Of a stretch of DNA of 42,134 nucleotides, positions 1-42,134 are shown one piece after another. The notes below the pieces were generated by a model. That model searched no databases, was not told the origin of the DNA, and was given only the letters and a program-made list of their open reading frames with translations. The position numbers and the translations under genes were made by a program. Positions within the stretch are counted from its first letter, which is position 1, and each line of letters begins with the position of its first letter. The stretch comes from Deltaproteobacteria bacterium (GTDB taxonomy: Bacteria > Desulfobacterota > Syntrophobacteria > BM002), in NCBI GenBank assembly GCA_020353215.1, contig CP070692.1, positions 126,666-168,799 of the forward strand, written 5' to 3'.

Positions 1-554
1 AAAACGGCAAGGAAGTGATGGTGGGTTTCGGCAGAAATACCGTTTTAGGCGTTGCCGATAAGGTCATCGAGGCAGTAAAGGGCAAAGCCATTCGTCATTT
101 CTTCGTGGTGGCGGGCTGCGACGGGGCCAAGCCGGGTCGCAACTATTACACCGAGTTCGTGGAAAAGGTGCCCTCCGACTGTGTAGTGTTGACCTTTGCC
201 TGCGGTAAGTTTCGCTTCTTTGACAAGGATCTGGGAGATATCGGCGGCATCCCACGGTTACTGGACATCGGCCAGTGCAACGACACCCATTCGGCGGTTC
301 AAATTGCCGTGGCCCTGGCCAATGCTTTTGATGTTGGGGTGAACGACCTGCCCCTGTCCATCATTTGCTCCTGGTACGAGCAAAAAGCAGCGGCTATTCT
401 CTTGTCGCTCCTGCATTTGGGAATCAAGAACATTCGCCTCGGGCCCTCGTTGCCGGCATTTGTCTCACCAGATGTGTTGGATGTGCTGGTGAAGAACTTT
501 GACATCAAGCCCATCACCACGCCGGATGAGGATCTGAAAGCGATTTTAGGGTGA
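1..554 (+). CDS. hcp: hybrid-cluster protein / hydroxylamine reductase, C-terminal part (truncated by window edge)
   Basis: The reading frame is open from the first base and ends at TGA 552-554, so only the last ~183 residues are present. They match the C-terminal domain of the hybrid-cluster protein (Hcp), a cytoplasmic Fe-S-O enzyme of nitrosative and hydroxylamine stress that reduces NO or NH2OH. Visible family signatures are [44 protein letters not shown], the cluster-ligand region [11 protein letters not shown], and the typical ending [15 protein letters not shown]. Two strong hairpins and a ferredoxin gene follow. A ferredoxin is a plausible electron donor for Hcp, but that link is inferred from adjacency. 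The start lies outside the window. Confidence 0.95.
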
Positions 555-564
555 ACAAATGATT

Positions 565-590
565 TGCGGGAGGGGATTAGCCCTCCCGCA
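565..590. terminator. hairpin after hcp
   Basis: A perfect 10-bp inverted repeat (TGCGGGAGGG / CCCTCCCGCA, 6-nt loop) starts 11 nt after the hcp stop. No clean T-run follows, so it may be a weak terminator or an mRNA-stabilising 3' end. Confidence 0.6.
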
Positions 591-621
591 CTTCCCATTC
601 CCTTCACTGGAAACAGAGGAT

Positions 622-640
622 GGCGGGGTTTATCCCCGCC
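622..640. terminator. second hairpin between hcp and ferredoxin
   Basis: GGCGGGG / CCCCGCC, 7 bp with a TTTAT loop. It sits between hcp and the ferredoxin start and lacks a T-tract. Together with the hairpin at 565-590 it suggests processing or attenuation between the two genes. Confidence 0.4.
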
Positions 641-677
641 GGGCCAGAAGCTGTTTAGACACGAGGTTTGCAGAAAG

Positions 678-872
678 ATGGCTCGAAGAGTTTACGTTGA
701 CCAGGAGGAATGCATCGGTTGTGGTACCTGAGAGGGGATTTGCCCCGAGGTATTCCAGCTCGATGAAGAAAAAGGTAAGTCAGAAGCTATCAAACCCGAG
801 GGAGGTCCCGAGGACCTCATCCAAGAAGCGATTGAGTCATGTCCAGTGGAAGCTATCCATTGGGAGGAGTGA
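678..872 (+). CDS. single [4Fe-4S] ferredoxin with in-frame TGA (candidate selenocysteine) at a cluster-ligand position
   Basis: From ATG 678 the frame reads 17 residues, meets TGA at 729-731, then continues to TGA 870-872 for 64 residues in all. That is the usual length of Desulfovibrio-type one-cluster ferredoxins. Ligands are C12-x2-C15-x2-[TGA 18]-x3-C22-P, and the last Cys is in ESCPVEAIHW. The TGA therefore replaces exactly the third Cys of CxxCxxCxxxCP. Nothing else in the frame is damaged, and the ending PVEAIHWEE is family-typical. A hairpin at 746-762 fits a bacterial SECIS. Readings: (a) Sec-containing ferredoxin, analogous in principle to Sec replacing a cluster Cys in HdrA; (b) a TGC-to-TGA nonsense mutation or base-call error. 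No start downstream of the TGA would keep the cluster motif. A purine-rich stretch with GAGG precedes the ATG. It lies downstream of hcp, so a role in feeding electrons to Hcp is possible but unproven. Confidence 0.6.
746..762 (+). promoter_or_regulatory. SECIS-like hairpin downstream of ferredoxin TGA
   Basis: CGAG (746-749) pairs with CTCG (759-762) around the 9-nt loop GTATTCCAG. The loop begins with G and opens 18 nt after the TGA, inside the 16-37 nt window used for bacterial SECIS models, and starts G-U as in E. coli fdhF. A competing GGGG/CCCC hairpin (734-746) shares one base, so the fold needs checking by alignment. Confidence 0.45.
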
Positions 873-1284
873 CACCTGCAAAGAAGAGGAGGGGATAAAA
901 CCATAACTATTTTATATATGTACCCCTCGATCTGATCTCAAGTATCTCACTGCGCGTCCCTCTGTGGAGTTGACTATTCGATTTCTCAATAATCTTTCTG
1001 AGTCTGAGCTCGCCCTTGCATTCTCATAACCCTTTCGATGTTAATCTCAATTACTGAATGGCTTTCCGCTGATCAGAAGCCCACAGTCAACTAGTTTGAC
1101 TGCAAATCAACTTCCGTCACTCGAAATCTTACCCACTTGTTGGGGATAAAAGCGACAATCAGGAGACGAAAATAGAAACTCGATAGAGTCGTGATTATGC
1201 CCGTTTAACAAGTGATGACGCAATGGAGGAAACCCATGCCTAAAGGAATCTCTTGTCAACTCTATCGTTTCCTGCGGCCTCGAA
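873..1284. other. intergenic, no gene seen
   Basis: About 410 nt without a credible gene. The only structure noted is a perfect 7-bp inverted repeat CAGTCAA / TTGACTG at 1084-1102 with a CTAGT loop, which could be an operator or chance. An MFS remnant follows. Confidence 0.5.
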
Positions 1285-1503
1285 ATGGCTGCAATGAAGA
1301 GATTCTCGCTGATGGCTGGGCTGACATTCGTTGTGGCGAGCGCTCCGCTCACCAGCTCGTTGTGGCGGATACCCTTTGGCGCAATGGTGGATCGGATGGG
1401 AGGCAAGAAACCTATTTTGATTCTTCTCTCCCTTGCCGTGGCCGGCATTGGAGCGATTACGGCGATGTTTGCTCTGTTTTCGCCTCCCCAACGGGCCCAC
1501 TAT
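1285..1503 (+). pseudogene. remnant of an MFS transporter (NarK-like nitrate/nitrite family)
   Basis: About 70 residues resemble the second to third transmembrane region of a major-facilitator transporter. They include the conserved loop between helices 2 and 3 (RIPFGAMVDRMGGKKP) followed by a hydrophobic helix (ILILLSLAVAGIGAITAMF). The RIPFG-DRxGGKKP spelling is most like nitrate/nitrite (NarK) transporters. The first helix is missing, and after ~1500 the frame becomes low-complexity and dissimilar before stopping at 1626. A complete MFS protein needs about 400 residues, so this is a fragment. Its neighbours hcp and the NrfH/HAO cluster also concern nitrogen oxides. Confidence 0.6.
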
Positions 1504-1741
1504 ATTTCTGTAACTGGTCGCTTATCGCAGGCTGACGCATTGCCTACGCTACGCTCGGGATGCGGTCCATGGCCGTCCTTGCTGTTCCGCCTTGGCAGGG
1601 CTTCGGCAAAACCCCACCCTTCATAGTGCGCACAGCGGTTCGACCGGTTACCTGTTTCCGAACGGAAACATAAGTTTCACGCCTGATGATTAGGAGGGAG
1701 GGTAGTACTTCCCTTCGGAAAAGAGGTCGTTTGGCTGCGTT

Positions 1742-2407
1742 ATGATCGTTGAAACGCTCAGCATCGGTCTCCCCAAAAAGGAGGTATTCTACGGTAAAGA
1801 AATCACAACAGCCATCTGTAAAAGGCCAGTCTCTACTCCACTACATCTCAGAAAACTGGGCTTTGAGGGCGATGGTGTTGCCGATTTGAAGAATCACGGC
1901 GGACCGGACAAGGCCGTCTGCGTGTACAGTCTGGATCATTATCCTTATTGGGAAGGGATTTTGGGAACCAAACTGGCTCCCGCCGCGTTCGGTGAGAACC
2001 TGTCTGTCTCCAGCCTGAAGGAAGATGATGTTTGCATCGGTGATATCTTTCAACTTGGAACAGCCACTGTGCAGATCAGCCAGCCGCGCCAAGCCTGCAA
2101 AACATTGGCTGCTCGATATGGCAAAATTGACATGGTAAGGTTCTTTACTGATTCGGGGTTTACCGGGCTTTATCTGAGAGTACTCGAGGCGGGGGTAGTC
2201 CAGAAGGGAGACCTTTTGACCATGAAGCATCGGGATCCCGGCCAGATATCAGTTGCTTTTGCCAATCAGATTTACCATCATGACAGGAAGAGCCGACAAG
2301 GTATCGAAGCGATCCTGGGTGTCTCCGCCCTCTCTCATTCCTGGCAGCAATCCCTTCGAAAGCGTAAAGAAAAGTGTACTGAAGTCGAAACGTCGGAGAG
2401 TAGCTGA
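1742..2407 (+). CDS. MOSC domain protein, YiiM-like
   Basis: A 221-residue protein with the YiiM/MOSC fold, a beta-rich domain related to the molybdenum-cofactor sulfurase C-terminus that handles Moco-bound sulfur or N-hydroxylated substrates. Seen: the early segment GFEGDGVADLKNHGGPDKAVCVY, AFGENLSVS, the central GDIFQLGTATVQISQPRQACKTL with the conserved Cys near residue 120, then FTDSGFTGLYLRVLEAG, and a helical YiiM-type C-terminal extension. Length is normal for YiiM (~220). The ATG at 1742 has no well-spaced RBS; a GAGG lies about 13 nt upstream. The substrate is unknown. A Mo-pterin protein lies elsewhere in the window (27.1 kb) but is not linked. Confidence 0.85.
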   Translation: MIVETLSIGLPKKEVFYGKEITTAICKRPVSTPLHLRKLGFEGDGVADLKNHGGPDKAVCVYSLDHYPYWEGILGTKLAPAAFGENLSVSSLKEDDVCIGDIFQLGTATVQISQPRQACKTLAARYGKIDMVRFFTDSGFTGLYLRVLEAGVVQKGDLLTMKHRDPGQISVAFANQIYHHDRKSRQGIEAILGVSALSHSWQQSLRKRKEKCTEVETSESS

Positions 2408-2442
2408 GCAATCGCATTGTGCCAATAAGCGGAAATGAAAAA

Positions 2443-2883
2443 ATGGACTATAAACCCGAGTGGTTGTATCAAAAGATTGTGGAAGGAGCTCAGGATGCGA
2501 TCGTGTTTGCTGATCGTGACGGTATTATTCGTCTTTGGAATTCGGCAGCAGAGTCTGTCTTCGGTTACTCAGCCGAGGAGGCCATAGGGCAGACTTTGGA
2601 TCTGATTGTTCCAGAGAAGATGCGAGACAGGCACTGGGAAGGTTACCGCCAAGTGATGAAGACAGGAACAACGAAATACGGCAAACAAGTTTTCTCAGTT
2701 CCAGCCATGAGACATGATCACAGCCGTGTTTCGGTGGAATTTACCATCGTGCTGCTGAAAGATGCCTCAGGCGAACCTATGGGCACAGCGGCAATCATGC
2801 GAGATGCGACGGAGAGGTGGCAGAGGGAAAAGGAGTTGAAGAAGCGGTTGGCTGCCCTGGAGGAAGGAGAAAAGAAGATTTGA
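2443..2883 (+). CDS. single PAS-domain protein
   Basis: A stand-alone PAS sensor of ~146 residues. The PAS core runs from about residue 10 to 115 (GAQDAIVFADRDGIIRLWNSAAESVFGYSAEEAIGQ ... MGTAAIMRDATERW) and ends in a charged helix (REKELKKRLAALEEGEKK) like the linker that normally leads into a kinase, but no output domain follows. GTG 2419 is also possible; ATG 2443 is preferred because the PAS fold starts just after it and GCGGAA lies upstream. It follows the MOSC gene closely (35 nt). The partner is unknown; it may act in trans on one of the histidine kinases. Confidence 0.8.
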   Translation: MDYKPEWLYQKIVEGAQDAIVFADRDGIIRLWNSAAESVFGYSAEEAIGQTLDLIVPEKMRDRHWEGYRQVMKTGTTKYGKQVFSVPAMRHDHSRVSVEFTIVLLKDASGEPMGTAAIMRDATERWQREKELKKRLAALEEGEKKI

Positions 2884-2894
2884 GATTTGGGAAG

Positions 2895-2967
2895 GCATAG
2901 AGCAAGGAGCATAGGGCATAGAGTGAAAGATTTTGAATTTGCCCTATGTCCCATGCTCCATGCTCGG
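2895..2967. repeat. imperfect intergenic palindrome
   Basis: The left arm (2895-2921) contains GAGCAAGGAGCATAGGGCAT. The right arm (2941-2965) is its near-perfect reverse complement (GCCCTATGTCCCATGCTCC continuing to TGCTC). About 20 of 24 positions pair by eye. It fills the gap between the PAS gene and the MetE-like gene and looks like a dispersed intergenic element rather than a canonical terminator. Confidence 0.5.
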
Positions 2968-3023
2968 TTCTGCTGGCTACTGGATTTAAGATGTGAGATA
3001 TGAATCTTGAAAGAGGATGAACA

Positions 3024-4049
3024 ATGCCAATTCCTGGAAACCTTCTTACCACGGCCATGGCTGTGATGCCGCATACAGATGTGGATCGCGCCCTTGAGAT
3101 GGCACTTTCGTTGGATGTTCCCTTCTGGCCGCAACTGCCTCATGTTAGCTACTACGAGGACATGTATGTGCAAGCCTCGGAAAACTTTCCTGGGATCGTT
3201 CTCGACCTGGAAAAACGTACTTTACGATTTTCCATGGAAAAATTCGTGGGGGAGTTCGAAGAGACCATGACTCACTTCGATGACCCTGCCTACTTCGATA
3301 TCAGTGAGCACTATTCCGTGGTATACCACCGGTTCTTGAATCTGGATTTCTCTGATCGTCCAGCAATTCGAGGGCAGATTGAAGGACCGATCAGCTTCGG
3401 CTTTAACGTGGTGGATCAAAACGACCGCCCTATCCTTTTCGATGATACCGTCCGGCCGTTTCTGCTCGAATTCATGGCCAAACGGGTGAATGCGCAACTG
3501 GAACGCCTCAAGCGTTTGCACCCCAATGCTTTCATGTTTGTTGATGAGCCCGGTCTGCAGTTTCTTTTCAGCGCCATGTCAGGTTACGGGGACTTGGCAG
3601 CTCGAGGGGACATGGAGGATTTCTTTGCCATGATTGAAAGACCACGAGGTGTCCACCTCTGTGGCAATCCTGATTGGGACTTTCTCCTGGGGCTGGACAT
3701 GGACGTCTTGTCCCTGGATGTGTACAGCAACGGCGAAGTCTTCACCCAGTACGGGACTTCGATCCGGAAATTCTTGAATCGGGGCGGACGGTTGGTCTGG
3801 GGTATTGTGCCAGCCAATTTTGAGCCCTTTGAGAGAGAAACTCTCGAAACTCTGGAAAATCGGCTTACCGAGATCTGGACCGGACTGGGAAAGAAGGGTA
3901 TTGACCTTGAGTTTCTTCTCTCCCGCAGTATGCTCTCCCCTGCCACCTGCTGTCTGGTAAACCCGGATGGAGAACTGACCGTGGATCGTGCATTTAAGGT
4001 GACCAGGGAGCTATCCAAGCGGCTTCGGGACAGGCTGAATCTTGACTAG
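3024..4049 (+). CDS. MetE/uroporphyrinogen-decarboxylase-fold protein (short methionine-synthase-like)
   Basis: A 341-residue TIM-barrel protein of the UROD/MetE superfamily. It is about half the length of classical cobalamin-independent methionine synthase and lacks the N-terminal barrel, like the 'core' MetE proteins of anaerobes. Evidence: the opening PGNLLTTAMAVMPHTDVDRAL, the central FMFVDEPGLQFLFS, a zinc-ligand-like His-x-Cys at H211/C213 in GVHLCGNPDWDFLL, and a C-terminal Cys pair C309/C310 in ATCCLVNPDGE. Known family members move methyl groups to thiols using a Zn site; here the methyl donor could be a folate or corrinoid protein (inference). Start: ATG 3024 follows AAAGAGGATGAACA. 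The gene appears monocistronic. Confidence 0.75.
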   Translation: MPIPGNLLTTAMAVMPHTDVDRALEMALSLDVPFWPQLPHVSYYEDMYVQASENFPGIVLDLEKRTLRFSMEKFVGEFEETMTHFDDPAYFDISEHYSVVYHRFLNLDFSDRPAIRGQIEGPISFGFNVVDQNDRPILFDDTVRPFLLEFMAKRVNAQLERLKRLHPNAFMFVDEPGLQFLFSAMSGYGDLAARGDMEDFFAMIERPRGVHLCGNPDWDFLLGLDMDVLSLDVYSNGEVFTQYGTSIRKFLNRGGRLVWGIVPANFEPFERETLETLENRLTEIWTGLGKKGIDLEFLLSRSMLSPATCCLVNPDGELTVDRAFKVTRELSKRLRDRLNLD

Positions 4050-4390
4050 TTGAGGTCGGGTGGATAACAGTTTGGAAGTCAAGCCAACGAGTGTATTTCT
4101 CCGTCGCCTCCCTCAAATCTTGGTCGCTGAGTTTCGAATAGCAAGGATCCGGCCGTTTCAGCACGTCAAAAAGGTAATCAGAAAAAATTGCAGACTGTTG
4201 CTGTTCTGTTAATCAAAGTCGAATCACCTCCGAGATTGTAACCGGCCCTTTAGCCCGACTAACGGAGTAAGTAGGGTTGAGCAGTTCAGCCCCGGTTCAG
4301 AACTACGAACGTCCTTGTAACCTCTGCCAACCCTCGTTTGTGAGAAATGAGGGTGTGACTCTCTTCTCACCTCGCTTTCTCTATGCTGGT
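4050..4390. other. intergenic with one hairpin
   Basis: About 340 nt with no gene seen. A terminator-like hairpin (CCCTCGTTT / AAATGAGGG, 4331-4353) is placed to end transcription of the minus-strand small gene that stops at 4391. Confidence 0.5.
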
Positions 4391-4663
4391 CTATAGCCCT
4401 ACTATTGGGTCGCCCGCGGTTCCCTTACCACGGAGATACTCCAGAAATAGTGCCGCGGTCTGCTCCAGTGAATCGAGGGCATCTGCTAATTCAGCCATGT
4501 TGAGGGATCTGGCCTCGTACTCCACAAACCGCTGAATTTCTGTTTTCATTATCTGCCGGTCCAAATCGTTGTTAAAGCCTGACGAATCAATCTGAGGTTC
4601 AAGCATCTGCCACAAAGCTTCTTGGAGCTCTCTAATAATCATTACTCTGCTTGGTCTCCGCAT
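4391..4663 (-). CDS. small hypothetical helical protein
   Basis: A 90-residue acidic, mostly helical protein with no family I recognise. It begins MRRPSRVMIIRELQEALWQM and contains FVEYEARSLNMAELADALDSLEQTAALFLEYLRG. The reality of the gene is supported by a strong RBS (GGAGAAAG directly before the ATG on the minus strand) and a hairpin 38 nt past its stop. No Cys or metal motif, and no membrane segment. Confidence 0.6.
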   Translation of the reverse strand: MRRPSRVMIIRELQEALWQMLEPQIDSSGFNNDLDRQIMKTEIQRFVEYEARSLNMAELADALDSLEQTAALFLEYLRGKGTAGDPIVGL

Positions 4664-5110
4664 CTTTCTCCTTCCAAGCCTTCTCCCCGGATAGCTATTG
4701 CAATCTATTGCTCTCCTATCAGTTTTTTGCCTAATCCCTAAGGTGTCACGGGATTATGGTCAGGCCACAGTCCTCGCCGCTCAAACCCGGCTTTGAAAAA
4801 AAGCCCGACTACCTGACTCTGATCCTGCCTATTTTTTGATTGACAGCCCAGCTAAAGTAATTCAGAATCCACCTATCGCTATTATTCCGTCTCCCGTAAA
4901 GTAACACACTATGCGGGCGGGTGGAACATGACTTCGAGGCAGCAACAAACCTTACCATCTTGCGCCAATGGTTTATCCTTCAGCTCTTCCTTAGAGGGCT
5001 TTTTCTGAACAAGGGACGTCCACGATCCCGCTGATAAGGCAAGAAGAAGAGTCTTCAGGTCTGCTGTTCGAACCGGCATTGAGGCGACAAACCACTAAAG
5101 GAGAAATCTG
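4664..5110. other. divergent intergenic region upstream of the OmpA-type gene
   Basis: About 450 nt between the divergent small gene and the porin. No gene seen. It contains a plausible sigma-70 promoter (listed separately) and should hold regulatory sites for both directions. Confidence 0.5.
4840..4868 (+). promoter_or_regulatory. putative sigma-70 promoter for the OmpA-type gene
   Basis: TTGACA at 4840-4845, a 17-nt spacer, then CAGAAT at 4863-4868. The -35 is a perfect match and the -10 matches 3 or 4 of 6. It lies about 240 nt before the start codon. Confidence 0.3.
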
Positions 5111-6448
5111 ATGCGGCTAGTCAAAATCATTGTTGTCAGCGTTTTGGCGATCTTTTGTTTTGGCAATGGTGGGAGTCTGATGGCTGACAATCAACCTGGC
5201 TCTTTTTCGGTGACCCCGTTTATCGGTGGATACCTTTTCGAGGGGAACCAAGATCTTGACGACGGGTTCACCGCTGGCCTGGGGGTTGGGTATAATCTTG
5301 ACGAGCACTGGGGAACAGAAGCTGTGTTTAACTATATCGACAGCGGATCCAAAGCCGGTACCGGAGATGTGGATGGTTTTCTGTATCGTATTGACGGTCT
5401 ATATCATTTCTTGGTTAGGCCAAAACTTATCCCCTACCTTGCCGCGGGTATCGGAGGCCTCACCCTGGCTCCCGACAGAGGGAACAGCAATACGCAGGCT
5501 ATTGTGAATTTCGGGGGGGGCCTGAAGTACTTTTTCGCTGAGAACTTTGCCGCGCGCGGTGACCTCCGATACATCAAATCTTTCGATGGGCCAAACAACC
5601 TTGCCTTTACCTTTGGCATTACCTACAACTTCGGCGGCAAGAAAGCTGTCGCAGCGGTTCCACCACCCAAAGACAGCGACGGAGATGGCGTCTATGACCA
5701 TTTGGACAAGTGTCCCAACACCCCTGCGGGTGTCAAGGTAGATGCCTCCGGTTGCCCGTTGGATACCGACGGCGATGGCGTTTATGACAACCTGGATCAA
5801 TGCCCCGGTACTCGGGCAGGTGTGAAGGTAGATGAGACAGGATGTCCGCCAGATTCCGATGGAGATGGAGTGCCCGACTACCTGGATCAATGCCCCGGCA
5901 CTCGGCCAGGTGTGAAGGTAGATGAGACAGGATGTCCGCTAGATTCCGACGGAGACGGAGTGCCCGACTACCTGGATCAATGCCCCGGCACTCGGCCAGG
6001 TGTGAAGGTAGATGAGACAGGATGTCCGCCAGATTCCGACGGAGACGGCGTTCCTGATTACTTGGATCAGTGTCCTCGGACGCCTAAGGGTGCGAGAGTA
6101 AATGAAAAGGGATGTTGGGTATTGAAGGGGGTGCAGTTTGAACTCAATAAGTGGAATGTAAAGCCCCAATATTACCCAGTCCTGGACGAAGCCTTATACG
6201 TTTTGCGGCAAAATTCCTCCATGAGGGTGGAAATTCAGGGCCATACGGACAATACGGGGGACAAGGATTACAACCAGATGCTCTCAGAAAAGCGTGCCAA
6301 GGCAGTGATGGACTATTTCATGAGAGAGGGCATCGCCGCAGGGAGACTTTCCGCCGAAGGCTACGGCCCTTCAAGACCAATAGCGTCCAACGCAACCAGA
6401 GAAGGGCGGAGCAAGAACCGGAGGGTTCAATTGAAGCCGATATACTAG
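5111..6448 (+). CDS. OmpA-family outer-membrane protein with thrombospondin type-3 repeats
   Basis: A 445-residue envelope protein. Residues 1-25 form a signal peptide (MRLVKIIVVSVLAIFCFGNG...MA). Residues ~30-180 form an eight-strand OmpA-type beta-barrel ending TFGITYNFGG. Residues ~188-335 carry five near-identical 30-residue repeats of the type DSDGDGVPDYLDQCPGTRPG, which bind calcium in thrombospondin type-3 linkers. Residues ~340-445 are an OmpA/MotB peptidoglycan-binding domain (EIQGHTDNTG, SEKRAKAV, SEGRSKNRRV-like ending). The role is to tether the outer membrane to peptidoglycan through a rigid, Ca-stiffened spacer. RBS AAAGGAG is well placed. It appears monocistronic. The repeat DNA is highly conserved, so repeat number may vary between strains. 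Confidence 0.92.
   Translation: MRLVKIIVVSVLAIFCFGNGGSLMADNQPGSFSVTPFIGGYLFEGNQDLDDGFTAGLGVGYNLDEHWGTEAVFNYIDSGSKAGTGDVDGFLYRIDGLYHFLVRPKLIPYLAAGIGGLTLAPDRGNSNTQAIVNFGGGLKYFFAENFAARGDLRYIKSFDGPNNLAFTFGITYNFGGKKAVAAVPPPKDSDGDGVYDHLDKCPNTPAGVKVDASGCPLDTDGDGVYDNLDQCPGTRAGVKVDETGCPPDSDGDGVPDYLDQCPGTRPGVKVDETGCPLDSDGDGVPDYLDQCPGTRPGVKVDETGCPPDSDGDGVPDYLDQCPRTPKGARVNEKGCWVLKGVQFELNKWNVKPQYYPVLDEALYVLRQNSSMRVEIQGHTDNTGDKDYNQMLSEKRAKAVMDYFMREGIAAGRLSAEGYGPSRPIASNATREGRSKNRRVQLKPIY
5672..6121 (+). repeat. five 90-bp in-frame tandem repeats
   Basis: Units begin at 5672, 5762, 5852, 5942 and 6032, each encoding D-S/T-DGDG-x-YD/PD-x-LD-x-CP...GC. Units three and four are almost identical at the nucleotide level, pointing to recent duplication or slippage. 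Confidence 0.85.
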
Positions 6449-7139
6449 GAGTTTGTCGGACTGACACCATAGATAAAGGGATAGGCTTGGGTACCAACTG
6501 CCCTCGCCTCGCCCATCCAGTAAACCGCGTACGGGTCTGCTGGGACATCAATTCAGAGGCATCCCCAACTTGGGCGTTGGGGCGTCATCAAGAAACGAAT
6601 CAAGTGTAGTTTGTTCGACCATAAGCAGGAATCAACTAGTCACGGCCTTCCCTGCCACACTTAGCTCTCGTATGGAGCCTTAATCCCGTCCCCCTGCATT
6701 TTCGCAGAGCCTAGATAGGGATGTATATAGCTCGATGGAACCTGAAGTCTTCCACTTACCACACAGCCCTCTCAGACTTGCTAATATTTGCACTCGGCTC
6801 TTCTCTTTTTGATCCCACTCAAAGAGCCTCAAGATGGTGCTTCAGCTTGACAACGATCGCCTCGGTCGCCTAATCTGAAACCAGTTCAATTTTCCGTAGC
6901 CCGGATGTTTCATCAATGGCCTACTGCGACCACGGATATGGCCGCGCTTCCGTCCGTCCTAGGGTGTCGACCCCCCGCGACGTACCGTTCAGGTACGGTT
7001 CGGGTCCAATCTCGCGGTACGATTGGACGGTGGCAAGCCCATCTCCATGCTCTCCCCACAGCAATTCAAGAAACATCCGGGCTAGTTTTGAATTCCTGTG
7101 TGACGAAGCGGTCTAAAACTGCTGCCGACGAAGAGTCCA
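6449..7139. other. long intergenic region with hairpins
   Basis: About 690 nt with no credible gene. It holds a perfect 7-bp hairpin CCCCAAC / GTTGGGG (6563-6582) shortly after the porin, a possible terminator without a T-run, and a complex repeat element at about 6940-7030 related to ones near 16.85 and 19.08 kb. Confidence 0.5.
6981..7028. repeat. dispersed palindromic element, copy 1
   Basis: It contains GCGACGTACCGTTCAGGTACG, slightly longer than the hairpin CGTACC/GGTACG at 6981-6997, and a second perfect hairpin GTCCAATC / GATTGGAC (7004-7028). The core and the preceding GATATGG...CTTCCG context resemble the palindrome at 16849-16893. Confidence 0.5.
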
Positions 7140-8435
7140 ATGAATAGAAGCAATAGCGACAGAGACGACTCCAAGGTCGCAAGGCGTCTGAAAAGGCTGA
7201 TCGAAGCCAATCACTCCCTCGCGGATATGGAACTACTTGAGGAGGTGTTACCGCGGCTTCTGGACTTAGCCCGGGATGTAACAGAAGCTGAAGCCTCATC
7301 CTTATTGCTCTATAATCCAGAACGTAACGTTTTGGAGTTCGCCTCTGTCAAAGATGAGGTTGTAGGTGATCGAGCAGGCGCGATCCTTAAGAGCTCTGTT
7401 GAACTCGAAATGGGTGAAGGCATTGCGGGTTGGGTCGCCGAAAACCGCAAGTCCATCATCATTCCAGACGCACAGCGGGATCCAAGATTTTCCAAGAGGG
7501 CTGATCGGAAGACCGGTTTTATTACTCAAAGCCTCCTTTGCGTTCCTCTGATACATCGTGACGAACTCCTCGGCGTGATCAACGTTCTAAATCCGAAAGA
7601 TAAACACTGTTTCGATATTGAAGATCAAGACATTCTGGAAAGCTTCGCAAACCTGGCCGCCGTGGCCTTAGTACGTTCCAAACTCCTTGAGACCCGGCTT
7701 CAGCAGGAGAGATTCCAAACTCAGCTGTTAGCTGCGGCTAGAATCCAATCACTTTTTTGGCCGAAGCTCCCGGAGGCGAAAGGGGGAAGCCATATATGGA
7801 CCGTGTCAGCACCTGCAGCTTTTGTTGGCGGTGATTTATATGACGTAATCCCCATGCCTGATGGTAGCTGGTTGGTATACGTGGCCGATGTTTCGGACAA
7901 GGGTTTGCCTGCCGCTCTGATTATGGCGGCTTTGTCAATAATGATCCGGGGCGAAGCGCTGTCACAGGACGAGTTGGATAAGCTGCTTGAGAGCGTGAAC
8001 GACGCTATGTATGAGTTGATGTCAGACGAGGGATTCTTCGCAACTGTAGTTATCGGGAAGTATTGGTCCGACACTGGGAAAATGGAGCTTTCTCTTGGCG
8101 GCCATTTGCCTCCTTTATGGGTTGGTGAAAATGGGTTTAAGCATGCGCCTGATTTGCAGGGAATAGCCTTGGGTGTGGTGCCTAGGGCTAAGTATAAAAA
8201 AAGCGAAATTGTACTGTCCCCCGGAGACTCGATTCTCTTCGTTACTGACGGGGTCACTGAAGCAGAAAATGAACGAAATGAATTCTTCGGCCATCGCCGC
8301 CTCGTCGACTCTTTGCTGAAGGCAAGCGGTCCTCCCCGGGGGATCGGCCTGCTTGATGAGGTCAAGGCGTGGCGCGGAGTTGCCGAGGCAAGTGATGATT
8401 TGACAATGCTGGAGATTTGGCGTACCTCAACGTGA
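7140..8435 (+). CDS. GAF domain - PP2C-type (SpoIIE/RsbU) serine phosphatase
   Basis: A 431-residue cytoplasmic signalling protein. An N-terminal helix leads into a GAF sensor (about 25-185; ASSLLLYNPERNVLEFAS ... SLLCVPLIHRDELLGVINVLN). A helical linker (ETRLQQERFQTQLLAAARIQ) follows, then an SpoIIE/RsbU phosphatase (about 220-430). Metal-binding Asp motifs are visible: FVGGDLYDV, VADVSDKGLPAAL, FVTDGVTEAEN and ASDDLTMLEI, so the phosphatase looks active. Such proteins usually dephosphorylate an anti-sigma-factor antagonist in a partner-switching cascade, but no STAS or anti-sigma gene is in the window. The start ATG 7140 lacks a strong RBS. Gap to the next gene is 168 nt. Confidence 0.9.
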   Translation: MNRSNSDRDDSKVARRLKRLIEANHSLADMELLEEVLPRLLDLARDVTEAEASSLLLYNPERNVLEFASVKDEVVGDRAGAILKSSVELEMGEGIAGWVAENRKSIIIPDAQRDPRFSKRADRKTGFITQSLLCVPLIHRDELLGVINVLNPKDKHCFDIEDQDILESFANLAAVALVRSKLLETRLQQERFQTQLLAAARIQSLFWPKLPEAKGGSHIWTVSAPAAFVGGDLYDVIPMPDGSWLVYVADVSDKGLPAALIMAALSIMIRGEALSQDELDKLLESVNDAMYELMSDEGFFATVVIGKYWSDTGKMELSLGGHLPPLWVGENGFKHAPDLQGIALGVVPRAKYKKSEIVLSPGDSILFVTDGVTEAENERNEFFGHRRLVDSLLKASGPPRGIGLLDEVKAWRGVAEASDDLTMLEIWRTST

Positions 8436-8603
8436 AAAATACGCAAACGCAGAAGGTGCTGCCCAACTCAAGTATCCTGTGCCAAAGTCTATGGGGTTGC
8501 TGCTAAGCGAATGGACCTTACTCACACTGGTCATCCGTTTGACAAGAGTTTGCTGTGCTCTATCTCAGTTTCCAAACTAGAGTAGAAAGCTAGGAGGTGG
8601 CTT

Positions 8604-9185
8604 ATGAAAAAGTCCATGGGCGCGAAGACTCTCGTTTATCCAACTCCGGTGTTTATTGTGGGAACGTATGACAGGGAATGGAGAGCGAACGTGATGACCG
8701 CTGCCTGGGGAGGGATTTGCTGTTCACGCCCACCGTGCGTAGCGGTCTCTCTCAGACAGGCTACCTATACCTACGGCAGCATTATGGAGCAAGAAGCATT
8801 TACTATTAACATCCCATCGCAAGACTATGTCAAGGAAGCTGACTTTTTCGGTATTGTTTCAGGGAAAGACAGAGACAAGTTTGCCGCTAGCGGTCTTACC
8901 CCGGTTAAGAGTGACCTGGTAAACGCTCCCTATATTAAAGAATTTCCTATTGTTTTGGAGTGCAGGTTGCTCCATGTTCTTGAAATAGGTTTGCATACCC
9001 AGTTTGTCGGCGAGATTCTGGACGTGAAGGCGGATAAGGCTGTAATTGGCGATGATGGACTTATTGATATCGAAAAGGTCAAGCCCATTGCCTTTGATCT
9101 AGAAGGTAAGGCGTACCATGGAATCGGAGAATTTGTCGGGAAGGCTTGGTCCATAGGAAGAGAGGTCAATAGCCACCCCTTTTAG
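8604..9185 (+). CDS. flavin reductase family / flavoredoxin-like protein
   Basis: A 193-residue FMN-binding split-barrel protein of the flavin-reductase/flavoredoxin family, common in sulfate reducers. Seen: [40 protein letters not shown] (the FMN-binding N-terminal half), then [36 protein letters not shown], and [10 protein letters not shown]. It likely transfers electrons via FMN from NAD(P)H or a redox protein to an unknown acceptor. RBS AGGAGG is optimally placed before ATG 8604. The hairpin after the gene (9243-9259) may end transcription. Confidence 0.9.
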
Positions 9186-9242
9186 TTGTAGTTTTTATTA
9201 CCGCCGGTCAAAAAGTACCCTATTTCCAACGGTGAGAGAGCG

Positions 9243-9259
9243 CACCGGTATGACCGGTG
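9243..9259. terminator. hairpin between convergent genes
   Basis: CACCGGT / ACCGGTG with an ATG loop, perfect 7 bp, 58 nt after the flavin reductase. It has no T-run. The rest of 9186-9456 holds no clear gene. A short Cys-rich start at 9403 (MSHMIRCAHC) with a good RBS runs antisense into the methyltransferase and is not accepted. Confidence 0.35.
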
Positions 9260-9456
9260 AGAATTAGCCCATCTGGATGTACTTTGCTAAAAGATCTTTA
9301 CCATTGTTTCTTTTCCTTCCTCATTTTCTCTGGTCCTGATTCTTCTGCTTTCGTTTTTGGGCATGTTCACAGCGGGTTATAGTCTCCCGTTGGAGGGAGT
9401 TTATGAGCCATATGATTCGATGCGCCCATTGCCGAGGTTTGTTCCACTTTTGCGCT

Positions 9457-10146
9457 TTAAACCTCTTCTTTCCTCCTGACGGCGTAGAGGCTGATAGCAT
9501 ATTCCTCGTCTTCACACCGCATTACTTTATCCAGTCTTTTGAACTTAAAATGCTGCGAGAGTCTGGAGAAAAAACCAGAAGCCGGCAAAGCTGTGCTTTT
9601 AGCCAAAAAGATAGTGCCCTGAGGTTTCAACGCCTGTCCGAGAAACTTTACCAGGCAGTCGTATGTTGGGCGGTGATACACCACTTCAGAGCCAACAATC
9701 CAGTCGTAGCGCTGCTGTCCAGCTGGCTCGCACCAATCCACATTGATAATGGACACATTTTCCAGGTTGTTAAGCAAAGCGTTGGCCCTGATGAAGTTGA
9801 TAATCTCCTCTTTATGATCGGACAGCGTGATCTGGTGGCCACACGCAGCGGCAAACAGGCCGCTCACACCCATGCCGCTTCCGATCTCCAGAATCTGCCG
9901 CCCGGGAACCACTGGTTGCACGGCCAGGTAGGCTGACAGAAGAATACTAGCCTCCCAAATCTTGCCCCAAAAAGGAAGCTCTGCTACATCTGGCTCGCCA
10001 GTGGCGAGGCGTTGAAGGATGAGATTGTCGAGATCCGCAATCTGCAAGAAACGAAGCGTTCGTTCAGCCACGGTTATTGGCATGATCTCAGTCCTATAAT
10101 CTTTCTCGATAAGTTCTAAAATCTCGTTCAGATCTTGATTAGTCAC
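9457..10146 (-). CDS. class I SAM-dependent methyltransferase (METTL21/nicotinamide N-methyltransferase-like)
   Basis: A ~229-residue soluble methyltransferase. The SAM-binding motif I is ILEIGSGMGVSGLFAAACGHQITLSDHKEE. The post-motif region ANALLNNLENVSIINVDWCEP and YDWIVGSEVVYHRPTYDCLVKFLGQALKPQGTIFLAK follow the family 16 (protein-lysine methyltransferase) pattern. The target is not evident. Start choice: GTG 10146 has GAGGA seven bases upstream; TTG 10149 is the alternative. Convergent with the flavin reductase and divergent from the cytochrome cluster. Confidence 0.8.
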   Translation of the reverse strand: MTNQDLNEILELIEKDYRTEIMPITVAERTLRFLQIADLDNLILQRLATGEPDVAELPFWGKIWEASILLSAYLAVQPVVPGRQILEIGSGMGVSGLFAAACGHQITLSDHKEEIINFIRANALLNNLENVSIINVDWCEPAGQQRYDWIVGSEVVYHRPTYDCLVKFLGQALKPQGTIFLAKSTALPASGFFSRLSQHFKFKRLDKVMRCEDEEYAISLYAVRRKEEV

Positions 10147-10204
10147 CAAATGTTCCTCATTCCCGCTACCGCCCTAGTGTTCTTTTTTAGTAGCACATGT
10201 GTGT

Positions 10205-10318
10205 AGATTCAAGCAAATCAAAAGGTTACAGAAGCAGGCCGAGCGTATTGAGAACTGGCTGAAGAAAAACGGAGCAAAGCTTGGAAGGAAAGGAAAAGAG
10301 ATCACCAGTTCCAACCTC
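10205..10318 (+). pseudogene. scrap of a DDE transposase (IS1182/IS4-like)
   Basis: About 37 codons (FKQIKRLQKQAERIENWL...GRKGKEITSSNL) resemble the segment preceding the catalytic domain in IS1182-type transposases, where the motif ENWLK-x-GxxGKEIQSNVTDNESAK is typical. The expected continuation is absent and the frame ends at 10387. No terminal repeats were recognised. It is a relic left in the 460-nt gap before the cytochrome genes; the rest of that gap shows nothing definite. Confidence 0.35.
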
Positions 10319-10611
10319 TCCGGATGGGTGAGAGAGTCTCAAAGAGAAATTTCGCCTCGCTTAAGAATTTTTTTTCATAGTAATTGACTTGAAATCTCAA
10401 TACTCATTTGGTGTAAATAATTCATTATATGAACCCAAGTCCAATCTAGATCAGCACACATCTCCAAACAACTTGATGATTTTCGTATAGATTGCTGTTG
10501 GATCCCGGGGCAAGCAGGCCTTGCTTCAGCCTTGTAACCTTATGACCGGTCATTTCCGAGTCTCCAAGGCCGAGGATATTTGACCCAACATCCCGCTGCA
10601 AGGACACAACA

Positions 10612-11163
10612 ATGAAAAAGCTTATCAAGCCTGCGATTTTTGTTGTCTTAGGCGTGATCATCGCCTTTCCACTGTTCAGTCTAACCTACTACACCATGGT
10701 CCGCACCACAACGCCTCAATTCTGTGCCACTTGTCATGAGATCGAGTTTGCCTATAACACTTGGAAGACATCTAGTCATGTGAACAAAGAGCAAGGTTTC
10801 GTGGCCGACTGCATGGATTGCCATCTCCCCGCCCCGCACGACACCTTTGACTTCTTCTATGCCAAGACCTTTCACGGTGCCAAAGACATCCTCATCCACT
10901 TCTTTCAGAAAGAATATGATCACGACAAGGCTCGCCAAACGGCCTACGCCTCTTTCAGAAACGATCAGTGCCAGAAATGCCATCGCAATCTTCTCTACAT
11001 ACCGAACAAGCGTGGCGCCATGCTGGCTCACCGAGACGTGGTGTATGCTAGGCCTGGTTACGAGAAGAAATGCGTGGATTGCCATAGGAACCTGGTTCAC
11101 AACCCAAGAGGGTATTACGACTACAAGCAGTATAAGGATGCTTACCGGGGATTAGGTTTGTAG
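10612..11163 (+). CDS. NapC/NirT (NrfH-like) membrane-anchored tetraheme cytochrome c
   Basis: A 183-residue protein with an N-terminal membrane anchor (IKPAIFVVLGVIIAFPLFSLTYY) and four CxxCH heme motifs: CATCH, CMDCH, CQKCH and CVDCH. It belongs to the NapC/NirT/NrfH quinol dehydrogenases, which take electrons from menaquinol and hand them to a periplasmic multiheme reductase. The gene immediately upstream of an octaheme HAO-like cytochrome matches the arrangement known for HAO-type nitrite/hydroxylamine reductases of Campylobacterota. AAGGA precedes ATG 10612. The gap to the next gene is 65 nt, consistent with an operon. Confidence 0.92.
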   Translation: MKKLIKPAIFVVLGVIIAFPLFSLTYYTMVRTTTPQFCATCHEIEFAYNTWKTSSHVNKEQGFVADCMDCHLPAPHDTFDFFYAKTFHGAKDILIHFFQKEYDHDKARQTAYASFRNDQCQKCHRNLLYIPNKRGAMLAHRDVVYARPGYEKKCVDCHRNLVHNPRGYYDYKQYKDAYRGLGL

Positions 11164-11228
11164 AAGTGGTTAGAGTGCACTAAAGTGGTTGAAATCTCTA
11201 AAGTTAAAGAGAGAAAGGGGGTGTAAAA

Positions 11229-12631
11229 GTGAAGAGGTATTTTATTGTTACGGCTATGGTCATAGGGCTGGCCAGCCTCCTTGTGGTGGGCAACATGATG
11301 TCCCTGGCCTCTGCGCAAAACCTGCCCAAGGTGAAGGAGTTCAGGATCGAACGGAGTATGCCCAAGGAGGCGGTAGCCTGCATTGAGTGCCACAAGATTG
11401 AGCATCCCGGTATATTCGGCGACTGGGCTTACAGCAGACACGCCAGTGCCAATGTGACCTGCTATGACTGTCACAAGGCAGAGTCTTTCGACAAGGACGT
11501 GAGTAAGGAACATTACAAGCAGTACGAGCGGCGTGATATGAAATACGGCAGCAAAGACTACCGGGTGCCGGTAGCTGCAGTGGTCACGCCCAAGGATTGC
11601 TCCCGCTGCCATCCTGACGAGGCCAAGCAATATGCCAGGAGCAAGCACGCCAACACGCAGTACATCATCTGGCAAATCGATCCCTGGCTCAAGCTTGGTA
11701 TGAACAGTGATTTTGAGCGGGACACCGGTTGTTTCCATTGCCACGGCACAGTGCTCAAAATGACGAAGGATGGCAAGCTGGATCCCGAGACTTAACCCAA
11801 TGTGGGTGTTGGACGGGTCAATTTTGACGACAGCCTGGGGAGTTGCACCAGTTGCCATACCAGACACCGATTCTCGGTGATGGAAGCCAGGAAACCGGAA
11901 GCCTGTGGACAGTGTCACTTGGGACCGGATCATCCCCAGATCGAGATCTACATGGAATCCAAACATGGTGACATTTACACGGCCTTCGGTGACCAGTACA
12001 ATTGGAATGCCGCACCAGGGACCTGGAGTCCCGGCGTGGACTTCCGGGGACCAACTTGCTCTTCCTGTCATATGTCTGGCGCTGGAACGGTGCTCACCAG
12101 TCACGATGTGACCGAGAGGCTGGCCTGGGAGTCTCAAGCTCCTAAATCAATTAGGCCGGAAAACTTCCCACCCTTCCCCGCCAAGGTCAACCATGAGACT
12201 GAGCGGGACAAATGAAAGAGATATGCAAGCAGTGTCATGGCAAAGTCTGGGTGGATGATCACTTCGTCAAGTATGACCGGATGAATGTCGAGTATAACGA
12301 GGTCTATTTCATGCCCGCGAAGAAGAAGCTCGATGAACTGTACGAAAAAGGCCTCCTTGACAAGACCAAGTTTTTCGATGAGGAACTTGAGATAGAATAC
12401 TATGAGCTGTGGCACCATGAGGGCCGCAGGGCCCGATTCGGCGCAGCTATGATGGCACCCGACTATGCCTGGTGGCATGGTTTCTACGAGTGTAAGAAGC
12501 GGTACAACAGCTTCATGGAGAAAGCGGGCGACCTGATCGAGCACAACAAGAAGGCTTATAAGGCTGATCCATTCCCCAATGCCACAGGCAATACCACCAG
12601 GCCTGCTGTGGTCTTTGACAAGTACAAATAA
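11229..12631 (+). pseudogene. octaheme HAO-like cytochrome c, split by an ochre stop and a frameshift
   Basis: Three consecutive pieces together make one ~467-residue secreted octaheme cytochrome of the hydroxylamine-oxidoreductase family. Piece 1 (GTG 11229 to TAA 11793-11795) has a signal peptide and hemes CIECH, CYDCH, CSRCH and CFHCH. Piece 2 continues in the same frame (PNVGVGRVNFDDSLGSCTSCH...) to TGA 12213-12215 with CTSCH, CGQCH and CSSCH. Piece 3 is shifted by one base, beginning at the ATGA overlap 12212, and carries CKQCH. The joints read smoothly (DPET|PNVGVGRV; ERDK|MKEICKQCHG), so the divisions are recent damage or sequencing error. A TAA stop is not a known Sec or Pyl codon. 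The intact protein, with the upstream NrfH-like partner, would reduce nitrite or hydroxylamine to ammonium in the periplasm. A terminator follows. Confidence 0.8.
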
Positions 12632-12667
12632 GACCTTAGGGCAAGTCAGTAACCCCGCAGTAAAAAG

Positions 12668-12709
12668 AAGACCCTGTCCTCCAGATTGGAGGATGGGGTC
12701 TTGGTTTTT
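12668..12709 (+). terminator. rho-independent terminator of the cytochrome cluster
   Basis: AAGACCC-TG-TCCTCC / GGAGGA-TG-GGGTCTT forms a long stem with a symmetric internal mismatch, followed by GGTTTTTC. It is 36 nt after the HAO-like coding region. Confidence 0.85.
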
Positions 12710-13148
12710 CTGGAGTATTGCAGTTGAAAGACTTTCGGAATTCGGATTGACAATAGTAAAATGCAAATCGAAAATCAAATTAGAATTCCGCAATCTGAAA
12801 TCTCCTTCCTCCTTGGCATGATTCATGCTGCCAAAAGAAAAGTCATTTAATAATCCCGAAGAATGTCTCATTCAACTGATACCTGCTGTAATCATAATGA
12901 AGTGAGTATATCGATTATTCGGCAACTCCTTTCCCTTGCCCCATCGAAGATGCCGCTTGCGGTGCGGGGGAGGGAGGAAATATAAGGGGGGGGGAAACAG
13001 ATACCTTATTGATTTCACTATTATTTGCTCATCCACACCCTTACTCCCGTGTCGGGAGAGGGATTTATATGCGGTTCTGGGACAGCCACGATACCCCTAT
13101 CAGTTGGCTTGGGGCTGCTGGTGAACCTTATAGAGGAGAGATCCGTTC
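12710..13148. other. intergenic upstream of the hybrid kinase
   Basis: About 440 nt with no gene seen. It includes a run of nine G at about 12987-12995. The kinase RBS (GAGGAGAGA) lies at its end. No clear promoter was identified. Confidence 0.4.
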
Positions 13149-16100
13149 ATGAGGCTTCGCACTATTTTACTGGTTTTAGCCTTGTTGGCCTTTCTGTTTG
13201 CATCCATCGGCGGGTATCTTTATTACTCTGCTCTCAAAGAATCGGCGTTTAAGGAGGCAGACAGGCAAACTGCATCGCATGCGAAGAGACTTAGAAGTCA
13301 TGTGGTCTCGACTCTGTCGGAAAACCAAAAAGCGGTGAAGGCTTTGGCCGGACTGAGGGAATTGGAGCGAGCCCTGGTTAGCCCAAGTGAAATCAACCTA
13401 AGAAAGACAAATTTCATTCTGGACCATTTTCACGATGCCTTAGAGGTAAGCGTCTGTTACTTGATGGACCGAGATGGAAATACCATCGCTTCCTCAAATC
13501 GAAACGATTCTGCCAGTTTTGTGGGAAAAAATTACGGTTTTCGCCCATATTTCCGACAGGCTATGCAGGGTAGTCCTGCCGTATACATGGCGCTGGGTGT
13601 TACTTCGAAAAAGCGGGGAGTCTATTACAGTCATCCGGTTTATGGATTGAACGAAGACGCTCCAATCGGGATAGTTGTAATCAAGGCATCCGTCGAATCT
13701 ATGGAACAAGGGTTCAGCCAAAATCATGAAGGAATTGGACTAGTTACGGATCCGCATGGGGTCATCTTCGCTTCGAATCGTAGAGATTGGCTTTATCATG
13801 TGTTGTGGGAAGTCTCGCCTGAAGAAACATCCGAGATTGTCGAGACCCGCCAATTTGGTAAGGGACCGTGGAAATGGACTGGCCTGTCGATGAAGAGCCA
13901 GAATCACGCTGTTGATGTTTCAGGAAATAGATATCTGATCTATCAAATGAAGATTGGCAACTATCCGGGATGGAATGTTACTTATCTGGTCAGTCTCAGT
14001 GCAATTCATAAGAGTGTTTTCGATCCTCTCATTGGCACCAGTGGTTTCGTAATCGTCAGCTTATGTGTTCTGATCGGATTATCCGTCTTCTTTCTCTACA
14101 AAATAGCGAGCCATGATATTGTCCAACGTAAGCGGGCAGAGGATGCGCTTCGGGAAAGTGAAAAGAAATTCCGTGCCATTACTGGGACTGCCGTGGATGC
14201 AATCATCCTCATGGATAGTAAAGGGAAAATTTCATACTGGAATCCGGCAGCGGAAAGAATGTTTGGTCACAGCACTACGGAGGCCATCGGCCAGGAACTC
14301 CACCTTTTCCTCGCCCCGCAGCAGTACCATGAACTATCTAAAAAGGGATTCAATACGTTTCAGACAACTGGAAAGGGCCCGATTGTTGGGAAGACAGCCG
14401 AATTCTTGGCTATCAGGAAAGACGGAACACAGTTTCCCATAGAGGTTTCTACTTCAGCCCTGGAGGTCAAAGGTGAGTGGCATGCTGCAGGTATTCTTCG
14501 TGACATTAGTGAACGTAAGAGTGCAGAGAAGGAACTTAATCTGCAAAAGACTTACTTCCAACACCTTTTTGAAAATTCACCTGAAGCTAGCGCCATATTA
14601 GATAATGAAGATAGGATTGTTGACGCAAACAAAGAATTCGAGCAACTTTTTCAGTATTCGATTGGTGAAATCAAGGGAGAATTTATCAACGACTTAATAA
14701 TAAGTGATGATTTGCTTCATGAAGCAAAATCTCTGACTAGGCAAGTCTTAAACTGTCAAGTAATAAAGAAAGAAACTACGAGAAAACGTAAAGACAATAC
14801 CATTGTTGATGTTTCAGTTCTAGGTTATCCAATTACATTCAACGATGAACAAGTAGGTACTTATGCAATATATCAAGACATTAGCGAACGGAAGCAAGGA
14901 GAAAAAGCACTGAGAGCTTCCGAGAAACAATATAGGAATCTCGTCGATAACGCTCTAGTTGGAATTTATAAAACTGACCTTGATGGTAATATTCTCTATG
15001 CAAATGATGCTCTTATAAAAATGTTGGGATTTGAATCAATTGAAGAGATGACTTCTATTGGGGTCATTAATAGATATAGAAATATTAAAGATAGAATGGT
15101 ATTAGTTGAAAATCTTAAGAAAGCGGGTAAAGTTAACAATTTTGAAGTGGAACTTCTCACGAATACCGGAGATGTAAAGAATGTAATCTTAACTGCACTG
15201 CTTGAGGAGAATGTTATATCGGGAATGATCATGGATATTACGGACCGTAGACGTGCGGAGGAGGAGCGAATTCGGTTGGCAACAGCAGTGGAACAGGCTG
15301 CTGAAAGCGTTATCATATCAGACAGACGCGGAACGATCCGCTATGTCAATCCGGCCTTTGAGAGACTCAGCGGTTTTCGTCGAGAAGATATCCTTGGTCA
15401 AAACTTCCGCATTCTCAAAAGTGACAGGCACGATGAGAGTTATTACCAGAGAATGTGGGATACCATCTCTTGTGGTAGGGTGTGGTCGGGCCGCATAAAC
15501 AACAGGATGAAAGACGGCACCGTCTGTGAATTTGAGACAACAATCTCGCCCCTCCGAGACAGCTCGGGAGCCATTGTAAACTTTGTTTCTGTGAACCGCG
15601 ATGTAACTCAAGAAGTTGCACTTGAAGCCCAGCTTCTTCAGGCCCAAAAGATGGAAGCGGTAGGCACCTTGGCCGGAGGCATTGCACACGACTTCAACAA
15701 CCTGCTACAGGTCGTCCAAGGTTACGCTGACGTGCTCCTTCTGAGCATGGATCTCGGCGATTCGCAGCGCTTGGCACTGCAAAAGATCCATCGCTCAGCC
15801 AGGAGAGGCGCCGAGCTTACGCAACAATTGCTCACCTTCAGTCGCAAGGTGGAGAGCAAGAGGCGAATTCTGGACCTCAACCGTGAGGTGGAGCAGGTGA
15901 GGAAGCTTCTTGAACGAACTATTCCCAAGATGATCGAGATAGAACTATGTCTGGCGAGTGACCTAATGAGAGTAAAAGCAGATCCAGCACAGATGGAGCA
16001 AGCAATTATGAACCTGGCGGTAAATGCCAAAGATGCCATGCCGGATGGGGGTAAGATCAGCATTGAGACGGCGAATGTTACCCTGGATGGGACTCACTGT

Positions 16101-16781
16101 GAGACTCACCTGGGAACGGGTCCCGGCAAGTACGTAAAGGTGAGCATCTCGGATACAGGTCATGGCATGGACCGAGAAATCGTAGAACATGTGTTTGAGC
16201 CATTCTACACCACAAAGGAGGTTGGCAAAGGAACCGGTCTAGGCCTCGCCATGGTCTACGGAATTGTCAAAAGTCATGACGGCCACATCCTATGCCACAG
16301 TAGCCCTGAGATGGGAACCACCTTCAAGATTTACCTGCCAGCCATCGAACAGGAAAGTGAGAAGGGAGAGACAGAAGATACGAAAACTCCCGTAAACGGA
16401 GGCACAGAGACGATCTTGTTGGTGGATGATGAGGAGTTGATCAGGGAGCTTGGAGTCGAGCTGTTTGGAGATGCCGGCTACAGGGTACTGACAGCCGCTG
16501 ACGGACCAAGTGCCCTTCAGCTCTATCGGCAGGAAAAAGACAAGATTGATTTGATAATCCTCGACCTTATCATTCCTGGCATTGGGGGGGGCAAGTGTCT
16601 TGAAGAAATTCTCAGAATCAATCCCCGAGCAAGGGTCCTTGTTGCTAGTGGCTATTCGGCCGATGATCCTTTACGGGAAGCGGTGACGTCAGGGGCAAGG
16701 GCTCACATCAGCAAACCATACAATGTAGGGCAGATGCTGGCGTTGGTCCGGGAGGTGTTGGATCAAGATCGAGAACCCTAA
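13149..16781 (+). CDS. membrane hybrid histidine kinase: Cache, four PAS, HisKA/HATPase, receiver
   Basis: A 1210-residue sensor. TM1 is at 5-25. A periplasmic dCache-type sensor (~30-290) is followed by TM2 (~295-320; IVSLCVLIGLSVFFLYK). PAS domains begin near 336, 462, 587 and 707 (each with WNPAAERMF- or YVNPAFERL-like cores). The dimerisation domain has phospho-acceptor H847 in GGIAHDFNNLLQVVQGYADVL. The ATPase has N-box NLAVNAKDAMPDGG, G1 DTGHGMD (~1005) and G2 GKGTGLGLAMVYGIV. A C-terminal receiver (~1088-1205) has VDDEE, phospho-acceptor D1139 and the conserved KPY. The HDFNN H-box is typical of deltaproteobacterial hybrid kinases. The Cache domain suggests an extracellular small-molecule ligand. 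GAGGAGAGA precedes the ATG. It converges on a double-receiver regulator, which could be in the same pathway. Confidence 0.95.
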   Translation: MRLRTILLVLALLAFLFASIGGYLYYSALKESAFKEADRQTASHAKRLRSHVVSTLSENQKAVKALAGLRELERALVSPSEINLRKTNFILDHFHDALEVSVCYLMDRDGNTIASSNRNDSASFVGKNYGFRPYFRQAMQGSPAVYMALGVTSKKRGVYYSHPVYGLNEDAPIGIVVIKASVESMEQGFSQNHEGIGLVTDPHGVIFASNRRDWLYHVLWEVSPEETSEIVETRQFGKGPWKWTGLSMKSQNHAVDVSGNRYLIYQMKIGNYPGWNVTYLVSLSAIHKSVFDPLIGTSGFVIVSLCVLIGLSVFFLYKIASHDIVQRKRAEDALRESEKKFRAITGTAVDAIILMDSKGKISYWNPAAERMFGHSTTEAIGQELHLFLAPQQYHELSKKGFNTFQTTGKGPIVGKTAEFLAIRKDGTQFPIEVSTSALEVKGEWHAAGILRDISERKSAEKELNLQKTYFQHLFENSPEASAILDNEDRIVDANKEFEQLFQYSIGEIKGEFINDLIISDDLLHEAKSLTRQVLNCQVIKKETTRKRKDNTIVDVSVLGYPITFNDEQVGTYAIYQDISERKQGEKALRASEKQYRNLVDNALVGIYKTDLDGNILYANDALIKMLGFESIEEMTSIGVINRYRNIKDRMVLVENLKKAGKVNNFEVELLTNTGDVKNVILTALLEENVISGMIMDITDRRRAEEERIRLATAVEQAAESVIISDRRGTIRYVNPAFERLSGFRREDILGQNFRILKSDRHDESYYQRMWDTISCGRVWSGRINNRMKDGTVCEFETTISPLRDSSGAIVNFVSVNRDVTQEVALEAQLLQAQKMEAVGTLAGGIAHDFNNLLQVVQGYADVLLLSMDLGDSQRLALQKIHRSARRGAELTQQLLTFSRKVESKRRILDLNREVEQVRKLLERTIPKMIEIELCLASDLMRVKADPAQMEQAIMNLAVNAKDAMPDGGKISIETANVTLDGTHCETHLGTGPGKYVKVSISDTGHGMDREIVEHVFEPFYTTKEVGKGTGLGLAMVYGIVKSHDGHILCHSSPEMGTTFKIYLPAIEQESEKGETEDTKTPVNGGTETILLVDDEELIRELGVELFGDAGYRVLTAADGPSALQLYRQEKDKIDLIILDLIIPGIGGGKCLEEILRINPRARVLVASGYSADDPLREAVTSGARAHISKPYNVGQMLALVREVLDQDREP

Positions 16782-16848
16782 GCTTGAATAATTCACCACT
16801 CGGCTACTCCGACCGCCGATATGAGCGTCCTTCCGAGCGTCTTCGGGT

Positions 16849-16893
16849 CTTGGACCCTGCGACGTACTGTTCAAGTACGTCGCAGGATCCAAG
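16849..16893. repeat. 19-bp near-perfect palindrome, dispersed element copy 2
   Basis: Arms 16849-16867 and 16875-16893 pair at 18 of 19 positions (core CCTGCGACGTAC / GTACGTCGCAGG) around TGTTCAA. It lies between the convergent kinase and regulator genes and may serve as a bidirectional terminator, although no T-run is present. It is related to sequences at 6981 and 19083. Confidence 0.8.
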
Positions 16894-16991
16894 CACTCGG
16901 TCATCAGGAGCTATCAACGGTAGGTAGTAAGAATCCACGCCCCAAAAGCGTAACATTCAAGCCCCAGTAAACCTTTTTGGTAGAAGACAGC

Positions 16992-18719
16992 TCACACATG
17001 GCTCTGAACGATCTCAAGCAGTTCTTTGGGATCGAACGGTTTGGTCAGATATTCTGCAGAACCAGCGAGTTTACCCTTTACCTTATCGAAAAACCCATCC
17101 TTACTCGTCAGTATTATTACGGGAATATGTTTCAGTTGGGAACTATCCTTTATGATGGAGAGTATCTGGTATCCGTCCATCTTAGGAAGGAGCACATCCA
17201 GTAGAATCAAGTCGGGTCTTTCCTCGTTCACTTTTCCAAGTGCCTCGAGCCCGTCTCTAGCCTCTATCACCTTGTATCCATTTTGACTGAGCGTTATGGA
17301 GATTACCTTTCTGGTGGTGGAACTGCCTTCAACAACCAGGATCTTTTTCGCTTTGATCTCTGGCTGGGATGTCACCTCAAGGTCCGGGGTGTTTCTTGCT
17401 CCGGGCAAAGCCCGATCTTTTTCAGTTTCTGAGGAGGCCACATAATCGAGCAAGATGTGGAGTTGATTCGAAAGATATCTTTTGTCCGGAGCCAGTTTCA
17501 CGGTTTTGTGCAACTGCTCCAGTGATTCCTCCCAACGCTTCAGATTGAGATAGGTCATGCCTAAGTAATAGTAGGCCAGCATATTTTCCTCTTTGGCGCT
17601 GACCCTCATGTACCTGTCGATCGCCTGTGACATGATTTCGCTCTTTGCGGAGCGTGGTGAGGTGAAGAATTGCTTGTGTATGTATAGATGAGCCAGGCAG
17701 TAATGACACTGAGTGGTTCTCTCTTCAACAGGAGACCAGCAGAAGGGACAACGACGTACTTTGCTCTCACTTACTGACTTCTTTGCAAGATCTATTTTTC
17801 TAGTTTCTTCAATAACGTCAGGGTCATCTGGGGCAAGCAGGATAGCATTCCTGAGTGATGTCTCTATCGATTTCATGGTTTCCCGGATACGCGAGTACCA
17901 TAACCAACCTTCGTGACTGCGTGGATTTCTTTTCAGGAGCTTGGTGAGTTCTTCCTTGGCTTCTCGGAAGTGCATCGCCTCAGCGAGCGCGATCCCGTTT
18001 TCCAATTGAGCCTCAGTGGGAGATGACGATGAACCCTGGTTTGTTTCGTCCTTGATCCTTGACGCTTCAAGCAACATGTATATGATCGAGGAATCTATGT
18101 ACGCGTCTATCTTCTCGCAGGTGTCGTGAATAAATATCTCAGGTCCGTCCCAGAGTATGATTTCGATGGCGGCATCTTTGCCTCTCAAGCCCCCGGCTTC
18201 GGCGTCGATGAGTCTGCCGTTTCTAAGATAGAGTTGACCGGTCCTCCCTTTTGATCTTACCTCCAGGGTACAGGTCTTCTGCTCTTGTGCTATCATCTGC
18301 AGAAATGTGGACAAGGTAACGCCATGAATGTAGCCCCTGGAGTTCGGTTCCAAGGTTTCAGTTATCGTCTCAGCCAATTCATCAAGCTTCAGCGGTTTCT
18401 TCAGGTAGTGCAAACTACCCATCTTCTTGACGCGTTCTTCCGTATCGGAATTGCCGAACCCGGTCATCACCAGCACGGGAACATCTCGATAGTTCCTGCT
18501 CATGTGGGCCAGGAGTTCAAAACCATTCATTCCGGGCATATTGAGATCCGTAACCACGAGATCCACTTTGGTGGACTCAAGCTTCCGAACAGCCTGCCTA
18601 CCATCGGAAGCGGTTACCACATTCATGGCACCGATAAAGGCTTTGACGCCATCTCTAATCATATTAAGGACAACTTCTTCGTCATCAACCAGCATGATCG
18701 TCTTCATGGTCGAAGCCAA
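16992..18719 (-). CDS. double-receiver regulator with PATAN (DUF4388), TPR and zinc-ribbon segments
   Basis: A 575-residue cytoplasmic response regulator. Receiver 1 (~6-125: MLVDDEEVVLNMI, phospho-Asp in VVTDLNMPGMNG, and LKKPLKLDEL) is followed by a PATAN/DUF4388 domain (~130-215: IHGVTLSTFLQMIAQEQKT ... GQLYLRNGRLIDAEAGGLRG). Then come TPR-like helices (~240-310), a four-Cys zinc ribbon (CPFCWSPVEERTTQCHYC) and more TPR (~375-420). Receiver 2 (~455-575) has LLDVLLPKMDGYQ and ILTSKDG. There is no DNA-binding domain, so output is protein-protein, as in gliding or polarity and chemotaxis-like pathways (inference). The start TTG 18719 is preferred over ATG five codons in, because GGGGAGA lies at ideal distance before the TTG. 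Confidence 0.88.
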   Translation of the reverse strand: MASTMKTIMLVDDEEVVLNMIRDGVKAFIGAMNVVTASDGRQAVRKLESTKVDLVVTDLNMPGMNGFELLAHMSRNYRDVPVLVMTGFGNSDTEERVKKMGSLHYLKKPLKLDELAETITETLEPNSRGYIHGVTLSTFLQMIAQEQKTCTLEVRSKGRTGQLYLRNGRLIDAEAGGLRGKDAAIEIILWDGPEIFIHDTCEKIDAYIDSSIIYMLLEASRIKDETNQGSSSSPTEAQLENGIALAEAMHFREAKEELTKLLKRNPRSHEGWLWYSRIRETMKSIETSLRNAILLAPDDPDVIEETRKIDLAKKSVSESKVRRCPFCWSPVEERTTQCHYCLAHLYIHKQFFTSPRSAKSEIMSQAIDRYMRVSAKEENMLAYYYLGMTYLNLKRWEESLEQLHKTVKLAPDKRYLSNQLHILLDYVASSETEKDRALPGARNTPDLEVTSQPEIKAKKILVVEGSSTTRKVISITLSQNGYKVIEARDGLEALGKVNEERPDLILLDVLLPKMDGYQILSIIKDSSQLKHIPVIILTSKDGFFDKVKGKLAGSAEYLTKPFDPKELLEIVQSHV

Positions 18720-19015
18720 TCGTCTCCCCGTTTTGTTCGTAATGGTTTTGAGTAGGTGGCAGGATCAGCAGTCTTTGGATGATGGCACTTCGGCAGGAAC
18801 AAGATGGTGAAAAAAGCTAAAATATGCAGCGCCCCAGACAAGTTTCAAAAATCTCCCCTTAAAGGAACTACAATAAATTTATGAATTCCGCGCGCCATTA
18901 GATTCACAAGGTGGCAAATTGCAGCTGAAAACAACGTATTAATAATCATTACAGGGGATTAAAACAGTATTCAGGGCCTCCAGGTATGCTACCTGCCCCC
19001 TCCTTCCAGCCCGCA

Positions 19016-19264
19016 TTATTCAGGACCCGCCTGCCACGCCCGCACAGGCAGTTCCTTCCGTGGTGCTTGGCTCTCACACCATACGACGTACTGCTTTAGT
19101 GCACCTCCCGAGTCCCCGCGGTTGGTGGCCCTACCATCTTGACCGTCTGAGGACACCGTTTCATGAATAGCGCAAGCTGGGTGAACCCGGGACACGATGG
19201 AGTCGATAGTTTGCAAGTCTCGTACCAGATGCAGAAAGTCATTCACCCGTTCAAAATTGTGCAT
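19016..19264 (-). CDS. possible small hypothetical protein
   Basis: An 82-codon frame beginning MHNFERVNDFLHLVRDLQTI and continuing SIVSRVHPACAIHETVSSDGQDGRA. The first ~55 residues have plausible protein composition, but the tail runs through the dispersed repeat near 19083, which argues against a conserved C-terminus. GAGAAG lies directly before the ATG, too close for a good RBS. No family recognised. It could be a truncated gene or part of a repeat element. Confidence 0.3.
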   Translation of the reverse strand: MHNFERVNDFLHLVRDLQTIDSIVSRVHPACAIHETVSSDGQDGRATNRGDSGGALKQYVVWCESQAPRKELPVRAWQAGPE

Positions 19265-19301
19265 CTTCTCGTTCTCACTACATTGGGCGGCGATTAATTG
19301 T

Positions 19302-19349
19302 TATAATAGCTTTTGCCATCGATATGGCCGGGATATAAATGATCCTGGC
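19302..19349 (+). promoter_or_regulatory. hgcA promoter -10 and operator-like inverted repeat
   Basis: TATAAT at 19302-19307 is a perfect -10 box; no good -35 is visible 17 nt upstream (TACATT). Just downstream, GCCGGGAT (19327-19334) and ATCCTGGC (19342-19349) form an inverted repeat with one mismatch, positioned where a repressor could block transcription of hgcA. ArsR-type regulators are known near some hgcA genes; none is in this window. Confidence 0.35.
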
Positions 19350-19395
19350 TGCAGGGCAGCTGTGTAGTCGTCAAGGTGATTAAGAGGAAAGCGGT

Positions 19396-20553
19396 ATGGG
19401 AAGGACATCAGATCCCTTCAAAAGTTCTCTGAGCCCGGAGTGCACGACTGCTGTCGGGCAACCTGCCAGTGATCAGCCGTGTTGAGGCCCGAAGACCTCT
19501 CCGGGCGGCGAGGTGGTGGATGAGCAGGCTTCTTGGTTCATGGGCTGGATCGAGACTCCCGTAGGCAGGGTTGCTGGGGTATCTACGAAGTGGACACCCC
19601 GGGATAAGCTGGGACAAACCCTGGTGCGGATGGGCATAAAGCGCATGCGGTATACGGTTGCGACGGGGCTTTACGCTATTGGCGAGCCGGATTTTGATTC
19701 TCCGGTCTTGGTCACTGCAAACTACAAATTGAGTTTTGATTTGCTTCGCCGGGAACTCGCGGGAAGAAACCTCTGGCTGTTAGTCTTGGAAACCTTCGGC
19801 ATTAATGTCTGGTGTGCGGCCGGCAAGGGCACCTTTGGGACCTCTGAGTTGGTGAACCGTATTCGAAAGGTGCAACTTGCCACAGTTGTTAAACACCGGA
19901 ACGTCATCTTGCCCCAACTGGGAGCGCCCGGGGTGGCGGCACATGAGGTAAAAAAGGCGACGGGCTTCCGGGTGCGGTACGGGCCGGTGAGAGCTCAGGA
20001 CTTGCCGGGATACCTGGACAATGGAATGAAGGTCTCGGAGGAGTCCAGAAGGGTGCGTTTTCCCCTCAGAGACCGGTTGGTTTTAACCCCGGTAGAGTTG
20101 GTGCAAGCTTGGAAGCCGTCACTGGTCATTTTATTGCTTCTTTTCGTTCTCAGTGGATTAAGTCGGCAAGGGTTTGACCTTCATGCAGCTGTATCCCGAA
20201 GCTTTGCTCCTATTTTGATCTACCTCGGCGCCCTCCTGACGGGATCACTGATCACCCCTGCATTTCTTCCCTGGATTCCCGGGAAAGCCTTCTCCCTGAA
20301 AGGAACGCAGCTTGGATTGCTGTGGGCACTGTTTGTAAGCTTCACCGTGGCCTCAGATTGGAGTGGGGCCAATTTAGTTGCTCTTTTCTTACTGGCCCCG
20401 GCAGTTGCCGCGTATTTTGCCATGAACTTCACTGGCTGCTCTACTTTCACCTCACTCTCAGGGGTGAAGAAGGAGATGCGCATCGCGGTACCAGTGATTA
20501 TTTTATCCATCGTGTCAGGAGGGATAGTCCTGCTGGTAGGTAGCCTCTCTTGA
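19396..20553 (+). CDS. hgcA: mercury-methylating corrinoid protein HgcA, with in-frame TGA (candidate selenocysteine) near the N-terminus
   Basis: HgcA transfers a methyl group from its corrinoid to Hg(II). The cap-helix signature NVWCAAGKGTFGT is present (C140 counting from ATG 19396), with upstream SPVLVTANYKLSFD and downstream ILPQLGAPGVAAHEVKKATGF and YGPVRAQDLPGYLDNGMK, and about five C-terminal TM helices (from ~PSLVILLLLFVLSG). ATG 19396 has AGAGG eight bases upstream and is in frame with the body. The only interruption is TGA 19483-19485 (codon 30) in Q-P-C-[TGA]-G-P. HgcA N-termini often carry Cys-rich segments here. The alternative starts GTG 19513/19516 have GAGG abutting or 2 nt away, badly spaced. 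A SECIS-like hairpin lies exactly where required. Full length would be 385 residues, within the family's range. Alternatives: a short upstream ORF with GTG start, or a nonsense mutation. Confidence 0.9.
19495..19514 (+). promoter_or_regulatory. SECIS-like hairpin downstream of the hgcA TGA
   Basis: ACCTC (19495-19499) pairs with GAGGT (19510-19514). After a T-C mismatch, CC pairs with GG, leaving the apical tetraloop GGGC (19503-19506). The loop begins with G and opens 17 nt after the TGA, meeting bacterial SECIS criteria. The GTG alternative starts lie in or next to its 3' arm. Confidence 0.55.
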
Positions 20554-20561
20554 GGAGAGAA

Positions 20562-20855
20562 ATGGAATTTCGTTACTTAGAAAATGTCGTCACTCTGGAG
20601 TTGGACGGAGACAGGTGCACAGGCTGCGGCATGTGCACCCAGGTGTGCGTCCAGGCTGTACTCGCATTGAATGACGGAGTTGCGTACATCGTGGACAGGG
20701 ACGGTTGTATGGAATGTGGGGCCTGCGCAATGAACTGTCCGGTGGCGGCGCTAATGGTGCGTCCTGGAGTTGGCTGCGCTTGGGCGGTGTTTACCGACTG
20801 GTTCAAAAAGAAGAATGTCTCGAGCCAAGAGGGCAGCGAAAACATTCGCTCATGA
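20562..20855 (+). CDS. hgcB: HgcB, 2[4Fe-4S] ferredoxin of mercury methylation
   Basis: A 97-residue ferredoxin directly after hgcA (8 nt gap), required with HgcA for Hg methylation; it is thought to reduce the HgcA corrinoid. Cluster motifs: C19TGCGMC25TQVC29 and the HgcB-specific C49MECGAC55AMNC59P. A conserved single Cys follows in GVGC72AW. ATG 20562 is chosen because GAGGAGAG lies just upstream; TTG 20550 overlaps the hgcA stop and is less likely. Odd points: Pro normally after the fourth Cys of the first motif is Val, and the C-terminus (SSQEGSENIRS) lacks the vicinal Cys pair found at the end of most HgcB proteins. Confidence 0.95.
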   Translation: MEFRYLENVVTLELDGDRCTGCGMCTQVCVQAVLALNDGVAYIVDRDGCMECGACAMNCPVAALMVRPGVGCAWAVFTDWFKKKNVSSQEGSENIRS

Positions 20856-21039
20856 ATGCAGCGGGGATAGTGTAGCTTGCCCGATTCCTGCAGCGAAATG
20901 GAGTCACCAGAGGATGGGTTAAGAATTCAGACCTATTGCAACGCAAGGCATCAGGCTTAGGGCAGAGAGAGTAGGGAAAGAAAAAGCTTACCGTACGGTT
21001 TGATCCTTTAGCCCTATTCCATTTCCGAAAGGAGATAAT

Positions 21040-21246
21040 ATGGAGAACAAAACACTGTCCGTACCCAATATCTCATGCGGCCACTGTGTGGCAGCCATCA
21101 AGAAAGAACTCAGTGAGATGGAGGGGGTTTCCAGAGTGGAAGGGGATCCTGCGACCAAGAGCATCACCCTGGAATGGGATGCACCGGCCACTCTGGACAA
21201 GATTAGAGATATGCTGAAAGAGATCAACTATCCGGCAACCGATTGA
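21040..21246 (+). CDS. HMA-domain metallochaperone, CopZ-like
   Basis: A 68-residue heavy-metal-associated domain protein with metal site ISCGHC (CxxC) and the ferredoxin-like fold pattern ending AEINYPA-like. It would bind Cu(I) and pass it to the ATPase 58 nt downstream. Its RBS is AAAGGAG. The 184-nt gap after hgcB shows no terminator, so cotranscription with hgcAB is possible. Hg(II) binding by the CxxC is chemically plausible but not indicated by sequence. Confidence 0.9.
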   Translation: MENKTLSVPNISCGHCVAAIKKELSEMEGVSRVEGDPATKSITLEWDAPATLDKIRDMLKEINYPATD

Positions 21247-21304
21247 CCAGTACGCATTTAGGAAGGCAAACGCTTGCGTTACGAGGCGAACGAAGTGAGT
21301 AACT

Positions 21305-23755
21305 ATGATCAGTGAAAGCATAACCATCCCCATTACGGGAATGAGTTGCGCCAATTGCGCCATGAACATTGAGAGAAACCTGAAGAAACTTCGAGGGGTT
21401 AAAGACACGAACGTCAACTTTGCAGCGGAGCAGGCCTCCGTCTCCTTTGACCCAAAAGAAGTCCGGGTCATCGATCTTGTTGAGAACATCCAGGCCGCGG
21501 GTTTCAACACACCGACCGCTAAGGTTGAGCTGCCCATCACGGGAATGACCTGTGCCAATTGCGCCATGAACATTGAGAGAAACCTCAGCAAAAAGGTCCA
21601 GGGCGTAGTAACCGCTTCCGTCAATTTTGCCAGTGAACGAGCAACCATCGAGTACTTGCCAACCGTAACCAGTGTGGATGAGATCGTAGCAGCTATCGAA
21701 GGCGCCGGCTTTGGGGCCATTTTCCTGGATGAACCAGAGGAAGAGGATGTGGAGCAAAAAGCGCGGCGTGCAGAAATAGCTGATCAGACCAGCAAGTTTG
21801 CCGCAGGTCTCGTCTGCACTATACCCCTGTTCTTGTTGAGCATGGGAAGGGATTTTGGTCTTCTGGGAACCTGGAGCCATGCTGCCTGGGTCAACTGGGC
21901 CTTTTGGGCCTTGGCCACGCCCGTCCAGTTCTATACTGGGTTGGATTACTACGTTGGTGGCTGGAAAAGTTTGAAGAACCGCAGTGCCAATATGGACGTT
22001 CTGGTGGCCTTGGGCTCATCAGTTGCGTACTTCTATTCCTTGGCGGTTCTCCTCAACCCGTCTCTTGGCAGTCACGTTTATTTCGAAACCTCGGCAATGA
22101 TCATCACCCTGATCAAGCTGGGTAAGATGTTGGAGGCCCGTGCCAAGGGCCGAACCGGGAACGCGATCCGCAAGCTCATGGGCTTGCGCCCAAAGACCGC
22201 AACCGTCCTCAAGAATGGCAAAGAAGTGGAGATATCCCTGACCCAGGTGAAGGTGGGAGATCTCGTCATCGTTCGCCCGGGAGAAAAGATTCCGGTGGAT
22301 GGACTAGTTCTGGAAGGGCAGTCGGCCGTGGATGAATCCATGTTGACCGGTGAGTCACTGCCCGTGGACAAGGGCCCGGGAGACGTTGTGGTGGGAGCAA
22401 CCATCAATACGGAAGGCCGTCTGAGGTTCCAGGCAACCAAGGTAGGCAAGGACACGGCGTTAGCCCAAATCATACGCTTGGTGCAGGAGGCCCAGGGTAG
22501 CAAGGCTCCTATTCAGGCCGTAGCCGACCGAGTGGCCGCTGTATTCGTACCTGCGGTGATTGCCATTGCAGGGTTCACCTTCATTCTCTGGTGGGGCCTT
22601 GGTGGGGAGTTTGTTCCGGCGATGATCCGCTTGGTTGCTGTTCTCATCATTGCGTGCCCTTGTGCCATGGGCCTTGCCACCCCAACGGCAATCATGGCGG
22701 GAACCGGGAAAGGAGCGGAAAGGGGCATCCTTTTTAGGAATAGTGAAGCCCTGGAAAGAGCCACGAAACTGAAGACCATCGTTCTCGACAAAACAGGAAC
22801 CATTACCAAGGGCAAACCGGCTGTGGCTGATATCATTTCGTTCAGCTCGTCATCACCAGTACAGGACGAAGGAGAGCTTCTCAAGCTTGCAGCTTCAGTT
22901 GAAAGAGGATCAGAGCACCCAGTGGGGCGGGCCATAGTAGATGAAGCGGAAAGAAGGGGTCTGGAACTTTTTGAACCCGAGGAGTTCCGTGCCACTGGCG
23001 GAGCGGGGGTTCAAGCCAGAGTAAATGGAAGGTTGGTATACGTGGGCAGGCCCGACTGGTTCATGGAAATGGGGGTCAATATTGACGACGCACGCACGGA
23101 TATCCAAAATCTGCAGAGCCATGGGAAAACCATGATGGCTGTGGTGGTGGAGACACGGCTGGCAGGGTTAATTGCTGTTGCCGATTCCTTGAAATCCGAC
23201 TCAAAGGAGGCTGTGGAAGGTCTTCGCCGCCAGGGCTTGATGGTGGTCATGCTCACCGGCGATAATATACAGACTGCTCGGTCGATTGGAGGCCAAGTCC
23301 ACGTGGATGAAATCGTCGCTGAGGTCCGCCCCGACGAGAAATCTCTGAAGGTCAAGGAACTACAGGACAAAGGCCGCATGGTTGGAATGGTGGGTGACGG
23401 GATAAATGACGCCCCTGCCCTCGCACAGGCTGATGTTGGGGTAGCCATCGGTACGGGAACTGATGTGGCCATCGAGACCGCCGACGTAATTCTTGCTAGC
23501 GGCAATCTCTTGGGTGTGCCTCGGGCAATTGAACTTAGTCGGGCCACCATGAGAACCGTGAAGCAGAATCTCTTCTGGGCCTTTATTTACAACATTGTGC
23601 TCATTCCCGTCGCTGCCGGGTTGCTCTACCCCTTCGAAGTCCTGCCAGATTTTCTCAGACAGTTACACCCAATTCTCGCGGCCTTCGCCATGGCCATGAG
23701 CAGCATCACTGTAGTCTCTAACAGTCTGCGGCTATATCGGGCAGACATTGCTTGA
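21305..23755 (+). CDS. copA: copper-translocating P1B-type ATPase
   Basis: An 816-residue inner-membrane Cu(I) exporter. Two N-terminal HMA domains (GMSCANCA at ~13, GMTCANCA at ~80) precede eight TM helices. Catalytic motifs are all present: LTGESLPV, the transmembrane metal site [13 protein letters not shown], phosphorylation site DKTGTITKG (D495), [16 protein letters not shown] and [24 protein letters not shown]. The N-terminal HMA repeats and the CPC plus C-terminal [13 protein letters not shown] identify a CopA-type pump rather than Zn or Cd. It forms a unit with the CopZ-like gene. The neighbourhood with hgcAB is a metal-handling island. Confidence 0.95.
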
Positions 23756-23790
23756 GGGCTCTTCAACGGGGAACCCTGTTATCACCCCTT

Positions 23791-23994
23791 TTAACGTGAC
23801 AGGGTCACGCTTCTTGCTTGCGGTTTCTTGGAAACAAGATCAAGTCGTTTTACCTCAAGATAGTGCCGGATGAGCGGAATGGAAAGAGCTTCTTCCGGCA
23901 CGTCCACGCTTTGGTTGTGTTTCAGTACTATTGGCTCGTCCGCCACGTGTTCAAGAATCATTAGAGCGCGTGAGCGATTTATGATTGTTGGCAT
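23791..23994 (-). CDS. small hypothetical protein
   Basis: A 67-residue protein starting MPTIINRSRALMILEHV, with LKHNQSVDVPEEALSIPLIRHYLEVKRLDLV. No known family. The start is set at ATG 23994 because GAGGGG lies 6 nt upstream; upstream ATGs are too close to that RBS. It is convergent with copA and divergent from nothing obvious. No membrane or metal motifs. Confidence 0.55.
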   Translation of the reverse strand: MPTIINRSRALMILEHVADEPIVLKHNQSVDVPEEALSIPLIRHYLEVKRLDLVSKKPQARSVTLSR

Positions 23995-24112
23995 CGCCAT
24001 CCCCTCACATAATAAGGTCAACAAAAGGCTAGCACTTTCCCGCTTGATTCAAACAAGGCTGGCAAGGTGATATATGCGCGAACCACTGCCATGCCGCCAT
24101 TCCCTTCACTCA

Positions 24113-24847
24113 TCACTTCTGAGGAGGCTTGAGCCTAAGCCCGAAGATCACAACAAAAAGAATGACAACTATGAAAAAAGGAGCTGCGCTCCTCAACTCC
24201 TCGGGACTGGCGTAGTTAAGGAAATATCTCCACCAGCGAGGCACTCTTGGGTCTATTCGGTACGAAGCTTTCAAGTCAGCCGCGGCCAGTTGGTTGCGGC
24301 CTACCTTCCAATAAAGCTTGGCCCTGGTTTTATAAGCGTCCGCTTTGGCTCGCAGATCACCTCTTAGCTTGATGGCACGGTTAGCATCCGCGAGAGCTTC
24401 CCCATCCTTACCCCTCAACCGATAAGCCTCTGCTCGATAGGCATATGCAGTACCGCGTTTTGGTTCCATCTCGATAGCGCGACCGAAATTATGAACAGCA
24501 GGTTCATAGAATCCAAGCTTGAGATAACCGATGCCCAACATCCGGTAAGCTTCAGGTTTCGCTGCCGCAAGCTCAAGATACGTCTCGTAGTCCTGAATCA
24601 TCTCGTTATAGTTACCCTGGAAATAATGCAGCAAACCTCGTTTTTCATAAGCCGGGGCAAACCCAGGATCCAGTTCCAGCGCCTTGGTGAAGTATGCGAT
24701 CTTTTTGCGGGTCACCGATCCATTTTGGCCGAGGTTGAAGTAATCCATGGCATTCTGGCCGAAAACCGGGCTCGCGGCCAGCAGAAGTAGAGTTAGAATG
24801 CAGGTTGTTATTCGTTTGATCTCTTTCTTCTTATTCGTTATCTTCAT
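24113..24847 (-). CDS. exported TPR protein with C-terminal membrane anchor
   Basis: A 244-residue protein with a signal peptide (ITTCILTLLLLAASPVFG). About five TPR units follow over ~30-205 (ALELDPGFAPAYEKRGLLHYFQGNYNEM, YRMLGIGYLKLGFYEPAVHNFGRAIEMEP, AYAYRAEAYRLRGKDGEALADANRAI, AYKTRAKLYWKVGRNQLAAADLKASYRIDP). A single TM helix (AAPFFIVVILFVVIFGLRL) lies near the C-terminus. It probably scaffolds a periplasmic complex; partners are unknown. AAGGAA is placed 8 nt before the ATG on the minus strand. Confidence 0.85.
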   Translation of the reverse strand: MKITNKKKEIKRITTCILTLLLLAASPVFGQNAMDYFNLGQNGSVTRKKIAYFTKALELDPGFAPAYEKRGLLHYFQGNYNEMIQDYETYLELAAAKPEAYRMLGIGYLKLGFYEPAVHNFGRAIEMEPKRGTAYAYRAEAYRLRGKDGEALADANRAIKLRGDLRAKADAYKTRAKLYWKVGRNQLAAADLKASYRIDPRVPRWWRYFLNYASPEELRSAAPFFIVVILFVVIFGLRLKPPQK

Positions 24848-25534
24848 AGCAAGAGTTCCTTCATACCAGAGCTTTTCCCGTAGCCAGACGTTATAGGTTC
24901 AACCCGCGGCACAGTACGGAGCAAATTGAACCCGGAACAGCAAAGACAGTCCCCATTGGATGCTTGCGCAAAACCTAGCGGCTAGCCTATTAAACCCCGT
25001 ATAGAGGCTGTCCGATAACTCCTTAGTCCCCTGTCTTTGAGAGTTCCGGTCATTGAAATTTGGCATTTTAGAGAAGCTCCCAAAACCCCCTCTCCCTGAG
25101 GGAGAGGGTTGGGGTGAGGGTGGAGAAATAAAAGGGAATTCAACCAGTTAATACTTCTCGCTCCCTTCAATCCCCTCCCGCAAGTCGAAGATCCCGAGAT
25201 CTTTTCGGGGGGGAGGGGAAGATGTATCTTGTGAGGTTCATCAGCAAGCAACCGAGTAGAGCTTTTTCCCAAAGAGGGAGTTATCGCACAGCCCCTAAAG
25301 GATATTGTATCCGTGGGGCCAGCAAAGCGCAATCCGATTTATCCCAGAAGTTTCCCCGAAAACCTTGTTCTGGGAAAAACTATCTTTGTGGCGCTAGGGA
25401 AAACTAGATCCACCCCATTCACTCACGATATTACAACACTTACTCGCAGATAAATCTAGCAGGTGGTGCGGTTGACCACACCAAGGTGAGCGGTGTATGA
25501 TCCTTTTCAGGGGATGGTCCCAAGGAGCTGCACC
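24848..25534. other. intergenic with a strong hairpin
   Basis: About 690 nt with no gene seen on either strand. It contains a perfect 9-bp stem CCCTCTCCC / GGGAGAGGG with TGA loop (25088-25108), flanked by more complementary C/G runs. This looks like a common dispersed intergenic hairpin rather than a terminator. Confidence 0.5.
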
Positions 25535-25945
25535 ATGAAAGTCCTCCTCTTCTATGCACCCTCTTTTTGGTTCAAGACATATCAAAAAGTGCTTGAGCAG
25601 GTGCCTGATCAGGACCTGGAGGTCGAACGTGAGAAAGCCGTTGTGGTCTTCTATCACGTTGAAGCCGAGGACCTTGAGCGTCGGGGTAAGGTTCTTAGTA
25701 AGTTCATTAAGAACATTAAATGGCTCGCGGGAAAGTTCGACTCCAGGACGGTGGTGCTGCACTCTTTTAATCATTTGTCCAGCAGCAAAGCTCCTGCGGA
25801 CTTCGCTGGCGAATTGGTCCGGGAAGCGATTGAGCGGCTGGAGAGAACCGGTTATTCGGTTACAGCGACACCGTTTGGTTACCTGAACGAGTGGAAACTC
25901 CACGTGGCCGGCGAGTCCCTGGCCAAGGTTTTCAAGGAGATATGA
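25535..25945 (+). CDS. free-standing archaeal-type threonyl-tRNA synthetase editing domain
   Basis: A 136-residue protein resembling the N-terminal editing domain of archaeal ThrRS (tRNA-Thr_ED, D-aminoacyl-tRNA-deacylase fold), which removes Ser mis-attached to tRNA-Thr. Matching features: start MKVLLFYAPSF, EKAVVVFYHVEAED, VLHSFNHLSSSKAPADFAGELVREAIERL, and the end GYSVTATPFGYLNEWKLHVAGESLAKV. The pattern HLSS..A then PFGY....K....GE.LA matches the archaeal domain. No synthetase catalytic core follows. Start ATG 25535 has AAGGAGCT at good distance. It could edit in trans or have been recruited for another substrate. Confidence 0.75.
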   Translation: MKVLLFYAPSFWFKTYQKVLEQVPDQDLEVEREKAVVVFYHVEAEDLERRGKVLSKFIKNIKWLAGKFDSRTVVLHSFNHLSSSKAPADFAGELVREAIERLERTGYSVTATPFGYLNEWKLHVAGESLAKVFKEI

Positions 25946-26215
25946 TCGTCGCAAAGCGAGTAAGCGGTGAACAGGTAGAGTGGAGAAGTCAGGAGTCAAA
26001 ACCAAGACAATTACGATGCGAAGCGAAAGCCGGGGCGCGCAAGCAATAGCATCGACTAAACGAATGATGCGTTTTCTCGACGCCGTGAGCCATAAACCAT
26101 GCACCCTGCGCTGCATGCCTTTGGACACGGGCGTACTTGCTGCCCGCTACGAACTTACAATTTTATCATACTTCAATAGCCAAGAATAGATCGACTCCAT
26201 AGAGCCTTTGCTAGC
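25946..26215. other. short intergenic, nothing definite
   Basis: 270 nt with no gene or clear signal; a small frame at 25980-26189 has no supported RBS or family and is not accepted. Confidence 0.4.
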
Positions 26216-27052
26216 ATGCGACTTGGGTACAATGCGAAGAGGTGGCTGAGAATCGGAGTTGTTTCTTTGGAGGTGATGTTGTTGGGTCTACTAAGCAGCA
26301 GTTGCAACTGGCTCATCGAAAGTCAGGTCTTTTTCCCTGACAAAACCTTGGCGCAAACCCCGGACGATGTGAGGCTCCTTTTTGAGGACATTTGGTTTGT
26401 CAGCAGCGATGGTGTCCGGCTTCACGGTTGGCTGATTCCAGCTCGCCCCAAGAGATACCTGCTACTCTTTTGCCACGGAAATGCCGGTAACATCTCTCAT
26501 CGGTTGGACAATATTAACAAGCTCCATCAGATCGGAGTCAGTGTTCTTATATTCGACTACCGCGGCTATGGCCGCAGCCAAGGCCGCATAAGCGAAAAAG
26601 GCTTCTACCTCGACTCGGAAGCGGCACACCAGGTGGCCAGTGAATGGGCTGAACAGTACCAAGCAAAGCTTGTCATTTTCGGGAGATCGTTGGGAGGCAT
26701 TGCCGCTGTGCATGTGGCGGCCATGAAAGGATGCGACGGGCTGATCCTGGAGTCAACCTTCAGCAATATGGGCGCCATGGCGAGGGCTCACTACTTCCTG
26801 CCCTTTGTGGAAAGTCTGCTGGAACACCGTTTGAATGCGGTGGGTGAAATCGGCCGGGTGGGTGCGCCAATCCTCTTTTTTCATGGCGACCGTGATAATA
26901 TAGTACCCATCAGACTAGGGCGTGATCTGTATGAGGCGGCTCCTCAGCCCAAGGAGCTGGTGATTCTTCCTGGAGCGGGGCACAATGATACCTACCTGGT
27001 CGCAGGGCAACCCTATTTCGACAAGATAAAAGCATTTTTGGACGGACTCTAG
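26216..27052 (+). CDS. alpha/beta hydrolase, membrane-anchored
   Basis: A 278-residue serine hydrolase of the ABHD13/YfhR-like family. A hydrophobic N-terminus (IGVVSLEVMLLGLLSSSC) may be an anchor or imperfect lipobox. The catalytic set is visible: oxyanion region CHGNAGNISHRL, nucleophile Ser in GRSLGGIAAVH, acid in FFHGDRDNIVP and His in GAGHNDTYL. RGYGRSQG is family-typical. The substrate is unknown. It is first in a same-strand run with the Mo-pterin, Usp and amidohydrolase genes (27 nt gap), probably one operon. No good RBS was seen at ATG 26216. Confidence 0.85.
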   Translation: MRLGYNAKRWLRIGVVSLEVMLLGLLSSSCNWLIESQVFFPDKTLAQTPDDVRLLFEDIWFVSSDGVRLHGWLIPARPKRYLLLFCHGNAGNISHRLDNINKLHQIGVSVLIFDYRGYGRSQGRISEKGFYLDSEAAHQVASEWAEQYQAKLVIFGRSLGGIAAVHVAAMKGCDGLILESTFSNMGAMARAHYFLPFVESLLEHRLNAVGEIGRVGAPILFFHGDRDNIVPIRLGRDLYEAAPQPKELVILPGAGHNDTYLVAGQPYFDKIKAFLDGL

Positions 27053-27078
27053 GCTGACGACAGAAGCAGGAGGCAGAC

Positions 27079-27669
27079 GTGAGCATTTTGAGCAAGTTAC
27101 GAACTCCGGTCTTCAAAGCCGGCGGTATGCCGGAGATCGATCCGGAGACCTATACCTTGGAGGTTGACGGTTTGGTAGCAGAACCGAAGTCCTTGTCTTG
27201 GAACGACATCAAGGCAATGCCCTATAGTGTCGCCAACGGACGGTTGACCTCAGTGTCGGGGTGGTCCGTGCGAGCCGATTGGGGTGGTGTCCGGTGGCGG
27301 GATTTTCTCGAATACATTTCACCGTTGCCTGAGGCCACCCATGTCACCTTTACCAGCGTGGGCGGCGGCTATTCCACTACTGTGGCACTCAAAGACCTGG
27401 ATACTCCTCGGGTAATACTCACCTACGAGGTGAATAAAGAACCACTCGAGCCCGAATATGGTGGTCTGCTGCGAATGGTGATTCCAAACTTGTGGGGATA
27501 CAAAAGTTGCAAGTGGCTGGGTAGAGTTGAACTCACCGACCGCATGAAAGGTGGGTATTGGGAAGATCGTGGTTATTCGCGAGAGGCGAACATTGAACCC
27601 GGGATCACCTTGGACGTCAACACCGGGGATCGCCGTTCCATCTCTGGAGGCGAGGTCATGGATTTTTAG
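27079..27669 (+). CDS. sulfite-oxidase-fold molybdopterin protein (MsrP/YedY-like) lacking the Mo-binding Cys
   Basis: A 196-residue protein with the Mo-pterin domain of the sulfite oxidase superfamily: YTLEVDGLVAEPKSLSWNDIKAMP, GWSVRADWGGVRWRDFLEYI, the pterin-side RVILTYEVNKEPLEPEYGGLLRMVIPNLWGYKSCKWLGRVEL. Where relatives have Cys ligating Mo (pattern CVEGWS), this protein has S58 in LTSVSGWS (codon TCA 27250-27252). It may be inactive, use Ser as a ligand, or be a repurposed pterin-binding protein. There is no signal peptide, so it is cytoplasmic, unlike MsrP. GTG 27079 is chosen because AGGAGG lies 5 nt upstream. Confidence 0.85.
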   Translation: MSILSKLRTPVFKAGGMPEIDPETYTLEVDGLVAEPKSLSWNDIKAMPYSVANGRLTSVSGWSVRADWGGVRWRDFLEYISPLPEATHVTFTSVGGGYSTTVALKDLDTPRVILTYEVNKEPLEPEYGGLLRMVIPNLWGYKSCKWLGRVELTDRMKGGYWEDRGYSREANIEPGITLDVNTGDRRSISGGEVMDF

Positions 27670-27709
27670 GATTGGCACTCAGGCCTGATTGCAGAGGAGG
27701 AAGCGACTC

Positions 27710-28201
27710 ATGGATCATCATCACGTGCTGATCGCCGTAGATGGAAGTCGCAATTCAATGCGGGCGGTTGAATACGCGGGCGAGGTCTTTGCGACCCATC
27801 CCGAGGCAAGACTGGTGCTTTTTCATATTCTTCCGGTTATCTCTCGTGTGCTCTTGGATAAGGAAGAGATAAAGGCCGTCAATGCCCGCAAGGTGGAACG
27901 CCCGGATCTTGCGGGTCTATACTGGCGCCTGGAAGACGAGGACAAGATGAGTGAGTTTTTTGCCAAGGCTCAAGATGTGTTGGAAAAAGCTGGTATGAAG
28001 CAGGAGCAGATCAAATCGAAGTTTCGTGTAAAAACTGGTGAAATTCCAGACGCAATTCTCGAAGAAATAGCCCTTGGCAACTACAAGACACTTATCCTGG
28101 GCCGCCGAGGACTCTCTCGTGTCAGAGAATTTTTCCTGGGCAGCGTTTCCACCAAGGTGGTACGTGAGGCCCGGGGCTGCGCCGTGTGTGTGGTGGAATA
28201 G
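27710..28201 (+). CDS. universal stress protein (UspA family)
   Basis: A 163-residue single Usp domain: HHHVLIAVDGSRNSMRAVEYA at the start, and the ATP-binding-type loop G-x2-G-x9-G-S (GRRGLSRVREFFLGSVS) near the end, finishing ARGCAVCVVE. Usually a homodimer in stress physiology. ATG 27710 is chosen because AGGAGG lies 9 nt upstream. It sits 40 nt after the Mo-pterin gene and 12 nt before the amidohydrolase, in one apparent operon. Confidence 0.92.
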   Translation: MDHHHVLIAVDGSRNSMRAVEYAGEVFATHPEARLVLFHILPVISRVLLDKEEIKAVNARKVERPDLAGLYWRLEDEDKMSEFFAKAQDVLEKAGMKQEQIKSKFRVKTGEIPDAILEEIALGNYKTLILGRRGLSRVREFFLGSVSTKVVREARGCAVCVVE

Positions 28202-28213
28202 AGAGAGGTATGA

Positions 28214-28984
28214 ATGGACAGGATAGCAGACAGGCAAGTAATCGACAGCCACATTCACTGCGGCATTCAGAACGTAAATCTTCCCTATGAAGTCATCCTG
28301 CCACTGCTCCAAGAGGCAGATATTACCGGCGCCTGTTTGTTCCCTCCGGTTGAAGACATCTATGATCGGTACAATCCCAATTTTCAGGACAATGAGGCGT
28401 GGCGACGCACCAGAAGAGCCGCCAATCACTACTTGCTGGATCTGGCTGCTCACGATACGTCAATTTTCCCGTATCTCTTTGTGTGGAATGACTTTGCCTT
28501 GGAGGAACTCGAGCAGAGTTACCTGGGCATCAAGTGGCACCGGCACGACAACGAACCGGTCTACCACTACGACGACCCTCGCTGTGCCATGATGATCCAG
28601 GAAATCAGCGCTCGACGTTTGCCCGTGGTTCTGGAGGAGAGCTTTGCCAATACTTGTAGATTCGTTGAACGACTGGCGCCAGAGGCGGTCATCATCATTC
28701 CTCACCTCGGGGCCCTGAATGGCTCCTATCCTGAGTTGGAACGGGCAGGTATTTGGCAACGTTCCAACACTTACGCAGACTCAGCCCTGGCCTCCCCCGC
28801 CCACATGCACCATTTTATCAAGACTTACGGTGCGGACAGACTCTTGTTCGGCAGCGATTTTCCCTTCGGAACACCCGGCCACGAACTACGTAAAGTAGAA
28901 AGACTCGGCCTCTCCAGTGCAGATTTGGACAAGGTCGTCAGTGGGAACCTCCAGCGTTTGTTGAATCAGATCAAGAGAGTTTAG
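28214..28984 (+). CDS. amidohydrolase-superfamily metal-dependent hydrolase (amidohydrolase 2 type)
   Basis: A 256-residue TIM-barrel hydrolase. Metal ligands: HIHC near the N-terminus (DSHIHCGIQ), a central histidine in IKWHRHD, IIIPHLGALNGSYPELERAG, and the C-terminal Asp in LLFGSDFPFGTPGHELRKV. The GSDFPFG motif is typical of amidohydrolase-2 (decarboxylase-like and TatD-like) proteins. The substrate is unknown. AGAGAGGT is the RBS. It is the last gene of the 26.2-29.0 kb run. Confidence 0.85.
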   Translation: MDRIADRQVIDSHIHCGIQNVNLPYEVILPLLQEADITGACLFPPVEDIYDRYNPNFQDNEAWRRTRRAANHYLLDLAAHDTSIFPYLFVWNDFALEELEQSYLGIKWHRHDNEPVYHYDDPRCAMMIQEISARRLPVVLEESFANTCRFVERLAPEAVIIIPHLGALNGSYPELERAGIWQRSNTYADSALASPAHMHHFIKTYGADRLLFGSDFPFGTPGHELRKVERLGLSSADLDKVVSGNLQRLLNQIKRV

Positions 28985-29065
28985 TCCAGCCTCACCCCCT
29001 AACCCTTGACAATTCATTCGCTAAGCTTTCTGTTTCGAGGGTGAAGATAGGAAAATGGAGGCAGC

Positions 29066-30268
29066 ATGAGTGCAGCGCGACTTATACAGGCTAATCACAT
29101 CAAGCTCATTTTCTTGATGGTCACAATATTGATCTTTCCCCTCACCGGATGTCAAACCACCCCAAAGAGACATGGCTTGCTGCGAAAAGCGCCACTGATA
29201 AAGGTTTCAGGAGAGGAGTTGCGGATTCGCGTCCGGTATCTGGCCGGAACCTTTTCCGGAACCATTGAAGAAGCCGCTGATCAGATTATCGCCAGCTCAT
29301 CCGACGCGGATATTCGACGTCAAGCGCTTCTCTGGAAAACGAACGCTATCCCCGCGTCTTATGGGGTTATCTTCCAACCCGATCCAGCCGCTGCATTGCT
29401 GGACACCTGGGCTTTCACGGTGCAGATGGTGCACTACTTCGAGGAAGGGCCGGGAAGAGAAAAACTGGGTCAGTACCACTACATAGCGCTCGAGGCCTCG
29501 AAACGACTCGAAACGAAAGTTGCGGATCTGGCCAGATCCATCACCACCACCGGTGACATCTCAATACCCAAGAAAATTGCCTATGAATGGGCCGGGGACC
29601 ACCCCATCCGGGGTCCGCAGTTCAGCAGGGAGTCTCTTGTATCCGAGTTTGCCGAAGTGTTGGCTACAGAAGAACTGAGCGCCTTCGAGGCTGTGGGGCA
29701 GCTTACCATTGGAATGGATGACCTTGCAGGCCAACTTACCATATACAGTGAGTATCTGCCCAGAATGGCACGTTGGCAGGCGGAATTGGTTCTCGACGAG
29801 GTGGTCGTCAAGGAAGGGGTGAGAGTGACGGTGGAGGAACTCAACCAATTGGCTGTTTCTTTGGCGCGTGTGACCTCTGTGCTCGAACAAAGCCCCGACA
29901 TCATAGCGAGAGAGCGAGAGGCCACGTTGAAAGCCCTACGTCGAGAACGCGTTGCAGTGCTCAAGTCCATCGACGACCAGAGGGTTGCCACCCTGCGTTG
30001 GCTGACAAAGGAGCGTATCGCCGCTACCGATTCATTAACCAATGAAAGAATTGCCGCGCTGGCAGTTTTGAGGGAGGAGCGGATCGACACCTTGCAGGAA
30101 ATTGAGGCCATGAGCTACCGGATTGTGGCGGCTTCTCTGGGGGAATCGAAAGTCTTGATCGATCACTTTTTCCTGAGAACAGCCCAACTTGTCGGTGCCC
30201 TCTTGGTGGGTTGTCTGATCATCAGTGCGGTTGTAACTCGTGGCATGAAGAAGAAGGCTCTTGGGTAG
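29066..30268 (+). CDS. lipoprotein with coiled-coil repeats and C-terminal TM helix
   Basis: A 400-residue envelope protein. A signal peptide ends at a lipobox (FPLTGC, Cys29), so it is lipidated. Residues ~45-250 are helical without a recognised fold. Residues ~265-350 form an irregular coiled coil built on ERxAxLxxLxxER-type repeats (e.g. REREATLKALRRERVAVLK, KERIAATDSLTNERIAAL, REERIDTLQEIEAM). A TM helix (LVGALLVGCLIISAVVT) and a basic tail close the protein. Lipid anchor plus C-terminal TM would hold both ends at the membrane. The function is unknown. AATGGAGG is a strong RBS. Confidence 0.75.
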   Translation: MSAARLIQANHIKLIFLMVTILIFPLTGCQTTPKRHGLLRKAPLIKVSGEELRIRVRYLAGTFSGTIEEAADQIIASSSDADIRRQALLWKTNAIPASYGVIFQPDPAAALLDTWAFTVQMVHYFEEGPGREKLGQYHYIALEASKRLETKVADLARSITTTGDISIPKKIAYEWAGDHPIRGPQFSRESLVSEFAEVLATEELSAFEAVGQLTIGMDDLAGQLTIYSEYLPRMARWQAELVLDEVVVKEGVRVTVEELNQLAVSLARVTSVLEQSPDIIAREREATLKALRRERVAVLKSIDDQRVATLRWLTKERIAATDSLTNERIAALAVLREERIDTLQEIEAMSYRIVAASLGESKVLIDHFFLRTAQLVGALLVGCLIISAVVTRGMKKKALG

Positions 30269-30413
30269 AGCAGGACCTGTCCCCATAAAAGGACAAAACC
30301 ATCGAAAGGTTACATCGATATTGGATAGTTGGGCAAGAAGCCAGCAACAAGAAGCCGCGATGGTCAGTCCTCCGTAACGTGCTCCACTGGGTCGACTAAT
30401 TAATTCCCCTGGT

Positions 30414-30466
30414 AAAAACCCCATGGAGAATCTCGTCCAGAGTCGGGGATTATCCATGGGGTTTCT
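30414..30466 (-). terminator. terminator between convergent lipoprotein and small Sec candidate
   Basis: A long stem (AAACCCCATGG / CCATGGGGTTT plus 6-7 inner pairs) covers 30416-30464. On the minus strand the hairpin is followed by T5 (read TTTTTACC), making a proper rho-independent terminator for the minus-strand gene ending at 30527; on the plus strand it is weaker. Confidence 0.75.
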
Positions 30467-30526
30467 GCGTCTTCCGTCCGTCGGACTTGAACCAAGGGGA
30501 GTGTTGGATTCGTACACGCTTCTCTA

Positions 30527-30682
30527 TTACAACTTCGACGGACTACCACTGTCTTCCTGGGATCGATCCTCGATCCGGCAGTTCCCACTCAGTCACGTAG
30601 AAACACCAAATTTCGGCAATACCCAACGTTGCAGCACCACCCACGCCGCAATAACTATCAACACGATCCAAAAGGATTTCAT
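30527..30682 (-). CDS. small membrane-anchored protein with in-frame TGA (candidate selenoprotein)
   Basis: Too short to be obvious. From ATG 30682 on the minus strand, 29 residues form an N-terminal TM helix (KSFWIVLIVIAAWVVLQRWVLPKFGVST), then TGA 30595-30593, then LSGNCRIEDRSQEDSGSPSKL and TAA 30529-30527, giving 51 residues in all. The TGA gives [U]-L-S-G-N-C, a Sec/Cys pair just outside the membrane, suiting a redox role. Support: GAGGAG five bases before ATG, an excellent SECIS-like hairpin, and a terminator 60 nt after the stop. ATG overlaps a TGA (ATGA) ending a dubious upstream frame. No family can be named with certainty. Alternative: a 29-residue hydrophobic peptide that simply stops at TGA. 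Confidence 0.55.
30560..30576 (-). promoter_or_regulatory. SECIS-like hairpin of the small Sec candidate
   Basis: On the minus strand GGATCG pairs perfectly with CGATCC around the loop AGGAT, with lower CTG/CAG pairs across a 2-nt bulge. G is the second loop base and the loop opens 22 nt after the TGA. The loop resembles AGGUCU of E. coli fdhF. This is the best SECIS-like fold of the three. Confidence 0.6.
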
Positions 30683-31117
30683 TGATTCTCCTCAAGCTTG
30701 CTGTTCTGCACCGGACTGTCGATCGCCTGACTTCTTCCACTGCAAGGTTGGCGATAGTGGAACACAATGTAGTCATTCTGAGCTGCTTTTTCAAGCTCTT
30801 TCCGATCCTGGGGTACAAGCGCCTACAGGATTCGCCCGGGAATTGGCTTCTTCACCAAGAGCTTTCCCTGCTGGCGCAAAGACACTCCCTTCCGAGAGAC
30901 GATTTTCGGGTGAACTCCTGACTTTCCAACTGTTGACGAATGAAAGAAATCCTTGTATGTAAAGCGAATTCAATGCTGGCCCGACATAGCAGCGATCGGG
31001 CTAATTGGGCGGAGCAGGCCCGCCCCGGGACAACCATTTATCTGCAAATAGATTGTGGGGTGGCAATTATCCCCGATCTTAAGAATTCTTATCACTGCAC
31101 CCTACGGAGGTCTCCGA
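30683..31117. other. intergenic upstream of cytochrome c6-like gene
   Basis: About 435 nt between the divergent small Sec candidate and the cytochrome. Minus-strand frames here (for example to 30679) contain TAG and TGA codons and no recognisable family, so none is accepted. Nothing else definite is seen. Confidence 0.4.
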
Positions 31118-31450
31118 ATGAAGAAACTCCTCTTTATCACTGCGCTTTCGTTGGCAATTATCCCTTTGCACCTGACTCCTCAAGCCTCTGCGGCTGATAC
31201 AAAGAACGGCGCGAAGGTATTCGGGTCATACTGCGCTGGTTGTCACCGACACGGTGGAAATATTGTGAATCCTGAAAAAACACTCAAAAAGGAAGCGTTG
31301 GAAAAGTCTGGCAAGGCTTCTGCGGAAGCCATCAAGCGTCAGGTTACCAATGGCGCCGGTGCTATGCCAGCCTTCAAAACCAGTTTGAGCGACAAACAGA
31401 TCGAAGATGTGGTTGCATACGTTCTGGAGCAAGCAGAGAAAGGTTGGTAA
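31118..31450 (+). CDS. cytochrome c6-like periplasmic monoheme cytochrome
   Basis: A 110-residue protein with a signal peptide (KKLLFITALSLAIIPLHL...ASA) and mature class I cytochrome c. The heme site is CAGCH, and the axial Met lies in GAGAMPAF. The mature chain closely follows photosynthetic cytochrome c6: NGAKVFGSYCAGCHRHGGN, NPEKTLKKEALEKSG, VTNGAGAMPAFKTSLSD, VVAYVLEQAEKGW at the C-terminus. The role would be soluble periplasmic electron carrier; the partner is unknown. ATG 31118 follows GGAGG at a good distance; the upstream in-frame sequence is not a signal peptide. Confidence 0.88.
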   Translation: MKKLLFITALSLAIIPLHLTPQASAADTKNGAKVFGSYCAGCHRHGGNIVNPEKTLKKEALEKSGKASAEAIKRQVTNGAGAMPAFKTSLSDKQIEDVVAYVLEQAEKGW

Positions 31451-31606
31451 ACCGCAGTGCACGCCATTGGGGACATGCTACAGTCCCCCTCTCCCCCACC
31501 CTGCCACTTTCCAAGCTACCCACCCCATTTGGCCGGGCTATCCGGGTTCGTCTGGTTCCCCCGATCATTCTACCAAGGTCGACGACCGTTCTGAGAGTTG
31601 ATTTGA

Positions 31607-31635
31607 TTGACACTACAAGTGCGCTATTGTAAATT
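31607..31635 (+). promoter_or_regulatory. putative sigma-70 promoter for the YchF-like GTPase
   Basis: TTGACA (31607-31612), 17-nt spacer, TAAATT (31630-31635), about 170 nt before the GTPase start. The rest of the 31451-31806 gap shows no gene. Confidence 0.5.
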
Positions 31636-31806
31636 CTTAGGCAAGAGAGCCACTGTTCAGCAAAAGATTTTCTGTTGTTGACAAGTCCGACGCCGGGCCC
31701 ACACTCAACGTGCCACAGCGCAAGTGAACCCCACTTTGATCTTGTCATTGTCATTCATAAATTGGTACTTTTTTGTTGTCCTTAATATCTACTCCAGGAT
31801 GGAGCC

Positions 31807-32862
31807 ATGCGACTAGGTATCATCGGTCTTCCAGGATGCGGAAAAACCACGGTCTTCAATGCCCTAACTGGCAGTACCGCTCAGGTCGCAGATTTCTCCC
31901 CGGCGGCACGCGGGCCTAATCTGGCCATGGTCAAAGTGCCTGAGCCCCGACTCGCTTTTCTCTCTCAACTCTACAAGCCCAAAAAGGTCACCGAAGCAAC
32001 GGTGGAATATGTGGATGTGGGTGGTCTTACCGGTTCCACTGACAAGGGTCAGGAACTCGGAGAGTCTTTTCTGAATCACATCAGGCCGGTGGATGCTCTG
32101 GTGCATGTGGTGCGGAACTTTCACCATCCCATGCACGGTGCCCCCGATCCTTCGGCAGACATATCACGGGTGGAGACGGAACTGATCCTGGCTGACCTGC
32201 TGGTAGTGGAGAAGCGGTTGCAGCGCATCGCCGAGGAAAGAAAGCGCGGTAAGAAGGAAGACCCGGAAGAGGTCAAAGAGTTGGGACAATGCCAGGAAAT
32301 CCTTGAGGCAAGTAGCCCTTTGCGCTCGCGGCCAGGAATATTGGAGATCCCAATTTTGCGTGGCTTCAGTTTCCTTTCAGCCAAGCCGTTGTTTTACCTC
32401 ATCAACCAGCCCGAGGAGGAAGTTTCGCCACTTCCTGCTGAGATCAGCAGCGGAACCATGGGACCCCAGTTGGAAATCGTGGGTCAGCTGGAGATGGAGC
32501 TGGGGCAACTTCCTCCGGATGAATCCTTGGAGTTCATGGCAGAAATGGGGCTTGACAAGCTCGCCAGGGACCGGGTAATTACGTCTTCTTACCAGTTCCT
32601 GGGTCTGGTTTCTTTCTTTACCACGAATGAGCAAGAGGCGCGTGCCTGGACCATTAGGCAAGGTACTACGGCTCTCAAGGCTGCCGGGGTGGTTCACTCA
32701 GACATGGAGCGCGGCTTTATTCGGGCTGAAGTGGTCTCCTTTAAGGACCTGGAAAGTGCCTCTACCTATGCCGAGGCTCAAAAGAAGGGACTGGTTCGTC
32801 TGGAAGGCAAGGAGTATATTGTCCAAGATGGCGATGTCATCTTTTTTCGTTTCAATATCTGA
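31807..32862 (+). CDS. YchF/OLA1-type GTPase (Obg family)
   Basis: A 351-residue cytoplasmic P-loop GTPase/ATPase associated with ribosomes and stress. The P-loop is GLPGCGKTTVFNALTG at residue ~7; switch and G3 follow in VEYVDVGGLTGSTDKGQELGESFLNHIRPVDALVHVVR. A helical domain contains LILADLLVVEKRLQRI, and a C-terminal TGS domain shows TTNEQEARAWTIRQGTTALKAAGVVHSDMERGFIRAEVV ... DGDVIFFRFNI. It is a little shorter than standard YchF (363). Its position ahead of the mcm genes may be incidental; the gap to mcm is 143 nt. GGAG precedes ATG. Confidence 0.9.
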   Translation: MRLGIIGLPGCGKTTVFNALTGSTAQVADFSPAARGPNLAMVKVPEPRLAFLSQLYKPKKVTEATVEYVDVGGLTGSTDKGQELGESFLNHIRPVDALVHVVRNFHHPMHGAPDPSADISRVETELILADLLVVEKRLQRIAEERKRGKKEDPEEVKELGQCQEILEASSPLRSRPGILEIPILRGFSFLSAKPLFYLINQPEEEVSPLPAEISSGTMGPQLEIVGQLEMELGQLPPDESLEFMAEMGLDKLARDRVITSSYQFLGLVSFFTTNEQEARAWTIRQGTTALKAAGVVHSDMERGFIRAEVVSFKDLESASTYAEAQKKGLVRLEGKEYIVQDGDVIFFRFNI

Positions 32863-33005
32863 CCGGTACATGTAGGATTCCGTTGCTGGGAGCAGGTTAA
32901 TGGTTTTGAGTTTTGGCTTAAGATTGTTTTTTACAGGGGTGAAACAGGGAATCTAAACAAAACATATGTATGCGGAAGCAGACGGCTGTGTATGGAGGAT
33001 GAAAA

Positions 33006-34685
33006 ATGTTTGACAAAGATAAGCTTACGGCCATAAAGGCCGAAAAGGACCAATGGGACTGTGGGCCTGTGGAGAAAGCATGTGCCAAATTCCCGGAGAG
33101 AAAGACTACCTTTACAACCATCTCCGGAGAGGAGGTGGATCGACTCTATACGCCTTCGAATGTTGCCGATTTTGACTACCAAAGCAAACTGGGCTTTCCC
33201 GGCGAGTACCCCTTTACCAGGGGGGTGCAACCGACCATGTATCGGGGACGGTACTGGACCATGCGTCAGTATGCCGGTTTCGGCACGGCTCGAGAAACTA
33301 ATGAGCGTTATCGGTATTTGCTGGAACAGGGACAGACCGGTCTGAGCGTTGCCTTCGACTTGCCTACGCAGACAGGCTACGACTCGGACCACACTTTTGC
33401 CATGGGCGAAGTGGGCAAGGTCGGAGTGGCGATAGATTCAATTGATGACATGAAGGTACTCTTCGACCAGATCCCTTTGGACAAAGTGACCACCTCCATG
33501 ACTATCAATGCCCCGGCCACAGTGCTACTGGCCATGTATTTGGCTGTTGCCGAAGAACAAGGCGTTCCGTACAGTAACGTGGGGGGCACGGTGCAAAACG
33601 ACATTCTCAAGGAGATTGTTTGTCGGGGTTTGTACATTTATCCGCCGAAACCCTCGATGCGTCTCACCGTGGACCTGATCAAATTCTGCTATGAGCAAGT
33701 GCCCAAGTGGAACACCATCAGCATCAGCGGCTATCACATCCGGGAGGCTGGCTCCACTGCGGCCCAAGAGATGGCCTTTACGATTGCCAACGGCATTACT
33801 TATGTACAGTCCTGCATGGACCGAGGAATGGAGGTGGACTCGTTCGGCCCTCGCCTCTCGTTTTTTTACAACGCTTTCACCAATGTTTTGGAAGAGGTGG
33901 CCAAGTTTCGCGCTGGCCGGCGCTACTGGGCTCGGATAATGAAAGAACGGTTCGGAGCGAAAAATCCCCGCTCCATGATGATGCGCTACCACGTACAAAC
34001 CGGGGGTGTTACCCTCACCGCCCAGCAACCGCTGAACAACGTGATACGCGTGGCCCTCCAGACCCTGGCCACTGCTTACGGAGGAGCCCAGTCGTTGCAC
34101 ACGAACTCCTATGATGAAGCTCTGTGCCTGCCCACAGAGGAAGCCGTCACTGTCGCACTCAGAACCCAACAAGTCGTCGCAGAGGAAAGCGGTGCCGCTG
34201 ACACCATCGATCCCCTGGCCGGTTCCTACTATGTGGAGGCCATGACTGATCGAATCGAAGAGGAGATCGATAATTACATAACGAAAATTGACGCCATGGG
34301 TGGCACACTAAAGGCGATAGAAGATGGATATATCCAGAAGGAGATTCAGGAGAGCGCATATCGGTTCCAGAAAGAAATTGAGTCCAATGACCGGATCTAT
34401 GTGGGAATTAATAAATACACCATGGAAGAGCCGTCTCCAACCAACCTACTCAAGGTAGATCCCAAGCAACGGGAGATAGAGACTGAAAAACTAGAACAGT
34501 TCCGGGCAAGAAGAGATCACAAGGCCTGGAAGGCGGCTCTGGACAAATTGGACGAGGTATCTCGAACAGACGAAAACGTGATGCCGACGGTGGTGGAAGC
34601 AGTTAAGGCAAGGGCCACCGTGGGTGAAATCTGCGATGTGTGGCGGAATATCTGGGGTGAGTATCGACCGAAGGAATTTGTCTAA
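33006..34685 (+). CDS. methylmalonyl-CoA mutase, catalytic (alpha/large) subunit
   Basis: A 559-residue TIM-barrel subunit without a B12 domain. It isomerises (R)-methylmalonyl-CoA to succinyl-CoA in propionate or branched-chain metabolism, together with the separate B12-binding subunit downstream. Family motifs: [142 protein letters not shown]. Split large and small subunits are usual in archaea and some deltaproteobacteria. Strong RBS GGAGG. It lies 139 nt before the B12 subunit gene. Confidence 0.96.
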
Positions 34686-34709
34686 TTTGGGTTTTGCCGG
34701 TCATGTCGG

Positions 34710-34781
34710 TTCGCCGGTTATGCTCGTTAGTTCGGAGTGAGGCATCATCGGCCATACATGATTAACAGGGTAACCGGCGAA
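34710..34781. repeat. inverted repeat inside the mcm operon
   Basis: TTCGCCGGTTA (34710-34720) and TAACCGGCGAA (34771-34781) are perfect 11-bp arms 50 nt apart in the gap between the two mutase subunit genes. It could adjust the expression ratio or be a mobile relic. The following GGCTAAACAGGCTAAATAGG is a short direct repeat. Confidence 0.5.
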
Positions 34782-34824
34782 ACTGGCTAAACAGGCTAAA
34801 TAGGCAGAGCGAAGGAGGTAGAGG

Positions 34825-35229
34825 ATGGCCGGCAAGAAAAGGATCAAGGTCATTATGGCCAAGCCTGGCCTGGACGGGCACGATCGGGGGGCAAAACTAT
34901 TGGCGCGAGTCTTTGCCGAGGCAGGGATGGAAGTGGTTTATACGGGTCTGCGTCAGACTCCCGAGTTGATCGTGGACACTGCTCTCCAGGAAGACGCAGA
35001 CGTGGTTGGCCTGAGCAGTCTGAGCGGTGTGCACAACTACTTTTTCCCTCGGGTCGTAGAGTTACTCAGGGGGAAAGGACTTGATGATGTCCTGGTTGTT
35101 GGTGGCGGCATAATCCCTGAGGAAGACGTTCCCGGGTTAAAGGACTCCGGCGTCGCTGCCATTTTTGGACCTGGAACCAGAACTGAAGACATTGTCAAAT
35201 TCATAGAGAAAGAAGTTCGCACACAGTAG
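34825..35229 (+). CDS. methylmalonyl-CoA mutase, cobalamin-binding subunit
   Basis: A 134-residue B12-binding domain. The base-off/His-on motif D-x-H-x2-G is [18 protein letters not shown], with [23 protein letters not shown] and [19 protein letters not shown]. It assembles with the upstream catalytic subunit. Very strong RBS (AAGGAGGTAGAGG). The following GTPase is 60 nt downstream. Confidence 0.96.
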
Positions 35230-35289
35230 TTTAGGTCAGCTCGTCCGCAGGGAGGGCATTAAGTTGTAGCTGGGACGGTTTGTGTACAA

Positions 35290-36246
35290 ATGAATAAACT
35301 AGTTACGGAAGTGTTGCAGGGTTCAGTGCGGGCCATGGCCAGGCTCATAACCCTGGTAGAAAACGAGGATCCCTGCTCCCTGGAATATCTGGGTGCCATT
35401 TATCCTCACACAGGCAATGCCCACGTACTTGGAATCACTGGTTCGCCCGGGACCGGCAAGAGTACACTCACGGATAGAATTACCACGGCGCTGAGAAGGC
35501 GGGCGCAGAGCGTGGGCATTATAGCGGTGGATCCTTCTAGTCCTTTCACAGGCGGTGCGCTTCTAGGCGACCGCATCCGCATGCAACGGGCTTCGGGCGA
35601 CTCCGAAGTTTTCATACGCTCGATGGCCACGCGGGGAAATCTCGGTGGACTGGCCCGGACTACTGCTGATGTGGTCAAAATTATGGACGCTTTCGGGAAG
35701 GACTGGATCATTGTCGAAACGGTCGGGGTGGGCCAGGATGAGGTGGACATTGTCCGAACCGCAGATACGACCATCGTTGTTTTGGCGCCAGGTCTCGGCG
35801 ATACCATTCAGAGCATGAAGGCGGGAGTCATGGAAATAGCCGACCTCTATGCGGTAAACAAGGCCGACCGTTCAGGGGCCGAAGCGCTTCTAACTGAGGT
35901 CAAGCTGCGTGTAGAGCAGGACGCCGAGATCAAGAAAACCCTGTGGCAGGCTCCTGTGCTCAAAACCGTCGCACTGGACGATCAGGGCACGGAGTCTTTG
36001 TTGGATGCTGTTGTCAGTCACCGTAATTTTCTCAAGCAAAGCGGGAACTTCGAGATAGTTCGCCGAGAAAAAGCAAGAGAGGAGACCCTTTCTCTACTAA
36101 AGGAAGAGATTTCCCGTACCATGGTGGAAAAGATCCTCGGAAATGGTCGCTTTGAGGCGCTCATTGACGATATAGTCGCTTTTAGAAAGGATCCTTACAC
36201 AAGTGTCCAAGAGATTGTCGGGACGATTTTCCCGGACTCTGAGTAG
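35290..36246 (+). CDS. meaB: MeaB/ArgK-type P-loop GTPase (mutase chaperone)
   Basis: A 318-residue GTPase that protects methylmalonyl-CoA mutase and gates cobalamin loading. Walker A is GITGSPGTGKSTLTD; further motifs are VDPSSPFTGGALLGDRIRM, FIRSMATRGNLGGLARTT, IIVETVGVGQDEVDIVRTAD and base-recognition NKADRSGAE. Linkage to the mutase subunits confirms the role. The RBS is weak (start follows GTGTACAA). Confidence 0.95.
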   Translation: MNKLVTEVLQGSVRAMARLITLVENEDPCSLEYLGAIYPHTGNAHVLGITGSPGTGKSTLTDRITTALRRRAQSVGIIAVDPSSPFTGGALLGDRIRMQRASGDSEVFIRSMATRGNLGGLARTTADVVKIMDAFGKDWIIVETVGVGQDEVDIVRTADTTIVVLAPGLGDTIQSMKAGVMEIADLYAVNKADRSGAEALLTEVKLRVEQDAEIKKTLWQAPVLKTVALDDQGTESLLDAVVSHRNFLKQSGNFEIVRREKAREETLSLLKEEISRTMVEKILGNGRFEALIDDIVAFRKDPYTSVQEIVGTIFPDSE

Positions 36247-36360
36247 TCATGCCCCGGGGCGACTCCCCAGATCCTAATGAGAAGTTAAACATAGGCGAGC
36301 AAGGCGAGAGAAACGGGAAAGACGAGAGAAGGTAGAGAGCAGGCGATCAGGGAGGAAAGA

Positions 36361-36768
36361 ATGAAAGTACTGAAGATCGATCATCTGGGAATAGCGGTTC
36401 ACAGTATTGAGCAGGCAAGAAAACTCTTCCAGGAGGCGCTAGGTCTGGAATTTGAAGGAACGGAGACCGTTGAAGAACAGAAAGTGACCACCGCATTTTT
36501 CCCTGTTGGCGACAGTGAAGTTGAACTGCTGGAATCGACGGCACCCGATGGACCTGTCGCCAAGTACCTGGAGAAGAGGGGCGAAGGCATACAGCATATT
36601 GCTTTCAGAGTGGCGAACCTGGAAGAGGCGCTGGCAGAGCTAAAGGAACGAGGTGTGAGGCTAATCGACGAAAAGCCGCGTAAGGGGGCCGGCGGGGCCA
36701 AGATTGCCTTTCTACATCCCAAGTCTACCCACGGTGTGCTCATAGAACTGAGCGAACGAGAGGACTAA
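36361..36768 (+). CDS. mce: methylmalonyl-CoA epimerase
   Basis: A 135-residue glyoxalase-fold epimerase interconverting (R)- and (S)-methylmalonyl-CoA. Metal and catalytic residues are in KIDHLGIAVHS (His), EVELLEST (Glu), GEGIQHIAFRV (His) and THGVLIELSE (Glu). GGGAGGAAAG is the RBS. It closes the plus-strand methylmalonyl set; the gap before it (36247-36360) is purine-rich with no gene. Confidence 0.95.
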   Translation: MKVLKIDHLGIAVHSIEQARKLFQEALGLEFEGTETVEEQKVTTAFFPVGDSEVELLESTAPDGPVAKYLEKRGEGIQHIAFRVANLEEALAELKERGVRLIDEKPRKGAGGAKIAFLHPKSTHGVLIELSERED

Positions 36769-36996
36769 AATTGAGAGAGTGCTGCAGATTCAACTCAGGA
36801 CCATAATCAAACACTCGAAATACGAAGCATATCCAGTTGATGATGAAAGATCCCACTGAAGGTGGTTGGTGTTTTCCCACATCACTCATTTCACATCCTA
36901 CATGGATTGTTCTTGAGCTCTTTGGGATTTCATAGTCGATATACGACGGCACGGGTTTGGACCTGAAGCCTGCAACCTACCATCCGAACTCAAAAG

Positions 36997-37030
36997 AAAC
37001 CCCGGCCTGGAAATGCAAGCCGGGGTTTTT
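36997..37030. terminator. bidirectional terminator between mce and carboxyltransferase gene
   Basis: AAACCCCGGC / GCCGGGGTTT, 10 bp with 12-nt loop, followed by TT on the plus strand and flanked by A-rich sequence on the other side. It is placed between convergent genes. Confidence 0.9.
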
Positions 37031-37052
37031 CTAGTTTAATGGTGAGATCTAA

Positions 37053-38606
37053 TCACATCGGGATGTTGCCGTGCTTTTTCGGCGGCAAGGTCTCTCTCTT
37101 GGTACACAACACCTCCAACGCCTCTATGAGACGCGGTCTAGTTTGGCTCGGAACGATCACGCCGTCGATGTAGCCTCGTGACGCTGCAATGTACGGATTA
37201 TACAGGAGGTCCTTATACTCCCCAATTTTCTCCAGTCGTTTGGCTTCGGGATCATCTGCCGCCTGAATTTCCCGGCGGAAAATGATGTTGGCCGCTCCAT
37301 CCGCACCCATCACCGCAATTTCCGCTGTGGGCCAAGCCAAGGCTAAATCGCAGCCAAGGTCCCGTGAACACATGGCCAGGTAAGAACCTCCGTAATCTTT
37401 GCGGGTGATCAGGGTGATTTTTGGTACGGTAGCCTCGGAATAACACCAGAGCAGCTTGGCGCCGTGACGAATCACCCCATGCCATTCCTGGTTGCTTCCA
37501 GGCAGATACCCTGGAACATCTGCAATGGTAAGCAGTGGTATGTTGAAGCAATCGCAAAACCGTATAAAACGTGTCGCTTTGTCCGATGAATCCACATCCA
37601 AGCAACCGGCAAGCACCGTAGGCTGATTGGCGACAATGCCGACGGTGCGTCCATTCAACCTGGCAAAACCGACAAGAATGTTCATGGCGTAAAGCTCGTG
37701 GATCTCGTAAAACTCTCCGTTATCCACAATTGAACAAATTATATTTCTCATGTCGTAAGAGCCCATTGGGTTGTCCGGAATGATGCTGTCCAAAGCAGGA
37801 TCGGTCCGCATCGGACTGTCGCCCGTGTCTACCCGTGGCGGTTCCTCCATGTTGTTGTTAGGCAGATAGCCTAGCAGAGTCTTAATTCTCTCAATGGCTT
37901 GTCCATCATCCTCGCAAGCAAAATGGGCCACCCCGCTCTTCGTGTTATGGGCAATGGCCCCTCCGAGGTCTTCAAAGGTGATCTCTTCTCCCAGCACCGC
38001 TTTGATCACATCGGGACCGGTTATAAACATGTAACTGGTCTTTTTGACCATAAAAACGAAGTCCGTCATTGCCGGGGAATAGACCGCACCACCAGCACAG
38101 GGCCCCATAATCGCTGAGATCTGCGGTACCACGCCTGAAGCTATGGCATTGCGATAGAAGATCTGCCCGTACCCGGAGAGCGAGTCGACGCCTTCTTGGA
38201 TTCGGGCCCCTCCTGAATCGTTGAAGCCGACCACCGGGATTCCCGCCTTCATCGACATGTCCAAGATCTTGCAAATCTTCTTGGAGTGCATTTCACCCAG
38301 CGTGCCCGCCCTGGCAGTAAAGTCCTGCGAAAAGGCACAAACCGGATGACCGTTGACCTGGCCAAAACCGGTAATAACCCCGTCCGCTGGAATGTCCATC
38401 TTGTCAAGGCCAAACAGGGTTCCTCGGTGTTTCATGAAGGTATCGGTTTCCCGAAAGGTGCCGGGATCGAATAGGAGATCGATCCGCTCCCTCGCAGTGA
38501 GCTTACCTCGTTCGTGCTGCTTGCTAACTGCCTTTGAGCCACCCATTTCACGAACATTGGCTTCCTTTTCCATCAATTCCTTGATTTTGTCTTCCACAAT
38601 TCCCAT
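37053..38606 (-). CDS. acyl-CoA carboxylase/decarboxylase carboxyltransferase subunit (methylmalonyl-CoA decarboxylase alpha / propionyl-CoA carboxylase beta)
   Basis: A 517-residue carboxyltransferase that moves CO2 between biotin and propionyl-/methylmalonyl-CoA. Seen: HERGKLTARERIDLLFDPGTF, GVITGFGQVNGHPVCAFSQDFTARAGTLGEMHSKKI, PVVGFNDSGGARIQEGVDSLSGYGQIFYRN (oxyanion region), SAIMGPCAGGAVYSPAMTDF, DVPGYLPGSNQEWHGVIRHGAKLLW, and YIAASRGYIDGVIVP. Sequence alone does not separate decarboxylase MmdA from PccB. No biotin carboxylase, biotin carrier or Na-pump subunit is in the window. It is transcribed toward the mcm genes. AGGAG is 8 nt before ATG on the minus strand. Confidence 0.93.
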   Translation of the reverse strand: MGIVEDKIKELMEKEANVREMGGSKAVSKQHERGKLTARERIDLLFDPGTFRETDTFMKHRGTLFGLDKMDIPADGVITGFGQVNGHPVCAFSQDFTARAGTLGEMHSKKICKILDMSMKAGIPVVGFNDSGGARIQEGVDSLSGYGQIFYRNAIASGVVPQISAIMGPCAGGAVYSPAMTDFVFMVKKTSYMFITGPDVIKAVLGEEITFEDLGGAIAHNTKSGVAHFACEDDGQAIERIKTLLGYLPNNNMEEPPRVDTGDSPMRTDPALDSIIPDNPMGSYDMRNIICSIVDNGEFYEIHELYAMNILVGFARLNGRTVGIVANQPTVLAGCLDVDSSDKATRFIRFCDCFNIPLLTIADVPGYLPGSNQEWHGVIRHGAKLLWCYSEATVPKITLITRKDYGGSYLAMCSRDLGCDLALAWPTAEIAVMGADGAANIIFRREIQAADDPEAKRLEKIGEYKDLLYNPYIAASRGYIDGVIVPSQTRPRLIEALEVLCTKRETLPPKKHGNIPM

Positions 38607-38989
38607 CTATCAATCTCCTGTTTCTGTCCAATCTCTCTGGAGGGATTATTATTGGTTCCACCGAACCCTTTTCGAAGTTTCCTTTGAAATTCCGTTATTT
38701 TATTTCCTCGCCCCCTTTTGTCAAGGCTTTTCTCCTCAGGAGTTTCCGTATTTCTTGAAAGAATTACTTGTTTAACGAAGCAAAAGTATCTCCACTTGCA
38801 CCAGTCGGGGGGACAGTGGGAAGTTTGGAATCGCCAATGAACACGGCGTAAAAACAGCTCCCGAGTAAGAGCCAGTCATAATCGTTCATTTCGGGCGTTG
38901 CTGAGAGCTAATCTGTCTCAGACACACGGAATTATAAATGAGAGCACAATATTGTTTGCAGAGAACAGCTTCAGCAATGTTGATGGAGA
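38607..38989. other. intergenic, no gene seen
   Basis: About 380 nt upstream of the carboxyltransferase gene, presumably its promoter region. Nothing specific is recognised before the structured element beginning at 38990. Confidence 0.4.
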
Positions 38990-39173
38990 ATCATGAAGTC
39001 TTCTCCATGGTGACTGGCGGGAGGCCTGTGTTCACTTCCACACCTGTGGGTGGGGGAGCCCCTGCCCCGTTTCGCAGGAACGGGGAACAGGGAGGAGGCG
39101 CCTTCCCCCACGCACAGCTGCGTTAGAAGTGACCAGGCCGGCAGCCTTGGAACCACAGAAAAGACTTCATGAT
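38990..39173. repeat. 184-nt rod-like inverted-repeat element
   Basis: The ends are a perfect 13-bp inverted repeat (ATCATGAAGTCTT / AAGACTTCATGAT). Nested inside are GGCCTG..TCACTTC / GAAGTGA.CAGGCC (39023-39038 with 39126-39139), CTGTG / CACAG, TGGGGG / CCCCCA, and a central hairpin CCCCGTT / AACGGGG (39065-39085). The whole element can fold into one long rod. It could be a MITE-like insertion or a structured RNA. No target-site duplication was found. Confidence 0.65.
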
Positions 39174-39394
39174 CCGTACCTGATCAAAATGCAATCTGTT
39201 TAGTGCTCTCCGCAGTAAATCCCGAATGATTGACTTTGAGGCGAAAATGGTGGATAGTGCCAACAGTTGGGATTCCTGTGCAGTGGTGGAGAGGGGTTAT
39301 TCCCTGGCTCTCAGGAGACGCGAGCAACTGGTTGAAAATAGCAGAGTATGTACCCGGTATAAACTTAAGCTCTGAGCCGTCCCGAGCGATTTCC

Positions 39395-39712
39395 ATGAAG
39401 AGAAAGCTATCTCCAGCCAAGAGATCTTGGTATCTGCTACTGTTACCTTTGCTGATCGTGGTTTCACTGCTGGTACTTGTCTGGAGCCCCAGAGGATTAC
39501 TGGACCTGCGGCAACTGCAACTGGAATACCAACAACTTATCGAGAAGAACCGCACACTCGAGGAAGAAAATCATCTTCTGTACGAGGAAATTGACCGGCT
39601 TGCCAACGATCCTTCCGCCCTCGAAAACCTGGCTCGCCAGGAGCTGGGACTAGTTAGGGAGGACGAATTAATCTTTCAGTTTCTCCCCCCAACAGAAGCG
39701 GATAAACACTGA
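39395..39712 (+). CDS. FtsB/DivIC-like septum protein
   Basis: A 105-residue bitopic protein: short basic cytoplasmic N-terminus, TM helix (SWYLLLLPLLIVVSLLVLVW), then a periplasmic coiled coil (LQLEYQQLIEKNRTLEEENHLLYEEIDRL) and the FtsB/DivIC-type ending ANDPSALENLARQELGLVREDELIFQF. It would link FtsL/FtsQ and the septal synthase in the divisome. ATG 39395 is chosen because the frame upstream has no protein-like character and the TM helix follows directly. No strong RBS is visible. Confidence 0.85.
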   Translation: MKRKLSPAKRSWYLLLLPLLIVVSLLVLVWSPRGLLDLRQLQLEYQQLIEKNRTLEEENHLLYEEIDRLANDPSALENLARQELGLVREDELIFQFLPPTEADKH

Positions 39713-40237
39713 ATCCGCTGCATCTAAGTATACCCTGACGCTGCGAACCTGTACCGAGGAAGATCGCGCCAGATTGTCCCGCCAACGGCGGGATGGCCTG
39801 ACGCAGTCTCGGGTAGGTCGAAGCGTACTTGACCGTAGATGAGATCCTGGACGAGGCGAGCGAGTCCGTCCGGCCAAGCGCGGGACTCTGGTGCGAGGTT
39901 ACCGCTCTGGCCGGTAACAGGTTTGCAACGTTAGAGTATAGTTTTTGACTGCCGACCGTTTCGTTTCAAGTTCAGTACAGGTGTTTCTCCAGCCGCAGTC
40001 GCGAAGGCAATCTGCAGAACCGACAATGCTGCGGACTACTGAGGAAGTATTAGACACCCTGCCATCAACTGCACCCTTTCTAGCAATTTTCGTAGACCCT
40101 CGATGCCCCGCAGTAAGACCAAAACCATACTCGTCCCCGATTGTCCCGGTCGCAATAGAAAGCTAGGGTGAGAATCAGAAAGGTTGAGGGAAATTCCGAG
40201 AGGCTCACACTGAGCTAGTTAGTGAAAGGGTGTCGAG
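39713..40237. other. intergenic with hairpin and leader repeat
   Basis: About 525 nt with no gene. It contains the hairpin CCCGCC/GGCGGG (39778-39792). A stretch near 39830-39880 (GCGTACTTGACCGTA...GATCCTGG) faintly recalls the reverse complement of the palindrome at 16849. A leader-like repeat is at 40112-40174. Confidence 0.45.
40112..40174 (+). repeat. leader repeat, copy A
   Basis: Shares with 40655-40718 the sequence AGTAAGACCAAAACCATACT (copy B has AATAAGACT...), then CCCGATTGT, TCGCAA and GGTGAGA at similar spacing. It ends 64 nt before the small DRR protein gene. Confidence 0.6.
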
Positions 40238-40495
40238 ATGGCAGATTCCATCCATGAGCGTGCAAGCAGTGAAAACAGAGACGTAGGCAAACACCTGAAT
40301 AGTCCTCATGGGCCTGCATACGACCGTCTGGACAAGTGGAGCGGTCTTGATCGGAGGAAGGAAAACGAAAGGCGGAGTGGGGAAAATAGTAGAGTAGGTA
40401 GATACGTAAGAGTGTTCTTCGAGCCCAAGTATCTTTACGTTCCTGAAAGCATGGACCGAAGAAACGGAGACGATCGCAGGCAATCTGTTCTCTGA
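40238..40495 (+). CDS. small charged DRR-motif protein
   Basis: An 85-residue, strongly charged protein with DRR/ERR clusters: LDRRKENERRSG in the middle and MDRRNGDDRRQSVL at the end, plus RVGRYVRVFFEPKYLYVP between. The DRRx(4-6)DRR pattern is shared with the gene at 41294 and a relic at ~41.8 kb. No function is known; such arginine/aspartate repeats are often found at the N-terminus of deltaproteobacterial signalling proteins. ATG 40238 follows AAAGGGTGTCGAG. The repeat A leader lies upstream. Confidence 0.65.
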   Translation: MADSIHERASSENRDVGKHLNSPHGPAYDRLDKWSGLDRRKENERRSGENSRVGRYVRVFFEPKYLYVPESMDRRNGDDRRQSVL

Positions 40496-40654
40496 CATCA
40501 TTTTTTTCAGCAGCCCTGCGCTCTCTCGAACAAGGCGTAATAATGATTTCACAGGAAATCTCTTCGGAACTAATCTGTACGAAAGAAGTATTACATTAGA
40601 TTAATCTGTCAAAGACTACTTTTGACTAATTACTTAAGGGCTCGAGTTCGAAGA

Positions 40655-40718
40655 AATAAGACTAAAACCATACTGTTTCCCGATTGTTTGTAACTCAATC
40701 GCAAGATATGGTGAGATA
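40655..40718 (+). repeat. leader repeat, copy B, with nested hairpins
   Basis: The counterpart of 40112-40174. Here it folds as ACCATA (40667-40672) with TATGGT (40706-40711) enclosing CGATTG / CAATCG (40681-40686 with 40696-40701). It ends 20 nt before the zinc-binding small protein, which suggests a shared 5'-UTR element. Confidence 0.6.
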
Positions 40719-40738
40719 TAGAGGCGAAATAACGTAAA

Positions 40739-40936
40739 ATGAAGGAAATGTGTTCAATTAATAAAGATCATTTTCATAAGCCAAGAATTTACACTTGTGA
40801 GAAATGTGAAAGGATACTCATTACAGATAATCCACCTGTTGTCTTTTGGAGTTTTGGAGATCAACATTATTTCTGTAGTCCAAGATGTAGAGATGAATGG
40901 TTAAGGCAAGATATCATAGACCTCCATTCTGACTGA
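40739..40936 (+). CDS. small zinc-binding (CxxC...CxxxC) protein
   Basis: A 65-residue protein with a treble-clef-like arrangement: TCEKCERIL, then a hydrophobic stretch VVFWSFGDQHYFCSPRCRDEWL. The pattern CxxC-x(23)-CxxxC with FCSPRCRDEW resembles TRASH/MYM-type zinc knuckles. Function unknown. The codons are AT-richer than the rest of the window, as in the next two genes. The ATG at 40739 has a weak RBS (GAGGCG); the in-frame ATG 40748 is an alternative. Confidence 0.65.
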   Translation: MKEMCSINKDHFHKPRIYTCEKCERILITDNPPVVFWSFGDQHYFCSPRCRDEWLRQDIIDLHSD

Positions 40937-41042
40937 ATCAAGTTTAGATAGTTTCAATGTTTTTATACTGATCGTGAAACAAGCACGTTGAACTTTAGTC
41001 TCTGCTTAGATCAATGTTCAAACAGCATTTCTGGCGGTAAGA

Positions 41043-41183
41043 ATGAAAGAGGATTTTGACATGTGGACTTTAGTTAGGGTTTGCCCCAAGTGTAGAGCGC
41101 GAATTCTTGTCAGGGCCAGGAAGGGACAATGGGTAAACTGTCCCCAATGTATGGGTATGTTCAAGCCTGAAGGCTTTAGATAG
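41043..41183 (+). CDS. tiny zinc-ribbon protein
   Basis: A 46-residue protein beginning MKEDFDMWTLVRVCPKCRARILV, with second pair CPQCMGMFKPEGFR at the C-terminus. Two CxxC pairs 17 residues apart make a zinc ribbon. ATG 41043 is chosen (GGCGGTAAGA upstream), with the in-frame ATG 41061 possible. It is one of four tiny genes in tandem; partner unknown. Confidence 0.6.
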   Translation: MKEDFDMWTLVRVCPKCRARILVRARKGQWVNCPQCMGMFKPEGFR

Positions 41184-41293
41184 TCCAGTCTACCATTGAA
41201 TATTCAGAGTTCTGTTCAAACAATAGATTTGAAGGCAAGTCACTAATAGATAAAGTCCCTGACTTTTTTTACAAACCATTTTAAGGCAAATCT

Positions 41294-41707
41294 ATGTTAA
41301 ATCAATCAAGTAGATATGTTGATCGACGGAAGAAGAGTGATCGAAGAACTGGTGGAGATAGAAGAACCGGTTCGGATAGAAGACAAGGTGGTGAAAGAAG
41401 AAGTGGAGCAGACAGGAGAGGGGCGTGGGAACAAGCTCTTGATCAAAGATTTCAAGGCGCTTTGAGAACAGTAGCGACAGTGTCACACTTGTTCAGTCAA
41501 CCTTTAACGGTGGTAATGGGACACGTAGATTTATTATCTGCTAGCACGGAAGACGAACATCTGAAACACACTTTACATATCATCAAAGAACAATTGGAAT
41601 TGTTGAGTAAGTACATACACTATTTGAGAGAACTGAATAAGTTTGAAACTAAGGACTTGCACGGTCTGACCATGCTAGATATCGGCTTACCTGACGTGGA
41701 AGAGTAA
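41294..41707 (+). CDS. DRR-repeat protein with stand-alone HisKA-like domain
   Basis: A 137-residue protein. Residues 9-42 are a run of six DRR/ERR units (VDRRKKSDRR, GGDRRTGSDRR, GGERRSGADRR). Residues ~50-125 form a helical hairpin like a histidine-kinase dimerisation domain, with the H-box ATVSHLFSQPLTVVMGHVDLL (candidate phospho-His H65) and the second helix HTLHIIKEQLELLSKYIHYLREL. No ATPase domain follows, so it cannot autophosphorylate alone; it may be phosphorylated or docked by a kinase in trans, act as an inhibitor by hetero-dimerising, or be a truncated kinase. RBS is weak (AAGG). Confidence 0.7.
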   Translation: MLNQSSRYVDRRKKSDRRTGGDRRTGSDRRQGGERRSGADRRGAWEQALDQRFQGALRTVATVSHLFSQPLTVVMGHVDLLSASTEDEHLKHTLHIIKEQLELLSKYIHYLRELNKFETKDLHGLTMLDIGLPDVEE

Positions 41708-41725
41708 CAATGGCTGCGTTGGTGA

Positions 41726-41962
41726 TTCGGTCTTGTTCGAGGAGGGGAACTTGGGAAGAGGCAGGAATTCTTAATTGCCCGGAACCCGCATGAACGGCGA
41801 CACGGCCAGGAGACACGTGCCCATCGAGAACGCCGAAAGATTTCTGATCATACTAAGTTTTTCGTCAATAGAAGACTGAGCGGTCATCAGCGAAGGCACG
41901 GTCCAGATAGGAGAATATACGACTACTGGAGTAATCGTGGTCGGCAATTTGAGACAGAATAA
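41726..41962 (+). pseudogene. possible DRR-motif protein relic
   Basis: The frame between stops at 41723 and 41960 contains HERRHGQE, HRERRKIS, NRRLSGHQRRHGPDRR, like the DRR proteins upstream, but has no start codon in a reasonable place. It may be a decayed paralogue. Confidence 0.3.
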
Positions 41963-42013
41963 GCATCAACTCCCCTGTCATCCTTGCTGAAACAATCATA
42001 TCTCGACAGAACC

Positions 42014-42043
42014 AAGCGGAGCTACTCGCTCCGCTTTTTCTTT
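42014..42043 (+). terminator. rho-independent terminator at the end of the small-gene cluster
   Basis: AAGCGGAGC / GCTCCGCTT with TACTC loop, followed by TTTCTTTG. Perfect 9-bp stem. The remainder to 42134 shows nothing definite. Confidence 0.9.
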
Positions 42044-42134
42044 GTTCGATTCATGTTCTCCTGCGGCCAAATTTGGTGCCTTTCCTCGAAGGTTCTTGCC
42101 CTGCCCTGCTGGAGTTCAGTCCACTGGTTTGCAA

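What the first reader, a model, noticed from the sequence alone, without database searches (positions are those of the whole stretch)
19396..20553. HgcA with a candidate selenocysteine: in-frame TGA plus SECIS-like hairpin
Seen: ATG 19396 has a well-spaced RBS and is in frame with the HgcA body; the only obstacle is one TGA (19483-19485) in Q-P-C-[TGA]-G-P. A hairpin (19495-19514) with apical loop GGGC opens 17 nt after it. The only starts that avoid the TGA are GTGs with RBS-like bases abutting them, in or beside the hairpin. Known: bacterial SECIS elements sit 16-37 nt after UGA with G at the loop start; many HgcA N-termini have Cys residues here. Inference: Cys-Sec near the N-terminus could bind Hg(II) with higher affinity than Cys-Cys and deliver it to the corrinoid. 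I know of no reported Sec-HgcA.
Basis: partly seen in the sequence, partly recalled or inferred. Interest (0 to 1): 0.95.

Follow-up and report, generated by a model that had tools for sequence, protein, structure and literature searches.

The report
Selenocysteine in a mercury-methylating protein
The mercury-methylating protein HgcA of this bacterium likely carries selenocysteine, the rare selenium amino acid, next to a cysteine in its N-terminal tail, where the pair would bind mercury; selenium forms of HgcA were already predicted in print in 2023, so this is a well-supported new example rather than a new kind of protein.

Summary
The window encodes a true HgcA (NF040863, 455.8 bits, cut-off 275) whose one in-frame TGA lies in C-[TGA]-G-P. 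A TGA sits 28-34 codons before the conserved core in 57 of 129 HgcA loci; 40 of the other 72 have Cys-Cys in the tail. Between the TGA and the GTG that would avoid it, five family members show purifying selection (pN/pS 0.21; core 0.23; upstream control 0.91). Hairpins after the 57 TGAs beat synonymous-codon controls (0 of 200), though this window's own hairpin is ordinary alone. The genome has selA, selB, tRNA-Sec and selD. Sec-HgcA (motif CU) was reported by Haft and Gwadz (2023), seen here only through later papers. What the calls add: Sec persists where the neighbouring Cys is moved or lost (10 of 57), this window's HgcB has lost every tail cysteine, and this family has metal-binding (HMA) genes beside hgcAB. 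Mercury binding by the Cys-Sec tail is inferred, not shown.

The parts
19384..19388 (+). likely ribosome-binding site GAGGA before ATG 19396
   Evidence: sequence; consensus only
19396..20553 (+). hgcA, 385 residues with the TGA read as Sec (stop 20551-20553)
   Evidence: NF040863 455.8 bits, cut-off 275; NVWCAAGK motif; 75% identity to a same-family genome from GTG 19513 on
19441..19443 (+). Cys16 codon; a Cys lines up here in 5 of 5 family members compared
   Evidence: alignment
19480..19482 (+). Cys29 codon (TGT) of the Cys-Sec pair
   Evidence: Cys at this position in 47 of 57 TGA-bearing loci
19483..19485 (+). TGA predicted to encode selenocysteine 30
   Evidence: TGA 28-34 codons before the core in 57 of 129 HgcA loci; selABCD in the genome
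19495..19514 (+). SECIS-like hairpin, loop GGGC (19503-19506)
   Evidence: covariation in relatives; alone not above controls
19513..19515 (+). GTG, first start codon that would avoid the TGA; absent in 2 of 5 family members
20562..20855 (+). hgcB, ferredoxin with Cys at GVGC and no Cys in its C-terminal tail (ends ENIRS)
   Evidence: NF040864 117 bits, cut-off 99
21040..21246 (+). small heavy-metal-associated (HMA) domain protein
   Evidence: PF00403 57.3 bits
21305..23755 (+). P-type metal ATPase with two HMA domains
   Evidence: PF00122, PF00702, PF00403

Best explanation
The TGA at 19483-19485 of this hgcA is likely read as selenocysteine, giving the corrinoid protein HgcA an N-terminal tail whose Cys29-Sec30 pair is predicted to bind Hg(II) (or methylmercury) and hand it to or from the corrinoid. 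Shown by calls: the frame, the recurrent TGA position, Cys-Cys in the tail of many homologues, selection on the codons between the TGA and the GTG, covarying hairpins after the TGA in relatives, and complete Sec machinery. Inferred: that the cell inserts Sec here, that the tail is flexible, and that Cys-Sec is a mercury ligand doing the job proposed for the HgcB C-terminal Cys pair of strain ND132. This window's HgcB has no tail Cys, so here the HgcA pair would be the main tail-borne mercury ligand.
For: TGA 28 to 34 codons before the core in 57 of 129 loci; 40 of the other 72 with CC in the last 45 codons, for example PPCCGPP in L044 against PPCUGPP in L045. Five family loci: pN/pS 0.21 between TGA and GTG 19513, 0.32 over all 29 codons after the TGA, core 0.23, upstream control 0.91. 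Hairpin score 5.92 against 3.70 +/- 0.14 in synonymous controls (0 of 200) and 3.84 at the same place in 66 non-TGA loci; second loop base G in 52 of 57. Covariation in a 15-row subset: 14 double-changed cells, covariation score 0.471, 0 of 500 shuffles for both. Own genome: tRNA-Sec 74.8 bits, anticodon TCA; selB 386.5; selA 588.5; selD 374 with one TGA, apparently in GGUACK. The 57 TGA loci lie in genomes with a strong tRNA-Sec (55) or, for the other 2, with SelB over cut-off. A named strain, Pelotalea chapellei DSM 13688, has the same CUGP (L238). ND132 HgcB with both C94 and C95 changed to Ala loses 95% of activity (PMC7305189 passage).
Against: This window's hairpin alone is matched by 1775 of 5000 synonymous controls, its fold is not better than shuffles, and in its own stem register the 15-row subset shows no significant covariation. 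In the subset's register two of the five measures are weak: pairs with a change on both sides (4; 88 of 500 shuffles reach it) and further pair types (10; 17 of 500). The codons from ATG to TGA are only weakly constrained (pN/pS 0.65). The tRNA-Sec association is weak (p 0.036) because 57 of 68 non-TGA loci also lie in tRNA-Sec genomes. In 10 of 57 TGA loci there is no Cys at -1, so the pair is not universal. No peptide, selenium or mercury-binding data.
Confidence: 0.85

Rival explanations
1. Ordinary translation from GTG 19513 (or ATG 19540); the TGA is just an upstream stop and HgcA lacks the tail.
For: The GTG frame is open for 346 aa and the NF040863 match starts only at residue 60. GTG at this or the next codon is present in 4 of 5 family members.
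Against: pN/pS 0.21 between TGA and GTG; GTG 19513 itself is absent in L010 and L042, and L042 lacks the next one too; TGA 28-34 codons before the core in 57 of 129 loci, with CC in the tail of 40 others.
Confidence: 0.04
2. Sec is inserted, but its role is redox or structural (for example protecting or reducing the Co-S centre) rather than mercury binding.
For: Many known selenoproteins are redox enzymes (established knowledge, recalled). Sec stays when the -1 Cys is gone in 10 of 57 loci, so a vicinal chelating pair is not always needed; 5 of those have Cys at +1 instead.
Against: Homologues often carry repeated CC motifs in the tail (L011, L013, L024, L038), like metal-binding tails, and the window's tail has no CxxU or UxxC motif.
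Confidence: 0.25
3. Sequencing error or pseudogene: the TGA is really TGC/TGT or the gene is decaying.
For: One genome, reads not seen; among same-family relatives G401, G399 and G405 give only partial hgcA matches (L043 from G401 is partly masked).
Against: A TGA in the same place occurs in 4 further same-family loci and 52 other loci, each from a different genome; the core is under selection.
Confidence: 0.02

Closest known systems
Sec-containing HgcA, motif CU (Haft and Gwadz 2023; NF040863), as listed in PMC13188914
   Same: Same family model, same Cys-Sec motif, predicted from UGA aligned to Cys (passages of the review)
   Different: No difference found. The original paper is not held, so its exact positions could not be compared; here HgcB is the Cys form and has no tail Cys
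Sec-containing HgcB, motif GVGU (same source)
   Same: Partner protein of the same pathway; L231 (Anaeromonas) has both C-TGA in HgcA and GVG-TGA in HgcB
   Different: This window's HgcB has GVGC
HgcB C-terminal Cys pair of Pseudodesulfovibrio mercurii ND132 (Cys94/Cys95)
   Same: Vicinal thiols on a flexible tail proposed to deliver Hg(II) to the corrinoid (PMC7305189 passages)
   Different: Here the pair is Cys-Sec and sits on HgcA, while the HgcB tail has none
MerA C-terminal Cys pair
   Same: Tail-borne thiols that hand Hg(II) to an active site (described in PMC7305189 passage)
   Different: Unrelated protein, reduction rather than methylation

Membership tests
HgcA | NF040863 above curated cut-off | tested here: met
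   455.8 bits against 275
HgcA | cap-helix motif N(V/I)WCA(A/G)GK (recalled) | tested here: met
   GINVWCAAGKGTFG
HgcA | hgcB immediately downstream | tested here: met
   NF040864 117 bits against 99
HgcA | C-terminal transmembrane domain of five helices | not tested
   no separate prediction; the model match runs to residue 383 of 385
HgcA | mercury methylation activity | not testable with these tools
   none
selenoprotein | in-frame UGA aligned with Cys or UGA in homologues | tested here: met
   57 of 129 TGA; 40 of the other 72 have CC in the last 45 codons of the tail
selenoprotein | bacterial SECIS hairpin after the UGA | tested here: inconclusive
   met for the family; this window alone not above controls
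selenoprotein | selA, selB, selC, selD in the genome | tested here: met
selenoprotein | selenium in the protein | not testable with these tools
   needs mass spectrometry or 75Se labelling
HgcB of ND132 type | Cys residues in the C-terminal tail | tested here: not met
   no Cys after GVGC and no CC in any of the three frames of 20791-20930; still an HgcB by NF040864
Sec-HgcB | UGA at the GVG(C) position | tested here: not met
   GVGC in the window

The most novel reading that the evidence does not exclude
In this bacterium the Cys-Sec tail of HgcA has taken over the mercury-delivery work of the HgcB C-terminal cysteines, which have been lost; selenium, not the vicinal dithiol, is the essential ligand (Sec persists where the partner Cys is moved or gone), and the neighbouring HMA protein and metal ATPase feed or clear the mercury of this selenium-dependent methylation module.
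Probability: 0.2. Interest if true: 0.65.

Novelty: new member of a known kind. Interest (0 to 1): 0.35.

Why it matters
It would tie the selenium supply of anaerobes to the protein that makes methylmercury: if Sec is needed, selenium availability would limit or tune methylation in many uncultured methylators, and gene catalogues that start hgcA after the TGA would miss the likely mercury-binding tail. In this sample 57 of 129 HgcA loci carry the TGA, so truncated annotation could be common.

Tried and rejected
Chance upstream stop with a GTG start: rejected on selection and conservation.

Complementary tails (HgcA tail Cys/Sec only where HgcB lacks tail Cys): rejected as a general rule; most loci listed have both. 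Only the window, L089 and L133 of 108 HgcB read (131 rows examined; the others were cut off or missed by the motif, among them L010, whose HgcB was read by eye and and ends ACCD) lack tail Cys before the first stop, too few for statistics. In L133 a TGA followed by a Cys-rich stretch stands in the tail, and L199, a fourth in the wider count of 174, is masked.

Sec confined to Sec-capable genomes as a strong test: weak, because most HgcA genomes here have the machinery (p 0.036). The two TGA loci without a strong tRNA-Sec (L071 in G299, L130 in G118) have SelB over cut-off. A same-family fragment, in G399, also has a TGA and no strong tRNA-Sec, but SelB; it was not in the count. Weak tRNA-Sec matches ring in all genomes, controls included, so I used my own cut of E up to 1e-9.

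Covariation in the window's own stem register: not significant; the family subset, 15 of 57 rows chosen by eye for similar tails, uses a shifted register. L042, L110 and L111 have loop GGGC at the window's position with higher scores (7.6-7.8 against 5.4).

Rfam scan of 16500-21500: only chance snoRNA matches below gathering score. Zhang and Gladyshev 2008 (PMC2398784), cited by the review for HgcA, holds none of the three terms searched in its main text.

Rows dropped: duplicates by sequence; partial matches at contig ends (such as G137, G152, G019, G244) were not fetched; L145 and L148 (no cap-helix motif) before the 129; L146, L147, L031 (N-terminus cut) and L088 (masked) before the 125; G399 and G405 fragments left out of the five-locus selection test; L200, L212 and L217 set to non-Sec by eye although a TGA lies in range (L217, T-U-A-T-S-C, may be real).

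Full report
WHAT IS THERE. The window lies in one 4.70 Mb contig (G000). ATG 19396, with GAGGA seven bases upstream, opens a frame that runs to a stop at 20551-20553 with a single internal TGA at 19483-19485. The product is HgcA: NF040863 at 455.8 bits against a cut-off of 275, with the NVWCAAGK cap-helix motif; hgcB follows at 20562-20855 (NF040864, 117 against 99).

IS THE TGA A SEC CODON? I took 129 HgcA loci from 126 genomes, found by a phylum search (296 of 395 genomes had some match, many of them to distant relatives) and a class search (52 of 55), with region fetches. A TGA stands 28 to 34 codons before the core in 57 of 129; of the other 72, 40 have CC within the last 45 codons, 16 have C without CC, and 16 have none. 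The latter two groups include rows that are cut, masked or not clear orthologues (L031, L088, L146, L147). In five same-family loci (two further family genomes hold only fragments) the nine codons between the TGA and GTG 19513 show pN/pS 0.21, against 0.23 for the first 150 codons of the core, 0.65 from ATG to TGA and 0.91 for the same frame upstream of the ATG. GTG 19513 is missing in two of the five; one of these has the next codon as GTG. A simple GTG start is therefore very unlikely.

HAIRPIN. Scored with one rule for all (loop 3-6 nt), the 57 stretches after the TGA average 5.92, against 3.70 +/- 0.14 for versions with synonymous codons (0 of 200 as high) and 3.84 for 66 loci without the TGA (Mann-Whitney p 1.7e-13, relatedness not corrected); the second loop base is G in 52 of 57. 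In a 15-row subset, chosen by eye from the 57, 14 cells are changed on both sides and the covariation score is 0.471, each reached by 0 of 500 shuffles; four of seven pairs have such changes, which 88 of 500 shuffles also reach. The window's own hairpin is in a register shifted against that subset and by itself is matched by 1775 of 5000 controls; its simple fold is not remarkable. So the family carries the SECIS evidence, and this single copy does not.

MACHINERY. The genome has tRNA-Sec (74.8 bits; anticodon TCA), selB (386.5 bits), selA (588.5) and selD (374, with one TGA inside). That TGA appears to lie in GGUACK (that this is the SelD active-site region is recalled), so Sec is very likely used elsewhere in the cell. 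Over 126 HgcA genomes, 114 had a tRNA-Sec over Rfam's cut-off (62 of 64 and 52 of 62). Of the 57 TGA loci, 55 lie in genomes with a strong tRNA-Sec (E up to 1e-9) and the other two in genomes with SelB over cut-off; of 68 non-TGA loci, 57 lie in genomes with a strong tRNA-Sec (p 0.036). Of the 17 genomes searched for SelB, three were not over cut-off (G288, G283, G378); these also lack a strong tRNA-Sec, and their HgcA (L075, L113, L122) has no TGA in that place.

VARIATION. Sec is the fixed point by choice of the set; 47 of 57 have Cys at -1. Of the ten others five have Cys at +1 (L055, L057, L070, L110, L111), one has Cys at -2 (L073), and four have no Cys within two residues (L062, L085, L095, L130). 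On a FastTree of 196 cores (66 scored Sec) the Sec state needs at least 16 changes, six forced by well-supported branches, against 55 for shuffled labels: Sec is inherited in clades but has been gained or lost repeatedly. Pelotalea chapellei DSM 13688 and a Nitrospirae bacterium record carry it. Anaeromonas frigoriresistens D2Q-11 (Bacillota) has C-TGA further upstream (-46) together with GVG-TGA in HgcB.

HOW IT LIKELY WORKS. [quoted passage not shown] their double mutant loses 95% of activity (PMC7305189, passages), and a 2024 paper suggests a role for them in the second half-reaction (PMC11588087, passages). I infer that the Cys-Sec tail of HgcA is a second carrier of the same kind, with a selenolate as the stronger mercury ligand (general chemistry, recalled). 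In this window the HgcB tail has no Cys at all, one of 3 such among 108 HgcB read; the other two, L089 and L133, have CC and several Cys respectively in the HgcA tail. No frame of 20791-20930 encodes CC, so the HgcA pair would have to do this work. A third tail cysteine, Cys16, lines up in the 5 family members compared.

SURROUNDINGS. Downstream are an HMA-domain protein and a P-type metal ATPase with two HMA domains. The small HMA protein and the start of a two-HMA protein are also present in L010, L041 and L042; L043 is masked in that stretch and cannot be judged. The same motifs, which do find the window's ATPase, were found within 4 kb downstream in 0 of 59 named HgcA loci with at least 3 kb of sequence, out of 80 fetched. 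The 184-base gap after hgcB means co-transcription is not established.

WHAT IS KNOWN. A 2026 review (PMC13188914; passages) lists HgcA with motif CU and HgcB with GVGU, citing Haft and Gwadz 2023 (J Bacteriol 205:e00259-22), and for HgcA also a 2008 paper. The 2023 paper is not held here, so I have not read it. [quoted passage not shown] The listings showed no title or abstract start with experimental proof of Sec in HgcA; that is not proof of absence. I saw no mention of UC or lone-U forms of HgcA in the passages read.

VERDICT. Real, well supported, already described as a kind; a new member with an unusual partner (a tail-less HgcB) and unusual neighbours.

Noticed in passing
window 21040-23755: HMA-domain protein and two-HMA P-type metal ATPase next to hgcAB; the HMA protein and the start of a two-HMA protein also in L010, L041 and L042; motifs found near 0 of 59 named HgcA loci checked
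   Followed up: partly
window 20562-20855: HgcB without any tail cysteine, one of 3 among the 108 HgcB read
   Followed up: partly
L133 (G265), hgcB tail: in-frame TGA near where a relative (L109) has Cys, followed by a Cys-rich stretch ending CC and a stop: possible Sec in the HgcB tail, a position other than GVGU
   Followed up: no
L231, Anaeromonas frigoriresistens D2Q-11: C-TGA in the HgcA tail and GVG-TGA in HgcB in one Bacillota strain
   Followed up: no
L055, L057, L070, L110, L111; L062, L085, L095, L130; L073: Sec position kept while the neighbouring Cys is moved to +1, lost, or at -2
   Followed up: partly
window 13149-16781 (+) and 16992-18719 (-): large PAS/dCache hybrid histidine kinase and a protein with response-regulator, DUF4388 and TPR matches upstream of hgcA
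   Followed up: no
L157 (own genome): selD itself carries a TGA, apparently in GGUACK
   Followed up: partly
window 20995-21062: sub-threshold Rfam match to SNORD98, a eukaryotic snoRNA; taken as chance
   Followed up: no
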